Positions 1 to 64,000 of a DNA stretch of 64,000 nt are shown in pieces; position 1 is the stretch's first letter, and each line of letters begins with the position of its first letter. Both the position numbers and the translations under genes were made by a program. The notes under the pieces are model-generated. The model saw nothing but the letters and a program-made list of their open reading frames with translations, made no database searches and had not been told where the DNA came from. Source of the DNA: Actinomycetota bacterium (lineage in GTDB: Bacteria; Actinomycetota; Acidimicrobiia; Acidimicrobiales; Palsa-688); NCBI GenBank assembly GCA_021323695.1, contig JAJPKN010000038.1:62001-126000 (forward strand), in the 5' to 3' direction.

Positions 1-1029
1 GAGGTGGCCGCGGGCGCCTGGGAGGAAGCCGTCCTGCCCTCCCGGGTGGAGGGCTACAGACGTGAGTGGCTCGAGGAGCTGTGCCTGTCCGGCCAGGTGG
101 CCTGGGGCCGCCTCTCGCTGCGCCCCCCGGAGGCCGGGGGCCAGAGGCGCAGGGGCGCATCGACCCCGTCGCGGGCCACGCCGGTGACCTTTGCCATGCG
201 CAGTGACCTCCCCTGGCTCATGTCGGCCGTGAGGGGCCAGGCCGTCCCCGAGGAGCCGGCCCACGGGGCGGCCCGGGACGTCCTGGACGTGCTGCGGGCC
301 CGAGGAGCCACCTTCGCCTCGGACCTGCCCGGCCTCACCCGCCGGCTGCCCCTGGACGTGGAAGAGGGGCTCTGGGACCTGGTGGCGCGGGGGGTCGTGA
401 CATCGGACGGTTTCAGCGCGGTGCGCCACCTCTTCTCCCGGCGCGAGGTGCTCGCCCGCCGCCACCTGCCTGAGCGCCAGGGGCCCCACCGCTTCGGCCC
501 CCGCCTGCGGCCGGTGGGCAGCAGGGCAGTGGGCAAAGGAGGTGAAGGGCGTTGGGCGCTGCTCCCGGCCCCCGCCGGCAGCGACGCCGAGGTGCCCGGG
601 GCCGCGCCCACCCCAGACGAACTGGCGGAACTGGTGGCTGGCCAGCTCCTGTCCCGCTGGGGCGTCGTCTTCTGGGACCTGGCTGCCCACGAGGGGCTGG
701 CCGTGCCCTGGCGGGAGATCCTCTGGGCACTGCGCCGCCTCGAGGCCCGCGGGGTGGCCCGGGGGGGACGCTTCGTCCACGGCTTCGCCGGGGAGCAGTA
801 CGCCCTGCCCGAAGCGGTCGAGGAGCTGCGCCATGCTCGGCGCCTCCCACTCGAAGGCGAGCTGACCCGGCTGTCGGCCGCCGACCCCCTCAACCTGTCC
901 GGGGCCCTGTTGCCAGGCAGGCGCATCCCCGCGGTCCGCAGCGCCACCATCGTCTACTGCGACGGGCTGCTGGTCGAGCCGGGAACAGCCCCCGCCCGGG
1001 CCAGCCTGCCGGCCGCCAGCGCCAGCTGA
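1..1029 (+). CDS. lhr: C-terminal part of an Lhr-type DEAD/DEAH helicase (5' end outside window)
   Basis: The frame is open from the left edge, so the gene is cut by the window and only about the last 342 residues are present. The visible part has no helicase core motifs. It matches the accessory C-terminal region of large Lhr helicases: a stretch reading ATPVTFAMRSDLPWLM, repeated winged-helix-like segments and a terminal segment ending in a YCDGLLVE-type strand, which in the family precedes the C-terminus. Lhr proteins are about 1500-residue ATP-dependent 3'-5' helicases linked to DNA repair. The gene stops at a TGA, and the next gene on this strand is hypC, about 325 bases away. The 3' end overlaps a possible small gene on the other strand. 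The family call rests on sequence style and architecture. Confidence 0.72.
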   Translation, partial: EVAAGAWEEAVLPSRVEGYRREWLEELCLSGQVAWGRLSLRPPEAGGQRRRGASTPSRATPVTFAMRSDLPWLMSAVRGQAVPEEPAHGAARDVLDVLRARGATFASDLPGLTRRLPLDVEEGLWDLVARGVVTSDGFSAVRHLFSRREVLARRHLPERQGPHRFGPRLRPVGSRAVGKGGEGRWALLPAPAGSDAEVPGAAPTPDELAELVAGQLLSRWGVVFWDLAAHEGLAVPWREILWALRRLEARGVARGGRFVHGFAGEQYALPEAVEELRHARRLPLEGELTRLSAADPLNLSGALLPGRRIPAVRSATIVYCDGLLVEPGTAPARASLPAASAS

Positions 1030-1166
1030 GCCGCTACCAGCTCCCCGTTGGGCACCGCCTTGCGCATCTCGAACACGACGGCCAGGTTGGCCGGCTCCAA
1101 GATGCCCACAGCAACTATGGCCATCACCCCGACCACGCCGAAAGAAGCCACCACCCAGCCATGCAC
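954..1166 (-). CDS. possible small membrane protein, hypothetical
   Basis: This 70-codon frame starts at a GTG and overlaps the last 76 bases of the helicase gene tail to tail. Residues 2-24 form one convincing hydrophobic segment (VVASFGVVGVMAIVAVGIL), followed by an amphipathic, alanine-rich second half. Third codon positions are nearly all G or C, as expected for genes here, but that is weak evidence in such GC-rich DNA. No ribosome site is obvious. It fills most of the otherwise empty gap between the helicase and hypC. I do not recognise a family. It could be spurious. Confidence 0.35.
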   Translation of the reverse strand: MHGWVVASFGVVGVMAIVAVGILEPANLAVVFEMRKAVPNGELVAAQLALAAGRLARAGAVPGSTSSPSQ

Positions 1167-1202
1167 GGGTTGAGCGGGGCCCAGCAGGCGGGACGTTGGT
1201 GA

Positions 1203-1216
1203 GAGAGGATCCTCTC
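1203..1216. repeat. 14-bp perfect palindrome upstream of hypC
   Basis: GAGAGGATCCTCTC is a perfect inverted repeat in the helicase-hypC gap, about 130 bp upstream of the hypC -10 element and just upstream of the small membrane ORF on the other strand. It could be an operator or chance. Apart from this and the small ORF, I see nothing else in 1030-1342. Confidence 0.4.
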
Positions 1217-1342
1217 AACCCAGCGTAGGCCCGTCAAGGACCTGTCCTGCGACCAGCCAACATGCACCGTGAGGGGTGCCGAGGAGAATGGGCCCTGCAC
1301 GCCTGGGCCCTTGGGCCCTGCCCCGGGGACGAGCCGCCGGCG

Positions 1343-1348
1343 TAGCTT
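1343..1348 (+). promoter_or_regulatory. -10 element of hypC (leaderless)
   Basis: TAGCTT lies 6 bases before the hypC ATG, so the transcript would start at or next to the start codon. No ribosome site lies between them. Confidence 0.5.
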
Positions 1349-1354
1349 CGGTGC

Positions 1355-1627
1355 ATGTGCCTGGGTATCCCCTGCCAGGTGGACGAGGTGGCGGCCGACC
1401 AGCCACAAACGGCCTGGGTAGACGTGGGCGGTGCTCGGCGCAAGGTGAGCATCGCCCTGTTGGACGACGAGCAGGTGGTGCCCGGGGACTGGGTGTTGGT
1501 CCACGTCGGCTTCGCCCTGTGCAAGCTGGACGAGGCTGAGGCCCAGGCCACCTTGGAGCTCCTGGAAGGTATGGCCAAGGCCTACCAGGACGAGCTGGCC
1601 GCCCTGGCCCGCTCGGACATCGCCTAG
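1355..1627 (+). CDS. hypC: HypC/HybG/HupF hydrogenase maturation chaperone
   Basis: HypC is a small chaperone that, with HypD, carries the Fe(CN)2CO unit for the [NiFe]-hydrogenase active site and delivers it to the large-subunit precursor. The 90-residue length is typical. The N-terminus MCLGIPCQV carries the invariant Cys2 that becomes available after Met removal, and the middle is a beta-barrel-like stretch with GDWVLVHVGFALCKLDE, the classical family block. It heads a hypC-hypD-hypE operon, with hypD 8 bp downstream. The start is an ATG directly preceded by a TANNNT hexamer, suggesting a leaderless transcript. No hydrogenase structural genes, hypA, hypB or hypF are in the window. Confidence 0.95.
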   Translation: MCLGIPCQVDEVAADQPQTAWVDVGGARRKVSIALLDDEQVVPGDWVLVHVGFALCKLDEAEAQATLELLEGMAKAYQDELAALARSDIA

Positions 1628-1635
1628 GGGGCCCG

Positions 1636-2760
1636 GTGCGCTTCGTCGACGAGTACCGCGACCCGGCCAAGGCGCGCGCCCTGGCCCGACAGATAGCCTC
1701 GCTGTGCGAGCCTGGCCGCACCTACAAGCTGATGGAGGTGTGCGGCGGCCACACCCACACCATCTACAAGCACGGGCTGGAGGCGTACCTGCCCGAAGCG
1801 GTCAGCCTCGTGCATGGACCGGGGTGCCCGGTGTGCGTGATCCCCATGGGCCGGGTGGACGACGCCATCGCCATCGCCAGCCAGCCGGGGGTGACCATGG
1901 CGACCTTCGGCGACCTCATGCGGGTCCCCGGCCGCCGGGGCTCGTTCCTCGACGCCAAGGCGAAGGGCGCGGACATACGCATGGTCTACTCACCCCTCGA
2001 CGCCCTCCGGCTGGCTCGGGAGCTGCCCGACCGCCAGGTGGTGTTCATGGCCATAGGTTTCGAGACGACCGCCCCTTCCACGGCGGTGACGGTGCTACGG
2101 GCGCAGGCCGAGGGCGTGCGCAACTTCTCGGTCTTCTGCAACCACGTGACCATCATCCCCCCCCTCCGGGCCATCCTGAGCTCGGCCGAGGTCGCCCTGG
2201 ACGGCTTCATCGGCCCCGGGCACGTATCGGCGGTGATCGGCTGCCGTCCTTACGAGGTGATAGCCAGGGAGCACCAAAAGCCGGTCGTTGTCACCGGCTT
2301 CGAGCCCTTGGACGTCCTCCAGGCCGTCTACATGCTCATGCGCCAGCTGAGCGAGCGGCGCGCCGCCGTGGAGAACCAGTACTCGCGGGTCGTCTCCTGG
2401 GAGGGCAACCCCGCCGCATTGCAGGTGATCGACCAGACGATGGAGCTGCGGCCCAGCTTCGAGTGGCGGGGCTTGGGTGACATCCCGTACTCGGCGCTGA
2501 AGTTGCGCAGCCGCTACGCGGCCTTCGACGCGGAGGAACGTTTCGAGGTGCCCGGGGCCCGGGTCGCCGACCCCCGCGCCTGCCAGTGCGGGCAGGTCCT
2601 GAGAGGCTTGATCCAGCCCTGGCAGTGCCGGGTGTTCGCCAAGGCGTGCACGCCCGAGAGGCCAATAGGGACATGCATGGTCTCCAGCGAGGGTGCCTGC
2701 GCGGCGTACTACAACTTCGGCCGGCGCCACCGGCAGGCCCAAAAGGCGGGGCAGCGGTGA
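1636..2760 (+). CDS. hypD: HypD hydrogenase maturation protein
   Basis: HypD is a [4Fe-4S] protein that forms the scaffold complex with HypC on which the Fe(CN)2CO group is assembled. The protein has 374 residues, the usual length. Family blocks are all visible: CGGHTHTIYKHG near residue 36, GPGCPVCVIPMGRVD near 64, FGDLMRVPG, IGFETTAPSTA, FIGPGHVSAVIG, and a cysteine-rich C-terminal part with CQCGQVLRG and an IQPWQC block that binds the cluster. The GTG start follows the hypC stop by 8 bp behind a G-rich ribosome site, and the 3' end overlaps the hypE start (GTGA). Function is well supported by motifs and context. Confidence 0.96.
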   Translation: MRFVDEYRDPAKARALARQIASLCEPGRTYKLMEVCGGHTHTIYKHGLEAYLPEAVSLVHGPGCPVCVIPMGRVDDAIAIASQPGVTMATFGDLMRVPGRRGSFLDAKAKGADIRMVYSPLDALRLARELPDRQVVFMAIGFETTAPSTAVTVLRAQAEGVRNFSVFCNHVTIIPPLRAILSSAEVALDGFIGPGHVSAVIGCRPYEVIAREHQKPVVVTGFEPLDVLQAVYMLMRQLSERRAAVENQYSRVVSWEGNPAALQVIDQTMELRPSFEWRGLGDIPYSALKLRSRYAAFDAEERFEVPGARVADPRACQCGQVLRGLIQPWQCRVFAKACTPERPIGTCMVSSEGACAAYYNFGRRHRQAQKAGQR

Positions 2761-3833
2761 CCTCGGGCCAGGCCGCTCCTGCCGCCAGGCCGACGGCCAG
2801 GCTGGAGGGGGAAAGGGTGACCCTGGCCCACGGGTCGGGGGGCAAGGCAACCCAGGCGCTGGTCCAGGCGGTCTTCGTGGAAGCCTTCCACAACCCCCGC
2901 CTCGACCCCCTGGAAGACGGTGCCGTGCTCGAGGTCCCCGAGACGGCCACCAACGGCCGGCCCCGGCTGGCTTACACCACCGATTCCTTCGTGGTCTCGC
3001 CTCTTTTCTTCCCGGGTGGCTGCATCGGCGACCTGGCCGTGAACGGCACGGTCAACGACCTGGCTGCCTGCGGTGCCCAGCCCCTGGCGCTGTCGGCCAG
3101 CTTCATCATCGAAGAGGGGCTGGCCCTGGCCGACCTGCGCCGCATCGCCCAGGCCATGGCCAAGGCGGCCCGAGCCGCGGGCACCGAGGTGGCGACAGGC
3201 GACACCAAGGTGGTCCAACGAGGCAAGGCCGACGGCTGCTTCATCACCACCAGCGGCGTAGGGGCAGTCCACCCCGGGGCACGCCTGTCCATCGCCAACG
3301 CCCGTCCGGGCGACCGGGTGATCGTGTCCGGGCCGGTGGGCGACCACGGGGCAACCGTGATGCTGGCCCGGGGCGAGCTCGGCATATCCGCCCAGGTGGC
3401 GTCGGACACCGCCCCCCTCAACGGGCTGGTGGCGGCGCTGCTGGACGAGGCCGCCGCGGGCACCCACGCCCTCAGGGACCCCACCCGCGGTGGCCTGGCC
3501 ACCGTCCTCAACGAGGTCGCGGCCGCCTCGGGCGTCGGCGTGGTCCTCGACGAGGCCGCCATCCCCGTCCGCACCGCCGTACGGGGAGCCTGCGAGCTGC
3601 TGGGCATCGACCCTCTCTACGTGGCCTGCGAAGGCCGCATGGTGGCGGTGGTCGCCCCTGACCTGGCCGACCGGGCACTGGCAGCCATGCGCGCCCACCC
3701 CCTTGGGGCCGAGGCAACCGTGGTCGGGGAGGTCACGGCCGAGCCAGCGGGGATGGTACTGGAAAAGACCGCTTTCGGGGGCACGCGGGTGGTGGACATG
3801 CTCAGCGGTGACCCCCTGCCCCGGATCTGCTGA
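2757..3833 (+). CDS. hypE: HypE, carbamoyl-dehydratase of [NiFe]-hydrogenase maturation
   Basis: HypE accepts a carbamoyl group from HypF on its C-terminal cysteine and dehydrates it, using ATP, to a thiocyanate that supplies the iron cyanide ligands. The 358-residue protein has the PurM/AIR-synthase fold motifs: HGSGGKATQ at the N-terminus, YTTDSFVVSPLFFPGG, AVNGTVNDLAACGAQP and DPTRGGLATVLNEVA. It ends in PRIC, the essential terminal cysteine. I chose the GTG that overlaps the hypD stop. The frame is open further upstream but would run through hypD. Translation is probably coupled to hypD. Confidence 0.96.
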   Translation: MTSGQAAPAARPTARLEGERVTLAHGSGGKATQALVQAVFVEAFHNPRLDPLEDGAVLEVPETATNGRPRLAYTTDSFVVSPLFFPGGCIGDLAVNGTVNDLAACGAQPLALSASFIIEEGLALADLRRIAQAMAKAARAAGTEVATGDTKVVQRGKADGCFITTSGVGAVHPGARLSIANARPGDRVIVSGPVGDHGATVMLARGELGISAQVASDTAPLNGLVAALLDEAAAGTHALRDPTRGGLATVLNEVAAASGVGVVLDEAAIPVRTAVRGACELLGIDPLYVACEGRMVAVVAPDLADRALAAMRAHPLGAEATVVGEVTAEPAGMVLEKTAFGGTRVVDMLSGDPLPRIC

Positions 3834-3879
3834 CCTGGCCCCGTACCGGCTGGGCGCCCGCCCTGGCCCACCCAGGAGC

Positions 3880-5379
3880 TCAGGCCGGCTGGCCCGTCCC
3901 CTGGGCCTTGACCTCCTCCCACAGGCCGTCCAGCGTCGCGGGGCTGAGGTGGGAGGCATCGAGGCCCCGCTGGGCAGCCAGGCGCTCGACCGCCATGAAC
4001 CGGCGGCGGAACTTGGCTGCCGCGTCCCGCAAGGCCGTCTCGGGGTCCAACTTCAGGTGGCGGGCCACGTTGACCACGGCGAACAGCAGGTCCCCGAGCT
4101 CGTCCTGGGCCCGGTGCTGGCCGGCGGGGCCCAAGGTGACGGCTTCTTGCAGCTCCCCCAGCTCCTCGTGGACCTTGTCCAGCGCGCCCTGGGCACCGGG
4201 CCAGTCGAAGCCCACAGAAGCCGCCTTGCGTTGGACCTTGTGGGCGTAGAGCAGGGCAGGGAGGTTGCGCGGCACCTCGTCCATCACCCCCGCCGTCCCC
4301 CTTTCCCTCCTTTTTATCTGCTCCCAGTTGCGCATGACCTGCTCGGCTGAGGTGGCCTCCACCTGGCCGAAGACGTGGGGGTGGCGGCCCACCAGCTTGG
4401 CCCGGGCCTCCCGGGCCACGTCGGCCAAGCTGAACTGGCCCTGTTCGGCGGCCAGCACCGAGTGGAAGACCACCTGGAACAGCAGGTCGCCCAGCTCTTC
4501 CTCCAGGTGCTCGTAGCCCTCGCCCCCAGGGCCGAGCTCGTCGATGGCCTCCAGCACCTCATAGGACTCTTCCAGCAGGTAACGAGTGAGGCTCTGGTGG
4601 GTCTGCTCGCGGTCCCAGGGGCAGCCCGCCCGCAACGCCCGGGCCAGCTCGTCCAGCTGCACCATCTCGGCAGCCAGAGGCTGGGCCAGGCGCGGGACCC
4701 ACAGGCTGGTCAGGTGGTCAGGTCGCACGCTGCGGTCCAGCTCCTCCCAGGGCAAGGCCGCCACCGACTGGTCCGCCAAGCCCAGGTGGTGCAAGACGGT
4801 GACCTGGAGGTCCCGGCTGGGCCCAGCTTCCAGGGCCGAGCCGATGGCCAGCTTCACCTCGGCCAGCACCCGGGGCGAGTCGCACTGGCCGACCAGGAAG
4901 GGCCCGGGCGAGCCGGCGGCTTGCACGCCGAAGGCATGCCCGTCTACCAGACGGGCACCGCTGGCCAGGGGGTCCACCCCCAGCGCCTCCCAGGCGAGGT
5001 CCACGAACGACACCGCCGGCAGCACCACCGTGACCACCCGGGGGTCGGCCCGCAGCAGCTCGACGCTGCGTTCGGCCACCTGCGGCGACCCGGGCACGGC
5101 GTAAAGGACGCTGCCGGAGGTGGTGGCCGACTCGACCAGGGCCTCGACGATACCGGCGTAGACCTCCTCCAGGCTGGTCGCCGTTTCGTACAGGGAGTCG
5201 AAGCTGTTGGCCGGGGACAGGGCATCAGCACAAGGGTGGTGGGCCGTGCGCAGCCAGCGCACCTCGGAGGCCTCGATCGCCGCCCGGGTCTCGGAGGTGA
5301 TGAGCTCAGGCCGGCCCGGGCCCATCCCCACGACGGTCACCCGGCCCTTGCGGCCCGAGCTGGCGCCCGTCGCGCTCAC
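3880..5379 (-). CDS. mazG: MazG nucleotide pyrophosphohydrolase with N-terminal tetrapyrrole-methylase-like domain
   Basis: MazG hydrolyses (d)NTPs to (d)NMP and PPi and acts in nucleotide-pool cleaning and stress response. The 499-residue protein has a YabN-like layout: an N-terminal SAM-dependent tetrapyrrole-methylase-like domain (VTVVGMGPGRPELIT at about residue 14), then two MazG repeats with the metal-binding EExxE...ExxD pattern (LEESYEVLEAIDEL, EEELGDLLFQVVFH; second copy EELGELQEAV and DELGDLLFAVVNVARH). The GTG start overlaps the stop of the upstream lipoprotein gene as GTGA, so the two are likely coupled. It is the last gene of the minus-strand housekeeping block, a position conserved in actinobacteria downstream of mfd. 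Confidence 0.93.
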   Translation of the reverse strand: MSATGASSGRKGRVTVVGMGPGRPELITSETRAAIEASEVRWLRTAHHPCADALSPANSFDSLYETATSLEEVYAGIVEALVESATTSGSVLYAVPGSPQVAERSVELLRADPRVVTVVLPAVSFVDLAWEALGVDPLASGARLVDGHAFGVQAAGSPGPFLVGQCDSPRVLAEVKLAIGSALEAGPSRDLQVTVLHHLGLADQSVAALPWEELDRSVRPDHLTSLWVPRLAQPLAAEMVQLDELARALRAGCPWDREQTHQSLTRYLLEESYEVLEAIDELGPGGEGYEHLEEELGDLLFQVVFHSVLAAEQGQFSLADVAREARAKLVGRHPHVFGQVEATSAEQVMRNWEQIKRRERGTAGVMDEVPRNLPALLYAHKVQRKAASVGFDWPGAQGALDKVHEELGELQEAVTLGPAGQHRAQDELGDLLFAVVNVARHLKLDPETALRDAAAKFRRRFMAVERLAAQRGLDASHLSPATLDGLWEEVKAQGTGQPA

Positions 5380-6464
5380 TGGCCGGCGGTCAGGTGGAGC
5401 CCGGCAGGCAGGATGACCGGAGGGTAGCCCGGGTAAGAGGCGGGCAGGTCCACCCAGGTCCCGTACTGGGGGTTGACCTCGACACGGGCCGCCTTCAAGA
5501 TGGCCACCACGGCAGCATCCCTGTAGGCCGGCGTGTCCGCCGAGGACGTCTGCTGGCTCTGCTCCTGGGAGGCCACGTAGATGACCTTGGCCACGGCCGG
5601 GCTGAAGCCGACCGGCTGGCGGGAGGCGACAACCACGACCTGGTAGCCGTAGCTGCGCCTCAGGTACCCGCCTTGGCCCGGGCCCAGCTTGGCCACCTCG
5701 GCCTGGAACGCCGCCGGCCGGGCGAGCAGCTCCTCAGGCGAAAGGCAGTAGGAAGCCCAGCCCGTCATACGCCCCGGGCGGGCCGCCAGGCGGGCAGCTT
5801 GTGCCGCGCCGGCCGCCCCGACTTGGGGTATGTCCGCCACCCGCACGCACACCTGGGACCAGAACTGCGCGGCGTGGGCGGTGTAGAACCGGCGGGCGAC
5901 CGCCTCGGCGCCAGCGGGGAGAGGCCCTTCGACCAAGGCGTGGTCGGCGTCGCGCTCGGCCACCGCGGCTCGCAGCGGAGGTGGGAACTGGGGCCAGGCC
6001 CGAGGCTCGGCCGCCGCCTGGGCCGCCCAGGCGGCAGCCAGCTCGGTGGGCGTCGGGGCCAGGTGGTGGCGGGCCAGGTACTGGCGGACAGCAACTGCCT
6101 CCACCATGTTCGCCAGCACCTGGCTGGCCCACACGGTGCCGAAGTTGCCCGGCCCCGACCCGTCCCCTTGCACCTTGAACCATTTGGCCTGGCCGCCTTG
6201 CAGCTGCTGCTGCTCGTACTGGGCATAGCTGGCGGCGTCGTAGCTGGCCACGTAGGCGGGGCTGGAGGCCCACCATTGCAGCTCCTGGGAAAGTTGGGCC
6301 TCGGTTATCACCTGGCCGTCGACGGTGGCAGCCGGCGGGGAGGTGCTGCAAGCCGAAAGGCTTACGGCCAGCACCGCCACCACCAGGCCAGCCAGGGCCA
6401 GCGGCGCGCCGTACCCCGGGGGACGAACGCGCCGGGGCCAGGGCAATGCGACAGGGCGTAGCAC
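5376..6464 (-). CDS. SurA N-terminal-type foldase lipoprotein
   Basis: This appears to be an exported lipoprotein chaperone. Residues about 17-40 are a hydrophobic signal segment ending in a lipobox LSAC, with the cysteine followed by STSPP. Right after it comes ATVDGQVITEAQLSQEL, the SurA N-terminal block seen in periplasmic foldases. A C-terminal segment (LARPAAFQAEVAKLGPGQGGYL) resembles a PpiC/parvulin-like remnant but is too divergent to claim isomerase activity. Length is 362 residues. It lies between mfd and mazG, where actinobacteria often carry such a lipoprotein. The GTG start lies 10 bases after a TAGGAT hexamer, so transcription may start here independently of mfd. Confidence 0.78.
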   Translation of the reverse strand: MLRPVALPWPRRVRPPGYGAPLALAGLVVAVLAVSLSACSTSPPAATVDGQVITEAQLSQELQWWASSPAYVASYDAASYAQYEQQQLQGGQAKWFKVQGDGSGPGNFGTVWASQVLANMVEAVAVRQYLARHHLAPTPTELAAAWAAQAAAEPRAWPQFPPPLRAAVAERDADHALVEGPLPAGAEAVARRFYTAHAAQFWSQVCVRVADIPQVGAAGAAQAARLAARPGRMTGWASYCLSPEELLARPAAFQAEVAKLGPGQGGYLRRSYGYQVVVVASRQPVGFSPAVAKVIYVASQEQSQQTSSADTPAYRDAAVVAILKAARVEVNPQYGTWVDLPASYPGYPPVILPAGLHLTAGQ

Positions 6465-6474
6465 AGCGCCAGCG

Positions 6475-6480
6475 ATCCTA
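6475..6480 (-). promoter_or_regulatory. -10 element of the foldase-mazG unit
   Basis: TAGGAT on the minus strand ends 10 bases before the GTG start at 6464. It lies in the 36-bp gap after mfd, so the foldase-mazG pair may have its own near-leaderless promoter. Confidence 0.4.
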
Positions 6481-6500
6481 GTGCGCCCCCGGCTCCCCGG

Positions 6501-9500
6501 TCACCCGGCCGGCGGGGCCGGCGGGACCAGCTCGGACAGCAGGGCCACCAGTGCACCGGCGGAGTCGGGCCCCTTGGGCAGGGGCCCGACGACCTGCTGG
6601 GCATCTTCTTTGTAGACGGCACCGGGCCATATGCGGGCCAGGCGCACCTTCTCGCTAGCCCGTAGGGCCAGGGGCGACATCCTGGCCACCAGGTGCCCGG
6701 GCCGCCCACCCGAGCCGCCGCTGACCACGGTGACGTCCCGCAGCCCTAGGCGGGCGCACTCGGCCCGGAGGTGGCCGATAGCCAGCAGGGCCTGGGCGGG
6801 CGGCGGCAGAGGCCCGTAGCGGTCGGCCCATTCGGCGGCAATGTCGTCGACCTCGGCGTGGGTGGTGAGGGTGGCCAGACGGCGGTAGGCCTCGAGGCGG
6901 AGGTCCTCTCGGCCCACGTAGCCCTGCGGCAGGTTGGCGGTGACGGGCAGGTCCAGGCGGATCTCCGCTGGCGGGCGGAGAGCTTCGCCCTTGAGCTCGG
7001 CTACCGCCTCGCTCACCATCTGGACGTACAGGTCATAGCCGACCGCCGCGATGTGACCGGACTGGTCGGCGCCCAGGAGGTTGCCGGCACCCCGGATCTC
7101 CAAGTCCCTCATGGCGATCTTGAAACCGGACCCCAGCTCGGTGTGCTCACCGATGGTGCGCAGCCGCTCGTAGGCCTCCTCGGTGAGCTTGCGGTCCGGA
7201 GGGTAGAAAAGGTAGGCGTAGGCGCGCTGGCCGGCTCGCCCCACCCGTCCCCGCAGCTGGTGCAGCTGGCCGAGGCCCAGCATGTCCGCCCGGTCCACCA
7301 CCAAGGTGTTGACCGTGGGCATGTCGATGCCGGACTCGATGATGGTCGTGCAGACCAAGACGTCGTAGCGCCCCTCCCAGAAGTCGAGCACGACCCGTTC
7401 CAGGGTGCCCTCGTCCATCTGGCCGTGGGCCACCGCGACCCTTGCCTCAGGTACCAGTTCCTGCAGCCGGGCAGCCACCTGGTGGATGTCGCTCACCCGG
7501 TGGTGGACGAAGAAGACCTGCCCTTCTCGTAGCAGCTCCCGGCGCAGGGCTTCGGAGACGGCGTGCTCGTCGTACTCGCCTACGTAGGTGAGGATGGGGT
7601 GGCGCTCGGCCGGGGGGGTGTTTATGAGGCTGAGGTCCCGTATGCCGGTGAGGGTCATCTCCAGCGTGCGGGGGATGGGCGAGGCGGTCAGCGTCAGCAC
7701 GTCGACGTCACGGCGGAGCTTCTTGATGGCCTCCTTGTGGTTGACCCCGAAGCGTTGCTCCTCGTCCACCACCAAGAGGCCCAGGTCCTTGAACCGCACG
7801 TCGCCGCTCAGCAGCTTGTGGGTCCCGATCACGATGTCCACCGAACCGTCGGCCAAGCCATCGGTCACCGACTTGGCCTCCGCCGGGGTCAAAAAGCGCG
7901 ACAGCATCTCCACTCGGACCGGGTAGTTGGCGAAGCGCTCACTGAAAGTCTGCATGTGCTGGGAGGCGAGCAGCGTGGTCGGGACCAAGACGGCCACCTG
8001 CTTGCCGTCCTGGACGGCCTTGAACGCTGCCCGCATGGCCACTTCCGTCTTGCCGAAGCCGACGTCGCCGCATACCAGCCGGTCCATCGGCACCGGGGCC
8101 TCCATGTCCGCTTTGACATCGGCGATGGCCTTGGCCTGGTCCGGGGTCTCGGTGTAGGGGAAGGCCTGCTCCATCTCCAGCTGCCACGGCGTGTCCAACC
8201 CGAAGGCGTGGCCCGGCGAGCTCGCCCGTTGCTGGTAGAGCACCACCAGCTCCTGGGCGACCTCGCGCACGGCTCGGCGCACGCGTGCCTTGGCCTTCTG
8301 CCAGTCGCTGCCGTTCAGGCGGGACAGCGCCGGGGCCTCGCCCCCGGTGTAGGGGCGCAGGGCATCGACCTGGTCGGACGGCACGTAAAGCTTGTCACCA
8401 CCGCGGTACTCGAGCAGCAGGTAGTCCCGCTCCACGTCCCCGATGGACCGCTTGACCATGCCCGCGAAGCGGGCCACGCCGTGCTGGAAGTGCACGACGT
8501 AATCGCCCGTCTTCATGTCGTCGAAGAAGGTCTCGGCCGGGCGCGCCCGGCGCCGGGGCACCCGGTGCGGCCGGCGGCGGCCGGTCAGGTCACCCTCGGC
8601 CAGCACCGCCAGGCGGGCCGCCCGGTAGATGAAACCGCCATCGAGGGGAGCGACGACCACCTGGAGGCCGGGCCCGTCAGTGGGGACCTCGTTGAGCGGG
8701 GCAGGCAGGCCCTCGTCTCGCAGGGACCCGGCCAGGCGGGCCGCGCTGCCCTGACCGTCGGCGCAGACCACGACCCGGTAGCGCTTGGGCAGCAAGTCCC
8801 GCAGCTGGTCCAGCAGCCGTCCGGGGCCACCAGCCACCCCCGCCCAGTGGGCGACGTCGAGCGAAGGCACCGCCGGCCCCGCGGCCAGGGCACTGAGAGC
8901 GCTGACCGACGCCGTGGTACGAGCCAACAGGCGCTCGAAGGGCAGGTGCAGACGAGGGAACGCGTCGCCTTGGGCGCCCCAGGTCTGGGCCAGGGCACGG
9001 GCCAGGTCGGCTTCCTCCTCAGCCAGCTCCACGGCCCGCTGGCGCAACCGGCTCGGTTCGACCAGGACCACCCGGGCGCCTTCAGGCAGGAGGTCCACCA
9101 GCAGGTGCTCGTCCGCCGTCAGCCAAGGCAGCCAGGACTCCATGCCATCGAAGTAGAGCCCCTCCGCCAGGCGTTCCCACGACGCCTGCCCCCAAGGCTC
9201 GCTGCCCGCCAGCAGCCGGGCGCGCTCGCGGACCTCCGGCGTGGGCAGCAGCTCCCGGCAGGGGAGCACGGTGACCTCGTCCAGGTCGGCCACCGAGCGC
9301 TGGTCGTCCACCGAGAACTCGGTCAAGCGGTCGACCTCGTCGCCCCAGAGGTCAGCCCGTACCGGTGAGGGAGCGGTCGAGGGGAATACGTCCACGATCG
9401 AGCCCCGTACGGCCAGCTCCCCTCGGTGCTCGACCTGGTACTCACGCCGGTAGCCCATGCCCACCAGCCGTTCGACCAGCTCGTCCTGGTCAACTCGGGC

Positions 9501-9995
9501 GCCCCGGGCCAGCTGGAGCGGCTCTACGTCCTCCACGTGGGGGCCCAGCCGTTGGAGCAGGGCCCTGATCGGGGCGATGATGACCGGCGGCACCCGGCCG
9601 GCACCGTCGGGGCCGTCGCGGGCAGAGCGCAGGCGCCACATGAGCTCCAAGCGCTGGCCCATGGTCTCGGCCGCTGGGCTCACCCGTTCGAAAGGCAGCG
9701 TCTCCCAGGCTGGGAAGACGGCCACCTCATCTGGCCCGAGCCATGCCCCCACCTCATGGGCCAGGTGCTCAGCGGCCGAAGCGCTGGGCACCGCGGCCAG
9801 CACCGGCCGTCCCGCCTCCAGGTGGCGCAAGGAGGCGATGACGAAGCCCCACGACGCCTCCAGGGCAGCCAGCTGGGGCGCCTGGCCCAAGGCGAAGCTG
9901 CTCAGGACGGGATCTTCTTCGGCCGCCTCCAGCAGGCGAGCCAAAGGGCAGGTACCGGTCGTTGCGCTTGGGGCGGAGGCCATCCCAGGCACCAT
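6501..9995 (-). CDS. mfd: Mfd transcription-repair coupling factor
   Basis: Mfd is an ATP-driven translocase that removes RNA polymerase stalled at DNA lesions and recruits UvrA. The 1164-residue length is normal. In order, it has a UvrB-like N-terminal region ([19 protein letters not shown]), the CarD-like RNA polymerase interaction domain ([17 protein letters not shown]) near residue 490, a RecG-like helicase core with Walker [12 protein letters not shown] near 640, Walker [11 protein letters not shown] near 745 and [13 protein letters not shown], then the C-terminal TRCF domain. The ATG shares a base with the pth stop (TAATG). It belongs to the glmU-prs-rplY-pth-mfd series. Confidence 0.97.
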
Positions 9996-10579
9996 TAAAC
10001 GGGTTGCTGGGGCACCGGCCGCGAGTTGAAGGCGTTCTGGGCGGCCACCACCCCGTTGGCCAGCACCGCCTCCACCGCATCGGCGGCCACCTCGACCGCC
10101 ACGTCCAGCTCGCGCCGCTCGCGCCGGCCCGGCAGGGACAGGACGTGGTCCGCACCGTGCTCCTTGCCTCCGGGGGGCTTGCCAATGCCGATGCGGACCC
10201 GTACGAACTCGTCCGAGCGCAGCCAGTCCTTTATCGAGCGCAACCCGTTGTGGCCGGCCAGCCCGCCCCCAGCCTTGACCCGCACAGCACCCAGGGGCAG
10301 GTCCAGCTCGTCATGGACGACAACCAGCTTGCCCAGCTCGGCCAGGCCGAAGCGCCGCACCAAGCGGGCCACCGCCCGGCCGGACTCGTTCATGAAGGTC
10401 TGGGGCACGGCCAGGGCCAGGCGCTGGCCACCCAGCCTGACCTCCGCCACCAAGGCCAGGTCCTTGCCCGCCCGCAGGTGCGCCCCGTGCCGTTCGGCCA
10501 GCAGGCTGACGGCATCGGCACCAACGTTGTGGCGGGTGTGGGCGTAGCGGGACCCGGGGTTGCCCAGCCCCACCGCCAA
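9995..10579 (-). CDS. pth: peptidyl-tRNA hydrolase
   Basis: Pth releases tRNA from peptidyl-tRNAs that drop off the ribosome. The 194-residue protein starts close to the conserved VGLGNPGSRYAHTRHNVG block (catalytic His in RHNVG). It has PQTFMNESGRAV, VHDELDLPLG (catalytic Asp) and GGLAGHNGLRSI with GKPPGG, all expected for the family. The start is uncertain: I took the TTG just before GCG-GTG, because the frame stays open upstream without a better codon. It follows rplY by about 50 bp and is joined to mfd by TAATG. Confidence 0.94.
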   Translation of the reverse strand: MAVGLGNPGSRYAHTRHNVGADAVSLLAERHGAHLRAGKDLALVAEVRLGGQRLALAVPQTFMNESGRAVARLVRRFGLAELGKLVVVHDELDLPLGAVRVKAGGGLAGHNGLRSIKDWLRSDEFVRVRIGIGKPPGGKEHGADHVLSLPGRRERRELDVAVEVAADAVEAVLANGVVAAQNAFNSRPVPQQPV

Positions 10580-10630
10580 CAGGTCAGGGGAGGCAGTGCC
10601 CTCGCGCTTGTGGCTCCAAAGCAGTGCCGG

Positions 10631-11272
10631 CTACGCCTCCTCGCCACCCGAGCCCGCCGAGGCGCCCTCCTGGGCCGGCGTTGGGGCCACCTCGGCTCCG
10701 GCCGCCGCGGCGGCGGTCACCGACGTGGGGACCGCGGTCACGACAGGCTCGTCCGGGTCGAGGTCAGTGGTGACCCCCTCGGGCAGGTCGAGGTCCTTGA
10801 CCCGCACCACGTCGCCGATGGCAAGGCGGCTCACGTCCACCTTTATCTCGGCCGGCAGGTGCTCCAGGTCGGCCCGCACGGCCAGGGAGCTGATGGGGTG
10901 CTCCAAGATCCCCTGTTCCCGGTGGACCGCCTCCGCTTCGCCGACGAGGACGACGGGCACCTCCGCATGGACCACCTCGTCCCGGCGGACGACCTGGAAA
11001 TCGACGTGCGCCACGGCCCGCCGGACCGGGTGGCGCTGCAGCTCCCGGGCCAGCACCAGGTGCTTGGTCCCGGCCACCTCGAGGTTGAGCGCCTGGTTCA
11101 GCCCGTGGGCGGACAGGACGGAACGCAGCTCGCGGGCGTTCACCGACACGGCCACCGGCTCCATGCCGTGCCCGTAGAGGACCGCCGGCACCCGTCCGGC
11201 CCGGCGCAGGCGCCTCGACGCCCTCGAACCGGTCGTACGCTCAGCCTCAGCTGTCAGTGTGACCTCTGCCAT
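10631..11272 (-). CDS. rplY: 50S ribosomal protein L25 (general stress protein Ctc type)
   Basis: L25/Ctc binds 5S rRNA in the large ribosomal subunit. The 213-residue protein is the long, two-domain Ctc form. The N-terminal 5S-binding domain has GSRASRRLRRAGRVPAVLYG and HVDFQVV, followed by a second beta domain with LPAEIKVDVSRLAIGDVVRVKDL and an alanine- and glutamate-rich acidic tail. The ATG is preceded by a G-rich stretch. It sits between prs and pth as in most actinobacteria. Confidence 0.95.
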   Translation of the reverse strand: MAEVTLTAEAERTTGSRASRRLRRAGRVPAVLYGHGMEPVAVSVNARELRSVLSAHGLNQALNLEVAGTKHLVLARELQRHPVRRAVAHVDFQVVRRDEVVHAEVPVVLVGEAEAVHREQGILEHPISSLAVRADLEHLPAEIKVDVSRLAIGDVVRVKDLDLPEGVTTDLDPDEPVVTAVPTSVTAAAAAGAEVAPTPAQEGASAGSGGEEA

Positions 11273-11355
11273 CCCCGCTCGCGCTCCACCTTCTGTTGTA
11301 CCCGACCTGGGAAGCCAACATCATAGCCGAGGCCACCGAACGGGCCCGGGCGGCC

Positions 11356-12342
11356 TCAGCTCTGGTTCTCGCCACCGAAGATGGCTGAGACGGACCCCTC
11401 CTCGAAGACAGCCCGTATCGCGTCAGCAAAGGTCTTGGCCACCGAGACGGTCTCGATCTTGTCGACCTGCTTTTCTGGCGGCAGCGGGAGGGTGTCGGTG
11501 ACCACGACCCTCGTGATGCCAGAGTTCTTGATGCGGTCGATGGCCGGGCCCGAGAACACCCCGTGGGTCGCCATCGCCCAGACGTCGGTGGCCCCCTTTT
11601 GGTAGAGGAGCTTGGCCGCCTCGCAGAGGGTCCCGGCCGTGTCGATCATGTCGTCGACCAGCACGCACATGCGCCCGTCGACCTGGCCCATCACGTCCAG
11701 CGCCTCGACCTGGCCCAGCTTGTCCCGGGACCGGCGCTTGTAGACCGCCGCCATGTCCACGTCGCCGGCATAGCGGGCCGCCTTTTCCGCCACCTTGGTC
11801 CGGCCGGTATCGGGTGACACCATGACGAAATCAGGCGGCACCTTGCTCCGGATATAGTCCACGAGCAGCGGCACGGCGGTGAGGTGGTCGACCGGGCCGT
11901 TGAAAAAACCTTGGATCTGGCCCGAGTGCAGGTCCACCGACATGATCCGCTCGGCTCCCGCCGCACCGAAGAAATCGGCCACCATCCGGGCAGATATGGG
12001 CTCCCGGGGGCTCGACTTGCGGTCCTGGCGGGCATAAGCGTAGTAGGGGCACACCGCGGTTATGCGCTTGGCCGAGGCGCGTCGGGCAGCGTCGATCATC
12101 AACCACTGTTCCATCAACGAATCGTTGATGGAACGGCCATTGCTCGGGCAGTGGGTCTGGAGCACGAACACGTCCGTGCCCCGGACCGACTGGCCGAAGC
12201 GGGCGCGGATCTCGCCGTCGGCGAAGTCCACCAGCTCGCAACTGCCCACCTCGACACCCAGGTGCCGGGCGACGTCCATGGCCAAGGCGGGGTGGGACCG
12301 GCCGGAAAAGATGTGCAGCCTATGCTTCGAGACCAGTTCCAC
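11356..12342 (-). CDS. prs: ribose-phosphate pyrophosphokinase (PRPP synthetase)
   Basis: Prs makes PRPP from ribose 5-phosphate and ATP for nucleotide, His and Trp synthesis. The 328-residue product has LHIFSGRSHPALA and VFVLQTHCPSNGRSINDSLMEQ, followed by PYYAYARQDRK (ATP-binding, flexible-loop region), VDLHSGQIQGFF and the PRPP-binding VLVDDMIDTAGTL. I chose the GTG at 12342 because it sits behind GGAGGG and its product begins ELVSKHRLHIFSG, as in homologues. That makes it overlap the 3' end of glmU by 23 bases. A 27-bp near-perfect palindrome lies inside the coding region at the SINDSLM codons. Confidence 0.96.
   Translation of the reverse strand: MELVSKHRLHIFSGRSHPALAMDVARHLGVEVGSCELVDFADGEIRARFGQSVRGTDVFVLQTHCPSNGRSINDSLMEQWLMIDAARRASAKRITAVCPYYAYARQDRKSSPREPISARMVADFFGAAGAERIMSVDLHSGQIQGFFNGPVDHLTAVPLLVDYIRSKVPPDFVMVSPDTGRTKVAEKAARYAGDVDMAAVYKRRSRDKLGQVEALDVMGQVDGRMCVLVDDMIDTAGTLCEAAKLLYQKGATDVWAMATHGVFSGPAIDRIKNSGITRVVVTDTLPLPPEKQVDKIETVSVAKTFADAIRAVFEEGSVSAIFGGENQS
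12108..12134. repeat. 27-bp palindrome (13-bp perfect arms) inside prs
   Basis: The arm GTTCCATCAACGA is followed by a single A and then its exact reverse complement. It lies entirely inside the prs reading frame and would form a strong hairpin in the mRNA or a two-fold protein site in DNA. Confidence 0.85.
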
Positions 12343-13468
12343 TGGCAGTCCCTCCTTCAGGGTGGCGCCCGCCCCGCACCACGGAGCCAGCGGCAATGAC
12401 GGTGCCCGGGGCCAACCACAGCCACGGCCCCACGACGGCATCTTCTCCGATCGTCGCCTTCTCGGCCGAGGTGCCCCTCACCTGGGCACGGGCGCCCACG
12501 ACGCAGTCGACCAGGTGGGTGGCTGGGCCCAGCTCCGCCCCCGTCGCTACCTTGGTCCGCCCCTGGAGGACCGTCCCGGGGAAAAGGGTCACATCCTCAG
12601 CCAGCTCGACAGTCGAATCGAGGTAGGTGTGAGCGGGGTCGAGCATGGTCACGCCCTGGCGCATCCACTGTTCGTTCACCCGGGCCCGGAGCACGGCTTC
12701 GGCGGCCGCGAGCTGGGCACGGTCGTTGACCCCCGAGGCTTCCTGGGGGTCGTCGACCAGCAGGGAGGTCACCGGGTAGCCGGCGTCGTGGAGCACGGCG
12801 ATGACATCGGTCAGGTAGTACTCGCCCTGGGCGTTGTCGGGGCTCAGGCGCCGCAGTGCCGGGGCCAGCACGGACCGGCGGAAAACGTAGACCGAGGTGC
12901 CGACTTCGTCGATGGCCCGCTGCTCGGCGGTGGCATCAGCCTCCTCGACAATGGCAGCCACCCGGCCGTCCCGGCCCCGCACCACCCGGCCATAGCCGGT
13001 GGGGTCGGCCAGCCGGGCCGTGAGCAAGGTGGCGGCCGCACCCGCCTGGCGCTGGGCCTGCACCAGGGCCCGTACCGTCGCCGGGCGCAGCAGCGGCGTG
13101 TCGCCGGGGAGCACGACCAGGTCGTCGAGGTCACCGTCGTCATCGTCGTTGAACGCGGTGAGGGCCACCGACAGGGCATCGCCGGTGCCTTGCTGGGCGG
13201 GCTGCTCCACGATCTCCAGCGGGGCCCCGGCCGGCGCGGCCTCGGCCAGGGTCTTGACCAGGCGGGTCGAGCCGTGGCCGGCGACGACCACCAGGCGGGC
13301 CAAGTCCAGGCCGCGCAGGGCATCGAGCACCCAGAACACCATGGGCCGGCCGCACAGGCGGTGCAGGGGCTTGGGCCTCGAGCTGCGCATCCGGGTGCCC
13401 TCCCCCGCGGCCAGCACGACTGCCGCCAGCTTGGGCGCGCCCCTCCGGCCGGGCTGTAGCTCGGACAT
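12320..13468 (-). CDS. glmU: GlmU-type UDP-GlcNAc pyrophosphorylase with truncated acetyltransferase half
   Basis: Normal GlmU acetylates GlcN-1-P and uridylylates GlcNAc-1-P to make UDP-GlcNAc for peptidoglycan. Here the N-terminal pyrophosphorylase is complete (VVLAAGEGTRMRSSRPKPLH, QQGTGDALSVAL, VLPGDTPLLRP, GYGRVVRG, NDRAQLAAAE). The left-handed beta-helix half stops after about 120 residues: a GPWLWLAPGTVIAAGSV segment is followed at once by an unrelated tail and a stop. Family members continue about 100 residues further with the acetyl-CoA site and catalytic His, and the usual LRPG arginine is Ala here. Length is 382 residues against about 450-490. The ATG at 13468 is chosen for the GGGGGTG ribosome site 5 bases upstream. 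The 3' end overlaps prs. Confidence 0.88.
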   Translation of the reverse strand: MSELQPGRRGAPKLAAVVLAAGEGTRMRSSRPKPLHRLCGRPMVFWVLDALRGLDLARLVVVAGHGSTRLVKTLAEAAPAGAPLEIVEQPAQQGTGDALSVALTAFNDDDDGDLDDLVVLPGDTPLLRPATVRALVQAQRQAGAAATLLTARLADPTGYGRVVRGRDGRVAAIVEEADATAEQRAIDEVGTSVYVFRRSVLAPALRRLSPDNAQGEYYLTDVIAVLHDAGYPVTSLLVDDPQEASGVNDRAQLAAAEAVLRARVNEQWMRQGVTMLDPAHTYLDSTVELAEDVTLFPGTVLQGRTKVATGAELGPATHLVDCVVGARAQVRGTSAEKATIGEDAVVGPWLWLAPGTVIAAGSVVRGGRHPEGGTASGTGLEA

Positions 13469-13599
13469 GCTCACCCCCATCTTTCTAGTCGCGCCGCCCT
13501 GGCCATCCCGGCGCGCCGGCCGCCCGATGCCCACCCCGCGCTAGCCTTGGCTCGCCCAACCTGCCGGCTCAGGGCCACTGGCCAACCCCGGCAGGTCGG

Positions 13600-13673
13600 T
13601 CCGGGGTAGTTCAACTGGAAGAACGCCGGACTTTGGATCCGGATGCTTGGAGGTTCGAGCCCTCCCCCCGGAG
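13600..13673 (+). tRNA. tRNA-Gln (anticodon TTG)
   Basis: The 74-nt cloverleaf is readable by eye. The 7-bp acceptor stem is TCCGGGG with CCCCGGA. The anticodon stem CCGGA/TCCGG encloses loop CTTTGGA with anticodon TTG. The T stem GGAGG/CCTCC carries loop TTCGAGC, and the discriminator is G. CCA is not encoded. It is divergent from glmU, a common actinobacterial arrangement. Confidence 0.95.
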
Positions 13674-13781
13674 CCCTTCTACCAACGGTTCCTGCTCGGC
13701 AGCTGGAGCTGGTGCTCGCCAGCCGGTGCTGGCTCCCTCTGAGGCCAACAGTTAGGCGTTCGACAAAGGGCGCCCCTGGCG

Positions 13782-14054
13782 CGCACGCGCACCACCATCT
13801 CCGACGACGACGTCTTGTTGGCGGTGAAGGAGCGCGCCCGGCGGGAGAGGCGGAGCGCCGGCAAGGTGCTCTCCGAGCTGGCTCGGCAAGCCCTCAGCTC
13901 AGGCCCGGCCACCGCGGCCAGCACCGGCCCCGAGGAGTCCTACGGTTCCCAGCCCTTCCCGCATAGAGGCCAGGTCGTGTCGAACGCACGGCGCCAACAA
14001 GGGGCACCTGCAAGTCCTCTGACCGCTTGGCGCGCCGCGCCGGCAGCCGCGTAG
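13782..14054 (+). pseudogene. decayed VapB-like antitoxin gene
   Basis: The translated frame reads TRTTISDDDVLLAVKERARR followed by SAGKVLSELARQAL, the ribbon-helix-helix layout of VapB-type antitoxins. It then has a degraded QPFPHRGQVVSNA segment, which in intact homologues leads into a VTNELIDRLRE tail. That tail is replaced by alanine-rich sequence, and no ATG or GTG lies in frame at the expected position before RTTISDDD. No PIN-domain toxin follows. It therefore looks like a dead remnant beside tRNA-Gln. A functional short product from the TTG at 13815 cannot be excluded. Apart from this, I see nothing in the 13674-14183 gap. Confidence 0.55.
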
Positions 14055-14183
14055 CTCAGGGTGCAAGGTCCCGCTCGGGGTGCAAAGAGCGGCCTGCTCA
14101 CCTCCTCAGGGCGCGGCTGCTCGCCCCAATGGCCAGCCCTGCCCCGCCAGGCGCGCCCTGGCGGGACCACTTCGGCCCAGCCC

Positions 14184-15578
14184 TCAGGCATGCGAGGCGC
14201 GTGCCGCCTTGGCGATGCCCTCGGAGATCATGGGGTGGGGGAAGGCCATCTCAGCGAGGGTGGCGGCGCTGTGGCCGGCGTGGACAGCGAGGGCAAGAGG
14301 GGCGATGAGCTGGGCGGCGTCGAGGCCCAAGACCTGGGCACCGACCAGCCGCCTCCGGTGGCCATCGAAGACCAGCTTGATGAAGCCTTCGGTCTCCTCC
14401 AGGATCTGGGCCCGGGCGTCCTCGTGGTAGTCGTAGCGGGTGACTTCCACGTCGCCGAAGCGCTCAGTGGCCTGGGCCTCGGTCAGCCCCACGTGGGCCG
14501 CTTCTGGCTCGGTGAACACGGTGACCGGCACCGCCTCGAAGTCCATGGCGTCCACCGGCTGGCCACCGGCCAGGACCACGTGGGCAGCCACCAGGCTCTG
14601 GCGCACCGCCGAGTGGAACAGCATGCTCCTGGCGTTCACGTCTCCCGGTGCGTACACGTGGGGGTTTGCTGTCTGAAGCTGGCGGTTGACCTCGGGTGGC
14701 TGCCCGGAGGGGAGGCCGAGGTGCTCGATCCCCTCGGGGAGGACGACGTGGCGGCCAGTGGCCATCACCACCGCGTCGCCAGTCACCTGGGCCTCGGTGC
14801 CGCCACGCCGGTAGCTGACGGCGTAGCCGGTGCCGGCGCGTTGGACGGCAGTCACCCAGGCGCCAGTCACGATCGTCACCCGCCGCCCGAGCTGGGCGTG
14901 GAGGCCAGAGGCCAGATCCCGGTCGAAGCCGGGCAACAGCTCGTCGGTCGCCTCCAGTACCGTCGGTGACGACCCAAGGTTCTGCAGCATGGAGGCGACC
15001 TCCACGCCGATGTAGCCGCCCCCGATGACCACCGGCCGGTGGGGGAAGGCGATGTCGGCACCCAGGCGGAACAGGTCGTGGGAGGTGACGGCCAGTTCGG
15101 CGCCGGGCACGGGTAGCCGGCTCGGGGCAGAGCCGGTGGCGAGGACGAGGTCGCTGAAGCGGTAGCGGGTGCAGGTGCCACCGGCCTCCTCGACCTCCAC
15201 CGTGCCGGCACCTGTGACCCGCGCCGTCCCGGTGTGCAACCGGAGCGATGACGCGGCCAGCTCGGCCGTGTGCTGGCGGTAGCGGGTCTCCTGAACGCGG
15301 TCCTTGTGGGCGAGGACCTCAGGCCAGCTGACCTCAGGGACCGGGCCGTGGAGGCCGAAGCCCCCGTAGCGTTGCGCCCGCGCCCGCACCAGGCTCGCCT
15401 CCCGGACGGCCTTGGAGGGCACGCAACCCTCAGCCAGGCAGTCGCCGCCCAGGTTGCCGAAGGGGTCGACCATCACCACCTTCCGGCCCGCACGGTCGAG
15501 CAAGAACGCCCCGGGGTAGCCACCACCGCCGGCGCCGATCACCACCACGTCGACTTGCTCAGCGCTTGAAGTGGCCAT
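14184..15578 (-). CDS. lpdA: dihydrolipoyl dehydrogenase-type flavoprotein disulfide reductase
   Basis: This is a 464-residue class I pyridine-nucleotide disulfide oxidoreductase: FAD and NAD(P)H with a redox-active cysteine pair. The FAD Rossmann motif VVVIGAGGGGYPGAFL starts near residue 10. The CLAEGC disulfide follows at GGDCLAEGCVPSKA. The NAD motif is VVIGGGYIGVEVASML. VYAPGDVNA marks the second FAD block, and the C-terminal HAGHSAATLAEMAFPHPMISE has the active-site His-Pro and Glu. It fits dihydrolipoamide dehydrogenase best, but mycothione or other thiol reductases are possible. No 2-oxoacid dehydrogenase genes are nearby. It is divergent from osmC. The ATG follows GGGGAGCAGAC. Confidence 0.85.
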   Translation of the reverse strand: MATSSAEQVDVVVIGAGGGGYPGAFLLDRAGRKVVMVDPFGNLGGDCLAEGCVPSKAVREASLVRARAQRYGGFGLHGPVPEVSWPEVLAHKDRVQETRYRQHTAELAASSLRLHTGTARVTGAGTVEVEEAGGTCTRYRFSDLVLATGSAPSRLPVPGAELAVTSHDLFRLGADIAFPHRPVVIGGGYIGVEVASMLQNLGSSPTVLEATDELLPGFDRDLASGLHAQLGRRVTIVTGAWVTAVQRAGTGYAVSYRRGGTEAQVTGDAVVMATGRHVVLPEGIEHLGLPSGQPPEVNRQLQTANPHVYAPGDVNARSMLFHSAVRQSLVAAHVVLAGGQPVDAMDFEAVPVTVFTEPEAAHVGLTEAQATERFGDVEVTRYDYHEDARAQILEETEGFIKLVFDGHRRRLVGAQVLGLDAAQLIAPLALAVHAGHSAATLAEMAFPHPMISEGIAKAARASHA

Positions 15579-15742
15579 GTCTGCTCCCCGACGGCTTGGA
15601 ACGGTCCTATGGTTTGCCCCCTGACGGCCCGGCACGGCCCGCTTGACGTAGCGCTCGCTGCTCGTGAGCCGGCCACCGCCGCCTCGGGGGCAGGCCCTGG
15701 CGCTCGTGGCGGCAGGTGCCTGCGGCGTGCAAGCTCAGCGTA

Positions 15743-15748
15743 TAGCGT
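15743..15748 (+). promoter_or_regulatory. -10 element of osmC (leaderless)
   Basis: TAGCGT lies 7 bases before the osmC ATG, with no ribosome site between, so the mRNA probably begins at or within a few bases of the start codon. Confidence 0.45.
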
Positions 15749-15755
15749 CGGGGCG

Positions 15756-16241
15756 ATGCCTGCCGAGCGCAACGCCTCCATGGTGCACCTCAGGCTCGAG
15801 GAGGGCTACCGCTTCACCGTCGACTTCGGCGACGGCCTCGGCCCCCTCACCATGGACGAACCTCCCCCGCTCGGCGGGGCCGAGGGGCCGAACGCTTCGG
15901 CGGTGCTCGGTGCTGCAGTCGGCAACTGCCTCAGCGCGAGCTTGGCTTACTGCCTGCGGCGCGCCCACCTGGACGTGGTCGGCCTGAGCGCCGATGTGGA
16001 GGTGGCCCCACAACGAGACGAGCGCGGGCGCTTGCGTATCGGGTCGGTGCAGGTCCACCTCCGTCCGGTGGTAGACGGGGGTGGGGAGGGCCGCCTAACG
16101 CGTTGCCTTGAGCTGTTCGAAGACTTCTGCGTGGTGACCGCAAGCGTCCGCCGGGGGATCCCCGTCGAGGTGAGGGTTGACCCCGAGGTGCTGCCCACGT
16201 CGGGTACGGCCCACGACAGCGCAGAAGAGGGACCGGCTTGA
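15756..16241 (+). CDS. OsmC/Ohr family protein
   Basis: OsmC/Ohr proteins reduce organic hydroperoxides with two conserved cysteines. The 161-residue protein carries the first cysteine in AAVGNCLSASLAYCLRRA and the second in the C-terminal segment FEDFCVVTASVRRGIPVEVRVD, both at family positions, with the long central helix between them. The start ATG is favoured by length and by the adjacent -10 hexamer. The stop overlaps the next gene (TTGA). It is divergent from a lipoamide dehydrogenase gene. In characterised Ohr systems lipoylated proteins and Lpd supply the reducing power, so the two may act together. Confidence 0.85.
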   Translation: MPAERNASMVHLRLEEGYRFTVDFGDGLGPLTMDEPPPLGGAEGPNASAVLGAAVGNCLSASLAYCLRRAHLDVVGLSADVEVAPQRDERGRLRIGSVQVHLRPVVDGGGEGRLTRCLELFEDFCVVTASVRRGIPVEVRVDPEVLPTSGTAHDSAEEGPA

Positions 16242-17128
16242 GCACCCGGGCGGCAGGGCCATCGGTCCGGTTCCGCAGGGCATCCGCCAGCGACTTGCCC
16301 GGGGAGCACGCGGCCTTCGTCGCTGCCCAGGAGGAACTGCACAACCGCCGTGGCGCCCCCTGGCCGGGCCGGGAATATGACCCTTCTGGCATGTGGGCCC
16401 AGGTGCAGCTGCACCTGCTCGCCCATGACGGCGAGCGTTCGTTCGTTGCTGAGGCGCAAGGCCAGGTAGCCGGGTTCACCGCGGCTATGGTGCGCGGCGA
16501 CTTTTGGTACTTTTCTGCCCTGTTCGTCCACCCGCGCTACCAAGGCCGAGGCCTGGGCCGGCACTTGCTCGAGCTTGCGTGGGATGGGCCGTTCCGGCGC
16601 CGAGCCACCATCACCGAAGCCATCCAACCGGTCTCGACCGGCCTTTACGCCCAGCGAGGGTTGCTCCCGGTCACGCCCGTGCTCGGCTTTTCGGGCTGCC
16701 CAACGACAGGCGACGGTAGTGAGCAGCTCGAACCAGCCGTGCCGGCCCCGGGCGCCCTGCGGGAGGTCGACCTTGCCGCCTACGGCTTCGACCGCTCCGT
16801 CGACCACGAGCTTTGGGCTCGGACGTCGGCGCGGGCCACGCTTTGGCTGAGGGCCGGCGAGCCCTGCGCCTACAGCTACTGCGATGCCGCTGGCAACATC
16901 GGGCCTGTCGCCGGAAGTGACCCAGCCAGCGCCGCCGAGGCCCTGCGCGCTGAGCTGGCCTACCAGGCGGGCAGGCAGGCCAGGGTTGACATACCTGGCA
17001 CGGCGACGGCCATGGTCAAGGTCGCGCTCGAAGCCGGCCTGCGCCTGGGTGACCCCGGCCTGCTGCTGCTTTCTCCCCCAGACCGCCTACCGACGTCCTA
17101 CGCGGTCCACAGCTACTGGCTGCTCTGA
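16238..17128 (+). CDS. GNAT family N-acetyltransferase
   Basis: This 296-residue protein has an N-terminal GNAT domain with the acetyl-CoA motif A FVHPRYQGRGLGRHLLELA near residue 96, preceded by the usual beta strands. The C-terminal half (WLRAGEPCAYSYCDAAGNIGPVAG, then an alanine-rich helix and a final LLLLSPPDRLPTSYAVHSYWLL) looks like a second, degenerate GNAT-like half. The substrate is unknown. The TTG start overlaps the osmC stop as TTGA, so it is likely translated with osmC. Confidence 0.8.
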   Translation: MSTRAAGPSVRFRRASASDLPGEHAAFVAAQEELHNRRGAPWPGREYDPSGMWAQVQLHLLAHDGERSFVAEAQGQVAGFTAAMVRGDFWYFSALFVHPRYQGRGLGRHLLELAWDGPFRRRATITEAIQPVSTGLYAQRGLLPVTPVLGFSGCPTTGDGSEQLEPAVPAPGALREVDLAAYGFDRSVDHELWARTSARATLWLRAGEPCAYSYCDAAGNIGPVAGSDPASAAEALRAELAYQAGRQARVDIPGTATAMVKVALEAGLRLGDPGLLLLSPPDRLPTSYAVHSYWLL

Positions 17129-17229
17129 GCGCCAGCCACCTGGCCAGCTGCCCGCGCCGCCTGCTGCGCCCGCCGCTCGTAACCCGCTGCCACCGCCGCT
17201 CGTCCATAACGCCGCCCGCCCTTCGTTAA

Positions 17230-17235
17230 TAACAT
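17230..17235 (+). promoter_or_regulatory. -10 element before the small leader ORF
   Basis: TAACAT lies inside an unusually AT-rich patch (TTAATAACATAGG) in GC-rich DNA and 6 bases before the ATG at 17242. It probably drives the small ORF and the downstream regulator. Confidence 0.5.
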
Positions 17236-17241
17236 AGGCAC

Positions 17242-17361
17242 ATGGAGAGCCTGGGCAAGGACCTGGCCAGGGCCCGTGCGCTTGTCGCAAACGGTGGGCA
17301 GCTCCCTAGGAAAGGCCCTCGCCTTCTCTTCGGGCCCGCCCATGGGGGGCTCCCTCGTTGA
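17242..17361 (+). CDS. 39-codon ORF translationally coupled to the regulator, hypothetical
   Basis: A short ORF starts at an ATG 6 bases after a TAACAT hexamer and ends in TGA that overlaps the regulator's TTG start (TTGA). The product is basic: an N-terminal amphipathic helix (MESLGKDLARARALV) followed by a Gly- and Pro-rich tail. I know no family. Its position suggests a leader peptide that brings ribosomes to the weak TTG start of the regulator, or that tunes it. It could also be fortuitous, because the frame is only 39 codons. Confidence 0.45.
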   Translation: MESLGKDLARARALVANGGQLPRKGPRLLFGPAHGGLPR

Positions 17362-20300
17362 CCACCTTGAGCTTGGGCCGCCAGGCCCTGCCTGGCTCGC
17401 TGCCCCGCCACCACGTGCACCGTCCCCGCCTGGTCGAGCGGCTCGCCTCGTCGAGAGCCGCCCTCGTGACCGCCGGAGGTGGCTACGGCAAGAGCCTGCT
17501 CGCCGCCGAGCTCGCTCACGGGCTCGGCCTGGCAACGGTGAAGGTCGTCCTCGGGGACCAGGACGCCACGCCGCAGGCACTGGTGGCTCGGATCGCCCAG
17601 GGCCTTGCACGGGCCCAGCTGCGCGACGCCGCGGTGGCCCTGCGCGACCGCCGCCTCAGCCCCGGCGAGGCGGTAGATGCGCTGGCCACGGCATTGGCTG
17701 CCGAGAGAGAGCCGGTGGTGCTGGTAATAGACGATGCCCATCACCTCGGGACGGAGGCCCAGGGGTTGGTGAGGCACCTGGTGGCAGCCGGCCCCGATGA
17801 CAGCCGCTTCCTGGTGCTCTCCCGCAGCCCTCTGGCGCTGTTGGCAAATGAGGCCCCTGTCCACGACGTCCTCCAACTTGGCGGCGCGGACCTGGCCTTC
17901 CGCCCGTCGGAGACCGTGGAGCTGGCTAGCCGGTTGGGCTGCGAGCTGGGCACGACTGATGCCTTGGCATTGTGCCAGGCGACCGGGGGGTGGGTGGCAG
18001 CGCTCGTCCTGGCTCTTCGCCAGCTCTCCCAGGCCATCGACATGGCCACCGACCTCAGAAGGGTCATCGAACAAAAGCGCCCGTTGCGCTACCTGTTGGA
18101 CCGCCAGCTAGAAGCCATGGGACCGCAACTGTCGCAGCTGGTGGTGCAGCTGGCGCACCTACCGTTGATCTCTGCCACCGTCGTCGAGGCGGTCGCTGGC
18201 ACATCCGCGGCACTGGAGCGTGCGGGCGCCATCGGCCTGCCTGTGTCGGTCCGCCTCGACGGGTGGTGCGAGCTCCCGGGGCCAGTGCAGGAGCTGCTGC
18301 GCCGCATGGGGCCATTGGAGGCCTCCACGGCCCGGGCGGCGGCCTTGGTGTACGCCCGCTCGGGCGAGCTGGCTGAAGCTGTGGCAGTCCTCCTCGGAGC
18401 CGGGCTCGCCGACGATGCGGCTGAGGCCGCGGGGTCGGTCACCCCCCAGGACGCCGACGAGCTCGGGTTCCTCCGGCTGCAGACCATCGCTGACGCCATC
18501 CCGGCCTCAGCTCTCGACCGCCACCCCCATCTGTTGCTTCATCTCGCTCGAGCGTGCGAACCGGCGGCGCAGACCTCGTTGCGGTCCCAATGCCTGGAAC
18601 GGGTCGCCGGGCTGGCAACCAGCACAGCCGACGGGCCTTTGTCGAGGGCAGCCGTAGCGGAGCTGTGCCGGGACATGGTACGCGACGGCCAGCCAAGACA
18701 GGCAGAGAGCCTGGCCCTTTCAGTCCTCGAACAGGCAGGGCCAGAGGAGGTCGCGACCCGCGTGCGGGTGCTCGACGCCCTCGGCCGGGCGGCAGCATGG
18801 GGCCGAGAGGAGGCCCAGTTCGACAAGGCAGCCAGGCTCCTGCGGGAGGCCCACTCCCTATGCCTTCAGCTGGGCCACCGCAGTTGGGCCTCGCAGGTCG
18901 TGCTCCCCTTGGCGCACGGGGTGTACTACGCAGCTGGCCGGTTCGACGAAGCACTGGCATGGATCGAAGCGGCCCTCGCCGACCTCCCGGCCCGCAGCCC
19001 TCATCGAGGCGTGACCCTGTCCTTCTACGGCGACATATTGGTAGACTGCGGGCGCTTCGCTGAGGCGTACGCTGCCGCGGACGAGGCGCGTCAAATAGGG
19101 CGGTTCCTGGGTGACGCCCGCGTGAGCGCCTATGCCGAGTGGACCACGGCCAAATGTGCCTCCTGCGCCGGTGACCCGGCCAAGGCGGCAGCAGCGGTAG
19201 GGGCGGCCGAAGCTTTCCGCCACGACTGGTTCGAGCACAGCACAGGCGTGACCTTCCTCGCTGATGCCGCCAACTTGCTCAACCGGGCCGGGCAGCACGA
19301 GCTGAGCGCGTCCTACCTGGCACGAGCACAAGCCCGCCGTGACGAGGCCCCCCTGGACGTGGCCGTCGCAGACGCTGCCATTGCTGCGCGTTCGGGCGAC
19401 CCGCAGCAAGCCAGGCGGCTTCTGGCAGAACTATCGGTGATGCCGCGCCTCGAGCCGCGCGAGAGATGGTGGGTAACGCTCATGATGGCGTACGCCGCGA
19501 CCAGGGCGAAAGACCAGGGTGCAGCCCGACTGGTCTCGCTTGCCTTCGAGCAAGCGGAGGCGCTCGGCAACCCCAACCTCCCCCTCTACCGGGAACGTGC
19601 GGTGGTGGAGAGGCTGGCTGCCCTGGCCAGCGGTGACGGCGCCGCCCGAGCTCGAGCGCTCCTGTCCACAGGGCCCAAGTTCAAGGTCGTCGTCCTAGGC
19701 CGCTTCGGCGTAGCCTCCGGGGGGGACGAGCTGGTGCTGCCCCCAGGCAAGCCGGAGCAACTGGTCAAGGTCCTGGCTGTGGCCGGTCGCCGGCTGCCCA
19801 CCGAGGTCGTCATAGAGCACCTCTGGCCAGAAGTCGAGCCCCAGAGCGGGCGGAAGAGGCTGCGCAACACCCTGAACCGGTTACGCTCTGTCGCCCCCGA
19901 CCTGGTCCAGCGCAGCGGTGAAGCCTTGGCCCTCAACTCGTCAGCCGAGGTGGACATGGAGGGCTTCGAAAGGGAGGCAACGAGAGCTCTCGAACAGCAC
20001 TGTGCCGGCCTCCCCCGGCTGGTGGCCCACAGGTACCCGGGACCGGTGCTCCCCGACGACATCTACGAGGACTGGGCCGCCCCTGCCCGGGAGCGCATCA
20101 GCCGCCTTTTCCTGTCGCTTCTCGACGCAGCGGCCGAAGAGGCCCAGGCCAACGGGGACTTCGACGAGGCGGTCCGCTACGCCGAGCGGGCCATAGAACT
20201 GGGCCCTTACGACGAGCTGCGCTACGTGCGGGCTGCGAGGATCCTCCTCGGCCAGGGCCGGCGGGCCGCGACGCTGTCGGTCCTGCAACGGGCTCGCAAG

Positions 20301-20369
20301 GCGTTGGCCTCCCTTGGCGTCGCCCCCTCTGGGGCTCTTGTGCAGCTGGAACAAGATGCCCGAGCATGA
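17358..20369 (+). CDS. large MalT-like ATPase regulator with C-terminal winged-helix and BTAD (SARP-type) domains
   Basis: This 1003-residue regulator begins with a STAND-type ATPase: Walker A TAGGGYGKSLLAAEL near residue 39 and Walker B VVLVIDDAHHL near 120, with a VLSRSP block. A long TPR-like helical region follows. The C-terminal part from about residue 775 has an OmpR-like winged helix (FKVVVLGRFGV to HLWPEVEPQSGRKRLRNTLNRL) and a bacterial transcriptional activation domain (EDWAAPARERISRLF, DEAVRYAERAIELGPYDE). The domain order is the reverse of classical SARPs. Such proteins usually activate neighbouring accessory or secretory genes after sensing a ligand. Adjacent targets could be the two secreted proteins on the other strand. 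The start is TTG, coupled to the small ORF upstream. Confidence 0.85.
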   Translation: MTTLSLGRQALPGSLPRHHVHRPRLVERLASSRAALVTAGGGYGKSLLAAELAHGLGLATVKVVLGDQDATPQALVARIAQGLARAQLRDAAVALRDRRLSPGEAVDALATALAAEREPVVLVIDDAHHLGTEAQGLVRHLVAAGPDDSRFLVLSRSPLALLANEAPVHDVLQLGGADLAFRPSETVELASRLGCELGTTDALALCQATGGWVAALVLALRQLSQAIDMATDLRRVIEQKRPLRYLLDRQLEAMGPQLSQLVVQLAHLPLISATVVEAVAGTSAALERAGAIGLPVSVRLDGWCELPGPVQELLRRMGPLEASTARAAALVYARSGELAEAVAVLLGAGLADDAAEAAGSVTPQDADELGFLRLQTIADAIPASALDRHPHLLLHLARACEPAAQTSLRSQCLERVAGLATSTADGPLSRAAVAELCRDMVRDGQPRQAESLALSVLEQAGPEEVATRVRVLDALGRAAAWGREEAQFDKAARLLREAHSLCLQLGHRSWASQVVLPLAHGVYYAAGRFDEALAWIEAALADLPARSPHRGVTLSFYGDILVDCGRFAEAYAAADEARQIGRFLGDARVSAYAEWTTAKCASCAGDPAKAAAAVGAAEAFRHDWFEHSTGVTFLADAANLLNRAGQHELSASYLARAQARRDEAPLDVAVADAAIAARSGDPQQARRLLAELSVMPRLEPRERWWVTLMMAYAATRAKDQGAARLVSLAFEQAEALGNPNLPLYRERAVVERLAALASGDGAARARALLSTGPKFKVVVLGRFGVASGGDELVLPPGKPEQLVKVLAVAGRRLPTEVVIEHLWPEVEPQSGRKRLRNTLNRLRSVAPDLVQRSGEALALNSSAEVDMEGFEREATRALEQHCAGLPRLVAHRYPGPVLPDDIYEDWAAPARERISRLFLSLLDAAAEEAQANGDFDEAVRYAERAIELGPYDELRYVRAARILLGQGRRAATLSVLQRARKALASLGVAPSGALVQLEQDARA

Positions 20370-20614
20370 AGCCGTGGGACGCCGGCGGGACGCCGGTGAG
20401 CTTGGCTGTCCAGATGAACGTCTCCGTGCTCTTGCGGCTCCTTCCCGAACCTCTTGCCCGCGGTTGCCTGGTTGGCGAGGTGGAGGTTGTAAGAACGGGG
20501 CAACGGGCACTGGTCAGGAGCGTCGAAGAGCTCGTCGCTTACCTCCAGGGGGTCGCCAGCCCGGCGGCGACGGAGCCGGGCACGGCTCAAGAGGCCATGC
20601 CCGGCACGACATAG
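20366..20614 (+). CDS. small conserved-type protein following the regulator, hypothetical
   Basis: The ATG overlaps the regulator stop as ATGA. The 82-residue product has a compact core: MNVSVLLRLLPEPLARGCL, then VGEVEVVRTGQRALVRSVEELVAYLQ. A charged, beta-strand-rich half followed by an amphipathic helix resembles small proteins I associate with actinobacterial LuxR/SARP loci, but I cannot name a family. Tight coupling suggests it works with or modulates the regulator. Confidence 0.65.
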   Translation: MKPWDAGGTPVSLAVQMNVSVLLRLLPEPLARGCLVGEVEVVRTGQRALVRSVEELVAYLQGVASPAATEPGTAQEAMPGTT

Positions 20615-20663
20615 GTCGCGGCCGCTCCCGGTCTCGTGGCCAGCTTCAGGCCAGGGGGCTTGG

Positions 20664-21803
20664 TCACCGCGCTACGGGCACGGGGACGACGAACCCGCCC
20701 TTGGCGCTGTAGCCGGCCACCCAGCACAGCATTGGCGACGAGCACGACAGGGCGTTCAACGCTGCGCTCCAAGGCAGCTCCAAGGCCAACGTCCTGGCGG
20801 GCCGGCCGGGCAAGATGACGCTCAGAGCGCTGGCGTCGGTGCCGGACGCCGAGATCTTGGTGTAGCCGGCTACGACGCACTCAACCGGGCTCGGGCAGGC
20901 GATGCCCTGTGCCTGTTTGTACGGCAGGGGGGACCCTGGGCCAGGCACCCCGGTCGCCCCGTTGACGGGCACGGCCTTAGCGAAGCCGACGGCAAAACAG
21001 CTCACCGGGTCGGCACAACCAAGGTGCAGGGAGGGGCTGACCGGGTGCGAGGCGACGATGGCGCCGCCTTTGAGCACCACGACCTGCGAGCTGGTGGACG
21101 AAGTGACGAGCCCGAGGCAGGTGCTCGATGGACAGGCGACGGCCACCCCCTGCCCCTTGGGGCCTACCCTCGCCTTGCCCATTGTGCCCGTTGGCCCCAC
21201 CGACAAGGAAAGTGGTACGAAGACGCTGGTGAAGTTCGGGTACTTGCCTTGGTAACCTCCCAGCCAGCACTGGCCTGTGCTGGAACAGGCGAGGGCGTCG
21301 AAACCGAGCGTCCCGGGTGCCGGCGTAACCGGCCCAAAGTTACCTGTAATGGTGCTCACCCGCTCCCAGGTGCCAATGCCGCTGCTGCTGCCGGCACCAA
21401 TGCAGGCCGACAAGCCAGGCGGGCAAACCAGCGCACTTATGTTGTCACCCAAGGCCTTCCCGACGTTAAGCACGCGGAACGACCGGGTCAGCGGGTTGAG
21501 CGCCCCCACGAAGGTCGCCCCGTTTGGCGTGGAGCCGGTGACATTGCAACGGGTGGGCGAGCAGCTGAGCGCGATGGGCGCATAGTTCGCACCTAGCATC
21601 ACCGGCTGCAACTGGCCTGAGGCACTCGCTCCAGCTGCCCCGTAGGCCGCCGCGGCCCAGGGGCCCGCCGTCGCCCAGCTGGCCAACGTAGCCACCAGCA
21701 CCAGCGCGGCCCGCAGATGGCCCTGCTTTCCCTGGCGCCTAGCTGCCTGGTTGCCCGAAGCGGGCGTACGCCTTGGCCGGCACAGTCGTGGGTCGGGGTA
21801 CAT
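20664..21803 (-). CDS. secreted protein with seven Cys-pair repeats (propeller-like)
   Basis: The 379-residue protein has a basic N-terminus and a hydrophobic export segment (AALVLVATLASWATAGPWAAAAYG) with an alanine-rich cleavage region. The rest contains seven repeats, each with a cysteine pair 5-6 residues apart: LSCSPTRC, LVCPPGLSAC, LACSSTGQC, VACPSSTC, LGCADPVSC, IACPSPVEC, LSCSSPMLC. These are usually followed by a small-hydrophobic-Gly segment such as AVGF or VAGY. The regular spacing of about 40-50 residues suggests a seven-bladed propeller stapled by disulfides. Function is unknown. The start at 21803 is set by AAAGGAG 5 bases upstream. It follows the TIG-repeat gene by 21 bp, probably in one operon. 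Confidence 0.8.
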   Translation of the reverse strand: MYPDPRLCRPRRTPASGNQAARRQGKQGHLRAALVLVATLASWATAGPWAAAAYGAAGASASGQLQPVMLGANYAPIALSCSPTRCNVTGSTPNGATFVGALNPLTRSFRVLNVGKALGDNISALVCPPGLSACIGAGSSSGIGTWERVSTITGNFGPVTPAPGTLGFDALACSSTGQCWLGGYQGKYPNFTSVFVPLSLSVGPTGTMGKARVGPKGQGVAVACPSSTCLGLVTSSTSSQVVVLKGGAIVASHPVSPSLHLGCADPVSCFAVGFAKAVPVNGATGVPGPGSPLPYKQAQGIACPSPVECVVAGYTKISASGTDASALSVILPGRPARTLALELPWSAALNALSCSSPMLCWVAGYSAKGGFVVPVPVAR

Positions 21804-21824
21804 CAACGCTCCTTTCTCTTCCCG

Positions 21825-24368
21825 CTACTGGGTGAAGGTGAAACTGGCGGAAGTGGCGTCGGGCTGCGAGCTGTAGCTCCTGCCGGCGACTGTGATGCTG
21901 ACGGTCACATGAGCCGTGACCGAAGTGGCCCCCCGCATGAGGCCGGTAACGTCCGGGGTGGCGACGGTCACCACGTCTCCGTCCGAACTCACGTCGATAA
22001 CCCGGCCTTGCACCACACGGCCACCGATCTCGAAGCTGACCTCGGTACCGCGGGCTGACAAACCGCTGACGGGGCTGTCGCTCAGGAACCCTTGCCCGAA
22101 CACCTGCACCGTCGTGTGGCCGGCGGCAAGGGCGGTGGCCGGCTGGGTGCGGGAGATCTTGGGGTACGCGTACAAGAACTGGTCAGACGGGCTCTTTGGC
22201 GTCGTCACCAGCTGGCCGTCCGGCTCTTGGACCTCCACCCTCACGTCGGTGACCAAGCCGTCGTAGGGACGCGACACCGCCTGGGCAGACATGTCAGGTG
22301 CCTTGACCGTGATGCTGGTCGGGGTCGAGCTGACCACCCTGGCGACCTCCTCGCTCGGCACCTGGTTGCCGGCGTACTCGAAACGGACGCTTTTGACGTC
22401 CGAGAAGCCGACCCCCGAGATCACGACCTGGCCGCCGCCCACCGGGCCGACCGCCGGGCTGACCCCGGTCACCTTCACGGGGTAGATCGTGTAGTGGTCG
22501 GCATCGCTCAGCGGGGAGAGCAGGCCGAACGGGTCCCCCTCGACAGGTACGGACACGGTGATGTCGGCGACGATCGGGTTGGTAGAACCGGTGGAGGTGA
22601 AGGCATCGCTGGCGTCCGGTGGGACGAAGACCAGCCTCTTGTCGGAGCAAACCGTAGCGGGTGCGTCAAGTGGCTTTTGAGACTTCGTCTCTCCCGGGTA
22701 GCTGAGCAGCACTTCGTCGGCACCGGTGAAGCCTTCGCCCTCCACCACGACCGCGCCGTCCGGGGGAGCGGCACATGAGACGTCCGCCACATCGGCCCCC
22801 TCCATCGGGCCCTGGTTGGGGTCGACGGAGCTGACGTAGGGGACGATCGCCCTGTACTGGTCGGCCGGTTGGCTGACCGGGGAGCTGAAGTCGTACCTGG
22901 TGCCAGGTACCACCACCACCACGTCGACCGCCAGGCACGACGTGGGGAGCGGAGAGCACGAAGACGCTTCCTTGGCCACCCAAGGCGCCAGGTCGGGAGC
23001 CTGCTCGACCGTGATGCGGTGGTCGGTGACCGAGCTGGGGACGACGCTCTTCAAGACCACCTCTTTGCCACCCTGAGAGGCCTCGAAGTCCACTTCTTTG
23101 GCACCATCGAAACCAGAGCCGCTCAGCACCAGGGCCTCTTTGCCTTTGGCGGGGCCGTACGGCGGCTCCACCGATGCCACCTGGGGCCATTGGAAGGTGA
23201 ACCTGTCCGCCGGTGTCTCCTTGCTCGACGTCACGGAACCCACCGTTACGACCACGTCCTCGACGGCGTCCTTGCCGGCCGTCTTGACCACCTGGGTCTG
23301 GTCCGGGACACGCACCAAAAGGGAGCTGTCGGCAACCCGGCCCAACAGTTGGGCAGGTGCCTTTGTGCCGTTGGCTTGGACGAAGTCGACCGAGCTGGTC
23401 CCCTTGAAACCGCTGCCCAAGACGAACAGCTCGGTGCCGCCGCGGGCCGGGCCGGCGTGGACGGAGAGCCCCGTGACCTTGGGCTGGGGTGGCCCCACAG
23501 TGAAGTCGGCAGCGCCGCTATCGGAAGACAGGTCAAGCCGGCAGCTATCTTCTGCCACCGACCCGTTGGGCCCGCAGGAACCGACGCTGACGTCCTTCTG
23601 CCCCCCAACCGTGACCGAGTAGCTGCCGGGTCGCACCAGGGCGTCGTAGAAGCCGTCGGCGTTGGTAACCACGTGCCCGGACGTGGGCCCCGAGACGTCG
23701 ACCTCCTGGCCGGCGAGCGGCTTGCCGTCGGTGGACAAGACGGTCCCGCTTATGGCCCGGCCCTTGACCAGGACGTAGAAATAGTCCTGGCTGTCGGCAC
23801 CCCCTATGTAGTTGCCTATCCCGACCTGTACTATGCTCCATTGCGGCGTCCCAAAGGCGTCGCCAGCCGTGGCCTTCCAGTCGCAAAAAGTGTCGTCGCT
23901 GCCGCAGCCCGCCACCTTTTCCCCGGGCCATTGCCAGTCGTAGCCGGTCACGCACTCCTTGCCGTTGGAGCCGATGCAGCCTCCCTTCCAGGGGGGAGGG
24001 CCCGAGATCTGCATGTCGACCACTTGGCCCTCGTTCACGATATGTGGGCTGACCACAAGGCCCCCGAGCCAGGACTCGTCCATGCGGGAGCGCAGCGGCG
24101 GAGCGGGCAGGCTCGACAACTGCGGCCCTGCGTCCGCCGCCACTCGTGCGTGTGCCGTCGGTTGCCATTGGCCCCCTTGAGCCAACGGGGCAGCTCCCGC
24201 GGCACCCGCGCCCGGAGGACCGGCCGCCGCCCAGCCGGCAACGACCGCGATCGCAACCGAAACGGACGCAACTGCGGGCAAGTGGCGCCAGCGGTGGCCT
24301 ATAGGGCGCCACCTGGGAAGCGGCAAAAAAGGGGCTGGCGCTGGGCGAGGGCGGGTCAGGTACCTCAT
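21825..24368 (-). CDS. large secreted IPT/TIG-repeat protein
   Basis: The 847-residue protein is exported: after a basic, proline-rich N-terminus, residues about 30-60 are hydrophobic (VASVSVAIAVVAGWAAAG). A cysteine-containing domain follows (GPPPWKGGCIGSNGKECVTGYDWQ), then a carboxypeptidase-regulatory-like beta domain (ISGTVLSTDGKPLAGQEV). About five IPT/TIG immunoglobulin-like repeats come next, each starting like VTGLSVHAGPARGGTELFV, VASVEPPYGPAKGKEALVL or VTGVSPAVGPVGGGQVVI and containing a GxGF turn. Such repeats build rigid stalks for surface adhesion or matrix proteins. No membrane anchor or sortase motif is visible at the C-terminus. It is convergent with the SARP-type regulator unit. 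Confidence 0.85.
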   Translation of the reverse strand: MRYLTRPRPAPAPFLPLPRWRPIGHRWRHLPAVASVSVAIAVVAGWAAAGPPGAGAAGAAPLAQGGQWQPTAHARVAADAGPQLSSLPAPPLRSRMDESWLGGLVVSPHIVNEGQVVDMQISGPPPWKGGCIGSNGKECVTGYDWQWPGEKVAGCGSDDTFCDWKATAGDAFGTPQWSIVQVGIGNYIGGADSQDYFYVLVKGRAISGTVLSTDGKPLAGQEVDVSGPTSGHVVTNADGFYDALVRPGSYSVTVGGQKDVSVGSCGPNGSVAEDSCRLDLSSDSGAADFTVGPPQPKVTGLSVHAGPARGGTELFVLGSGFKGTSSVDFVQANGTKAPAQLLGRVADSSLLVRVPDQTQVVKTAGKDAVEDVVVTVGSVTSSKETPADRFTFQWPQVASVEPPYGPAKGKEALVLSGSGFDGAKEVDFEASQGGKEVVLKSVVPSSVTDHRITVEQAPDLAPWVAKEASSCSPLPTSCLAVDVVVVVPGTRYDFSSPVSQPADQYRAIVPYVSSVDPNQGPMEGADVADVSCAAPPDGAVVVEGEGFTGADEVLLSYPGETKSQKPLDAPATVCSDKRLVFVPPDASDAFTSTGSTNPIVADITVSVPVEGDPFGLLSPLSDADHYTIYPVKVTGVSPAVGPVGGGQVVISGVGFSDVKSVRFEYAGNQVPSEEVARVVSSTPTSITVKAPDMSAQAVSRPYDGLVTDVRVEVQEPDGQLVTTPKSPSDQFLYAYPKISRTQPATALAAGHTTVQVFGQGFLSDSPVSGLSARGTEVSFEIGGRVVQGRVIDVSSDGDVVTVATPDVTGLMRGATSVTAHVTVSITVAGRSYSSQPDATSASFTFTQ

Positions 24369-24578
24369 GCGAGCATCTCAACCAGGCGGCGTCCCACGAG
24401 CGTCCCACCAACGGCCCTGTGTTGGCCGGCAAGTGCTCACCGCTCAGCTAGGCGCGCTCGCGGTGCCGCCGGCAAAAGCCGCGGGACCGTAGTGGCCAGA
24501 GCCGCCCTGCGAGGTCCCGGGACTGCATGTCGTCGCCGGGACGCCGGCACCCAAGGCCCAAGGGGGCCGGCAGCGCAC

Positions 24579-24584
24579 TACGGT
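24579..24584 (+). promoter_or_regulatory. -10 element of kynU (leaderless)
   Basis: TACGGT lies 8 bases before the chosen ATG at 24593, which supports that start over an ATG 66 bp upstream. Confidence 0.5.
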
Positions 24585-24592
24585 CGTGCACG

Positions 24593-25849
24593 ATGGAGGG
24601 CTTGCCCCAAGACCGCGAAGAGGCGCTGGAGGCAGACCGCGAAGATCCTTTGGCCTCCTACCGGTCCCTTTTCCATCACGACGAAGGCGCACCTATTTAC
24701 CTGGACGGCAACTCCCTCGGCCGCCAACCCCGAGGGACGGCCGGCGCCCTGGGGGCGGTGCTCGACCAGTGGCGCCGCGACCTGGTGGGGGGCTGGGACT
24801 ACTGGATGGACCTGCCCACCGTCGTCGGTGACCGCATCGGCCAGCTCCTGGGCGCCGGGCCGGGCCAGGTGGCCGTGAGCGACTCCACCACCGTGAACCT
24901 CTACAAACTGGCGGCTGCGGCTCTCGACGCCAGGCCCGGCCGGGGGGTCATCTTGGGGGACGGGCACGATTTCCCTACTGTCCGCTACGTCCTGCAGGGG
25001 CTGGCCGCCCGCTCTGGCCGGCGCCTCGAACTGCTGGGCACCGATCCGGTGGAGGGGCCGCGGCTGGCGGACATCACGCCCCGCCTGGGGGAGGACGTAG
25101 CCCTGGTATGCCTCTCGGCCGTCAACTACCGCTCCGGGGCCGTGCTCGACATGGAGGCCGTGACCGAGGCCGCGCACCGGGCCGGGGCATTGGCCTTGTT
25201 CGACCTCAGCCATGCGGCCGGGGTGCTCCCGGTGGGCCTGGACCGCTCAGGTGCCGACCTGGCCGTCGGGTGCGGCTACAAGTACCTCAATGGCGGACCG
25301 GGCGCGCCGGCCTGGTTGTACGTGCGGGCCGAGGCCCAGCCACAGCTCCGCTCGCCGATCTGGGGGTGGTTCGGCCAGGAGGACCAGTTCGCCATGGGGC
25401 CTGCGTACCAACCCGCTGAGGGCATCCGGCGCTTCCTCGCTGGCACTCCGGACGTGGCGGGGATAATGGCGCTCGACGCTGGGATCAGCCCCCTGCTGGC
25501 GGCCGGGCTCCCGGCGCTGTGGGCCAAGACCCGCCGCCTGGTCGGCCTCCTGGCCAGGCGCAGCGAAGAGCTGCTGGCCCCTCTGGGGGCCCGGGTGGTG
25601 AGCCCGGCTGACCCAACCAGAAGAGGGGGCCACCTGGCCATTTCCCACCCCCGTGCTTGGAGCGCCGCCTACCTGCTCGTCCAGCGGGGCCTGGTGGTGC
25701 CCGACTTCCGGCCTCCCGACGTGCTTCGGCTGGCGCCGGTGGCGGCCTACACGAGCTTCACCGAAGCCTGGGACGCGCTCGACCGCATCGCCTCTGTCCT
25801 GGCCGACCCCGCGGTCCACCAAGACGTGCCCCGCAAGCGGGTCACCTGA
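24593..25849 (+). CDS. kynU: kynureninase
   Basis: KynU is a PLP enzyme that splits kynurenine to anthranilate and alanine (or 3-hydroxykynurenine to 3-hydroxyanthranilate). The 418-residue product has YLDGNSLGRQPRG near its N-terminus, DSTTVNLYKL, FDLSHAAGVLPV and the PLP-lysine block VGCGYKYLNGGPGAPAWLYV, then WFGQEDQFAMGPAYQPAEGIRRFLAGTP and VPDFRPPDVLRLAPVAAYTSF. These are all hallmark motifs. Other kynurenine-pathway genes are absent from the window, so it may serve tryptophan degradation or anthranilate supply. The last 8 bases overlap the convergent cytochrome gene. Confidence 0.93.
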   Translation: MEGLPQDREEALEADREDPLASYRSLFHHDEGAPIYLDGNSLGRQPRGTAGALGAVLDQWRRDLVGGWDYWMDLPTVVGDRIGQLLGAGPGQVAVSDSTTVNLYKLAAAALDARPGRGVILGDGHDFPTVRYVLQGLAARSGRRLELLGTDPVEGPRLADITPRLGEDVALVCLSAVNYRSGAVLDMEAVTEAAHRAGALALFDLSHAAGVLPVGLDRSGADLAVGCGYKYLNGGPGAPAWLYVRAEAQPQLRSPIWGWFGQEDQFAMGPAYQPAEGIRRFLAGTPDVAGIMALDAGISPLLAAGLPALWAKTRRLVGLLARRSEELLAPLGARVVSPADPTRRGGHLAISHPRAWSAAYLLVQRGLVVPDFRPPDVLRLAPVAAYTSFTEAWDALDRIASVLADPAVHQDVPRKRVT

Positions 25850-26525
25850 AGCCGGCCCCGTCGGCCCGGCTGGCCCCGTCGGCCTCTTCCAGCCACAGCG
25901 GGGCGTGGCGCTCGGCCCACTGCCGGCTTACTTCCCCGGTGAACATCGAGCGCAGGGCGCCAGGGTGCGACAAGGCCATGGCCACATGGCCCAAGGCTAC
26001 GGCAGTAAAGGCCAAGGCTACGGCGTCGTGGACGAAAGTGGCGCCTGTCCGCCAGGAAAGGGGCCAGAAGTACGACCAGCGCATGACCGCCCCGGTCATC
26101 AGCATCACCACCATGACCCCACCGGTGAAGGCGGTGTTGAGCTTCTGGCCGGCATTGAACTTACCCGCCGCCAGGCCACGAGGCCGTTGGCCTCGGGCCA
26201 CCCGCCCAAGCCACAGCCTGTCCAGCTGGCTCCAGCGGTTGAGCCGACGGAGGTCTGCCCGCAGGCCCCTGCCCCAAGAGCCCAGGAGCGACACCACGAG
26301 GGGCAAAGGCAGGGCCAAGCCGGTGTCGACATGGGCACGTTCCACCAGCGCCCGGCGGCCTACCGCCGCTGCCAGCGCCGGCACGTACAACATGGCCCCG
26401 GTTACCACCAGCACCAAGAAGGCCAGGGCGGTAAGCCAGTGGGCGAGCCGTTCCACCCGGTCGAAGCGGGCCAGCCGGGCCGGGCCATGGGCCTCCGCCG
26501 GCACGCCAGCGGGGACGGCCGTCAT
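25842..26525 (-). CDS. membrane cytochrome b (formate-dehydrogenase gamma/b561 type)
   Basis: The 227-residue protein has four hydrophobic segments and histidines placed as in di-haem membrane cytochromes b: VERLAHWLTALAFLVLVVTG (TM1), the ERAHVDTGLALPLPLVVSLL region (TM2), TAFTGGVMVVMLMTGAVM (TM3), and FVHDAVALAFTAVALGHVAMALSHP (TM4, two or three His). It probably passes electrons between the quinone pool and a partner enzyme. The gene upstream in the same direction, 45 bp away, encodes a Mo-cofactor oxidoreductase, so this is the likely membrane partner in a YedYZ-like arrangement. Confidence 0.8.
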   Translation of the reverse strand: MTAVPAGVPAEAHGPARLARFDRVERLAHWLTALAFLVLVVTGAMLYVPALAAAVGRRALVERAHVDTGLALPLPLVVSLLGSWGRGLRADLRRLNRWSQLDRLWLGRVARGQRPRGLAAGKFNAGQKLNTAFTGGVMVVMLMTGAVMRWSYFWPLSWRTGATFVHDAVALAFTAVALGHVAMALSHPGALRSMFTGEVSRQWAERHAPLWLEEADGASRADGAGFR

Positions 26526-26570
26526 TGCCCCCCGGCCCTCGGGCCAGGGCGGCGCTGGCCAGGGCGGCTG

Positions 26571-27290
26571 TCAGCCGATAGGGGGGTCGCTGCGGCCATT
26601 ACTGCGCCCCACCCAAGCGTCGACGGCATAGCCGTAGTGCTCCCAGTAGCCAGGTTCGACCCTGTCCACAACGGAGATCCGCTGCAGCCACTTGATGGAC
26701 TTGTAACCGTACATGGGCGCCACGTAGAGCCGGACGGGCCCGCCGTGCTCCCGGGTCAGGGGCGCACCGAGCATCCGGTAGGCGACGACCACGTCCGGCC
26801 TCCTGGCCTGGGCCAACGTCAGGCTCTCGGTGTAAACGCCGTCGAACGACTCAAAGCGCAGGGCGCGGCCAGCCTTGGCTACCCCGGCCAGGTCGAGCAG
26901 GTGGCCCAAGGCCACCCCGGTCCAGTGCACGCCGGGCACCCTCCAGCCGGTGACGCACTGGAAAGGTTTGACCAGGTGGACCGGCGCCATGGCCTCCAGG
27001 TCAGCCAGGCTCAAGCTGAGGGGCCGGTCGACCAAGCCGTCCACCACCAACCGGTAAGCGGGGGGAGCGATGGGGAACCCGCTGGTCACGGTGTACAGCC
27101 GGAAGGCACCGGCGCCCGGCAGGAGGTCGGACAGCCCGGTGGGGTCGTTGGCGGTGAGCGGGCGGAGGAAGTTGCCAACCGCACGCACCAGGGGGGCCCC
27201 GCCGACCACACCGGCGGCCCCGAGCCCGAGCATGCCCAGCACCACCCGCCGCCCGATGGGTGCCCCATGGTCCTCGGTCGAAGCCACCAT
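26571..27290 (-). CDS. sulfite-oxidase/YedY-type molybdopterin oxidoreductase
   Basis: The 239-residue protein belongs to the oxidoreductase molybdopterin-binding family. A twin-arginine-like start (IGRRVVLGMLGLGAAGVVGG) suggests Tat export or a membrane anchor. The Mo-binding core has KPFQCVTGWRVPGVHWTGVALGHLL, where the Cys ligates Mo, then DGVYTESLTLAQARRPDVVVAY and GGPVRLYVAPMYGYKSIKWLQRI. It is shorter than MsrP. The substrate is unknown: sulfoxide, sulfite or other. It is followed by a cytochrome b gene, likely its quinone-linked partner. Confidence 0.85.
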   Translation of the reverse strand: MVASTEDHGAPIGRRVVLGMLGLGAAGVVGGAPLVRAVGNFLRPLTANDPTGLSDLLPGAGAFRLYTVTSGFPIAPPAYRLVVDGLVDRPLSLSLADLEAMAPVHLVKPFQCVTGWRVPGVHWTGVALGHLLDLAGVAKAGRALRFESFDGVYTESLTLAQARRPDVVVAYRMLGAPLTREHGGPVRLYVAPMYGYKSIKWLQRISVVDRVEPGYWEHYGYAVDAWVGRSNGRSDPPIG

Positions 27291-27374
27291 CCCTCATTCT
27301 CGCAGGTGCCACCTCCGCCGGGGGCGCGCCAAAGGATCTTTCTCAGGTAGGGCTACCTCAGCTGGGTAGCGACC

Positions 27375-28523
27375 TCAGCGGGAGCGCAGCTCCTCGGGCT
27401 TGGACCGGGTTGGGCGCTGAGCAGCCACCGCCTCGGCGATGGCCTGGAAGGCGGCCGCCACCTCGGAGGCAGGGTCGGCAGCCACGGCCGGCACCCCCAA
27501 GTCCGCGCCCTCGCGCAATGCCGGTGCGAGGGGGATCTGGCCAAGCAGGGGCACGGCGAGGTCCCGGGCCAACTGGGCACCTCCACCACTGCCAAAGATC
27601 TCCTGGCGAGACCCGTCCGGGGCCGTGAACCAGCTCATGTTCTCGATCACGCCGCGAAGCGGCAGGTTGAGCTTCTTGGCCATGTACGCGCTGCGCTGAG
27701 CCACCCGCCGAGCGGCCAGCTGCGGCGTCGTCACCACGTAGACCTCGGAGACCGGCAGGTACTGGGCCATGGATAGCGCCACATCACCGGTGCCCGGGGG
27801 CATGTCGACCAACAGGAAATCGGGAGCAGCCCAGTCCACGTCCACCAAGAACTGTTCCAGGGCCTTGTGCAGCATGGGGCCCCGCCAGATGACGGGCTGG
27901 TCCTCGCCGACGAAAAAGCCCATGGACATGACCTTCACCCCAAAGGCCTCGGGGGGCACCACCTTGCCGTCGGCCATCTGAGGCCGGGCGCTCACCCCCA
28001 GCATGGCGGGCACGGAAAAGCCATAGACGTCCGCGTCCAGCAAACCAACCGAACGTCCCCCTCGGGCCAGGGCGACGGCCAGGTTGACAGCGACGGTCGA
28101 CTTGCCCACCCCTCCCTTGCCGGAGCTGACCCCGACCACCCGGGTGGGGCTAGAAGCAACGGCGAAGGGGTTGGCCCGGCCCTCTTCGTGGCCCAGGCGG
28201 TGGCCCCGGGCCGGGGCGGACCAAGCCTGGGGCGGCGCGCCCTGCACCTTGGACCTCACCTCAGCCAGCTCCTCGGGGGACATGACCTCCTGGTGGACCT
28301 CGACGCGGCCAACCCCGGGTACCCCAGCCAGGGCGGAACGCACCCGGTGGTCGATCTCGTCGCGCATCGGGCAGCCGGCGACCGTGAGCGCCACCGCGAC
28401 GGACACCGCCGGCCCGTCCACCTCGACCCTTTTCACCATGCCGAGGTCGACGATGCTGGCTCCCAGCTCGGGGTCGAGCACACCCCTCAGGGCGTCGACC
28501 ACCTGGCTCTCGGTGACGGCCAT
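27375..28523 (-). CDS. apbC: Mrp/ApbC-type Fe-S cluster carrier ATPase
   Basis: The 382-residue protein fuses an N-terminal MIP18-like (DUF59) domain (VVDALRGVLDPELGASIVDLGMV, GCPMRDEI) to a P-loop ATPase with deviant Walker A GVSSGKGGVGKSTVAVNLA near residue 130, VGLLDADVYGFSVPAMLG, LLVDMPPGTGDVALSM and VVTTPQLAARRV. Family members bind and transfer [4Fe-4S] clusters. The cluster-binding CxxC seen in many Mrp proteins is absent at the usual place, where ENMSWFTAPDG replaces ENMSxFxCP, so cluster handling may differ. It is divergent from a SufR-like regulator, with a TAGCAT hexamer 9 bases before the ATG. Confidence 0.9.
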   Translation of the reverse strand: MAVTESQVVDALRGVLDPELGASIVDLGMVKRVEVDGPAVSVAVALTVAGCPMRDEIDHRVRSALAGVPGVGRVEVHQEVMSPEELAEVRSKVQGAPPQAWSAPARGHRLGHEEGRANPFAVASSPTRVVGVSSGKGGVGKSTVAVNLAVALARGGRSVGLLDADVYGFSVPAMLGVSARPQMADGKVVPPEAFGVKVMSMGFFVGEDQPVIWRGPMLHKALEQFLVDVDWAAPDFLLVDMPPGTGDVALSMAQYLPVSEVYVVTTPQLAARRVAQRSAYMAKKLNLPLRGVIENMSWFTAPDGSRQEIFGSGGGAQLARDLAVPLLGQIPLAPALREGADLGVPAVAADPASEVAAAFQAIAEAVAAQRPTRSKPEELRSR

Positions 28524-28532
28524 GCCCTGTGC

Positions 28533-28538
28533 ATGCTA
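28533..28538 (-). promoter_or_regulatory. -10 element of apbC (leaderless)
   Basis: TAGCAT on the minus strand ends 9 bases before the apbC ATG. It forms a compact divergent promoter region with the SufR-like gene. Confidence 0.5.
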
Positions 28539-28564
28539 GCGGGGCACCGCCGTCTGTGCGCAGG

Positions 28565-28570
28565 TACCAT
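28565..28570 (+). promoter_or_regulatory. -10 element of the SufR-like gene (leaderless)
   Basis: TACCAT lies 7 bases before the GTG at 28578, which favours that start over the overlapping ATG at 28569. Confidence 0.5.
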
Positions 28571-28577
28571 GTGGCAC

Positions 28578-29423
28578 GTGAGCCAGGTTGCACCGGGCCT
28601 CCGCGGTGGTGGCACGGGCCGGGCCCTCCAGGCCCTAGCCCAGGCCCAGGCTCCCCGGGCCCCGAGCCCAGGTGAGGCCCCCCCGGCCCCCAGCCCAACC
28701 GAGCGCTGCTTTTCGGGGCCGGAGCTCTCGGCCATGGTGGCCGCCGTCACCTCTGCCTTGGGAGACCCCACCCGGCGCCAGGTCTACCTGTACGTGAGGG
28801 AGTCAGCCGGGGGCATGACCGCCACCCAGGTCGCCCACCACTTCGGCTTGCACCCCAACGTGGCCCGCCACCACCTGGACAAGCTGGCCGCCTGCGGTTA
28901 CCTGGAAGTGCTCACCACCCGTTCCAGGCGGGCCGGTGCCGGGCGCCCTTCCAAGCTGTACCGGGCCAGCCGAGCAGACGTCCTGGGGGTGCCGGCCCGG
29001 GGCGAGGACCTGTTCCTGGCCTTGCTGGAGGGCGCGCTCCGGCTCCTCACGCCCGACGAAGCAGAGGAGATGGCCGAGGGCGTGGGCTTCGCCTACGGGC
29101 GCAACCTCGCCTTGTCACGGGGGCCGGGGGACGGCCCCCGCAGCCTGCAAGCCGCCCTGGCAGCCATTGCCGATGCCCTGACCGCCCACGGTTTCGCGGC
29201 ACGGGCCGAGCCGCACGGGCCCACCCTCGCCTTGGTCCAGGAGGCTTGCCCGTTGTTCGACGCGGCCAGGCAGCACCCAGTCATATGCGCGGTCGACCGG
29301 GGTATGGTACGAGGCATGCTGAGCGCCCTTTACGGCCCCGCGCTCGGGCCCACCCAGTCCTCCTCACGGGCCCTGGGTGACGCGGCCTGTACGACCTCCC
29401 TGCCGGCTCCGGCCGGCTGCTAG
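28578..29423 (+). CDS. ArsR/SufR-like HTH transcriptional regulator
   Basis: The 281-residue protein starts with a variable, proline-rich 50-residue stretch. It then has a winged helix-turn-helix: ALGDPTRRQVYLYVRES, TATQVAHHFGLHPNVARHHLDKLAACGYL, RAGAGRPSKLYR. The C-terminal ligand domain keeps EACPLFDAARQHPVICAVDRGMVRGML, reminiscent of SufR-family regulators in which cysteines hold an Fe-S cluster, although only part of the Cys set is present. Divergent placement from the Fe-S carrier apbC fits an iron-sulfur homeostasis role. I infer that it controls apbC. Confidence 0.8.
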   Translation: MSQVAPGLRGGGTGRALQALAQAQAPRAPSPGEAPPAPSPTERCFSGPELSAMVAAVTSALGDPTRRQVYLYVRESAGGMTATQVAHHFGLHPNVARHHLDKLAACGYLEVLTTRSRRAGAGRPSKLYRASRADVLGVPARGEDLFLALLEGALRLLTPDEAEEMAEGVGFAYGRNLALSRGPGDGPRSLQAALAAIADALTAHGFAARAEPHGPTLALVQEACPLFDAARQHPVICAVDRGMVRGMLSALYGPALGPTQSSSRALGDAACTTSLPAPAGC

Positions 29424-29444
29424 CAGGGCGCGCCCGGAGGCCAC
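29417..29444. repeat. 28-bp direct repeat, copy 1
   Basis: The unit is made of two adjacent palindromes, CTGCTAGCAG and GGCGCGCC, plus CGGAGGCCAC. It overlaps the last codons and stop of the SufR-like gene. Copy 2 starts 62 bp further on. Confidence 0.85.
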
Positions 29445-29478
29445 GGGAGGCGAGCAGGCGGCGAAGCCCCGGAGCCCT

Positions 29479-29506
29479 CTGCTAGCAGGGCGCGCCCGGA
29501 GGCCAC
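29479..29506. repeat. 28-bp direct repeat, copy 2
   Basis: Exact second copy of the 28-bp unit beginning CTGCTAGCAG. It lies between the SufR-like and first PilZ genes. The self-complementary parts could act as a bidirectional hairpin or protein site. Confidence 0.85.
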
Positions 29507-29558
29507 AGGCTCGGAGGCACGCCAAGCTGCAGTGTGCCATGATCATCGAGGGGTAACC

Positions 29559-30194
29559 ATGACATCCAACGCGCTGAGGACCAGCCCCCTCGCCGTGGGG
29601 GCCCGCGTCAGCCTCGAACTGCCCGAGGCCGGTACCTGCGTGGCAGAAGTGGCCCGCCTGGAGGGGCCACGGGTCGTGCTGAGCCTCCTGGACGAGGCCC
29701 CGCCTGGCCAGCTGGCGCAGCAGGCCGCGCTCGACCTCTTCTTGCCTCGCCCCGAAGGGGTCTACCGCTGGGCATGCACCGTCGCCTCCGAGCCCCAAGC
29801 CGGCCGGGTCGAGCTCCTCGTGGCCGGCTCAGCGCTGTTCATACAGCGGCGCATGGGCCTACGGGTCGGGACAGGGCTGGAAGCCGAGGTCCGCCGGGAG
29901 CACTCGGCTCGCCGGGGCCGCCCCTACCCCGCCCGGGTGACCGATGTCTCCCGGGGCGGCCTCAGGATGGAGACGGCGGCCAATGTGAGCGTCGGCGACA
30001 CCCTCGAAGTAGCCATGGACCTCGAGGGGAGCCCTCTGCGGGTGACCGGCAGGGTGGTGATGGCCCGCCCCGGCCCCCGCCCCGACAGCCAGCGCCTGGT
30101 CCACCTGAGCTTCCTCGCTGACCAGCTCGAGGCGAAGGAGCGCATCGCCCGCTTCGTAGGCGCGCACCTTGGCGCCAACGCCTTCAACCGCTAG
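29559..30194 (+). CDS. PilZ-domain cyclic-di-GMP receptor (YcgR-like), copy 1
   Basis: The 211-residue protein has an N-terminal YcgR-like beta domain (residues about 10-95) and a C-terminal PilZ domain. Both c-di-GMP contacts are intact: QRRMGLR contains the RxxxR loop near residue 98, and DVSRGGLRM contains DxSxxG near residue 130. Such receptors alter motility, secretion or polysaccharide production when c-di-GMP binds. The ATG follows GAGGGG 5 bases upstream. A second PilZ gene of the same layout follows, and a diguanylate cyclase lies about 10 kb away. Confidence 0.9.
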   Translation: MTSNALRTSPLAVGARVSLELPEAGTCVAEVARLEGPRVVLSLLDEAPPGQLAQQAALDLFLPRPEGVYRWACTVASEPQAGRVELLVAGSALFIQRRMGLRVGTGLEAEVRREHSARRGRPYPARVTDVSRGGLRMETAANVSVGDTLEVAMDLEGSPLRVTGRVVMARPGPRPDSQRLVHLSFLADQLEAKERIARFVGAHLGANAFNR

Positions 30195-30195
30195 C

Positions 30196-30250
30196 GGCGC
30201 CAACGGGGACGGCGCCAACGGGGACGGCGCCAACGGGGACGGCGCCAACC
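30196..30250. repeat. 15-bp tandem repeat between the two pilZ genes
   Basis: Three full units of GGCGCCAACGGGGAC are followed by a partial fourth. The motif GGCGCCAACG also occurs in the last codons of the upstream pilZ gene (30171), so the array probably grew by slippage from there. Confidence 0.9.
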
Positions 30251-30407
30251 GAACCGGCAAAACGGGAGAGCACTTTCCAGCCCAGGCGCCCGCGTGCCGA
30301 TACTCAATGGGCCGATCACGCGCCGCACGGGCGGGCCGGCACCGGTGAGCACCGGCCGGGGCCCGCAGAAGCTCACATCGGGCTCGACAAGGCCGAACGA
30401 GGTGACA

Positions 30408-31046
30408 GTGACATCGCTGACCATGGTGGCTGGGCCACTGCAGGAGGGGGCCAAGGTCGCCCTCCAGCTGGCGCCGGACGACAAACGCCTGGCGTACGTG
30501 GTGTCCTGCCAGCAAAGGGCCTTGGTCCTCGATGTCCCCGAGGGGCTACCAGACGGGACGGTGGAAGACGGGAGCATCGTCGACCTGCTGATGCCCCGTT
30601 CGGTGGGCATGTACAAGTGGCTCTGCATGGTCTCGCCCGCACCCCGGGGCAACGAGGTGAGCGTCCAGATCCTGGACGGCCCCATGTTCGTCCAACGCCG
30701 TCTCGGCCCGAGGGTGGACGCGAACCTACCAGCCGAGGTGCGCCACGTGCGTGCCTCGCACCGCGGGGTGCCCTACCGGGCCCTGGTCGCCGACCTGTCC
30801 CACGGCGGGTTGAAGCTGCTCGGCCCCAAGCCACTGCGCACGGGCGACACGATCGAGGTCACCATGGACCTGCGCGGCTCAGTGGTCAGCCTGATGGGCC
30901 GGGTGGTCATGGCCTACCCCAGCCCCGGGCTGGCCGAGCCGGGCTCCACGGACGCCCACGTCGCTTTTCACGAGGGCCAGCGCCGAGGCATCGAGTCGGT
31001 CGACCGCTTCGTGGCCGAGCAGCTCGCCTGCCAGTGGAAGGGCTGA
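30408..31046 (+). CDS. PilZ-domain cyclic-di-GMP receptor (YcgR-like), copy 2
   Basis: The 212-residue paralogue of the preceding gene has the same two-domain layout. The PilZ motifs are intact: VQRRLGPR (RxxxR) and DLSHGGLKL (DxSxxG). I chose the GTG at 30408 because its context (GAGGTGACA, then GTG-ACA-TCG) mirrors the start of copy 1. A frame opening further upstream at 30294 is less likely. The N-terminal domains of the two copies are quite diverged (for example ALQLAPDDKRLAYVV here), so the duplication is old. It is convergent with the AIM24 genes. Confidence 0.88.
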   Translation: MTSLTMVAGPLQEGAKVALQLAPDDKRLAYVVSCQQRALVLDVPEGLPDGTVEDGSIVDLLMPRSVGMYKWLCMVSPAPRGNEVSVQILDGPMFVQRRLGPRVDANLPAEVRHVRASHRGVPYRALVADLSHGGLKLLGPKPLRTGDTIEVTMDLRGSVVSLMGRVVMAYPSPGLAEPGSTDAHVAFHEGQRRGIESVDRFVAEQLACQWKG

Positions 31047-31068
31047 GCGACCCGCGCCTAGTCCCCAG

Positions 31069-31983
31069 CTACCAGCGCCAGGACGTCATCGGGCTGCTGG
31101 CCACCACGTAGGAGGACCGTTCGGGCTTCTCGAACACCGAACGCACAGCCACCCGGCCAGGCCCGGTCAGCCGCAGCCAGACGGTGCGGTACTGGAAGCT
31201 GCCCCACCCATAGCCGCCCGAAGCCGGGTACTCGATGTGCAGGCTCATCGACACCGAGGTGTCGGCGTACACCCAGGCGCTGGGCTGGACCAATATGGCC
31301 TGCCCGGGCGCCAGGTCCCGGACAAAGAGGTTGCCGGGGGAGTGCAGCAGCAACAACCCCGGGGACTGGGGGGCACTGAAGACGTCGATGAACTGGCCGA
31401 GCGGGTACTCCAGCTCGGTGTCGTTGCGGTCAGCCCCTGACTGGGCCCGCAGCCACACACCCGAGGGCTGCCATGCGTACTCAGTACCATCGGTGATGGC
31501 CAAGAAGGCATGCTCGCGGACGTTGAAGGCACGCCCAGGCGGTATGGGCAAGGCAACCACTTCCCCCGGGTGGTCCTCCGACAAGGCCAAGTGGCCAGGC
31601 CCGCCCGCCCTCAACAGCACCAGGGGCATGCCCGCCAGCACCCGGTTGAACATCGAGCCCTTCGCCCACGCCTCCAGGCGAGCACCTGGGCCGCACCACA
31701 AAAGGGTGTGGTGGGAAAAGACGACGCCCTCCCCCTCGGCCAGGGAGAAGTCGGCTACCGGCACGAGGGTGCCTTCGACCTGGCAGTGGGAGTGGCCGAA
31801 CTGGATCTTCGCCATGTCCCGGACCGGCGGCTGTTCCACCCAGCCCGAGGTGGTGACGAGGGCGCGCACATCGACCGGTGCCCCGCAGTTGGGGCAGGAG
31901 GTGGCGTTGGGGTCAGCGGGCAAGCGGCAGTAGCGGCAAACGTAGCTGCCGGCCTGCGCCGGGGGCGGAGGGGTGACGGCCAT
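31069..31983 (-). CDS. AIM24-family protein with N-terminal zinc ribbon, copy 1
   Basis: The 304-residue protein begins with a zinc ribbon (YVCRYCRLPADPNATSCPNC; two CxxC pairs), followed by an AIM24/TIGR00266-like double beta-helix (MAKIQFGHSHCQVEGTLVPV, VVFSHHTLLWCGPGARLEA, RVLAGMPLVLLRAGGPGHLALS, NVREHAFLAI, LLLLHSPGNLFVRDLAPGQAILV). Biochemical function in bacteria is unknown. The yeast AIM24 namesake is a mitochondrial inner-membrane protein. It starts 6 bp after a paralogue and probably shares its transcript. Confidence 0.85.
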   Translation of the reverse strand: MAVTPPPPAQAGSYVCRYCRLPADPNATSCPNCGAPVDVRALVTTSGWVEQPPVRDMAKIQFGHSHCQVEGTLVPVADFSLAEGEGVVFSHHTLLWCGPGARLEAWAKGSMFNRVLAGMPLVLLRAGGPGHLALSEDHPGEVVALPIPPGRAFNVREHAFLAITDGTEYAWQPSGVWLRAQSGADRNDTELEYPLGQFIDVFSAPQSPGLLLLHSPGNLFVRDLAPGQAILVQPSAWVYADTSVSMSLHIEYPASGGYGWGSFQYRTVWLRLTGPGRVAVRSVFEKPERSSYVVASSPMTSWRW

Positions 31984-31989
31984 GGCGCC

Positions 31990-32787
31990 TCACTCCGTCG
32001 CGTAGTGGTGGTACATCGACTGGATCCCCACCCGGCCCGGGCCGGTCATTTCGGCCACGTACATGCCGTGGCGGAACAAGCCCGTCCTCACGTCGAGGTG
32101 CACCGCCTGCATCTTCACGCTCGAGTCCTTGTACAGGTAGCCTCCGGGCTCCACCAGGATCTTCTCGCCCGGCCCCAGGGCCTTTTCAAAGACGTTGCCG
32201 TAGCCGTGGAGCAGCAAGATGCCCGGCTCGCCGGCAGTGACGAAACGGTCCAGGTACATGCCGCTGCCCCCGTGCAGCACGTTGGCCAAGCCCTTGACCC
32301 GCTCGAAGCTGTAGCGCACGGAGTGGGACGCGGCCAAAAAAGCGTGCTCGCGCACGTCCAGCTCCATGCCTGGGCCCAGCGGCAGCACGACCACCTCACC
32401 GGCCGCGTCGCGAGAGAAGGCGATGCGGCCGGGGCCGGTCGCCTGGCTGACCACGTAGGGCATGCCGCCTATGACCCGCTTCAGGCCGCCTCCCAGAGGG
32501 TAGACGGCAAGGGGGACGCTCTCTTCCTTCCACAGCATGGTGTGGTGCTCGAAGATCACCCCATCGCCGGCGCTCAGGTTTATCTCGGCCACCGGTACCA
32601 GCTCCCCTTCTACTTGGCACTCGCTGTTGGAGAACCGGAAGCTGGCCATGTCCCGGAGCCGGGGCGCCTCCCTCCAGCCTGAGCCCGATACCAGGTTGGC
32701 CTGGTCCAGGGGGGCCCCACAGCGTTCGCAGGACTTCGCCCCCGCGGGGTTCTGGGCGTGGCACCACTGGCACTCGACACGTTCCAT
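31990..32787 (-). CDS. AIM24-family protein with N-terminal zinc ribbon, copy 2
   Basis: The 265-residue paralogue of the next gene has a zinc ribbon VECQWCHAQNPAGAKSCERC at the very N-terminus and the same AIM24 fold blocks (MASFRFSNSECQVEGELVPV, VIFEHHTMLW, RVIGGMPYVVSQATGPGRIAFS, DVREHAFLAA, GILLLHGYGNVFEKALGPGEKILV). The ATG at 32787 follows a strong AAGGAGG site. The frame is open further upstream but that part is low-complexity and unlikely to be translated. The 173-bp gap to ccmH upstream may hold a separate promoter. Confidence 0.87.
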   Translation of the reverse strand: MERVECQWCHAQNPAGAKSCERCGAPLDQANLVSGSGWREAPRLRDMASFRFSNSECQVEGELVPVAEINLSAGDGVIFEHHTMLWKEESVPLAVYPLGGGLKRVIGGMPYVVSQATGPGRIAFSRDAAGEVVVLPLGPGMELDVREHAFLAASHSVRYSFERVKGLANVLHGGSGMYLDRFVTAGEPGILLLHGYGNVFEKALGPGEKILVEPGGYLYKDSSVKMQAVHLDVRTGLFRHGMYVAEMTGPGRVGIQSMYHHYATE

Positions 32788-32960
32788 GCACGCCTCCTTG
32801 TCCAAGCCGGGGACGGCACCCGGGCAGCAGTAGGGATCATTGCGCACGGGGGGAGCCCAGCGCCAGGGCCAAACCGGCGCCACGGGCGACCCGGCGCCAC
32901 GGGCAGCCAGGGCCAGCGGGGAGCGTGGCCAGGAGCCGGCCGGGCCAAGGGGAGCCAGGG

Positions 32961-34184
32961 TCACGAGCTGGCACGGGCCAGGGCGGCCCTGGCCACGGCC
33001 AACAACGAAGGGTCGGGCCCGTGGGCCAGGTACCAACGCAGCTGTCGGGCCGCAGCCCCCCGGTGGGCCTCCCCGAGCAGGGCCAAGCCCTGGTACAGGT
33101 GGGGAAGGTCGTAGCTCGGGTCAGCGGCCTCCGCGGCAGCCAACAGGCCCATGCCCTTGCCGACGAAGCCGGCTTGGACATAGATCCAACCCTCCGACGC
33201 CAGCGCCACCGGTTGGCCCGGGTCGCGGGCCAGTACCTCGTCGTACAGCTGCAGGGCGCGGGCGGGGTCCTTGGTGGCCATGGAGCTCGCCCGCTGAAGT
33301 TCGGCCTGGAGGTTCCCAGCACCCCCGCTCGGAGCCCCAGATGGCAGTCTCGGGCCGGCGGACCGGTCCACCACCCACAGAGCCCCGGCCAGCACCATGA
33401 GGGCTATCCCGGCGGTCAGGGTCAGGCGCTGCGCCGCCCGGCCGGACAAGAGCCGCTCCAAGCGCCGGGCCCACCTGGCCACCGCCCGCGGGCCAGGGCG
33501 GCGCCTGTCCCCTGAGCGGGGTGCCTCGCCGGCCCGCCGCCAACGGGCCAAGGCTAGGGCGAGGCCCAAGCCGCCCACCGCCAGGACCACCAGCGGTGCC
33601 AGCCAGACCACCGCGTCCAGGCCGGAGGCCGGCGGCCGCTCGAGGATGGACGGCCCGTAGTCAGCGACCAGGTAGGAACGGATCTGGGCCGGGGTCTTGC
33701 CCTCGGCCAACCAGTGCTGCACCGCTTTGCGGATCTGCACCGCCTCAGGGGCGTCCGAGGCGGCAGCCGACTCCCCGGCGCAAACCGGGCACCGGTACTG
33801 GCCGGCCACCTGCAAGGTGCGCTCGTAAATGGAAGGTGGCCGGCTGTTGGTGCTGGCCCCCAAAGCCAATGCGGCCCCAGCGGCGACCACGGCAGCCACC
33901 CAGGGCACCCACCGCCACCCGCGCCACCTGCGCCCGGCGGGCCTGGCGGCCAGCCCGCTGGCCGCGCCAGGGGCCGGAGGCCCACCTCGGCCGCCTTCGA
34001 GGGCCCCGGCCAGGGGCATCACCGTCTGGGCCAAGGCCGTCTGGGCCAAGGGCACCGCCTGCTCGGCCGGGGGCTGGGTTGGCCCGACCGGGGGCAGGGC
34101 TGGCTCGGCCGGGGGCTGGGTTGGCCCGACCGCGGGTGTAGCCACCCCGGCGCGGGGGCTAGGCACGGCCCGCCCCCTGAGCAC
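32961..34184 (-). CDS. ccmH: CcmH-type cytochrome c maturation protein fused to a TPR (CcmI-like) domain
   Basis: CcmH holds apocytochrome c thiols in reduced form for haem attachment. The 407-residue protein has an unusual Pro-rich N-terminal stretch with repeated VGPTQPPAE, then a membrane helix (VPWVAAVVAAGAALALG). The CcmH domain has the redox motif RCPVC near residue 132 (QYRCPVCAGESAAASDAPEA) followed by YGPSILERPP. Two more hydrophobic segments come next, then a C-terminal TPR region (DPARALQLYDEVLARDPGQPVAL). CcmH and CcmI functions thus appear fused. It overlaps the upstream TlpA-like gene by 26 bp. Confidence 0.87.
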   Translation of the reverse strand: MLRGRAVPSPRAGVATPAVGPTQPPAEPALPPVGPTQPPAEQAVPLAQTALAQTVMPLAGALEGGRGGPPAPGAASGLAARPAGRRWRGWRWVPWVAAVVAAGAALALGASTNSRPPSIYERTLQVAGQYRCPVCAGESAAASDAPEAVQIRKAVQHWLAEGKTPAQIRSYLVADYGPSILERPPASGLDAVVWLAPLVVLAVGGLGLALALARWRRAGEAPRSGDRRRPGPRAVARWARRLERLLSGRAAQRLTLTAGIALMVLAGALWVVDRSAGPRLPSGAPSGGAGNLQAELQRASSMATKDPARALQLYDEVLARDPGQPVALASEGWIYVQAGFVGKGMGLLAAAEAADPSYDLPHLYQGLALLGEAHRGAAARQLRWYLAHGPDPSLLAVARAALARASS

Positions 34185-34836
34185 CCGCCTGGCCGATCCA
34201 GCGGTCGAGCTCGGCAGCGTTCACCTTACCGGGGACATAGGCGTACACGCTCCCGTCCGGGGCGACCAGGAACGAGGAAGGCAGGACGGTCAGGCCGTAG
34301 GAGACCGAAGCCTCGGGGTCGTTGACCGCGGGCCAGTGGGCGTGCCGGGCAGCCAGGAACTTCCCCAGCTGGGACGCGTCGGAGGGGTCATAAGCGACAG
34401 TGAAGACCATGGCGTCGCCCCGGCCGGCGTGCTGGTCGGCGAACTTCACCAATTGGGGCAGCTCCTGTGCGCACGGGTAGCACCACGTGGCCATGAAGTT
34501 GACCAGGACCCACCTCCCCCGGAACTGGGCCAGGGAGTAATGGCCGCCGGTCAGGCCCGGCCCCGAGACCGGTGGGGCAGGCTTGCCCACCAGCACGCTC
34601 TGGGCCAGGGTCTGCGAGGACGGCCGGGCATAGGCGATCAGCCCTATCAGCACGGCCACCACGGCGGCCACCCCCAGGCTGGACCACAGCACCACCCGCC
34701 GGCGACGGTGCGGGCGGCTACGAGGTTGCCGGCCGGCCACGGGGGAGCTGGGCCCGGCCACGGGGGAGGCTGCCCCAGACCGGGGGGAGCTGGGCCCGGC
34801 CACGGGGGAGCTGGCCTCCGAGACATCCTGCTGCAA
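34159..34836 (-). CDS. ccmG: TlpA/CcmG-type membrane-anchored thioredoxin
   Basis: CcmG/DsbE-like thioredoxins pass electrons to CcmH and apocytochrome c outside the membrane. The 225-residue protein has a low-complexity N-terminus with SSPVAGPSSP repeats, a membrane helix (VVLWSSLGVAAVVAVLIGLIA), then a TlpA domain with the redox motif NFMATWCYPCAQELPQL near residue 118 and the cis-proline region VLPSSFLVAPDG. The TTG start has GGAGG upstream. It lies between ccmF and ccmH in the Ccm operon. Confidence 0.9.
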   Translation of the reverse strand: MQQDVSEASSPVAGPSSPRSGAASPVAGPSSPVAGRQPRSRPHRRRRVVLWSSLGVAAVVAVLIGLIAYARPSSQTLAQSVLVGKPAPPVSGPGLTGGHYSLAQFRGRWVLVNFMATWCYPCAQELPQLVKFADQHAGRGDAMVFTVAYDPSDASQLGKFLAARHAHWPAVNDPEASVSYGLTVLPSSFLVAPDGSVYAYVPGKVNAAELDRWIGQAGAQGAGRA

Positions 34837-34860
34837 CAGTTCCCTCCTCCCCCTCAGAAG

Positions 34861-36894
34861 CTAGGCGCCCGGCCCGGCCCCGGTAGCCACGCTCACAGGC
34901 AAGGAACTGGCCGCCACGGCCGTGCGGGGGCCCCCGTCCTCGGCACCCTCGCGGCCGGTGCCCGGCTCTGCCCTGGCCCCACCGGGCACCTTGGCCGGGC
35001 GCCGGGGCCACAGGGCCAGGCCCGCCCCCAGGACGAGCACCAACCCCCCTACCCACAGCCACATCACCAGCGGCTCGACGACCACCCCAACTGTCACCGG
35101 GCCACGGCCAGGACCGGGCACACTGGCCAGGGCCAGGTAGACGTCCTGGGCCGGGGTCGAGCGCACCGCCGGGCTGCCAACTGCCTGGTTGGAAAGGGCG
35201 AACTGCTGGACAGCAGGGTGGTACGGCCGCCCGTCGACGTCGATGGTCGCGACCAGAGCGGTCCTCCCCGGCGTGACCACCTCCTGCACCCCCCGGAGCA
35301 CGAGCGAGTGCCCTTCGAAGCTGGCCGGCTTGCCCGCCACCAGGGTCAGCTGGCCCTGGTGCTCGTAGGCGTGGCTGGCGGCGAACGCCACCGCCACCAC
35401 CACCAGGCCCAGGTGCGCCACCATGCCCCCCCCGCCCCGGCCAGTGAGGCCCCGCCAACCGGACCGGCGCAACCGGAGGGCCAGCTGGCGCAAGGCCGAG
35501 GCGCCGGCAAAGGCACCCAGGCCGAACACGACCAGGGGCCATGGCCCCCGCAGGCCGGCCGCGGCGCAGGCGACCAGGACCGCTGCCGCCACGGCAGTGG
35601 GCCACCAAAGGCGCCGGCGGACCAGGTCTCCCGCCGCCCCCTGCCACGGCAGCTGGGGGCCCACGGCCATGAGGAACAGCAGGCAGACCACGATGGGCAT
35701 GGTCATGGTGTCGAAGAACGGCCCGCCGACGGTCACCGACGAACCGTTGACGGCCTGGACGACCAGGGGGAAGACCGTACCCAGCAGCACCACGACGGCA
35801 AAGGCAGCAAACAGCAGGTTGTTGGCGAGCAGGGCACCTTCACGCGAGACCGCCGAGCGGATGCTGCCGGGGACATGGAGCTGGTCACCCCGCCAGGCCA
35901 GCAACCCGATGCTGGCGGCGACGGCGAGGGCGAAAAAGCCAAGCAGGGCCGGCCCTACACCCCCGCCCACGGTGAAGGAGTGGACCGACACGAGGACCCC
36001 CGAGCGGGTGAAGAAGGTCCCCAGGATGGTGAGGCTGAAGGTGGCGAGCAGGAGCGAGCTGGCCCAGACGCGCAGCATGCCCCGGCGCTGTTGGACCATG
36101 GCGGAGTGCAAGAACGCGCTGGAGGTGAGCCAGGGCAAAAGAGCGGAGTTCTCGACCGGGTCCCACGACCAGTACCCGCCCCAGCCCAGGACCTGGTAGC
36201 TCCACCACATCCCCAGCACCAGCCCGGCGGTGAGGAACCCCCAGGCCACGAGCGCCCAGCGGCGGGCCTCGGCCAGCCAGGCGTCGCCCAGCTGGCCCGT
36301 GGCCAACGTGGCGACCGCCAGGCAGAACGGCACGGTGAAGCCGACCAGGCCCAGGTACAAAAGGGGCGGGTGGAAAGCGACCAGGGCCCGGTCCTGGAGC
36401 AGCGGGTTGGGCCCCGGCCCCTGGGTGGGCACGGCACCGCTCACCCGGGCGAAGGGGTTGGAGACCGTCAGCACCAGGCCGAAAAAGAACGCCGCCACCC
36501 CATAGCCGGCCACCTTGGCCCAGGCCACCACCTGGTCCTCTCCCCGGCGCCGGTAGCGCAGGTGCATGGCCACCAGGTACCCAGCCAGGACCAGGGCCCA
36601 AAGCAGGACCGAGCCAGCCAGGTCGGACCACATGGCCGTCACCCGGTAGAGCAGGGGTGTGAAGGTGGAGTCGTTGTTGTCCACGTAGCGGAGGGTGAAA
36701 TCGTGGGTCACGAGCGCCCTCTCCATGGCCAAGGTGGCGACGACGGCGCCAGCCAGCACCAGCCACACATAGCTGTTGCCCGCCCGGGCCAAGCTGGGCC
36801 GGCGCCGGGCAGTGCCCAGGGCCAGTGTGACCGCCCCGGCCAGCGCCCCGAGCAGCCCCAGCAGTAGGCCGCTGTCGCCCAGGGCGATGTTCAT
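34861..36894 (-). CDS. ccmF: CcmF, haem lyase subunit of System I cytochrome c maturation
   Basis: CcmF is the polytopic membrane subunit that reduces CcmE-bound haem and attaches it to apocytochrome c. The 677-residue protein, close to the family length, has the tryptophan-rich WWD signature GWGGYWSWDPVENSALLPWL near residue 230, with family blocks RVTAMWSDLAGSVLLWALVLA, AFHPPLLYLGLVGF and FTRSGVLVSVHSF. A periplasmic loop and a last helix before a Pro-rich cytosolic tail complete it. The ATG overlaps the ccmE stop (ATGA). Confidence 0.95.
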   Translation of the reverse strand: MNIALGDSGLLLGLLGALAGAVTLALGTARRRPSLARAGNSYVWLVLAGAVVATLAMERALVTHDFTLRYVDNNDSTFTPLLYRVTAMWSDLAGSVLLWALVLAGYLVAMHLRYRRRGEDQVVAWAKVAGYGVAAFFFGLVLTVSNPFARVSGAVPTQGPGPNPLLQDRALVAFHPPLLYLGLVGFTVPFCLAVATLATGQLGDAWLAEARRWALVAWGFLTAGLVLGMWWSYQVLGWGGYWSWDPVENSALLPWLTSSAFLHSAMVQQRRGMLRVWASSLLLATFSLTILGTFFTRSGVLVSVHSFTVGGGVGPALLGFFALAVAASIGLLAWRGDQLHVPGSIRSAVSREGALLANNLLFAAFAVVVLLGTVFPLVVQAVNGSSVTVGGPFFDTMTMPIVVCLLFLMAVGPQLPWQGAAGDLVRRRLWWPTAVAAAVLVACAAAGLRGPWPLVVFGLGAFAGASALRQLALRLRRSGWRGLTGRGGGGMVAHLGLVVVAVAFAASHAYEHQGQLTLVAGKPASFEGHSLVLRGVQEVVTPGRTALVATIDVDGRPYHPAVQQFALSNQAVGSPAVRSTPAQDVYLALASVPGPGRGPVTVGVVVEPLVMWLWVGGLVLVLGAGLALWPRRPAKVPGGARAEPGTGREGAEDGGPRTAVAASSLPVSVATGAGPGA

Positions 36895-37379
36895 GGCCTC
36901 GGGCTGCCCGTGGCCCTGTGGCCGGCGCTGAGCGGCCGGGCGGGCTGGCGGGCCGGGGCTTCCACGTACGTAGAGCCGTGCTGGACCATGATCTGGCTGC
37001 TGTCGAACACGTCCCCCTGCCAGTGGCCGACGAGCACGACGGGCATGCCCGGCCGGAACAGCTGGGTGGGCGAACCCGTGCTCACGACCGGGACTTTGAC
37101 GTCACTGTCGGTTATCGAGAAGTAGAGCAGGCCTCCCTGGTGGTGAGCGCCCGGGGCTACTGTGCCTTGGATCCGGAACTCACGGGTGCCCAACTGGGCA
37201 CGCCGGGCCACCGCCTGCTTGGCGGTGAGGTAGTAGTCCATGGCGTTGGTGAGCCCCTGGGCCAGCAGGTAACCGAGCGCGCCGAGCAGCACCAGGGCCG
37301 CCACCACCCGCTGGCGGCGGGTGCCGAGGGCACGGCGCCGCGCCACCAGGGCGCGGCCGTGGGTACCATCAGCCGGCAT
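36891..37379 (-). CDS. ccmE: CcmE haem chaperone
   Basis: CcmE binds haem covalently in the periplasm and hands it to CcmF. The 162-residue protein has an N-terminal signal anchor (VVAALVLLGALGYLLAQGL), an OB-fold core (REFRIQGTVAPGAHHQGGLLYFSITDSD, VSTGSPTQLFRPGMPVVLVGHW) and the haem-binding motif H-x3-Y in IMVQHGSTYVEA. This is the classical histidine form rather than the cysteine variant. The ATG at 37379 shares bases with the ccmD stop (TGATG), which settles the start. The stop overlaps ccmF. Confidence 0.93.
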   Translation of the reverse strand: MPADGTHGRALVARRRALGTRRQRVVAALVLLGALGYLLAQGLTNAMDYYLTAKQAVARRAQLGTREFRIQGTVAPGAHHQGGLLYFSITDSDVKVPVVSTGSPTQLFRPGMPVVLVGHWQGDVFDSSQIMVQHGSTYVEAPARQPARPLSAGHRATGSPRP

Positions 37380-37495
37380 CAGGATCCCCGGGAGGACCAG
37401 AACTGCCGCAGAGCCTTCTCCCTGCGCCAGGTACGCCACCCGTAGGCAGCCAGCAGGGCAGCACAAAAAAGCCAGGCCGCCGCCACATAGCTCAC
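37379..37495 (-). CDS. ccmD: CcmD-like 38-residue membrane protein
   Basis: This very short ORF fills the ccmC-ccmE junction exactly. Its GTG overlaps the ccmC stop (GTGA), and its TGA overlaps the ccmE start (TGATG). The product is one hydrophobic helix (SYVAAAWLFCAALLAAYGW) followed by a basic tail (RTWRREKALRQFW), the topology of CcmD, which ties CcmE to the CcmABC ABC complex. Position, size and topology together make the assignment solid even though the family is poorly conserved. Confidence 0.85.
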   Translation of the reverse strand: MSYVAAAWLFCAALLAAYGWRTWRREKALRQFWSSRGS

Positions 37496-38409
37496 CGGAC
37501 GCCCACCTCCGGACGGCCCCCGGCCGGGGGCAGGGCCCCGGCCCCCACCCCGGCCTGTCCGGGAGGTGACCCCGGTGCCGGCGCCAACCTGCGCCCGGGC
37601 CCGTCACCCGCCCAGTCCTCCCGCCCGGCCCACCCAGTGCCAGGCCCTCCCGGCTCGAGCAGGGCCACCTCCGAGCGCCGGGCGGCCAGCGCCGCTTGCA
37701 AGAGCTCGTCTTCGTAGCGCTCCTCCATGACCTCGACGCGGTAGCGGTGCACCATCATCCAGGCAAAGACCAGCCCAAAGGCGACGAAGGAGGCCAGCAT
37801 GGTGGCCAGCTGCCAGCCGTGCACGGTCGGGTTGGGCTGGAGGAGGGTGGTGCCCTGGTGGAGGCTGTTCCACCACGAGGTGGCGTAGTGGTCGACGACA
37901 ACGGTGAGGGCCATCAAGACAGCCACCACTGACGAGGCGAGCGAGCGGGCCTGGGGCTTGTCGATGCCCCGCCGCAGGGCAAGGTACCCGAGGGACATGG
38001 CGAACAGGATGGCGGTCAAGGTGAGGCGGGGGTCCCAGGTCCACCACACCCCCCAGGTGGCCCTACCCCAGATCGAGCCGGTGACGAGGGTGGCCAGGCA
38101 GAACACCGAGCCCACCTCGGCGCCGGCCACAGCCAGACGGTCCCAGCGGGGGCTGCGCGTCCGGGGCCACAGCCACGCCAAGCTGCCCAGGGCACAAAGC
38201 CCGAAACCCACGTAGCACATGGTGGCCACGGCCGGGTGCACGTACAGTATGCGCACCAGCTGGCCCTGCACCACATCAGGGGGGCTCACCCACAGGCCCC
38301 ACCAGGCGGTGACAGCCAGCGCGGCTAAGGCCGACCACCCGAGCGCCCTTGTGGTCAGGGGGCGGAAGGGCAACGCCGGCCCCAAGGAGGCGGGTTCGTC
38401 CTGTCTCAC
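37492..38409 (-). CDS. ccmC: CcmC, haem-handling membrane protein
   Basis: CcmC loads haem onto CcmE. The 305-residue protein has six hydrophobic segments and the WWD-type haem motif WGRATWGVWWTWDPRLTLT near residue 116, flanked by histidines in ILYVHPAVATMCYVG and VVDHYATSWWNSLHQG. The C-terminus carries a non-family Gly- and Pro-rich extension of about 60 residues. The GTG at 38409 is chosen because it overlaps the ccmB stop as GTGA. The frame is open further upstream inside ccmB. Confidence 0.94.
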   Translation of the reverse strand: MRQDEPASLGPALPFRPLTTRALGWSALAALAVTAWWGLWVSPPDVVQGQLVRILYVHPAVATMCYVGFGLCALGSLAWLWPRTRSPRWDRLAVAGAEVGSVFCLATLVTGSIWGRATWGVWWTWDPRLTLTAILFAMSLGYLALRRGIDKPQARSLASSVVAVLMALTVVVDHYATSWWNSLHQGTTLLQPNPTVHGWQLATMLASFVAFGLVFAWMMVHRYRVEVMEERYEDELLQAALAARRSEVALLEPGGPGTGWAGREDWAGDGPGRRLAPAPGSPPGQAGVGAGALPPAGGRPEVGVR

Positions 38410-39080
38410 GTCTCTTCCATCAAAGCCCCAAACGACAGCACACCGCCAGCCAGGTACACGACCGTGAAGCAGGCGAGCAGGCCGAACCAGCGCCAGCCCC
38501 CACCCGGGCCGGCCGACAACCCCAGGGCCGAGCGCCATGCCTGGGTGGCCGCCAGCACCACAGGGGCCAAGACGGGGGCCAGCAGCAACGGGAGCAGGGT
38601 CTCCCGGGCCCGGAGCCCGACCAGCAGCGCCCCGTAGGCCACGCCGGCACCGGCAACCCCGGCGGTTGACACCAAGGCGCTGGCGACCAGCAGCCCCGGG
38701 CCCGCCAGCCGGCTGTGGAACAGCACAGCCACGCCGCCGGCGAGCACAGCTTGGGCCACAAGCAGCTGCAGGGCAACGGCCGCCGCCTTGCCAAGGAAGA
38801 TGCCTGCCGGTTCCAGCCCGGACATCCGCAACCCGTCCGCGGCGCCGTCCGCCGCCTCGACGGCAAAGCTGCGCTGCACGGCCGGCAGCCCGGCGAAGAC
38901 CACCGCCAGCCAGTACAGCCCGGGAGCGGCCTGAGCCAACAAGGAGCGGTCCTGGTCGAAGGCGAAACCGAACAGCAGCAGCACCGTGAGGGCGTACGGC
39001 AGGACCTGGTTCAGGCCGACCCAGGACCGCCGCTCGATGCGGAGGTCCTTGCCGGCGACGACCAGGGCGTCACGCCACAT
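38406..39080 (-). CDS. ccmB: CcmB, ABC permease of cytochrome c maturation
   Basis: The 224-residue protein is a six-helix membrane protein. Its N-terminal block, ALVVAGKDLRIERRSWVGLNQVLPYALTVLL, is the CcmB hallmark, followed by LYWLAVVFAGLPAVQRSFAVE and GLEPAGIFLGKAAAVALQLL. With CcmA it forms the ATP-driven unit that releases holo-CcmE from CcmC. The ATG at 39080 overlaps the ccmA 3' end by 11 bases. The frame upstream lies inside ccmA and is out of register with it. Confidence 0.94.
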   Translation of the reverse strand: MWRDALVVAGKDLRIERRSWVGLNQVLPYALTVLLLFGFAFDQDRSLLAQAAPGLYWLAVVFAGLPAVQRSFAVEAADGAADGLRMSGLEPAGIFLGKAAAVALQLLVAQAVLAGGVAVLFHSRLAGPGLLVASALVSTAGVAGAGVAYGALLVGLRARETLLPLLLAPVLAPVVLAATQAWRSALGLSAGPGGGWRWFGLLACFTVVYLAGGVLSFGALMEET

Positions 39081-39837
39081 GAAAGCCTGCCTGAGCCAGC
39101 GGGGCAGGGCCCACGCCCTCCCGGCTGACGGCCCCCACCTGGCCGGCGGGCGGCCCCACCTGGTGGTCGGTGGGCGGCCCCAGCTCGTCGGCGAGCAGCC
39201 CGCCCACCACTGTCCCCCCCGCGACGGCCAGGGTACGGCCCGCCAGCGCAGTGCTGACAGCAGCTTCGTGAGAGGCAAGCACGACGGTCGCCCCACCAGC
39301 GGCGGCTTCACGGAGGAGCTGGTCCAGGAGGTGGCGATGGGACGCGTCCAGGCCGGCATGGGGCTCGTCCAGCAGCCACAGCTCGGGCTGGCGAGCGGCC
39401 AACATGGCCAGCGCCACCCGGCGGCGCTGGCCGGCCGACAGCCGCCCCACCGCCAAGTCCGCCAGCCGCCCGGTCAAGCCCAAGCGCTCCAAGGCAGGGC
39501 CGGCGGCCGCCTTCGGGGCCCCGGCGGCCCGGGCCGCGAAGCGGACGTTGTCCAGGGCAGACAAGTCCTCGTAAAGCCCGTTGCGGTGCCCGAGCAAGCC
39601 GACCCGGCGCCGTAGGGCACGGGCATCGCGCACCGGGTCCAGGCCCAGGACCGAGGCCTCCCCCGAAGATATGGGCAAGAGGCCGGCGACAGCGCGCAGA
39701 AGGCTGGTCTTGCCGGCACCGTTGGCGCCGCGCAGGACGACTACCTCGCCCTCGGCCACGTCCAGGTCCACGCCGGCCAGCAAGGGGTAACGGCCGGCAA
39801 AGGCGACGACCTGGCGCAGGCGCACGCAAAGGACCAT
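39070..39837 (-). CDS. ccmA: CcmA, ABC ATPase of cytochrome c maturation
   Basis: The 255-residue ATPase has Walker A LRGANGAGKTSLLRAVAGLL near residue 36, Q-loop region HRNGLYEDLSALDN, signature LSAGQRRRVALAML, Walker B ELWLLDEPHAGLD and the switch SHEAAV. The residues following Walker A (SGEASVLGLD) and its place before ccmB fit CcmA. It is the first gene of the ccmABCDEFGH operon. The ATG follows a TAGGGT hexamer by 13 bases. The C-terminus has an extra Pro-rich stretch. Confidence 0.92.
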   Translation of the reverse strand: MVLCVRLRQVVAFAGRYPLLAGVDLDVAEGEVVVLRGANGAGKTSLLRAVAGLLPISSGEASVLGLDPVRDARALRRRVGLLGHRNGLYEDLSALDNVRFAARAAGAPKAAAGPALERLGLTGRLADLAVGRLSAGQRRRVALAMLAARQPELWLLDEPHAGLDASHRHLLDQLLREAAAGGATVVLASHEAAVSTALAGRTLAVAGGTVVGGLLADELGPPTDHQVGPPAGQVGAVSREGVGPAPLAQAGFHVA

Positions 39838-39965
39838 AGGGGCTACCAAAACCCTACCGGAGCCAGGCCTACCAGCAAGGAGCCAGGCCGCCAAAGCCCC
39901 GCCGGCAGGGCTGGCCGAGCACCTCAGGGGCGGCCCAGAGCGGGCGGGCCAGGGCCGGCAAGGCG

Positions 39966-40535
39966 CTAGAGGGAACGGTTCAAGGCAGCCAGCACGGCCC
40001 GAGCCGCGGCGTCGGCGGGCGTGGGCCCTGAGGCTACCCCCCGGCGCAGTTCCCCGGTGGCGGTGTCGCGCAGCACGGCGACCAGGCCCGCGCCCCAGTC
40101 CGGTGGCAGCGCATGGAGGCCGACCACCTCAAAGGGGGCATGGGCGCCCAGCCGGCGCAGGCCCTCGATGACCGCCCTGGCTACCGAGGCAGTGTCCCCG
40201 GCGATGGCGCGTTGGGTGCAGCGCTGGCTCCCCCGTGACAGGTGCACTTCGATGGCCGGCCCGCCCTCAGCCGACAGGGCCAGCACCAGCTTCACCCGCC
40301 CCCCCCGGGCGGCCGGGGGGCGCTCCCGGGGCTGGGAGAGCACCCGGATGTCGGCTGGCTCCTCGAGGTGGCGGGCCACGCAGTGGGCGGCCTCCTCACG
40401 AAGGCGGGCCTCGTCTGCCCCCTGGCTGGCTACCAGCTCGATGACCACGGAACCGTCCCGGTCGGCCAAGGCGACGAACAGCACGCCCGGCAGCTGCCGC
40501 AGTTCCAGCTCGAGGGCGTCGTAGGTGGCGCTCAT
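39966..40535 (-). CDS. hypothetical protein co-transcribed with a diguanylate cyclase
   Basis: The 189-residue soluble protein has two apparent alpha/beta halves: residues 1-65 (LELELRQLPGVLFVALADRDGSVVIELVASQGADEARLREE) and residues about 80-189 (VKLVLALSAEGGPAIEVHLSRG, VARAVIEGLRRLG, ending DAAARAVLAALNRSL). I do not recognise a characterised family. It begins 4 bp after the diguanylate cyclase stop, so it is probably co-expressed and may act in the same signalling path. No membrane segment or catalytic motif stands out. Confidence 0.75.
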   Translation of the reverse strand: MSATYDALELELRQLPGVLFVALADRDGSVVIELVASQGADEARLREEAAHCVARHLEEPADIRVLSQPRERPPAARGGRVKLVLALSAEGGPAIEVHLSRGSQRCTQRAIAGDTASVARAVIEGLRRLGAHAPFEVVGLHALPPDWGAGLVAVLRDTATGELRRGVASGPTPADAAARAVLAALNRSL

Positions 40536-40539
40536 GGGC

Positions 40540-41460
40540 CTAAGCAGTGGCCGCCTTGGCCGCGTACAGCCTCTGGTCAGCCAGGCTCATCAGCGCCTCC
40601 GGGTCAGCCGTGTCGGAAGGGAAACAGGCAACCCCGACCGAAAAGCCCACCGTCGTTTCCGGGACCGCCCGTTCGAGGGCCCTGTTCAGCCGTCCCAGCA
40701 GGGGGGAGAGCGAAGATACGTTCTCCACGCCCACCACCAGCAGGGCGAACTCGTCACCCCCGAGGCGGGCGGCGACGTCACCGCTGCGCAGGGCGGCGCG
40801 CAGCTCAGAACCCACGGCCCGCAACGCCATGTCGCCGGCCGCATGGCCGTAGCGGTCGTTCACGACCTTGAAGTTGTCGAGGTCGAGCAGCACAAGGGCG
40901 AAGGGCCAGCCATAGCGCCGGGCCCGGGCGACCGCCTGGTCCAGCTGCAGCTCGTAGCTCCTGCGGTTGAGCAGGCCGGTCAGGGAGTCGTGGCTGGCGT
41001 CGTGGACGAGCAGGTCCAGGCGTAGCGCCACCTCGGCCAGGCTGGTCACCTCTGCGGCCGCCGAAGGCCCCACCACGGGGGGCTCGGCGTACAGGCCAGC
41101 CCGGCCCGCGGCCGCCCCGAGCAGGTGGGAAGGGACCTCCCCTCCCTCCAGGGCGAGGGGTGCCCTCCTCAGGCGGAACATCTGGGGCCCCTCCGGGCCG
41201 GCGACCACGACGGCCAAGTCGGACAGGCCGTAGTGGGCAGCGACTATCTCCAGCGACTGGTAGATGTACTCGAGGCCGCTGGCCGACCGGGCCAGCAGGC
41301 CAGGCAGCTCAGCCAGACCGCCGTCCGCCTCCCCGAGGCCTCTGCCCTCCCCTGAGCGCGCCGGTGCGCCCGGGCTCCACCCCGCCAAGCCGGGCGCGCC
41401 TGGCTGCTCGGCTTCAGTTGGCGGCTGGGGCTCCGCCATTGGCATGCTCATCTGGTCCAC
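40540..41460 (-). CDS. GGDEF diguanylate cyclase
   Basis: This enzyme makes cyclic-di-GMP from two GTP. The 306-residue cytosolic protein has a Pro-rich N-terminus and a short sensor-like region (residues about 60-145, with LEYIYQSLEIVAAHYGLSDLAVVVAG), then a complete GGDEF domain: HDSLTGLLNRRSYE, FALVLLDLDNFKVVNDRYGH and the active site ARLGGDEFALLV. The product-inhibition I-site RSGD lies exactly five residues before GGDEF. It is the only c-di-GMP synthase in the window and likely feeds the PilZ proteins 10 kb away. The start is GTG; an ATG three codons later is equally possible. Confidence 0.93.
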   Translation of the reverse strand: MDQMSMPMAEPQPPTEAEQPGAPGLAGWSPGAPARSGEGRGLGEADGGLAELPGLLARSASGLEYIYQSLEIVAAHYGLSDLAVVVAGPEGPQMFRLRRAPLALEGGEVPSHLLGAAAGRAGLYAEPPVVGPSAAAEVTSLAEVALRLDLLVHDASHDSLTGLLNRRSYELQLDQAVARARRYGWPFALVLLDLDNFKVVNDRYGHAAGDMALRAVGSELRAALRSGDVAARLGGDEFALLVVGVENVSSLSPLLGRLNRALERAVPETTVGFSVGVACFPSDTADPEALMSLADQRLYAAKAATA

Positions 41461-41570
41461 GAACTACACCCTCTCCCGGGGAGATGGGACAGGTACACGA
41501 GGGGGGGTAAATAGCCTCTGACTTGGCACGATACCCAGCGCACCCGGGCAGGGCCAGCCCAAGGGCACGA

Positions 41571-42737
41571 ATGAGACGCGTAGTGGTCGTGTCGTTCCGT
41601 TTGGGTGGTGCCGACGGCGTATCCGCGGAAGCAGCCAAATGGAAGGCCGCCTTCGAACGCCTGGGCTGTTCGGTATTTACCGTGGCTGGTGAAGGCTCGG
41701 CCGACTACCTCGACCCCGGGCTGGCGCCCGGCGGCTACCTGAACGGTGCAAGCCCGCCGCCTCCCGATACCCGCTCGCTCCGTGACGTCCTGGCTCAGGC
41801 GGACCTGGTCGTGGTCGAAAACCTCTGCTCGTTGCCCCTGAACCCGGCCGCGTCCTGCGCCGTTGCCAGCATCCTGGCCGGCCGGCCGGCCATACTCCGC
41901 CACCACGACCTCCCCTGGCAGAGGCCCGGGCTCGCCGCGGCCCCACCTCCCCCGGACGACCCGGCCTGGTGCCACGTCACGGTCAACGACCGCTCTCGCC
42001 GGGAGCTCGCCCTCCGAGGTATCAAGGCCGTCACGGTCCGCAACGCCTTCGACCCCCACCCTCCCGCGGGTGACCGCCAGGCCGCCCGCCGGGCCTTGGG
42101 GGTGGCCGATCAGGAAGTCCTCGTGGTCCAGCCGACCCGAGCCATCGCCCGCAAGGGGGTCCCCCAGGCGGTGAGGTTGGCCGAGCACCTGGGTGCCTTC
42201 TACTGGCTGGTGGGCCCGGCCGAAGAGGGCTATGGCCCGACAGTGACCTCGTTGCTGCGACGGTCCAAGGTGCGCTCCCATTGGGGCCCGCTGGGGGCCC
42301 TGGTCACCCGGGCCCAGGGCATCGAGCATGCCTACGCGGCTGCCGACCTGGTCGCCTTCCCCTCGACCTGGGAGGGCTTCGGCAACCCACCCGTGGAAGC
42401 GTCGCTGCAGCTGCGCCCGGTAGCCATCGGCCCCTACCCGGTGGCCGCCGAGCTGCGCGCCCTTGGCTTCCAGTGGCTGGACGCGGCCCGGCCGCGGGAG
42501 GTGGCCCGCTGGCTGTCCGAGCCCGACAGGCCTGCTCTGGCCCACAACGCTGAGGTGGCCAGGCGCCACCTCAACCTGGACGAGCTCCCGGGCCGCCTGG
42601 CCGAGCTCGCCCACCAGGTGGGGCTGCAACTGCCCGGGCCGGCCCCGTGGCGAGGCACCAGCAAGGCCCGCCCAGAGGCCAGGAGAGACCGCTCAGAGGC
42701 TACGAAAGAGCTGACAACACCCCCTCCGCGGTGCTGA
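41571..42737 (+). CDS. family 4-like glycosyltransferase
   Basis: The 388-residue protein looks like a GT-B glycosyltransferase: N-terminal Rossmann start VVVVSFRLGGADGVSAEAAKW, ILRHHDLPWQRPG and a C-terminal GT4-type block (VVQPTRAIARKGVPQAVRLAE, then AYAAADLVAFPSTWEGFGNPPVEASL) with the donor-site E-x7-E-like pattern. It may transfer a sugar to a cell-surface or small-molecule acceptor; the target is unknown. Its 3' end overlaps the convergent peroxiredoxin gene by 38 bp. I chose the ATG at 41571, where the protein core begins. Confidence 0.82.
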   Translation: MRRVVVVSFRLGGADGVSAEAAKWKAAFERLGCSVFTVAGEGSADYLDPGLAPGGYLNGASPPPPDTRSLRDVLAQADLVVVENLCSLPLNPAASCAVASILAGRPAILRHHDLPWQRPGLAAAPPPPDDPAWCHVTVNDRSRRELALRGIKAVTVRNAFDPHPPAGDRQAARRALGVADQEVLVVQPTRAIARKGVPQAVRLAEHLGAFYWLVGPAEEGYGPTVTSLLRRSKVRSHWGPLGALVTRAQGIEHAYAAADLVAFPSTWEGFGNPPVEASLQLRPVAIGPYPVAAELRALGFQWLDAARPREVARWLSEPDRPALAHNAEVARRHLNLDELPGRLAELAHQVGLQLPGPAPWRGTSKARPEARRDRSEATKELTTPPPRC

Positions 42738-43185
42738 CCTCCAACCCCGTGCCCTCCTCCAGGGCCAAGTGGGTGACCACCCCGTCGTCCAAGACGGCCG
42801 CATAGCGCCGGTTGCGGGTGCCCAGGCCGCCGCCCGACAGGTCGATCTCGACGCCCATGGCCCGGGCCAGTTCGCCGTTGCCGTCCGCCAGCATGGTGAC
42901 CTTGTCCCCTACCCCCTGGGACCTGGCCCAGGCAGCCATCACGAAGTGGTCGTTGACGGCCACGCAGAAAATGCGGTCGGCTCCTTTGGCCAAGATGTCC
43001 TCTGACCGCACGACGAACCCCGGGAGGTGGCGGTCTGAACAGGTGGGGCTGAACGCGGCAGGGACGCCGAAGAGCACGACCTTGCCCTTGCCCAGCAGGT
43101 CACCCGTCCTGACGGTCTCGGCACCGTGCTCAGTTACCATCTTCAGCTCCACGTCGGGGATACGGTCACCCACTTTTACGGTCAT
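42700..43185 (-). CDS. Prx5-type peroxiredoxin (redoxin family)
   Basis: The 161-residue peroxidase uses the peroxidatic cysteine in VPAAFSPTCSDRHLPGF near residue 48, where SPTCS is the Prx5 signature (PxxxTxxC). IFCVAVNDHFVMAAW and VTMLADGNGELARAMGV follow, also Prx5-type. No second conserved cysteine of the atypical two-Cys kind is evident at the C-terminus, so a thiol cofactor such as mycothiol or a glutaredoxin may recycle it. The ATG follows AAGGAG and lies 3 bp after the DUF1918 stop. Confidence 0.92.
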   Translation of the reverse strand: MTVKVGDRIPDVELKMVTEHGAETVRTGDLLGKGKVVLFGVPAAFSPTCSDRHLPGFVVRSEDILAKGADRIFCVAVNDHFVMAAWARSQGVGDKVTMLADGNGELARAMGVEIDLSGGGLGTRNRRYAAVLDDGVVTHLALEEGTGLEVSTAEGVLSALS

Positions 43186-43188
43186 CTA

Positions 43189-43380
43189 TCACTGCTCCTT
43201 AGGCTTGCCTTCCTCCAAGGGTCTCATAGAACCCGCGGCGGGCACAAACGAAGTCTCCACGCCAGTGCCGTCCCAGCGGACGTGGACGATGGCGCCTTGG
43301 ACCGCCGTGACGACACCGGTGCGCGCCGGTGCGCCCACCTTCTCGGACTCCACCTCGACCCGGGCGCCTACGCTGACCAT
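43189..43380 (-). CDS. DUF1918-type small protein
   Basis: The 63-residue protein has the SH3-like DUF1918 pattern: VGARVEVESEKVGAPARTGVVTAV, then IVHVRWDGTGVETSFVPAAGSMR. Such proteins are common in actinobacteria and of unknown function. GAGGAGG lies 7 bases before the ATG. It probably forms an operon with the peroxiredoxin gene. Confidence 0.85.
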   Translation of the reverse strand: MVSVGARVEVESEKVGAPARTGVVTAVQGAIVHVRWDGTGVETSFVPAAGSMRPLEEGKPKEQ

Positions 43381-43417
43381 GGTGGCACCTCCTCGCTCTG
43401 AACTGCGTTACGGATCT

Positions 43418-43423
43418 TACCGT
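43418..43423 (+). promoter_or_regulatory. -10 element of the cupin gene
   Basis: TACCGT lies 9 bases before an in-frame TTG at 43433. On the opposite strand the same stretch (TAAGAT) may be the -10 of the DUF1918-peroxiredoxin unit. Confidence 0.4.
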
Positions 43424-43432
43424 TTTGGGCGC

Positions 43433-43759
43433 TTGGCGCCCTCGTCGTCGGCTCCCGCGAGAGGGGAGCGGGAAAGCACGGTCGTCCAGAACCAAACCGT
43501 TGCCGTCCGCCAGGTGCTGAGCGGGGAACTGGCAGCGCCCGCGGCCTTCCTGGGCGACCAGGACGAGTGGGCACTGGTGGTCCACGGCGAGGCCTGGCTG
43601 GAAGTGGGTGGCGCTGTGCACCAGATGGGGCCGGGGGACTGGGCCTGGCTCCCGGCGGGCACCCCCCACCGCCTCCTGCGGGCCAAGCCCGGCACCAGCT
43701 GGGTCACCGTCCACGCCCGAGCTAGTCCGACTTCCGGAACTCCAAGGCAGCAACCATGA
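43433..43759 (+). CDS. cupin-domain protein
   Basis: A single-domain cupin of about 108 residues has the two cupin motifs in reduced form: DQDEWALVVHGEAWLEVGG and GPGDWAWLPAGTPHRLLR, ending TSWVTVHA. The metal-binding His-Glu set appears as H and E in VVHGEAWLE and H in GTPHRL. The start is uncertain. The frame is open to an ATG at 43379, but that codon overlaps the DUF1918 ATG head to head, and a -10 at 43418 fits the TTG at 43433 better. The 3' end overlaps the convergent ABC permease by 38 bp. Confidence 0.75.
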   Translation: MAPSSSAPARGERESTVVQNQTVAVRQVLSGELAAPAAFLGDQDEWALVVHGEAWLEVGGAVHQMGPGDWAWLPAGTPHRLLRAKPGTSWVTVHARASPTSGTPRQQP

Positions 43760-44639
43760 CGAAGCCGAGCGCCATGGCGGCGACGACGCCCAGCTCGAGG
43801 CCCAGGGGCACGCGCCAGCCGTCCCAGGAAACCCCGGGCACGAGGCGGGCGACCTCTGCCGGTGGCACCTGGTGGAGGTACTCGAACACCGCCTTGCGGA
43901 CAGGGTCGACCGCGTAGGTCAGGGGGTCGACGCGCGTGAGCGCCCGCAGCCAGGCGGGCAGGCCCGACAGCGGGTACATCGCCCCCGAGAGGAAGAACAG
44001 GGGCATCACCAGCATCTGGGTAACAGCCATGAACGACTGGAACTGGCGGATGCGGGCGGCTACCACCATCCCGAAAGAAACCACCGTGAGGGCGAGCAGG
44101 AGCAGCTCGGCCAGCACCGTGAACATGAGCGCAGGGTCGTAGGGCACCCCGGCCAGCCCCGACACGGCGATCATCAGCACGCCCTGCACCGAGGAGACGA
44201 GCGCTCCTCCCAGGCACTTGCCGACCACCAGGGAGGTCCGGCTGACCGGTGCGACCAGCATCTCGCGCAGGAAGCCGAACTCGCGGTCCCAGACGATGGA
44301 ACCGGCAGAGAACAAGGCCGTGAACAGCACGGACATGGCGGCCGCGCCCGGGTAGAGGAAAGTCCTCAGGCTGAGGTGCGGGCCCATGTTGACCAGCGAG
44401 CCGAGCCCGCCACCCAGCACGAACAGGAACAAGACGGGCTGGAGGACGCCCACGGCCACCCGCAGGGGGTCACGGGCGAAGCGGATGGCTTCCCTCTTCA
44501 TCACCACCCAAGCAGCGCGCGCCTCGTGCCAGGGGTCAGCCCCCAGCCTGGAGGGCCGGGCCACCTCGGCCAGCCGCTGCCCTTGCCCCGCTGGGGCGGC
44601 CAGGGTGGCCAGGTCTCCTGCCGTGGCCTGTGGCCTCAC
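43722..44639 (-). CDS. ABC-2 type exporter permease (DrrB-like)
   Basis: The 305-residue permease has six hydrophobic segments and the ABC-2 layout: a cytosolic start WVVMKREAIRFARDPLRVAVGVLQPVLFLFVLG, LYPGAAAMSVLFTALFSAGSIVWDREFGFLREMLVAPVSR (the conserved R-E-motif loop) and MLVMPLFFLSGAMYPLSGLPAWL near the C-terminus. It is the partner of the upstream ATPase, whose stop overlaps this GTG (GTGA), which fixes the start. It probably exports a lipophilic compound or lipid. Confidence 0.9.
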   Translation of the reverse strand: MRPQATAGDLATLAAPAGQGQRLAEVARPSRLGADPWHEARAAWVVMKREAIRFARDPLRVAVGVLQPVLFLFVLGGGLGSLVNMGPHLSLRTFLYPGAAAMSVLFTALFSAGSIVWDREFGFLREMLVAPVSRTSLVVGKCLGGALVSSVQGVLMIAVSGLAGVPYDPALMFTVLAELLLLALTVVSFGMVVAARIRQFQSFMAVTQMLVMPLFFLSGAMYPLSGLPAWLRALTRVDPLTYAVDPVRKAVFEYLHQVPPAEVARLVPGVSWDGWRVPLGLELGVVAAMALGFVMVAALEFRKSD

Positions 44640-45622
44640 CGCCACCCCCTCCCCGCGACCCGGCGCATCCACTCGCTCGGCCCGCTGGCCTCGGCGTCGC
44701 GGATGGTCGTGCCGGTGTAGGAGAGGAACACGTCGTCCAGGGAGGGCCGGGACACCGCCACCGAACGGACGGGCACAGCCACGGCGCCGAGCTCGGCGAA
44801 CAGCTTGGGCACGAACTCGCTGCCCCCGGCCACCGAGAAGGTGACGTAACCCTCGTGTAGGGCGGCTTGCACCCCGAAGCGGGCCTGGAGGACGGAGATG
44901 GCCCCTTGGGGGTCGTCGGTCTGGATCTGGACCCGGTCCTTGCCCACGCTGGCCTTGAGCTCCTCAGGGGTGCCCATGGCCACCAGGCGCCCCTTGTCGA
45001 TGATGCCGATGCGGTCGCAGAACTCCGCTTCTTCCATGTAGTGGGTAGTCATGAAGATGGTGGTGCCCTCGGCCTGTTTCAGGTCCCTTATGTACTGCCA
45101 GATAGACCTGCGGGTCTGGGGGTCCAGCCCTATGGTCGGCTCGTCGAGGAAAAGCACGGCCGGCGCGTGGAGCAAGCCCCGGGCGATCTCCAGGCGCCTC
45201 CTCATGCCCCCGGAGAAGCCACGGACCTCCATCTTCCTCTTGTCCGACAAGGCCACCAGGTCCAGCACCTGGCCCAGGCGATGGCGCAGCACCGACTTGG
45301 GGACGCCGTACAGCTCGGCATGAAAACGCAGGTTCTGCTCCGCGGTGAGGTAGTTGTCCAGGGTGGGGTCCTGGAACACCAGCCCGATGGAACGGCGGAC
45401 CTGGCTGCGCTGGTGCACGACGTCGAAACCAGCCACCCGGGCCGTCCCCGCCGTCGGCCGGGCCAAGGTGCACAGCATGTTGATGGTGGTCGTCTTGCCC
45501 GCCCCGTTGGGGCCAAGGAAACCGAAGGTCTCCCCCGGGGCAACCTCGAAGCCCACCCCTTTCACCGCCTGGACGTCGCCGTATGACTTGGCCAGGGCAC
45601 GGACTTCGACTGCCACCTGCAC
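44636..45622 (-). CDS. DrrA-like ABC ATPase
   Basis: The 328-residue ATPase has Walker A GFLGPNGAGKTTTINMLCTL, signature FSGGMRRRLEIARGLLH, Walker B VLFLDEPTIGLDPQ, switch MTTHYMEEAE and a C-terminal regulatory part typical of DrrA (GYVTFSVAGGSEFVP and PSLDDVFLSYTG). It powers the following permease. DrrAB systems export drugs, antibiotics or glycolipids. The actual substrate cannot be inferred here. Confidence 0.94.
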   Translation of the reverse strand: MQVAVEVRALAKSYGDVQAVKGVGFEVAPGETFGFLGPNGAGKTTTINMLCTLARPTAGTARVAGFDVVHQRSQVRRSIGLVFQDPTLDNYLTAEQNLRFHAELYGVPKSVLRHRLGQVLDLVALSDKRKMEVRGFSGGMRRRLEIARGLLHAPAVLFLDEPTIGLDPQTRRSIWQYIRDLKQAEGTTIFMTTHYMEEAEFCDRIGIIDKGRLVAMGTPEELKASVGKDRVQIQTDDPQGAISVLQARFGVQAALHEGYVTFSVAGGSEFVPKLFAELGAVAVPVRSVAVSRPSLDDVFLSYTGTTIRDAEASGPSEWMRRVAGRGWR

Positions 45623-45742
45623 CCCGCCAGCCTACCGTCCAACCGGGGGGCGGCCCACAGGTGCCCAGCCGCTGGGCGCCGGGGCGGCCCTGGGCGCCCC
45701 CTGGCCCGCCCCCGGTCGGGCAGCTACCGCCCCCCTAGGTGG

Positions 45743-46198
45743 TCACAGTTCCAGGCGGTAGAGGACCTCGCAGCGCGAACCTCGCTCGCCGAGCTCGGTC
45801 CGGCTGCCGGAGCGCTTGAAGCCGGCGGACTCGTAAAAGCGCTGGGCGTCTACCATGAACGACCCGGTGTCCAAGTGCACCGCTCCCAGATGCTGCGAGC
45901 GTGCCCAGGCCAGGGCTGTCCCCAGCAGCTGGCGGCCGAGGCCCCGGCGTCGGTAGGCGGGCAACAGGTACATGCGCTTCAGCTCCGCTTCCCCCTCCCC
46001 CGAGCGCCGCACCGCCACGGTGCCGACCACCCCACCCTCGTCCTCGGCAACCCAGGCCGCGTCGTAGGCGGCCCCGGGGTCGGCCAGGTCGGCCTCGAGG
46101 ACCGGGTCGGGCGTGTAGCCCAGCTCGCTCAGCACTTCCACGACGAGGGCAGCGAAACCGGGCTGATGCCCAGGTTGGTAAGGCACCACGCGCACCAC
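45743..46198 (-). CDS. GNAT family N-acetyltransferase
   Basis: The 151-residue single-domain acetyltransferase has motif A YLLPAYRRRGLGRQLLGTALAWARS near residue 77 and a C-terminal LDTGSFMVDAQRFYESAGFKRSGSR, resembling small-molecule or amino-group acetylases. The substrate is unknown. The start is a GTG doublet. A TAGGCT hexamer lies 11 bases upstream on the same strand. Confidence 0.85.
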   Translation of the reverse strand: MVRVVPYQPGHQPGFAALVVEVLSELGYTPDPVLEADLADPGAAYDAAWVAEDEGGVVGTVAVRRSGEGEAELKRMYLLPAYRRRGLGRQLLGTALAWARSQHLGAVHLDTGSFMVDAQRFYESAGFKRSGSRTELGERGSRCEVLYRLEL

Positions 46199-46375
46199 AG
46201 TGGGGCATCAGCCTACCGCCCCGACAGCTCGGCCCCGACAGCTCGGCCCCGGCCCTGGGACGGCCAGGGGCTGGGCCGCGGCGGGCCACGGCCTGCGCGG
46301 CCAAATAGGCCTGCGCCCCATGGCTGCAGCCCCGTAGGTGCTGGGCAGGGCTAGGGTGGAGGTGGAGGAGGAGCG

Positions 46376-47113
46376 ATGAACCACCGGCACCCCAGCGTGC
46401 CCGGGGCCTCGGGCAGCTGGTCCCACCTGGTAGCCCTCAACCGCCGGGCCAAGGCCGCCGCCTCCGCTTGGCAACAGCACGCTGGCGCCCTGGCCGGGCC
46501 TGACGCAGGCACCTTGGCCCTGGCCCGGCGGATCTTCTCGAGCGTGGTGCTGTTGGGCCTGGGCACCTTGGTCGGTGCCATCGTCCTCGTTGCGGTGTTC
46601 GCCAGCGGGGCCTTGCCCTGGGCCGTCGGCGGGCTGCTGGCCCTGGCCACAGCGGGGGTGGTGGCCCTGGGCGTCCACGCCGGAGGCCACGGGTGGCTCG
46701 TCCCCCTGCCGGTCCTGGTCCTGGCCGGGGCCTGGGCCTTGACCGCGGCCGCGGGCGACTGGGCGGCGGCTGCAGGCTGGGCCCTGGCCTCCCTCACGGT
46801 CCTGGCCGCCCTGCTGGGCGCGGCCTTGGTGGTACCGGCCATTGCCTACCGGCACCACCCCGGCCCCGGTGCCGGCGCCGAGGGCCTCGTCGGGGCCACC
46901 GGGGTAGCCCTCGGCCCGCTGTCACCCGTCGGCGTCGTGAACGTCAAGAACGAAACCTGGAGCGCGCAGTCCCTGAGCGGCCCGCTGCCGGCCGGGGCGC
47001 CGGTGCACGTCGTGAAGGTCGAAGGCCTGCGGCTTTTGGTCTGGTCCGAGGCGGGCACTGTCCTGGGGCCGGAGGCCCTGGGCGAAGCTACCAAAGAAAA
47101 GGAGGAACGGTGA
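46376..47113 (+). CDS. NfeD-like membrane protein
   Basis: The 245-residue protein has a soluble N-terminal part, three or four hydrophobic segments (VVLLGLGTLVGAIVLVAVF, GGLLALATAGVVALGV, LVPLPVLVLAGAWALTAAA, LASLTVLAALLGAALVVP) and a C-terminal OB-fold-like NfeD domain (GLVGATGVALGPLSPVGVVNV, WSAQSLSGPLPAGAPVHVVKVEGLRLLVW). NfeD proteins partner slipins in membrane microdomains; here the slipin gene follows with a GTGA overlap. The ATG is preceded by GGAGGAGG. Confidence 0.85.
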   Translation: MNHRHPSVPGASGSWSHLVALNRRAKAAASAWQQHAGALAGPDAGTLALARRIFSSVVLLGLGTLVGAIVLVAVFASGALPWAVGGLLALATAGVVALGVHAGGHGWLVPLPVLVLAGAWALTAAAGDWAAAAGWALASLTVLAALLGAALVVPAIAYRHHPGPGAGAEGLVGATGVALGPLSPVGVVNVKNETWSAQSLSGPLPAGAPVHVVKVEGLRLLVWSEAGTVLGPEALGEATKEKEER

Positions 47114-47988
47114 CAGCCGCAATAGGGGTCGTAGTCGCCGTGGTGGTCATTGCGTTCGTGGTCTTGGCGGCTGTTTCCATAAAGATCGTGCGCGAGTACC
47201 AACGGGTCGTGCTGTTCCGCCTGGGACGCGCCGTAGGCGCCCGCGGCCCGGGCCTGGTGATCATCAACCCGGTCACCGACCGGGTCAACTGGGTGGACCT
47301 ACGGGAGCAGTACTTGGAGATCCCGCACCAGACGGCCATAACCCAGGACAACGCCGCGATCGCCATCGACTTCATCATCTTCTACAAGGTCCTCGACCCG
47401 CTCACCTCGGTCCTGTCGGTGCGTGACTTCAAAGGCGCCGCCATAAACATCGCCTCGACCACGCTGCGCTCGGTCGTCGGCGACATGGTCCTCGACGACG
47501 TGCTTTCCAAGCGGGAGGAAATGAACAGCGCCCTGCGCATCAAGCTGGACGACGTCACCGAACGCTGGGGTGTGAAAGTGGCCAACGTGGAAGTGCGCGA
47601 GATAAAGCCGCCGCCCGCCGTCTTGGAGGCCATGACCCGCCAGATGTCGGCCGAACGGGCCCGGCGGGCCCAGGTCACCGAGGCCGAGGGCCAAAAGGCA
47701 GCGTCGGTCACGGTGGCCGAAGGCCAAAAGCAGTCCGCCATCCTGGCCGCCGAGGGCGACCGCCAAGCGGCCGAGCTGCGGGCCGAAGGTTACGCGGCCG
47801 CGCTCAAGCGGGTGCTGGCGGTGGCCAAGGACGCGGACGCCAACACCATGACCATCCAGTACCTGGAGGCGCTCAAGCAGATCGGGGCGTCGCCCTCCAC
47901 CAAGTTCGTCGTGCCCGCCGAACTGACCGGCTTGCTGGCCGGGTTGGCCAAGTTCAACGGCACGGGTGAGGCGGCGCCAGCCAGGTGA
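47110..47988 (+). CDS. slipin/SPFH (band 7) membrane protein
   Basis: The 292-residue protein has an N-terminal membrane helix (VVVAVVVIAFVVLAAVSIKIV), then the band 7 domain: REYQRVVLFRLGRAVGARGPG, VDLREQYLEIPHQTAITQDN, STTLRSVVGDMVLDDVLSKRE and RWGVKVANVEVREIKPPPAVLEAM. A charged coiled-coil (AERARRAQVTEAEGQKAASV) and a helix ending YLEALKQIGASPSTKFVVPAEL, the slipin hallmark, follow. It forms ring-like scaffolds with NfeD. The GTG overlapping the NfeD stop fixes the start. Confidence 0.93.
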   Translation: MTAAIGVVVAVVVIAFVVLAAVSIKIVREYQRVVLFRLGRAVGARGPGLVIINPVTDRVNWVDLREQYLEIPHQTAITQDNAAIAIDFIIFYKVLDPLTSVLSVRDFKGAAINIASTTLRSVVGDMVLDDVLSKREEMNSALRIKLDDVTERWGVKVANVEVREIKPPPAVLEAMTRQMSAERARRAQVTEAEGQKAASVTVAEGQKQSAILAAEGDRQAAELRAEGYAAALKRVLAVAKDADANTMTIQYLEALKQIGASPSTKFVVPAELTGLLAGLAKFNGTGEAAPAR

Positions 47989-48069
47989 CCCCTAGGCGGC
48001 GAACGAGGCGACGGCAAAGCACCTGACCCCCCGACGGCAAAGCTGGCCGGCCGGGTGGCCAGGGCGTGC

Positions 48070-49422
48070 TCAGTGCTGGCGGTGCAGCGAGGTGCCGGCG
48101 GGAGTGTCTTCCACCACGTAGCCCAGGGCCACCAGGCGGGCGCGGATGGAGTCGGCCTCTGCCCAGTCCCGTCGCCGGCGAGCCGCGTCGCGCCGGGCGA
48201 CCAGGTCGGCCACCTCTTTCCCCAAGGCTTCTTCGGCCCCCCGGAGGGGTAGGCCCAGAGCGTCCTGGCAGCACGTCCTGACCGCGGCCGCCAGCGCCGG
48301 CGCTCGGGCCCGGTCGGCCCGGGCGGCGCGCACCGCCCCGAAGATGACGGCCAGCGCCCCGGGGGTGTCGAAGTCGTCGTCCATGTGCTGGCGGAAGCCG
48401 GCCAGCGTGCCCGGGTCGGGCTCGGCGGGCGGCAGGTCCCGGGTCTCCCGGGCAAAGCTGTCCAGGTTCTCGAGCGCGCCCCGGGCGTGGGCCAAGGCCT
48501 GGGGGCTCACGTCCATGGGCGAACGGTAGCGGGCACCCAGGACGACCAGGCGCAGGGCCCGGGGGTCGTAGCTGCGCAAGAGGTCCGGGAGGGACGTGAT
48601 GTTGCCCACCGACTTGCTCATCTTCTCGCCCCGCTCGTCGACCACCAGGCCGTTGTGCGCCCAGTGGCGGGCGAAGGCCCGCCCCAGCGCCAGGGCCTGG
48701 GCGCGCTCGTTCTCGTGGTGAGGGAAGGCGAGGTCGAGGCCGCCCAGGTGCAGGTCGAAGCCCTCGCCCAGCAGCCCGAGCGACATGACCACGCACTCGG
48801 TGTGCCAGCCCGGCCGGCCCCTGCCCCAGGGCGACGGCCACCAGGGCTCGCCCGGCTTGGCCAGTTTCCACAGCACGAAGTCGAGCGGGCTGCGCTTGGC
48901 CGCCTCCTCCGAGGCTTCGACGCGGGCCCCCGCCCGCAAGGTGGCCAGGTCCTGGTGTGCGAGCAAGCCGTAGCCCGGTACCGACGAGGTGGAAAAGTAC
49001 ACGCCGTCGCCTCCCTCGTAGGCATGGCCCCTGTCCAGGAGCTCAGCCACCGCAGCGACCATCTGGCCCACGAACTCGGTGGCGTGGGGAGTGGCATCGG
49101 GGCGGAGCACGCCGAGCTCGTCCATGACCTGCCACCACAGCGCCTCGTAGCGCGCCGCTACTTCTTCGACGGGCCGGTGCTCCTCGGCGGCCCGGGCTAT
49201 GACCTTGTCCTCGATGTCGGTCACGTTGGACACGAAGCGGACGTCGAGGCCGCTCCAGGCCAGGTAGCGGCGCAGGATGTCCCAGGTGACGGTCACCCGT
49301 CCGTGGCCCAGGTGCGGCTCCCCGGAAACCGTCGGGCCGCACAGGTAAATGCCCAGCCGGCCGGCGTCACGCGGCTCGAGCGGGCAGGGCCGGCCCAAGG
49401 CGGTGTCGAACAGGGTGAGCAC
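48070..49422 (-). CDS. cysS: cysteinyl-tRNA synthetase
   Basis: CysS charges tRNA-Cys. The 450-residue enzyme has YLCGPTVSGEPHLGHGRVTV (HIGH-type motif and zinc Cys) near residue 25, the zinc ligands in PGWHTECVVMS and FPHHENERAQ, and KMSKSVGN near residue 265. A C-terminal DALRD-like anticodon region ends in VEDTPAGTSL. The GTG start at 49422 is supported by a TACGGT hexamer 7 bases upstream. The frame is open much further upstream but that would be antisense to valS. Confidence 0.96.
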   Translation of the reverse strand: MLTLFDTALGRPCPLEPRDAGRLGIYLCGPTVSGEPHLGHGRVTVTWDILRRYLAWSGLDVRFVSNVTDIEDKVIARAAEEHRPVEEVAARYEALWWQVMDELGVLRPDATPHATEFVGQMVAAVAELLDRGHAYEGGDGVYFSTSSVPGYGLLAHQDLATLRAGARVEASEEAAKRSPLDFVLWKLAKPGEPWWPSPWGRGRPGWHTECVVMSLGLLGEGFDLHLGGLDLAFPHHENERAQALALGRAFARHWAHNGLVVDERGEKMSKSVGNITSLPDLLRSYDPRALRLVVLGARYRSPMDVSPQALAHARGALENLDSFARETRDLPPAEPDPGTLAGFRQHMDDDFDTPGALAVIFGAVRAARADRARAPALAAAVRTCCQDALGLPLRGAEEALGKEVADLVARRDAARRRRDWAEADSIRARLVALGYVVEDTPAGTSLHRQH

Positions 49423-49428
49423 GTCAAG

Positions 49429-49434
49429 TACCGT
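49429..49434 (+). promoter_or_regulatory. -10 element of valS (overlaps the cysS -10)
   Basis: TACCGT lies 9 bases before the valS ATG. Five of its six bases also belong to the TACGGT -10 of cysS on the other strand, so the two genes share one divergent promoter core. Confidence 0.5.
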
Positions 49435-49435
49435 A
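49430..49435 (-). promoter_or_regulatory. -10 element of cysS (leaderless)
   Basis: TACGGT on the minus strand ends 7 bases before the GTG at 49422 and overlaps the valS -10, suggesting mutually exclusive or coordinated initiation. Confidence 0.5.
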
Positions 49436-49443
49436 GCTGCAAC

Positions 49444-52149
49444 ATGCCGAGCACACCGTCCAGCGAGGGCCCTGCCCGGGCCCCTGCCGTCCAGCCCAGT
49501 ACCGTCCAGCCCGGTGGCGACCGGCCGGGCGCGCCCCCGGCCCCTCGGCTCCCCGGTGCCCCGGGCCAGCCCGCCCTCGAAGGCTTGGAGAGCACCTGGG
49601 CCAAGCGCTGGGCGGACGCCGGGACGTACCATTTCGACAGCACCGCCCCTCGCGAACGGGTGTACTCGATCGACACCCCGCCTCCGACCGTCAGCGGGTC
49701 GCTGCACATCGGCCACGTGTTCTCCTACACCCACACCGACTGCATTGCCCGCTACAAGCGCATGCGCGGCTATTCGATCTGGTACCCGATGGGCTGGGAC
49801 GACAACGGGCTGCCGACCGAGAGGCGGGCCCAGAACTACTACGGGGTGCGCTGCGACCCGACCCTGCCCTACGACCCTGCCTTCGTGCCCCCAGCCGAGG
49901 GCGGGCTGGCCAAGGGCCACCAACCGGTCCCGGTCAGCCGGCCCAACTTCGTGGCGCTCTGCGGGCGCTTGACCGCCGAGGACGAGCGAGCCTTCGAGGA
50001 CATTTGGCGTTTCCTCGGCCTGTCGGTGGACTGGCGCCACCTGTACACCACCATCGGGGAACGCAGCCGAAGGGCGTCCCAGCGGGCTTTCCTGCGCCTG
50101 CTGGCCCGGGGAGAGGCGTACACGGCCGAGGCCCCGACGCTGTGGGACGTCGACTTCCGCACGGCGGTGGCACAAGCCGAACTGGTCGACCGCGACCGGC
50201 CGGGTGCTTACCACACCTTGGCGTTCCACCCGGCCGCAGGCGGAGATCTCCTGGTCGACACCACCCGGCCCGAGCTGCTGGCCGCATGCGTGGCCGTGGT
50301 CGTCCACCCCGCCGACCCTCGTTACCAGCCCCTCGTGGGGTCCAGCGTGACCACGCCCCTGTTCGGCGCGGTCGTGCCGGTAGTGGCGCACCCCTTGGCC
50401 CAGCCGGACAAGGGCACCGGGGCAGCGATGGTCTGCACCTTCGGGGACCTCACCGACGTCACCTGGTGGCGCGAGCTAGACCTGCCAGTGCGGGCCATCG
50501 TGGGCCGCGACGGCCGCCTGGTGGCCTCGGCCCCCGAAGGGCTGTCGCCCGCGGGACGCGAGCTGTACGCCCGGGAGCTGGCCGGCCTGACGGTGGCCGC
50601 CGCCCAGCGACGGGCCGTCGAGCTGCTCCAGGCGTCGGGGGAGATGCGGGGCGAGCCCCGCCCCATCACTCACCCGGTCAAGTACTACGAGCGGGGTGAG
50701 CGGCCCCTCGAGATCGTCACCAGCCGCCAGTGGTGGATAAGGACGCTGGCCCACAAGGACAAGCTGATCGAGCTCGGGCGCCAGGTGCGCTGGCACCCCC
50801 CGTTCATGCGCGCCCGCTACGAGGACTGGGTCCAGGGCCTCACCAGCGACTGGCTGGTGAGCCGGCAGCGGTTCTTCGGCGTCCCCTTCCCCGTCTGGTA
50901 CCCGCTGGGCACCGACGGCCAGCCCGACTATGACCACCCGCTGGTGCCAGAGGAAGACGCCCTGCCCGTCGACCCGAGCACGGACGTGCCGCCCGGCTTC
51001 TCCCCCGCCCAACGCGACGTCCCCGGGGGCTTCACGGCGGAGACAGACGTGATGGACACCTGGGCCACGTCCTCGCTCACCCCCCAGATCGCCGGGGGCT
51101 GGGAGGACCCCTCCTGCGGGGACCGCTGGTCACGGGTCTTCCCCATGGACCTGAGGCCCCAAGCCCACGACATCATCCGGACGTGGCTGTTCGCGACCAT
51201 GGTGCGCTCTTACCTGGAGCACGGCTGCGCCCCCTGGTCGGACGTCGCCATATCGGGCTGGATCCTCGACCCCGACCGCAAGAAGATGTCGAAGTCAGTG
51301 GGCAACGTGGTGACCCCGCGTGCCTTGCTGGAGCAGCACGGCTCGGACGCCGTGCGCTACTGGGCCGCCTGCGGCCGCCCCGGCGCCGACACCGTTTTCG
51401 ACGACGGCCAGATGCGGGTCGGGCGCCGGCTGGCGCTCAAGATCCTGAACGCGTCGAAGTTCGTCCTCGGCCCCAAGTTGTGGTCCGGCCCAGATGGCCC
51501 GGCTCCTTCCCCTGCGGAGGCGGCGGCCCGGGCGGCGGCCGCCGCGTCAAGCCGGCCTGGCCAAGCCGCCGAAGCGGTGGACCGAGCCCTGCTGGCCAGC
51601 CTCTCCCGCTTGGTGTCCGAGTGCACTCGGGCCTTCGAGGACTACGACTACAGCCGCGCCCTGGAGCGGACTGAAGCCTGGTTCTGGGACTTTTGCGACA
51701 ACTACCTGGAGCTGACCAAGACCCGCGCTTATGGGGAGCTGGGGCTGGCCCGAGCCGAGCCCGCTCGGGCCGCGCTGGCCGTGAGCCTTTCGACCCTGCT
51801 CCGCTTGTTCGCTCCCTTCCTGCCCTTCGTCACCGAGGAAGTGTGGTCCTGGTGGCAGGAGGGCTCGGTCCACCGGGCACCTTGGCCGGAGGCCTCCGAC
51901 TTGGGCGCGGGGGGCACTTCGGTCTACCTGGCCGCTGTGGAACTGCTCGGTGCTGTCCGGCGAGCCAAGTCGGAGGCCAAGGTGGGCCCCCGGGCCCCGG
52001 CCAAGCGGGTCGTGGCCCGAGGCCCAGCCGACTGGCTGGGCGCCCTGCGGCTGGTGCAAGACGACCTCCGGGCCGCCCAGAACATCGCCGAACTGGTCCT
52101 GGAACCAGCCGACCAGACGGCCGTGGAGGTCGACCTGGGCCCGCGCTGA
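49444..52149 (+). CDS. valS: valyl-tRNA synthetase
   Basis: ValS charges tRNA-Val. The 901-residue enzyme has an N-terminal low-complexity stretch, then TPPPTVSGSLHIGHVFSYTHTD (HIGH motif) near residue 80 and WYPMGWDDNGLPTERR. The editing (CP1) domain includes STRPELLAACVAV-like text (TTRPELLAACVAV). WGTS-like and KKMSKSVGNVVTP follow near residue 615, then a helical anticodon-binding region. It lacks most of the C-terminal coiled coil of longer ValS. Paired head to head with cysS. The ATG is supported by a TACCGT 9 bases upstream. Confidence 0.95.
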   Translation: MPSTPSSEGPARAPAVQPSTVQPGGDRPGAPPAPRLPGAPGQPALEGLESTWAKRWADAGTYHFDSTAPRERVYSIDTPPPTVSGSLHIGHVFSYTHTDCIARYKRMRGYSIWYPMGWDDNGLPTERRAQNYYGVRCDPTLPYDPAFVPPAEGGLAKGHQPVPVSRPNFVALCGRLTAEDERAFEDIWRFLGLSVDWRHLYTTIGERSRRASQRAFLRLLARGEAYTAEAPTLWDVDFRTAVAQAELVDRDRPGAYHTLAFHPAAGGDLLVDTTRPELLAACVAVVVHPADPRYQPLVGSSVTTPLFGAVVPVVAHPLAQPDKGTGAAMVCTFGDLTDVTWWRELDLPVRAIVGRDGRLVASAPEGLSPAGRELYARELAGLTVAAAQRRAVELLQASGEMRGEPRPITHPVKYYERGERPLEIVTSRQWWIRTLAHKDKLIELGRQVRWHPPFMRARYEDWVQGLTSDWLVSRQRFFGVPFPVWYPLGTDGQPDYDHPLVPEEDALPVDPSTDVPPGFSPAQRDVPGGFTAETDVMDTWATSSLTPQIAGGWEDPSCGDRWSRVFPMDLRPQAHDIIRTWLFATMVRSYLEHGCAPWSDVAISGWILDPDRKKMSKSVGNVVTPRALLEQHGSDAVRYWAACGRPGADTVFDDGQMRVGRRLALKILNASKFVLGPKLWSGPDGPAPSPAEAAARAAAAASSRPGQAAEAVDRALLASLSRLVSECTRAFEDYDYSRALERTEAWFWDFCDNYLELTKTRAYGELGLARAEPARAALAVSLSTLLRLFAPFLPFVTEEVWSWWQEGSVHRAPWPEASDLGAGGTSVYLAAVELLGAVRRAKSEAKVGPRAPAKRVVARGPADWLGALRLVQDDLRAAQNIAELVLEPADQTAVEVDLGPR

Positions 52150-52231
52150 GCGTGGAGGCCGGCCCCGGCGCCAGCCGGCCAGTGGGGGCCCCTTCCCAGG
52201 CGGGTGGCCCCGAGTTGCGGCGGCCCTAACC

Positions 52232-52237
52232 TACGAT
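52232..52237 (+). promoter_or_regulatory. -10 element of the LCP gene (leaderless)
   Basis: TACGAT lies 9 bases before the chosen ATG at 52247, supporting that start and separate transcription from valS. Confidence 0.45.
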
Positions 52238-52246
52238 CGGTTGCTG

Positions 52247-53920
52247 ATGGCAGCTGACACCGCCTTGGGGGGCGGCCGGCGGGCCGCCACCCACGACCTT
52301 GGCCCCCGCCCCGGGGGCCGAGGTGGAGGTCGTCCCAGCACGGTGCTCCCCGCAGAGGACCGCTTGCGCGCCCTGGGCGGCCAACCACCCAAGCGCTGGC
52401 CCCGGCGCCTACTGGTCGTGGCCAACGCCCTCGTGCTCGCCCTGTTGGCCTTGGGCGCTTCGGCCTACGGGTACGTCGAGTGGCGCCTCGGGCAGGTCAA
52501 CCGCGTCCGGGTGGCTGGCCTGGCCAGGCAAGTCGGCGGACCGCTCACCATCCTGGCCGTGGGCAGCGACACCAGGGAGCTGGGCAGGGGTGCCAGCGCC
52601 GCGTTCGGCAGCGCCCAAGAGGTCACCGGCCAGCGGTCGGACACCATCATGCTGGTGCGCATCGTCCCGGCAACGGCCAGCGTGGCGCTGCTCTCCATAC
52701 CCAGGGACCTCCTCGTCCCGGTGCCGGGCCTGGGCACCACCCGGATCAATGCTGCCTTCGACTACGGGCCCAGCCTCTTGGTGCAGGTGATCGAGCACGA
52801 CCTGGGGATCCAGGTCAACCACTTCATGGTGGTCAACTTCTATTCGTTCACCAAGATCGCCGACGCCCTGGGCGGGGTGTACCAGTACTTCCCGACCCCC
52901 GCCCGGGACCTGTGGTCGGGCCTGAGCGTCCCCCATGCGGGGTGCTTCCTGCTGAAAGGCAGCGAGGCGCTCGGCTTCGTGCGGTCTCGCGAGTACCAGT
53001 ACTACCTGGACGGGAGCTGGCACTGGCAGCTCGTCCCCGAGAGCGACCTGGCCCGCATCCAGCGCCAGCAGGACTTCATCAAGCTGGCCATCAAAAAGGC
53101 TGAGCACGTGGCGCCCACCAACCCGCTGGCCCTGAACCGCATCTTGGGCGGCATTGCCGGGAGCCTCACGGTCGACAGCGGCTTTTCCAGCTCGCTCATG
53201 CTCAACCTGGCCATCTCGATGCGCCACGTGCACGCCAGCGGGATCCCGGACTGGACCTACCCGACGGTCAACTCGGCCACGGTCCCCGGCGCCCTCGACC
53301 CGGTCCCCTCCCTCGACCAGCAGATGGTTAGGCAGTTCCTCAGCTACGGGCTACCTCGCCCGCCCGCTCGGGCCCCGGCCGCGGCTCGCTCCTCCAGGCC
53401 CGTGCCGGTCTCGCTGAAGGTGCTGAACGGCTCAGGCACCAACGGGCAAGCGGCTCAAGCTGCGGCGGCCCTGAGGGCAGCCGGCTACAAGGTGGCGTCC
53501 ACCGGTGACGCCAGCAACTTCAACTACGCCAAGAGCGTGGTCCTCTACGGTGCCGGCGGGCTGGCAGCCGCCAGGTCCCTGGCAGCCCTGGTCGGGGGTG
53601 GTGCGGCCCTGGAGCAAGACCGGGCGCTCGGGCCCCGTGAGCTGGTCCTGGTCACCGGCGCCACCTTCACCGGGATCCTCACCCCTCCGCCCAGTAGCCG
53701 GGCAGCGAGCCCAGGCAGCGCAGGCACCTCGGCCGGGCCACGGCTCGCCGCTGCGTCACCGTCCCCCGGGGCCAAGCCAGCCGGGGCGTCCAGCCCCCCT
53801 CCGGGTGCCGGGGCCGTCACCCAACCGCCTATCGCGGCCGACGCTTCTTCCTATTACCACGGCCAGTACGTGCCGCCGGGGCTGCAGCCCGGCCAGGTGC
53901 CCCAGACCTGCCCGCTTTGA
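52247..53920 (+). CDS. LytR-CpsA-Psr (LCP) family protein with LytR_C domain
   Basis: LCP enzymes attach anionic or capsular polymers (in mycobacteria, arabinogalactan) to peptidoglycan. The 557-residue protein has a cytosolic basic N-terminus, one membrane helix (LLVVANALVLALLALGASAYGY) and an LCP domain: ILAVGSDTRE, GQRSDTIMLVRIVP, LSIPRDLLVPVPGLG, INAAFDYGP, INHFMVVNFYSF-like (VNHFMVVNFYSFTKIADALGG) and LGFVRSREYQYYLD. The LytR_C domain (VSLKVLNGSGTNGQAAQAAAALRAAGY) and a Pro- and Ser-rich tail follow. Key Asp and Arg residues (SDT, PRD, RSR) are present. Confidence 0.92.
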   Translation: MAADTALGGGRRAATHDLGPRPGGRGGGRPSTVLPAEDRLRALGGQPPKRWPRRLLVVANALVLALLALGASAYGYVEWRLGQVNRVRVAGLARQVGGPLTILAVGSDTRELGRGASAAFGSAQEVTGQRSDTIMLVRIVPATASVALLSIPRDLLVPVPGLGTTRINAAFDYGPSLLVQVIEHDLGIQVNHFMVVNFYSFTKIADALGGVYQYFPTPARDLWSGLSVPHAGCFLLKGSEALGFVRSREYQYYLDGSWHWQLVPESDLARIQRQQDFIKLAIKKAEHVAPTNPLALNRILGGIAGSLTVDSGFSSSLMLNLAISMRHVHASGIPDWTYPTVNSATVPGALDPVPSLDQQMVRQFLSYGLPRPPARAPAAARSSRPVPVSLKVLNGSGTNGQAAQAAAALRAAGYKVASTGDASNFNYAKSVVLYGAGGLAAARSLAALVGGGAALEQDRALGPRELVLVTGATFTGILTPPPSSRAASPGSAGTSAGPRLAAASPSPGAKPAGASSPPPGAGAVTQPPIAADASSYYHGQYVPPGLQPGQVPQTCPL

Positions 53921-54019
53921 GCGCAGGCTGAACGGGCCGGCAGAGGGCTGCCCGGCAGAAGGAAGGGCCCGGGTGGCCAGCGCCGGGGCCAGCTCAGGGG
54001 GCCTGCTCAGGGAGGTGGC

Positions 54020-54454
54020 TCACAGGGGCAGCTCACCTGCCTGGGCCAGCACCTCCTCGGTGGTGCACAGCACCTGGCCCGGCGCCCGCACGGCCAGAGC
54101 TATGGCGTCGGAGGGCCGACAGGCGAGCGAGACCCGCTCGCCTTGGTGGGAGAGCTCCAGGTAGGCGAAGAAGTGCCTCTGTTCTTCGACCTCGGAGATG
54201 ACAGCCCGTTCCAACTGGGCACCTAGCACCTCCAAGGTGGAGATGAACAGGTCCCAGGTCGACGGCCGTGCCGGTTGGGTGCCCCACCAGCCGGCCTGGA
54301 TGGCCCGCGCCTCGGGCTGGCCGATATAGATGCGTAGCGTGCGGAACGGCGGTGCCATCTCGGCCAGGACCACCAACCCGGCTTCCTGACCGGTGCGCAA
54401 GGGCACCGCCGGGCGTACCTCGCTCACCGTGAGCTCCACGAACTGCTCGGCCAC
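54020..54454 (-). CDS. bifunctional nuclease (BFN/DUF151) family protein
   Basis: The 144-residue protein has the BFN pattern: VELTVSEVRP at the N-terminus, AGLVVLAEMAPPFRTLRIYIGQPEARAIQ, PSTWDLFISTLEVLGAQLERAVI and the C-terminal VSLACRPSDAIALAVRAPGQVLCTTEEVL. This SDAIALAVR block is the family signature. Plant and bacterial members have been reported with DNase and RNase activity. I prefer the GTG at 54454 because TAATGT lies 7 bases upstream. The frame opens further upstream, but that stretch carries a 17-bp tandem repeat and reads poorly. Confidence 0.9.
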   Translation of the reverse strand: MAEQFVELTVSEVRPAVPLRTGQEAGLVVLAEMAPPFRTLRIYIGQPEARAIQAGWWGTQPARPSTWDLFISTLEVLGAQLERAVISEVEEQRHFFAYLELSHQGERVSLACRPSDAIALAVRAPGQVLCTTEEVLAQAGELPL

Positions 54455-54461
54455 CCAGACG

Positions 54462-54467
54462 ACATTA
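54462..54467 (-). promoter_or_regulatory. -10 element of the BFN gene (leaderless)
   Basis: TAATGT on the minus strand ends 7 bases before the GTG at 54454. Confidence 0.5.
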
Positions 54468-54533
54468 CGAGCTTCGGGGGTGCTGCCCACCACCCGTGGC
54501 CACCGCTGCCCAGCCCGCAGTGCGCTACGGGCC

Positions 54534-54567
54534 ACCCACGCCGGGTGCTCACCCACGCCGGGTGCTC
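54534..54567. repeat. 17-bp tandem repeat between comF and the BFN gene
   Basis: ACCCACGCCGGGTGCTC occurs twice back to back, immediately before the comF stop. A third, degenerate partial copy follows. It lies in the short intergenic stretch 54455-54565. Confidence 0.85.
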
Positions 54568-55216
54568 ACCCCCGCCAGGGGGCGCGGGCCAGGACAAGGG
54601 CACAGACCTCCAGTGCCCCTGCGCCTCGCAGCACCCGGGAAACCGCCAGCAGGGTCCCCCCTGAGCTACAGACGTCGTCGACCAGCAACACCTTCGACCC
54701 TTCCACCGCCCGGGGGTCGGGCACGGCCAGGGCGGGCCGAGCCAGGATGCCTCGCCGCACCGGCCCCGGCTTGCCGGCCAGAGGTGGGGTCTCCGCCTGC
54801 TTGGCAACCAGGCTCTCGACCGGCCACAGCCCGCCCGCTTGCAGCCGGAGCTGGGCACAGAAGGTCTCCACCGGGGCCCAGTCCCGGCGGGCACCCGGGC
54901 CGGTGTAGGACGGGACCGGGCAGAGCACGGTCACCTCCTCGAACCAGCAAGGGTGGCCCTCCAGGAAGCCGAGCAGCAGGCGGGCGAACACCCCGGCCCA
55001 GCGCCGGTCGCCACCGTACTTGTAGGCCACTATGGCCCGGCGCAGGGCGCCCTGGTACGCACCCAGCGCGAACACTGCCTGCAGAGGCCGGCCCGGTTGC
55101 CGGCACCAGGGGTTGGGGCACCGCCGGGTACCGCCCTTGACGAGCTGGCCACAACAGGCGCACACCCTTCGGGAGGCCCCCAGCCGGGGCCCAGGCAGTA
55201 AGGACGCAGCTGGCAC
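54566..55216 (-). CDS. comF: ComF family phosphoribosyltransferase-like protein
   Basis: The 216-residue protein has an N-terminal zinc ribbon (VCACCGQLVKGGTRRCPNPWC, four Cys), YQGALRRAIVAYKYGGDRRW, LCPVPSYTGPGARRDW and the PRPP-binding motif VLLVDDVCSSGGTLLAVSRVL, all typical of ComF. The family supports DNA uptake in competent bacteria but is widespread outside them, where its role is unknown. No competence cluster is nearby. The start is a GTG at 55216; an alternative is not obvious. Confidence 0.88.
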   Translation of the reverse strand: MPAASLLPGPRLGASRRVCACCGQLVKGGTRRCPNPWCRQPGRPLQAVFALGAYQGALRRAIVAYKYGGDRRWAGVFARLLLGFLEGHPCWFEEVTVLCPVPSYTGPGARRDWAPVETFCAQLRLQAGGLWPVESLVAKQAETPPLAGKPGPVRRGILARPALAVPDPRAVEGSKVLLVDDVCSSGGTLLAVSRVLRGAGALEVCALVLARAPWRG

Positions 55217-55339
55217 GAAGGAACTTTGCCAGGGGCCTGTGACTCCTATCCTGCGGCGCCGGCCGCGTCTGCCGGCCGCGTCTGGCGGTCGCGTCTGGCG
55301 TGCGCTGCCTGCTATGCGGTGCGAGCCGCTCGGTGGCGG

Positions 55340-56248
55340 CTACGTGGTGGCCAGCAAGCGGTCAACAGCGGCAGCACCTGGCAAGCTGGGCAGCGCCCCC
55401 ACCACCGTGGTGGCCAGTGCCCCCGCCGCGTTGGCTCTCTGCCCGGCGGAGACGAGGTCCCCGCCCGAGCAGAGCCAGGCAGCCAGGGCGCCGCAGAACG
55501 CGTCGCCGGCTGCGGTGGTGTCGACCGCGTCCACCTTGTAGGCGGCCAGCCGCAGGGGGGCCTGCCCTGGCCGGGCCAGGAGCACCCCCTCGCCACCCAA
55601 GGTGACGAGCACCGAGCCGCAGCCCTGAGCCAGCAGGCGGGAAGCCGCCTCCTCTGGGCCGGCGCACCCGGACAGGGCAGCCGCCTCCGTCTGGTTGGGG
55701 ACGAGCACGTCCACCAGTTCGAGCAGCTGGGTAGGCAGAGGGCCGGTGGCCGGCGCTGGGTTCAGGACCGTGGTAGCCCGCCGGGCCCGGGCGCTCACCA
55801 GGGAGGCCTCTACTGCGCTGAAGGGCACCTCCATTTGGGCAAGCAGGACGTCGGCGGGGCCGAGGGACGAACTGGCTACCTCCACGTCCCGGCCGCTCAG
55901 GTGGCTGTTGGCCCCGGGAGCCACCACCACGGTGTTCGGCCCGCCCCGGGCCACGGTGATGAGGGCCACACCGCTCGGGGCACCGACGACGGTCCTCAGG
56001 GCGGTCACGTCCACGCCTTCGCCCGCCAGCACCTGGCGCAGCCTGTGGCCGGCCTCGTCGTCGCCCACGCAGCCCGCCATCCGGGCCCTGGCGCCCATAC
56101 GGGCAGCGGTGACGACCTGGTTCAGCCCCTTGCCACCCGGCACGGCCAGGTAGTCGCGCCCAAGGACCGTCTCGCCGGGCAGGGGCAGGTGCTCCACCGT
56201 GACGACGTGGTCCAGGTTCAAGCTGCCCACGACCAGCACCTCGCCCAT
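55340..56248 (-). CDS. rbsK: PfkB-family kinase, ribokinase-like
   Basis: The 302-residue kinase has the ribokinase N-terminal pattern VVGSLNLDHVVTVEHLPLPGETV, PfkB signature 1 GGKGLNQVVTAARMGA near residue 38, TTVLNPAPA and PNQTEAAALSG. PfkB signature 2 VDAVDTTAAGDAFCGALAAW holds the catalytic Asp. It probably phosphorylates ribose; adenosine or another sugar is possible. The ATG at 56248 is preceded by TAGACC and seven bases, a near match to the leaderless promoter pattern seen elsewhere here. Confidence 0.85.
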   Translation of the reverse strand: MGEVLVVGSLNLDHVVTVEHLPLPGETVLGRDYLAVPGGKGLNQVVTAARMGARARMAGCVGDDEAGHRLRQVLAGEGVDVTALRTVVGAPSGVALITVARGGPNTVVVAPGANSHLSGRDVEVASSSLGPADVLLAQMEVPFSAVEASLVSARARRATTVLNPAPATGPLPTQLLELVDVLVPNQTEAAALSGCAGPEEAASRLLAQGCGSVLVTLGGEGVLLARPGQAPLRLAAYKVDAVDTTAAGDAFCGALAAWLCSGGDLVSAGQRANAAGALATTVVGALPSLPGAAAVDRLLATT

Positions 56249-56345
56249 GGGAGCAGGTCTAGCATGAACAGCTGGGTGTCGAAGTTGTGGTGTAGGGCCC
56301 CCGAGGGCACGCCAGAGGTAAGCCGCCCACCGAGACCTCCCATGG

Positions 56346-56393
56346 CCGGGACCTCGCATGACCGGGACCTCGCATGACCGGGACCTCGCACGG
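56346..56393. repeat. 16-bp tandem repeat, three units
   Basis: CCGGGACCTCGCATGA occurs three times, the last copy diverging at its final bases (CACGG). It lies in the gap 56249-56473 between the kinase and the nucleotidyltransferase. Apart from this, no gene is visible there. Confidence 0.85.
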
Positions 56394-56473
56394 CCACAGC
56401 TCCCTGGCCAGGCCTCGGGCTCAGGCAGTTCCCGCGCTCAGCTGGGCCCTCGTGCTCAAGCAGGACTTCGCGC

Positions 56474-57013
56474 TCAGCCAGGCCCGTCGCCGGCCGGTTG
56501 GCCGTACATAGCCTCGAGCAGCTCCCGGGTCGCCTCCGGCACCGGCTCGTCCGGCAGGTAGCGCCGGAGCAGGCCGAGGCCGTCCTCCACCCGGCTGAAC
56601 CCGCAGAGCCGGTAAAGGGCCCGGATGTCGTCAACGTCTTGCTCAGCCCGGGCGGCCAGGAGCTTCATCGCCAGCACGTAGGGAGCCGACCCGACCGACA
56701 CGTGCAGGCTGTCCGATTCGTAGACGACCGTAGCGTCGGGGTCCCCTCCGAGCAGGTAGCCACGGACGGCGTCGTTGAGCCAGTCCCCCGGCAGCCCCAT
56801 GCGCCGGGCAACGGCCCGGGCCGCCTCGTAAACCGTGGCCGGCCGGTCGAAGACCGCGTCGATGTCGGCGGTACGCCTCCCGGCCTGGTAGGCGAGCGCC
56901 ATCGCTGCCCCACCTACGACGAACACGTCGGCCCTGGTGCCGCGCCGGGCCAGCTCGGAAGAAAGCTTCTCGAAGGCAGACAGGATGGTGGGCCGGTCCA
57001 GCAGCTCAGACAC
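56474..57013 (-). CDS. DUF6036-type nucleotidyltransferase, possible toxin
   Basis: The 179-residue protein has a minimal nucleotidyltransferase core: RADVFVVGGAAMALAYQAGRRTADIDAVFDRP, with the GG and D-x-D pattern (ADIDAVF), then GYLLGGDPDATVVYES, VSVGSAPYVLAMKLLAARAEQDVDDIRALYRLCG. This is the layout of DUF6036 and AbiEii-like proteins. It starts with a GTG that overlaps the stop of the preceding ORF by 8 bases. AbiE and MenT systems pair a related nucleotidyltransferase toxin with an upstream antitoxin, so a toxin-antitoxin or defence role is plausible but unproven. Confidence 0.8.
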   Translation of the reverse strand: MSELLDRPTILSAFEKLSSELARRGTRADVFVVGGAAMALAYQAGRRTADIDAVFDRPATVYEAARAVARRMGLPGDWLNDAVRGYLLGGDPDATVVYESDSLHVSVGSAPYVLAMKLLAARAEQDVDDIRALYRLCGFSRVEDGLGLLRRYLPDEPVPEATRELLEAMYGQPAGDGPG

Positions 57014-57446
57014 GGTCGAAGGCCTCCGCGGTCACGAAGACGCCATGGCGTTTGAAAGATATAGGGCTGTCACGCAACGCCCTCGCCCGGAGCGCGGGCA
57101 AGCCGGCAGGGAACCACCAGGGCTCGGCGAAACGCTCCGGGGCGGCCGTCCAGCCGGGAGCGCCCATCCCCCTCTCGGCGCACAGGTGCTCCACCAGCCC
57201 GGCGATGGCCGCGTCGTAGCGACGGTCCCCTACCAGCTCCGGAGCCTCGGCCACCAGCTGGCGGCGGGCACCGGCAGGCAAGGAGCGGAAGTCGTCGGCG
57301 AACTGCACCAAGGACCGCCAAGCCTCCCCTGGCTCGCCTGCTTGCAGGCAGGCCCTGACCTGCAGGGCCACACCCCGGGCACCAAGCGGCCGGGTAGCCA
57401 CCCGGCGCGACCGGCGACGAGGACGTCGGCCCACACCACCGGTCAT
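57006..57446 (-). CDS. conserved partner of the nucleotidyltransferase, possible antitoxin
   Basis: The 146-residue protein has a basic N-terminus, a helical middle (GVALQVRACLQAGEPGEAWRSLVQFADDFRSLP, then VGDRRYDAAIAGLVEHLCAERG) and a conserved-looking end: FAEPWWFPAGLPALRARALRDSPISFKRHGVFVTAEAFDRV. I recall similar C-termini (WWFP... and ...HGIF) in ORFs adjacent to DUF6036 proteins. No DNA-binding motif is clear. Overlap with the downstream gene implies coupled translation. The antitoxin role is inferred from position only. Confidence 0.7.
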   Translation of the reverse strand: MTGGVGRRPRRRSRRVATRPLGARGVALQVRACLQAGEPGEAWRSLVQFADDFRSLPAGARRQLVAEAPELVGDRRYDAAIAGLVEHLCAERGMGAPGWTAAPERFAEPWWFPAGLPALRARALRDSPISFKRHGVFVTAEAFDRV

Positions 57447-57511
57447 GCTGGGAGGGGTGGCGGGCGCGCCACCGGCCGGCTCAGCCAGGGCGTCAGGCTC
57501 CCACCAGGCCG

Positions 57512-57772
57512 TCAGACTCCCACCAGGCCAGCCACGATGTCGAAGGCTTGGCCTACCGTGCTCATCTGAGACGGGTCGACGTCGGGGAGCCGGATGGAGA
57601 ACGCGTCGTTGAGCGCGAGCGTGATCTCCACCACCGCCAGGCTGTCGGCGTCAAGATCTTCCTGCCAGCGGGCCTCCGGCGTGACCTGGGAGGGGTCGAT
57701 GTCGAGGACTTCAGCGACGCAGCTCCTGAAGGTCTCGTACGCCTTGTCCCGGTCCATTTGCGTGCGCTCCAT
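57512..57772 (-). CDS. acpP: acyl carrier protein
   Basis: The 86-residue protein has the 4'-phosphopantetheine attachment site DLDADSLAVVEITLALNDAF, where the Ser of DSL carries the arm, plus VAEVLDIDPSQVTPEARWQEDL and a C-terminal TVGQAFDIV helix. It probably serves the adjacent fabI-fabG-fabZ genes, which are divergent. The ATG at 57772 is favoured over the GTG two codons upstream because TAGCCT lies 8 bases before it. Confidence 0.93.
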   Translation of the reverse strand: MERTQMDRDKAYETFRSCVAEVLDIDPSQVTPEARWQEDLDADSLAVVEITLALNDAFSIRLPDVDPSQMSTVGQAFDIVAGLVGV

Positions 57773-57780
57773 CGCCACAG

Positions 57781-57786
57781 AGGCTA
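57781..57786 (-). promoter_or_regulatory. -10 element of acpP (leaderless)
   Basis: TAGCCT on the minus strand ends 8 bases before the ATG at 57772. Confidence 0.45.
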
Positions 57787-57927
57787 CATGCTACGCGCCA
57801 GCCACGAAGCCTGCCGCCTTCCCCCTAGAAGCCCCAGCTCGCTGACCAGGCCCGGACCACCCCGTGACCAGGCTCTGAGCACACCCCGGGCCAGGGGCCG
57901 GGCGTGGCCCTGGGGCCCCATAGCGTC

Positions 57928-57933
57928 TAAGGT
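57928..57933 (+). promoter_or_regulatory. -10 element of the fabI-fabG-fabZ operon
   Basis: TAAGGT lies 8 bases before the fabI ATG, with no ribosome site between. Confidence 0.5.
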
Positions 57934-57941
57934 GTCCCCTC

Positions 57942-58718
57942 ATGCCGGCACTGCTCGAAGGCAAGCGCATCCTGGTCACCGGGGTCCTCACCGACGACTC
58001 CCTGGCCTTCGGGGCTGCCGCCCTGGCCCAGCGGGAGGGGGCCGAGCTGGTGCTCACCGGGGCCGGGCGGGGGCTGTCGCTGACCCGCCGGGTGGCCAAG
58101 CACCTCCCCACCCCACCGGACGTGCTGGAGCTCGACGTGACCGTCCCTCAGCACGTCAGCGAGGTCGCAGCGGACTTGCAGAGGCGCTGGGGAGGCCTCG
58201 ACGGCCTCCTCCATGCCATCGCCTTTGCCCCCCAGTCCTGCCTGGGAGGTGGGTTCCTCGACGCGCCGTGGGAGGACGTCCGCCTGGCCATGGAAATCTC
58301 CGCCTACTCGCTCAAGCTGCTGGCGGCCGGGCTGCTGCCGTTGTTCAAGGCGGCTGGCGGAGGGTCGGTGGTGGCCCTGGACTTCGACAGCCGGGTGGCC
58401 TGGCCGGGCTACGACTGGATGGGGGTGGCTAAGGCCGCGTTGGAGTCCACTGCCCGCTACCTGGCCCGGGACCTGGGCACCTACCGGGTCCGGGTCAACC
58501 TCGTAGCCGCTGGGCCCCTGCGCACAGTGGCAGCCAAAGCCATACCCGGCATCGACCAGATGGAGGCCTTCTGGCAACGAAGGGCACCGCTGGGGTGGGG
58601 CCCGGACGGCTCCAGTGCCGTGGCCAAGGCCTGCGTGGCGATGCTGTCCGACTGGTTCCCGGCCACGACGGGCGAGATGGTCCATGTCGACGGCGGTTAC
58701 CACGCGATGGGAGCGTGA
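57942..58718 (+). CDS. fabI: enoyl-[acyl-carrier-protein] reductase, InhA/FabI type
   Basis: The enzyme performs the last reduction of fatty-acid elongation using NADH. The 258-residue SDR has LLEGKRILVTGVLTDDSLAFGAAALAQREGAELVLTG at the N-terminus and AIAFAPQSCLGGGFLDAPWEDV. The catalytic Tyr-x6-Lys appears as FDSRVAWPGYDWMGVAKAALESTARYLARDLG, a pattern close to mycobacterial InhA. Substrate-loop and C-terminal TGEMVHVDGGYH follow. It is the first gene of a fabI-fabG-fabZ operon, an order different from the mycobacterial fabG1-inhA. Confidence 0.94.
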   Translation: MPALLEGKRILVTGVLTDDSLAFGAAALAQREGAELVLTGAGRGLSLTRRVAKHLPTPPDVLELDVTVPQHVSEVAADLQRRWGGLDGLLHAIAFAPQSCLGGGFLDAPWEDVRLAMEISAYSLKLLAAGLLPLFKAAGGGSVVALDFDSRVAWPGYDWMGVAKAALESTARYLARDLGTYRVRVNLVAAGPLRTVAAKAIPGIDQMEAFWQRRAPLGWGPDGSSAVAKACVAMLSDWFPATTGEMVHVDGGYHAMGA

Positions 58719-58719
58719 G

Positions 58720-59439
58720 GTGCCCGACGGGGACGGCACCGGGCGTGTGGTGGTGGTCACGGGCGGCAACCGAGGCATAGGCCGGGCCATAGCCGAGCGG
58801 TTCAAAGCCGGGGGGGACCGAGTGGCCTCGCTCCACCGCCAGGGCCAAGTCGACGGCCTGCTGTGCCTCCATTGCGACGTGACCAAGCCCGAAGACGTGG
58901 ACCGCGCCCTCAGCCGGGTGGAGGAGGAGCTCGGGACGGTGGAAGTCCTGGTCGCCAACGCCGGCATCACCGACGACAAGCTCGTGCTGCAGATGGACGA
59001 GGCCTCCTTCGCCCGGGTCCTGGACGTCAACTTGTCCGGGGCCTTCCGGGTCATCAAACGGGCGTTGCCCAAGATGCTGAGGGCGAGGAAAGGACGGATC
59101 ATCGTCAACTCGTCGGTCGCGGCCCTCTCCGGCTCCCCCGGGCAGGTCAACTACGCCGCGTCCAAGGCCGGCCTGATCGGCCTCACCCGCAGCCTGGCCA
59201 GGGAGGTGGGCAGCCGCAACATCACCGTCAACGCCATCGCGCCCGGTTTTGTGGACACCTCCATGACGGCCGTGCTGAGCGAGGCGAGGAAGGCCGAGGT
59301 GCTGGCGAACATCCCGCTCAAGCGCTTCGCCCGGCCCGAGGAGGTGGCCGGGGTGGCCCATTGGCTCGCCTCGGAGGAAGCTTCCTACGTGACTGGCGCG
59401 GTCATCCCGGTCGACGGCGGCTTGGGGATGGGGCATTGA
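58720..59439 (+). CDS. fabG: 3-oxoacyl-[acyl-carrier-protein] reductase
   Basis: The 239-residue short-chain dehydrogenase has a nucleotide-binding VVVVTGGNRGIGRAIAERF, the NAG motif VLVANAGITDD and the Ser-Tyr-Lys triad in IIVNSSVAALSGSPGQVNYAASKAGLIGL. NITVNAIAPGFVDTSM and a C-terminal YVTGAVIPVDGGLGMGH complete it. It reduces beta-ketoacyl-ACP with NADPH. I chose the GTG just after the fabI stop. Its own stop overlaps the fabZ start (TTGA). Confidence 0.94.
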   Translation: MPDGDGTGRVVVVTGGNRGIGRAIAERFKAGGDRVASLHRQGQVDGLLCLHCDVTKPEDVDRALSRVEEELGTVEVLVANAGITDDKLVLQMDEASFARVLDVNLSGAFRVIKRALPKMLRARKGRIIVNSSVAALSGSPGQVNYAASKAGLIGLTRSLAREVGSRNITVNAIAPGFVDTSMTAVLSEARKAEVLANIPLKRFARPEEVAGVAHWLASEEASYVTGAVIPVDGGLGMGH

Positions 59440-59891
59440 GCCCCGGGGCGGGGGCAGGCAGCTCGGCCGCCCTGCCTAGGCCGGGTGACCTGCTCCCCCA
59501 CCGCCACCCGTTCTTGTTCGTGGACGAGCTCACGGAGATCGAACCAGGCCGCTCCGCTCGCGGGTACTGGGTACTGACAGGTGACGAAGCCTTTTTCCAG
59601 GGCCATTTCCCCGGGAGGCCCACGCTGCCCGGCGTGCTCATGGTGGAGGCGATGGCCCAGTTGGGAGGGGCGGCCCTGCTCGCCGACCCCCGCTTCCAGG
59701 GCACCCTGCCGCTTTTCGGTGGCATCGACAAGGCTCGCTTCCGACGCCAGGTGGTGCCTGGGGACACCTTGGAGATGGCCGTCGAACTGGACCAGCTCAG
59801 CTCCAGCGCCGGCCGGGGCCACGGGACGGCAACGGTAGGGGGCAAGGTGGCAGCCACAGCCGCCATGCTGTTCGTGATAGCCCGGCCGTGA
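59436..59891 (+). CDS. fabZ: FabZ-type 3-hydroxyacyl-ACP dehydratase
   Basis: The 151-residue hot-dog-fold dehydratase has LLPHRHPFLFVDELTEIEPG, the catalytic His-Glu region GHFPGRPTLPGVLMVEAMAQLGGAALL, and FGGIDKARFRRQVVPGDTLEM, as in FabZ. It dehydrates 3-hydroxyacyl-ACP to trans-2-enoyl-ACP. The TTG start overlaps the fabG stop as TTGA. Length and motifs are normal. Confidence 0.93.
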   Translation: MSPGAGAGSSAALPRPGDLLPHRHPFLFVDELTEIEPGRSARGYWVLTGDEAFFQGHFPGRPTLPGVLMVEAMAQLGGAALLADPRFQGTLPLFGGIDKARFRRQVVPGDTLEMAVELDQLSSSAGRGHGTATVGGKVAATAAMLFVIARP

Positions 59892-59918
59892 CGGCCCATC
59901 CCTGACGGCCAGGAGGCT

Positions 59919-59946
59919 TTCACCCCCCGGTCACCTGGCGTTCACC
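59919..59946 (+). promoter_or_regulatory. PHO-box-like array: three 11-bp-spaced direct repeats
   Basis: TTCACC at 59919, GTCACC at 59930 and TTCACC at 59941 are spaced exactly 11 bp apart, with the last extended as GTTCACCTG. This matches the direct-repeat architecture of the actinobacterial PhoP PHO box (repeats of about GTTCACC every 11 bp). It lies between fabZ and the OmpR-type regulator gene. Confidence 0.6.
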
Positions 59947-60061
59947 TGTGCGTGGCCGTCCGGTCAGCTGGGCCCCCGACACTTGGGCCATCAACACCGA
60001 CCACCCCGCCTACCGACCATTTCGCCTGCGCCCGGCCCCGGCGGTCACCACCCGGCCCACG

Positions 60062-60742
60062 GTGGGGGCGACCGTGCTGGTCGTCGGCGAGGACGGCCTC
60101 AAGGGCGTGGCCCAGGACCTCGAAGAAGCCGGCTTCCAGGTCGTGGCCGCCAGGCAGGCAGCGTCGGCCCTGGCCGCGCTGGAGCGGGACGGGGCAGACG
60201 TAGCGGTCGTGGACGTGGGCTTCGAGGGCGACGGGCTGTCGTTCTGCAAGGCACTGTGGTCCGCCCACCCAGGGTTCCCGGTCCTGGTCGTAGGGCCGGG
60301 CGACGAGGACCAGGTGGCCAGGGCACTGGCCACCGGTGCCGACGACTACCTGGTCGTGCCCCTCCGGCCGGCCGAGCTGGTGGCCCGGGTGCGAGCCGTC
60401 CTGCGCCGGGCACCGGCCAGCGCTGCCCCACCCCGGTCCGGCACGCTCGTAGTCGGCGACGTCCGCCTGGACCCTGACCGCCACGAGGTGACGCTCCGGG
60501 GCTCCCCGGTCCACCTCCCCCTGCGCGAGTTCCAGCTCCTCCGCCTCCTCATGGAGAACGCCGGCATCGTCCTCACCCGGGCCACCCTGCTGTCCCGCCT
60601 GTGGGGCCCGTCCGCGCCGGACGACAACACCAGCGTGGAGGTCCATGTCCGGCGCCTGCGAGCCAAGCTGGAAGACGACCCCGCCCACCCCCGCCGGATC
60701 ATAACGGTCAGGGGGGTCGGCTACCGTTACCAGGCCCGCTAG
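60062..60742 (+). CDS. OmpR-family response regulator with atypical receiver domain
   Basis: The 226-residue regulator has a receiver domain with acidic pocket VLVVGEDGLKG, phospho-acceptor Asp51 in DVAVVDVGFEGDGLS, and the usual GADDYL block. The switch Thr/Ser is Gly (VLVVGPG) and the invariant Lys before Pro is Val (DDYLVVPL), so phosphorylation control is probably lost or altered. The C-terminal winged helix is normal (LPLREFQLLRLLMENAGIVLTRATLL, then NTSVEVHVRRLRAKLED and ITVRGVGYRY). No histidine kinase is adjacent. I chose the GTG at 60062. A frame from GTG 59948 would start inside the PHO-box-like repeats. Those repeats suggest autoregulation or membership of a Pho regulon. Confidence 0.85.
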   Translation: MGATVLVVGEDGLKGVAQDLEEAGFQVVAARQAASALAALERDGADVAVVDVGFEGDGLSFCKALWSAHPGFPVLVVGPGDEDQVARALATGADDYLVVPLRPAELVARVRAVLRRAPASAAPPRSGTLVVGDVRLDPDRHEVTLRGSPVHLPLREFQLLRLLMENAGIVLTRATLLSRLWGPSAPDDNTSVEVHVRRLRAKLEDDPAHPRRIITVRGVGYRYQAR

Positions 60743-60865
60743 CTAGCGTCACCCGGCCCGTTCGCCAACAGCCGGTGGCCGGGCGGCCGCCCTCGGGCGA
60801 GCGCGGCACTCCCGAGCGGCACTCCTGAGTGGACAGCCCCCGGGCGGGCGGGCACACTGGCGGCC

Positions 60866-62737
60866 GTGGCCAACGGGCGGCGCCGGCAGGCAGACCCTCC
60901 GTCGGCGCGCTCACGGCCCATCGCCGGCGCGCCGCTGGCGCGCTTTGACGACCTGGTGGCCGGCCGGGCGATGAGGCTGGAAGGCCACCTCGGCACGTTG
61001 GTAGCTCACCAAGCCGACCAGGTCGTCCCCGCTCTGGGCGCGGTGGAGGAGGCCACCGCCACCGGGTGCTGGGCTGCGGGGTTCGTCTCCTACGACGCTG
61101 CCCCTGGCCTCGACCCCTGCTTGACCGTGCCGGCCGGACCGCCCGGAGTGCCGCCAGGCCGGGTGCCCCTTGTGTGGTTCGGCCTGTTCGAGCGCTGCCG
61201 GGCCGTGGCGCCGGTCAGCGAGGAGGAGCCCTGCGGCCCTGCACTGGCCTGGACGCTTGCGACCACGTACCCGGCCTACCGCCGCAAGGTGGCAGCCGTA
61301 CGGGCGGCGATCGCCGAAGGCCGCGTCTACCAGTGCAACCTCACCGAACGCTTCGAGGCAAGCTCCCGGGGCGACCCCGAGGCGCTTTACCGCTCCCTGG
61401 CTCTGGCCCAGCGGGGCCGCTACAGCGCGTACGTCGGCACCGGTGACCTGGCCGTGGCCAGTGCCTCGCCGGAGCTGTTCTTCGAGTGGAGAGGCGACCA
61501 GGTTGTCACCCAGCCCATGAAGGGGACGGCTCGAAGAGGCAGGTGGGCGGCAGAAGACCAGGCGGCAGCCGCCGCTCTGGTGGCCTCCGCCAAAGACAGG
61601 GCGGAGAACGTCATGATCGTGGACTTGCTGCGCAACGACCTGGGCCGCCTCGGCCTGTGGGGGTCGGTAGAGGTACGAGCCCTGTTCGAGCTGGAACGGC
61701 TGGAGACAGTATGGCAGCTGACCTCGACGGTGACCGCTCGCCTGCCTCCTGATGCCCGCTTGGTGGACATCTTCCGGGCACTTTTCCCATCGGGCTCGGT
61801 CACCGGCGCCCCCAAGCCGGCCGCCATGGCGCTCATCTCCCAGCTCGAGACGTCGCCCCGGCAGGTCTACTGCGGGGCCGTGGGCCTCGTCGCCCCCCGG
61901 GCGCTGAGCAACCAAGGCCAGGTGGCACGCGCCCGGTTCAACGTCGCCATCCGCACAGCGGTCGTCGACCGGGCGAGCGGGACGGCGCGCTACGGCGCGG
62001 GCGGCGGGCTCACCTGGTCCTCACGGGCCAACGACGAGTGGGACGAGCTCCATGCCAAGGCCCGGCTCCTGGCCTTGGAGCCACGGCCCTTCCGCCTCTT
62101 GGAGACCATGAGGTACGACCCGGCCGATACCGAGCAAGGGCCCTTCGGGCTGGCCGGGGTGCACAACGCTGACGGCCACTTGAGCCGCCTGGCCTCCTCA
62201 GCCGCATATTTCGGGTTCTCCTGTGACCTCCGCCGGGTGGTCACGGCACTGTTGGCCGCCATCGGGGGAGCCGGCGGCCCGCAGCGCGTGCGCCTGCTGC
62301 TCGACCGCCACGGGGCCCCGGAAGTGCAGGTGGGAGAGGTGCCACCGGCCCCGGAGGTGACCCGCCTCGTAGTGGACCCCGAGCCGGTGGACCTGGACGG
62401 CCCATGGGCCTTCCACAAGACCACGCGGCGCGAGCCCTACGAGACCAGGGCGGCACGCCACCCAGAAGCAGACGACGTGGTGCTGGTCAACGGGCGGGGC
62501 GAGGTGACCGAGACCACGACGGCCAACCTGGCGGTGCGCACCGAGGGCCAGTGGTGGACACCTCCAGTGGCTTGTGGTTGCCTGCCCGGAGTGGGACGGG
62601 CCCGGTTGCTGGCAGCCGGGGTGCTGGCAGAACGGGTCATCACGCTGAGCGACCTGCTGGTCGCCCAAGAAGTTGCCCTCATAAGCTCGCTGCGTGGGTG
62701 GCGCCGTGCGGTGGTGCTGCCAAGCCCAGGCCGGTAG
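60866..62737 (+). CDS. pabB: fused aminodeoxychorismate synthase component I and aminodeoxychorismate lyase
   Basis: The 623-residue protein combines PabB and PabC, giving p-aminobenzoate for folate. The N-terminal about 400 residues are the chorismate-binding domain: GRVYQCNLTERFE, ASASPELFFEW, QPMKGTARRGR, DRAENVMIVDLLRNDLGR, FRALFPSGSVTGAPKPAAM and YGAGGGLTWSSRANDEW. The C-terminal about 220 residues are a class IV PLP aminotransferase/ADC lyase: RLLETMRYDP, FHKTTRREPYETRAARH, LVNGRGEVTETTTANLAVR and PPVACGCLPGVGRARLL. The K in FHKTTRR is the PLP lysine. The start is GTG. The 3' end overlaps the convergent kinase by 59 bp. Confidence 0.92.
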   Translation: MANGRRRQADPPSARSRPIAGAPLARFDDLVAGRAMRLEGHLGTLVAHQADQVVPALGAVEEATATGCWAAGFVSYDAAPGLDPCLTVPAGPPGVPPGRVPLVWFGLFERCRAVAPVSEEEPCGPALAWTLATTYPAYRRKVAAVRAAIAEGRVYQCNLTERFEASSRGDPEALYRSLALAQRGRYSAYVGTGDLAVASASPELFFEWRGDQVVTQPMKGTARRGRWAAEDQAAAAALVASAKDRAENVMIVDLLRNDLGRLGLWGSVEVRALFELERLETVWQLTSTVTARLPPDARLVDIFRALFPSGSVTGAPKPAAMALISQLETSPRQVYCGAVGLVAPRALSNQGQVARARFNVAIRTAVVDRASGTARYGAGGGLTWSSRANDEWDELHAKARLLALEPRPFRLLETMRYDPADTEQGPFGLAGVHNADGHLSRLASSAAYFGFSCDLRRVVTALLAAIGGAGGPQRVRLLLDRHGAPEVQVGEVPPAPEVTRLVVDPEPVDLDGPWAFHKTTRREPYETRAARHPEADDVVLVNGRGEVTETTTANLAVRTEGQWWTPPVACGCLPGVGRARLLAAGVLAERVITLSDLLVAQEVALISSLRGWRRAVVLPSPGR

Positions 62738-63773
62738 CCTCCCAGGCCCGCAGGCCGTCCGCGCTCAGCTGCACGGCGGTGGCCGACACCCCTGGGATCT
62801 CGGCCAAAGCGGCCAGGAGCCTCGCCCGGGCCCGGTGGTCGGGGCCGCACAGCAGGGTGAGGGAGCCGCCCTCGCCTCCGGCACCGTTGACCTTCCAACC
62901 GATGGCCCCCTCGTCCCGGGCGGCCGAGACCACCTGGTGGGCCAGCGAGCTGACCAAGTCCGGGTGCAGCGCCGCTTGGGCTTCAGTGGCAGCAACCATG
63001 GCCGAGGCAAAACGGCCCAGGTCGTTGGCTCCCAGGGCGGCGCGGGCGGCGCGGGCGGCTTGGCGGAGGGCTTCGAGGGCGCCAGAGCTGGGCCCGTCCG
63101 GGCCCAAGCTGGCGATCACCTTTTCGTGCAGCGCGGACGAGCCGTGCATCTGGCCCAGGAACACCAGGACGAAGCGTTGCTCGAGCTCCCACAACAGCCC
63201 CGCCGGCAACAGCAGCGGGGTGACCCGGGCCTGGGGGTAAGGGCCTATGGAGATGTGGCTGACCCCACCGTGGGCCGAGGCCAACTGGTCCTGGACCCCG
63301 CTTTCCTGGCCCAGGCGCTCCACTTCCAGCCGGTGGGCGCGGCGGGCCAGGTCGGAAGGCCGGGGGGTGGCACCGGCCAGCACCTCCAGGGCACCCAGCA
63401 CGGCTACGGCCACCGCAGCCGAGGTCCCAGTAGAAGAACCCGCTGGCACCCGGCAGTTCACGCTGAGCTCCACCGAAGCACCCGGAGGCACCCGAGCGTG
63501 CTCCAAAGCGGCTGCCAGCAGGCGGTGGCGCTCGGGGACGGCTCCCCAGCCGGTGCCCACCTCGAACGTATCGCCGTAGTCGACGGCGTGCACGACCCGG
63601 CGGCCAGCGCCGTCCAGCCACAGGGCCACCTGCACCTCGGCGCCCGGACGGACGGCAAAGTTGACCACCTCGCCGTGGCCAGCCACCCGGGTGTCGGTCC
63701 AACCGCCTATGTCGCAGATGCGCACGGGCGTCGTCGCCCTCACCAGGCGGCCGGGTGGGGAGAGGCTGCTCAC
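62679..63773 (-). CDS. GHMP-family sugar kinase
   Basis: The 364-residue kinase has the GHMP start RATTPVRICDIGGWTDT, the ATP-binding motif VPAGSSTGTSAAVAVAVLGAL near residue 112 and the third GHMP block GWKVNGAGGEGGSLTLLCG. GWTDT and SISIG-like (HISIGPYPQAR) features resemble fucose, galactose or heptose 7-phosphate kinases; the substrate cannot be fixed. The GTG at 63773 is preceded by TACCGT and 8 bases, which supports it over the upstream GTG at 63824. Confidence 0.85.
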   Translation of the reverse strand: MSSLSPPGRLVRATTPVRICDIGGWTDTRVAGHGEVVNFAVRPGAEVQVALWLDGAGRRVVHAVDYGDTFEVGTGWGAVPERHRLLAAALEHARVPPGASVELSVNCRVPAGSSTGTSAAVAVAVLGALEVLAGATPRPSDLARRAHRLEVERLGQESGVQDQLASAHGGVSHISIGPYPQARVTPLLLPAGLLWELEQRFVLVFLGQMHGSSALHEKVIASLGPDGPSSGALEALRQAARAARAALGANDLGRFASAMVAATEAQAALHPDLVSSLAHQVVSAARDEGAIGWKVNGAGGEGGSLTLLCGPDHRARARLLAALAEIPGVSATAVQLSADGLRAWEATGLGLAAPPHGATHAASL

Positions 63774-63781
63774 AACGCCAG

Positions 63782-63787
63782 ACGGTA
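63782..63787 (-). promoter_or_regulatory. -10 element of the GHMP kinase gene (leaderless)
   Basis: TACCGT on the minus strand ends 8 bases before the GTG at 63773. Confidence 0.5.
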
Positions 63788-63838
63788 CAGCACTCGGGGG
63801 ACGGCTGCCCACCGCTGGCTGCACCCGGGGGCAAAAAT

Positions 63839-63889
63839 GTTCACCCGGCTCGAGCCCGTACGTCCGCTCCCGTTCACCGCCCGTTCAAC
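63839..63889 (+). promoter_or_regulatory. second PHO-box-like array near the right edge
   Basis: GTTCACC at 63839, GTTCACC at 63872 and GTTCAAC at 63883 fall on one 11-bp register (33 and 11 bp apart). The last two directly cover the -35 position of the TATGGT hexamer at 63899. This is the geometry of PhoP-activated promoters. The gene it would serve begins beyond the window; 63905-64000 holds no gene that I can see. Confidence 0.6.
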
Positions 63890-63898
63890 TGGCCCCCC

Positions 63899-63904
63899 TA
63901 TGGT
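63899..63904 (+). promoter_or_regulatory. -10 element linked to the right-edge PHO-box-like array
   Basis: TATGGT starts 9 bp after the last PHO-like repeat, so the repeats overlap the -35 region. The downstream gene is outside the window. Confidence 0.45.
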
Positions 63905-64000
63905 CCGGGGCAACGGCGCTGAGCACAACCCAGCACGGGTGACGCCGCACCCGTGAGCCCCCAAGAAAGCGGGGCCATGTAAGAACGCGTCCCTCAGGAG

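Follow-up and report, generated by a model that had tools for sequence, protein, structure and literature searches.

The locus described here raises the question of how a response regulator that has a degenerate receiver and no neighbouring kinase could be switched on, and on which genes it would act. The gene lies in a 64,000-nucleotide stretch of an actinomycetotal contig (hereafter the window), behind a set of short direct repeats. From the letters alone, a sequence-only reading had suggested that the regulator may be Pho-regulated or may be a phosphorylation-independent factor recognising the repeats.

The repeat array and its conservation

The three repeats pointed out in that reading, TTCACC (59919-59924), GTCACC (59930-59935) and TTCACC (59941-59946), do start at exact 11-bp spacing in the window sequence. 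Two further units, 4 and 5, are additional to this triplet, and the whole array comprises five in-phase units (59918-59968) followed by a putative promoter element.

59918..59924, + strand: PHO-type repeat unit 1, TTTCACC; present in 8/8 orthologues
59929..59935, + strand: repeat unit 2, GGTCACC; based on position, alignment and a search with the GTTCACC core
59940..59946, + strand: repeat unit 3, GTTCACC, a perfect literature core; supported by the same evidence as unit 2
59951..59957, + strand: repeat unit 4, degenerate, CGTGGCC; weakly conserved at its phase
59962..59968, + strand: repeat unit 5, GGTCAGC, 22 bp on from unit 3 and in phase with it; its GTCA is the same in 8/8 orthologues
59978..59983, + strand: putative -10 element GACACT, separated from unit 5 by 9 nt; unchanged in 8/8 orthologues

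The host genome was scanned by pattern searches. A genome-wide scan for 11-bp repeats, proposed in the sequence-only reading, left the triplet unique: KTCACC-N5-KTCACC-N5-KTCACC has one match in the 3.2-Mb genome, and the reversed-pattern control has none. We also searched for the published PHO core of S. coelicolor, GTTCACC (PMC4415409), in three copies at 11-bp phase with at most three mismatches. The sole match in the window was 59918-59946 (two mismatches; none in 100 shuffles), and in the whole host genome the site upstream of the orphan regulator was again the single match. With a weight matrix trained without the window, the orphan array scores 34.7 bits, and the top score in 3 Mb of Markov background was 17.4 for the version of the matrix that includes the window.

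The conservation of the array was followed in eight full-length orthologues (that of the window and seven others), which are 65-70% identical and all come from a single bacterial family; their sources are metagenome bins labelled Acidimicrobiaceae, Acidimicrobiales or 'Actinomycetes' (named collection). Lack of conservation in relatives would have spoken against the earlier reading, but the array is kept in phase in all eight, with the GTCA of the fifth unit 22 bp past the third and GACACT 9 nt further on. On average the majority base is found in 7.65 of the 8 sequences in the array core versus about 4 of 8 in the flanks, and the sequences flanking the array vary at random among the eight orthologues. 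The shuffles, the whole-genome uniqueness and the conservation rule out a chance repeat, and the orphan array is the best candidate for a three-repeat phosphate-starvation operator in the host genome. The array is also intact before the G003 copy, of which the gene reads in three frames (L044, G003:C6), reflecting either assembly frameshifts or a broken gene. Partial orphan copies were seen at contig ends in G015 and G028.

The same box at phosphate genes

Two properties of a PHO box are found in this organism, namely 11-nt direct repeat units with a GTTCACC-like core at the orphan array, and presence of such arrays before its phosphate-uptake genes, since the weight matrix derived from the orphan arrays detected like arrays before its own pstS and pstB. 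The pstS array is in the window.

63860..63892, + strand: second PHO array of the window, with GTTCAAC as its last unit; based on the weight matrix and promoter geometry

This array precedes pstS, the ATG of which lies 14 bp past the window end, and after its last unit come 9 nt and then a -10-like TATGGT (63899-63904). In relatives, including those without the orphan, weight-matrix arrays were found before pstS, pstB and senX3. Triplet arrays in relatives also occur upstream of genes for a PAP2 protein, for a Pit-type transporter and for an MFS protein that, among NCBIfam models, fits one for a phosphate:H+ symporter best, with a score under the cut-off of that model. Over the 14 family genomes the GTTCACC triplet search gave 35 matches versus four with the reversed control; some matches in relatives have no recognisable gene behind them, and one precedes an enoyl-CoA hydratase.

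At all three promoters, those of the orphan, pstB and pstS, 9 nt lie between the last hexamer and the -10-like element. The geometry of hexamer, 9 nt and (T/G)ANNNT also occurs at the pstB promoters of nine genomes and at the host's own pstS, the -10-like element being TANNNT at the pst promoters versus GACACT at the orphan. In PhoB-type promoters the activator repeats replace the -35 element, and the spacing seen here would be as expected of such an arrangement.

Two other sets of matches were set aside. Arrays near phoU were considered as phoU promoters, but most of them face away from that gene and, in several genomes, toward the MFS gene. The two-unit match GTTCACACAGAGTTCAC, conserved across genera, was rejected as a PHO site; it sits in an unrelated leader. 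Different genera share a conserved leader in which a TATGACACGATAG-like stretch precedes GTTCACACAGAGTTCACA, with one base different in G001; it is not an obvious Pho site.

Loci of the GTTCACACAGAGTTCACA leader: G000:C51:2453 (L133), G001:C144:275 (L139), G018:C139:70690 (L141), G022:C61:97254 (L140)

The orphan regulator and its receiver

60074..60742, + strand: orphan regulator of 222 aa, pseudo-receiver and OmpR-type winged helix; alternative start GTG 60062
60212..60214, + strand: conserved phospho-Asp codon (Asp47 from the 60074 start); based on orthologue and RegX3 alignments
60356..60358, + strand: codon at the invariant-Lys position, Val here and Leu in other orthologues; based on alignments
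60629..60673, + strand: recognition helix region TSVEVHVRRLRAKLE, in which the His, Arg and Arg common to RegX3 are kept

The start codon is probably GTG 60074, a GTG being present at this position in seven of the eight orthologues. The first in-frame GTG, 59948, was rejected as the start; translation would then begin within the array, and in several orthologues stops interrupt the upstream frame. Pfam recognises a receiver (46 bits) and Trans_reg_C (93 bits). An AlphaFold2 model (pLDDT 84.8, pTM 0.65) has complete receiver and winged-helix topology, and structure comparison confirmed the two-domain OmpR-type fold, which does not discriminate function.

The sequence-only reading held that the receiver keeps the phospho-Asp without the switch Thr and the invariant Lys, and this is borne out; the acid pocket is lost in the family as well. 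The phospho-Asp is retained in all eight orthologues, and the Lys and the acid pair are gone in all eight. In the window copy the active-site Thr is lost and its region has a one-residue deletion; in this copy only, a Glu-Asp shifted by one residue remains, where the alignment is ambiguous and the acid-pocket call uncertain. Judged from the alignments, four of the five receiver active-site residues are lost in the orphan family. The orphan thus departs from RegX3/PhoP, in which the five are conserved, and falls among pseudo-receivers, which lack at least one of the five and keep the receiver fold. Weak phosphorylation might still be possible because of the retained Asp and the residual Glu-Asp of the window copy. 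A Leu is found two places past the lost Lys in seven of the eight orphans; Leu two residues after the Lys is reported to bias receivers (CheY) to active forms (PMC12632262).

Both domains of the orphan are under purifying selection (pN/pS 0.2-0.5). Invariant among the orthologues are the beta5-alpha5 Asp-Asp-Tyr and the Arg of the dimer face, together with the His, Arg and Arg of the recognition helix. At conserved spots this helix differs from that of RegX3 by Asp to Glu, Thr to Ser and Lys to Arg, and RegX3 has a different transactivation loop. Given these substitutions and the divergent loop, the orphan's own DNA specificity may be shifted relative to RegX3.

Relationship to RegX3

The best solved sequence relative of the orphan is RegX3 of M. 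tuberculosis. Its DNA-binding domain is closest to those of RegX3/PhoP, with 60% identity to the RegX3 of the host and 45% to the next-best paralogue; its receiver is 32% identical to the same RegX3, no closer than to other paralogues. The comparison with PhoP, RegX3 and GlnR that the earlier reading had advised places the orphans as a 100/100 clade inside the RegX3 group, and a GlnR-type regulator was rejected on this tree and on the lack of a match to the GlnR domain (Pfam PF21695) at E 0.001. The orphan does not reach the NCBIfam equivalog cut-offs for MtrA (147.5 of 300) or PhoB (139.8 of 296.2), and the host has another regulator that groups with MtrA in the tree. These sequence relationships are best explained if the orphan is a clade-specific diverged duplicate of RegX3 (PhoP of Streptomyces). 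A tree-based date for the duplication was abandoned, as clades joining the orphans with the family RegX3 were not rejected (AU p 0.30, 0.33).

Gene neighbourhood and linkage to pst

Upstream of the orphan lie fabI, fabG and fabZ, and downstream a pabB-aminotransferase fusion. The absence of an adjacent kinase was noted before and holds: no kinase gene (senX3/phoR), as would adjoin a RegX3/PhoP regulator, adjoins the orphan, and the closest HisKA of the contig, about 20.8 kb off, forms a pair with a different regulator. A genuine senX3-regX3 pair is present in the host at G000:C58, behind a histidine-phosphatase-family gene. The earlier reading would have been undermined by a genuine pair with a different box; several relatives' pairs carry the same box, so this objection falls away.

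The order after the orphan in the host is pabBC, a GHMP kinase gene, pstS, transposase remnants and pstB-pstC-pstA, so that the pst genes lie 3 to 11 kb away with pabBC, the kinase gene and the transposase remnants between. In relatives the orphan stands directly before pstB-pstC-pstA, with pstB as the next gene in G004, G010, G017, G018 and G022; in G001 one gene separates the orphan from pstS-pstB-pstC. The split of the host pst cluster between pstS and pstB (L104:5714-10802, G000:C74, outside the window; unsplit in G001) holds a 1140-aa protein that no Pfam model matches, together with transposase remnants (ISL3, Mutator). Downstream of pstA (L104:14244-15554, L047:7726-8943) is a protein that, by eye, resembles the N-terminal part of KdpD, and the host copy adjoins a KdpB-like gene, also judged by eye.

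In the six relatives without the orphan that have a readable pst region, senX3-regX3 adjoins pst; in nine orphan-bearing genomes it is located away from pst. A PHO array precedes senX3 in 5/10 relatives without the orphan versus 0/9 genomes with it, several of the genomes being incomplete; the background rate of the two-unit match counted here is about 1.2e-5 per base. This contrast is suggestive and phylogenetically non-independent. In the RegX3 tree the genomes with the orphan group together as a single clade (100/99), which includes one incomplete genome where the orphan was not seen, and the contrast therefore probably reflects one event.

Proposed mechanism and alternatives

The proposal that the regulator is Pho-regulated gains strong sequence support from the conserved array, the promoter geometry common with pstS and pstB, the pst linkage and the arrays at relatives' phosphate-transport genes. 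That it is a phosphorylation-independent factor recognising the array is compatible with the sequence, because the orphan retains its DNA-reading helix and dimer face while the phosphorylation site is dismantled. We consider it fairly probable that both hold: RegX3~P would drive the orphan as a member of the Pho regulon, and the orphan protein would act without phosphorylation on PHO boxes, those of pst included. Under phosphate limitation the intact SenX3 of the host would phosphorylate RegX3, and RegX3~P would bind the five-unit array at 59918-59968 and start transcription from the inferred GACACT -10, with the orphan protein being made mainly in starved cells. Its receiver would be incapable of normal phosphotransfer chemistry. 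Most likely it would dimerise, or pair with RegX3, without phosphorylation, because it keeps the alpha4-beta5-alpha5 dimer face as well as a DNA-reading helix like that of RegX3. It would then act on PHO boxes, above all at the pst genes to which it is linked and perhaps also on its own array, with either an activating (feed-forward) or a competing (brake) effect. The Pho response would thus have a second layer that is blind to the kinase and is switched through synthesis of the orphan. We infer RegX3~P control, phosphorylation-independence and PHO-box binding from sequence features.

Other regulators of 11-bp repeats, such as the orphan itself or MtrA, could read the array. If the orphan were the main reader, it would be a self-contained, kinase-independent autoregulator and no target of RegX3. 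Its RegX3-type recognition helix would permit this, and the orphan array is the sole three-unit site (at most three mismatches) in the host genome, G001 and G004. However, like arrays stand before pst and senX3 in orphan-less relatives, which makes the box independent of the orphan, and the host keeps an intact RegX3; we regard such autoregulation as unlikely. Reading by MtrA, unrelated to phosphate, seems very improbable. MtrA likewise uses GTCAC-type repeats and the host does have a regulator grouping with it, but such arrays are seen repeatedly at phosphate-symporter-like genes and at Pit, pstS, pstB and senX3.

A somewhat better case, still on the doubtful side, can be made for a Pho-induced orphan that pairs with RegX3 as a heterodimer or competitor and mainly damps or retunes RegX3~P. 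Dimer-face residues are common to both proteins, the transactivation loop has diverged, and there are precedents in WhiI, which pairs with BldM, and in the pairing proposed for CmrT (PMC12632262); the sequence is, however, equally compatible with a homodimer. The degenerate receiver and the frameshifts in the G003 assembly could also be taken as signs of a decaying, functionless duplicate, but the pN/pS values in both domains and the promoter array kept across genera leave this very little likelihood.

As a tentative extension of the favoured mechanism, RegX3~P-driven synthesis of a kinase-blind orphan, an ancestral PHO-driven positive feedback on senX3-regX3 may have been lost in the clade and handed to this RegX3 duplicate beside pst. 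With such rewiring, reception (by RegX3, not PHO-controlled) and amplification (by the orphan, controlled by synthesis) would be split between two paralogues. The evolutionary route suggested is that the duplicate lost its phosphorylation site, kept DNA reading and took over the feedback loop.

Comparison with known systems

RegX3 paralogues, PHO boxes and pseudo-receivers are all known singly; a literature search covering few of the subscription papers turned up no earlier description of a pseudo-receiver of the RegX3/PhoP type that is placed under a PHO box and next to pst. How pseudo-receiver regulators are switched on and off is an open problem according to a 2025 review (PMC12632262). In the present case the sequence shows the signal and the operator as well as the likely targets and the phosphorylatable paralogue, which would make control by synthesis directly testable in a well-understood pathway.

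Like RegX3 of Mycobacterium (PDB 2oqr) and PhoP of Streptomyces, the orphan has the OmpR-type domain order, a place in the RegX3 clade, a DNA-binding domain closest to RegX3 (48% to 2oqr) and a promoter box of the 11-bp GTTCACC type. Unlike them, it is without the acid pocket, the Thr, the Lys and a neighbouring kinase gene, and it coexists with a genuine senX3-regX3. GlnR and ChxR are atypical OmpR/PhoB regulators with phosphorylation-independent pseudo-receiver dimers, the Asp of GlnR mattering for dimer formation (PMC12632262). The orphan resembles them in its pseudo-receiver and in the phosphorylation-independent dimer predicted for it, but groups with RegX3, does not match the Pfam GlnR N-terminal domain and has a different operator.

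The same review provides precedents for control by synthesis (CmrT) and for heterodimers (WhiI with BldM). CmrT of the Clostridioides difficile CmrRST system is a pseudo-receiver regulator for which control by synthesis level through a normal two-component system has been proposed (PMC12632262), and the orphan is likewise a pseudo-receiver regulator with proposed control by synthesis. CmrT lies in the same operon as its system, whereas the orphan stands away from senX3-regX3, is linked to pst and is a RegX3 paralogue that has diverged. Its array agrees with the actinobacterial PHO box in the 11-nt repeats, the GTTCACC core, the several units per operator and the occurrence before pst; it differs from the usual PHO box in being a five-unit operator with a degenerate fourth unit, and in preceding a pseudo-receiver paralogue of the protein presumed to bind the box.
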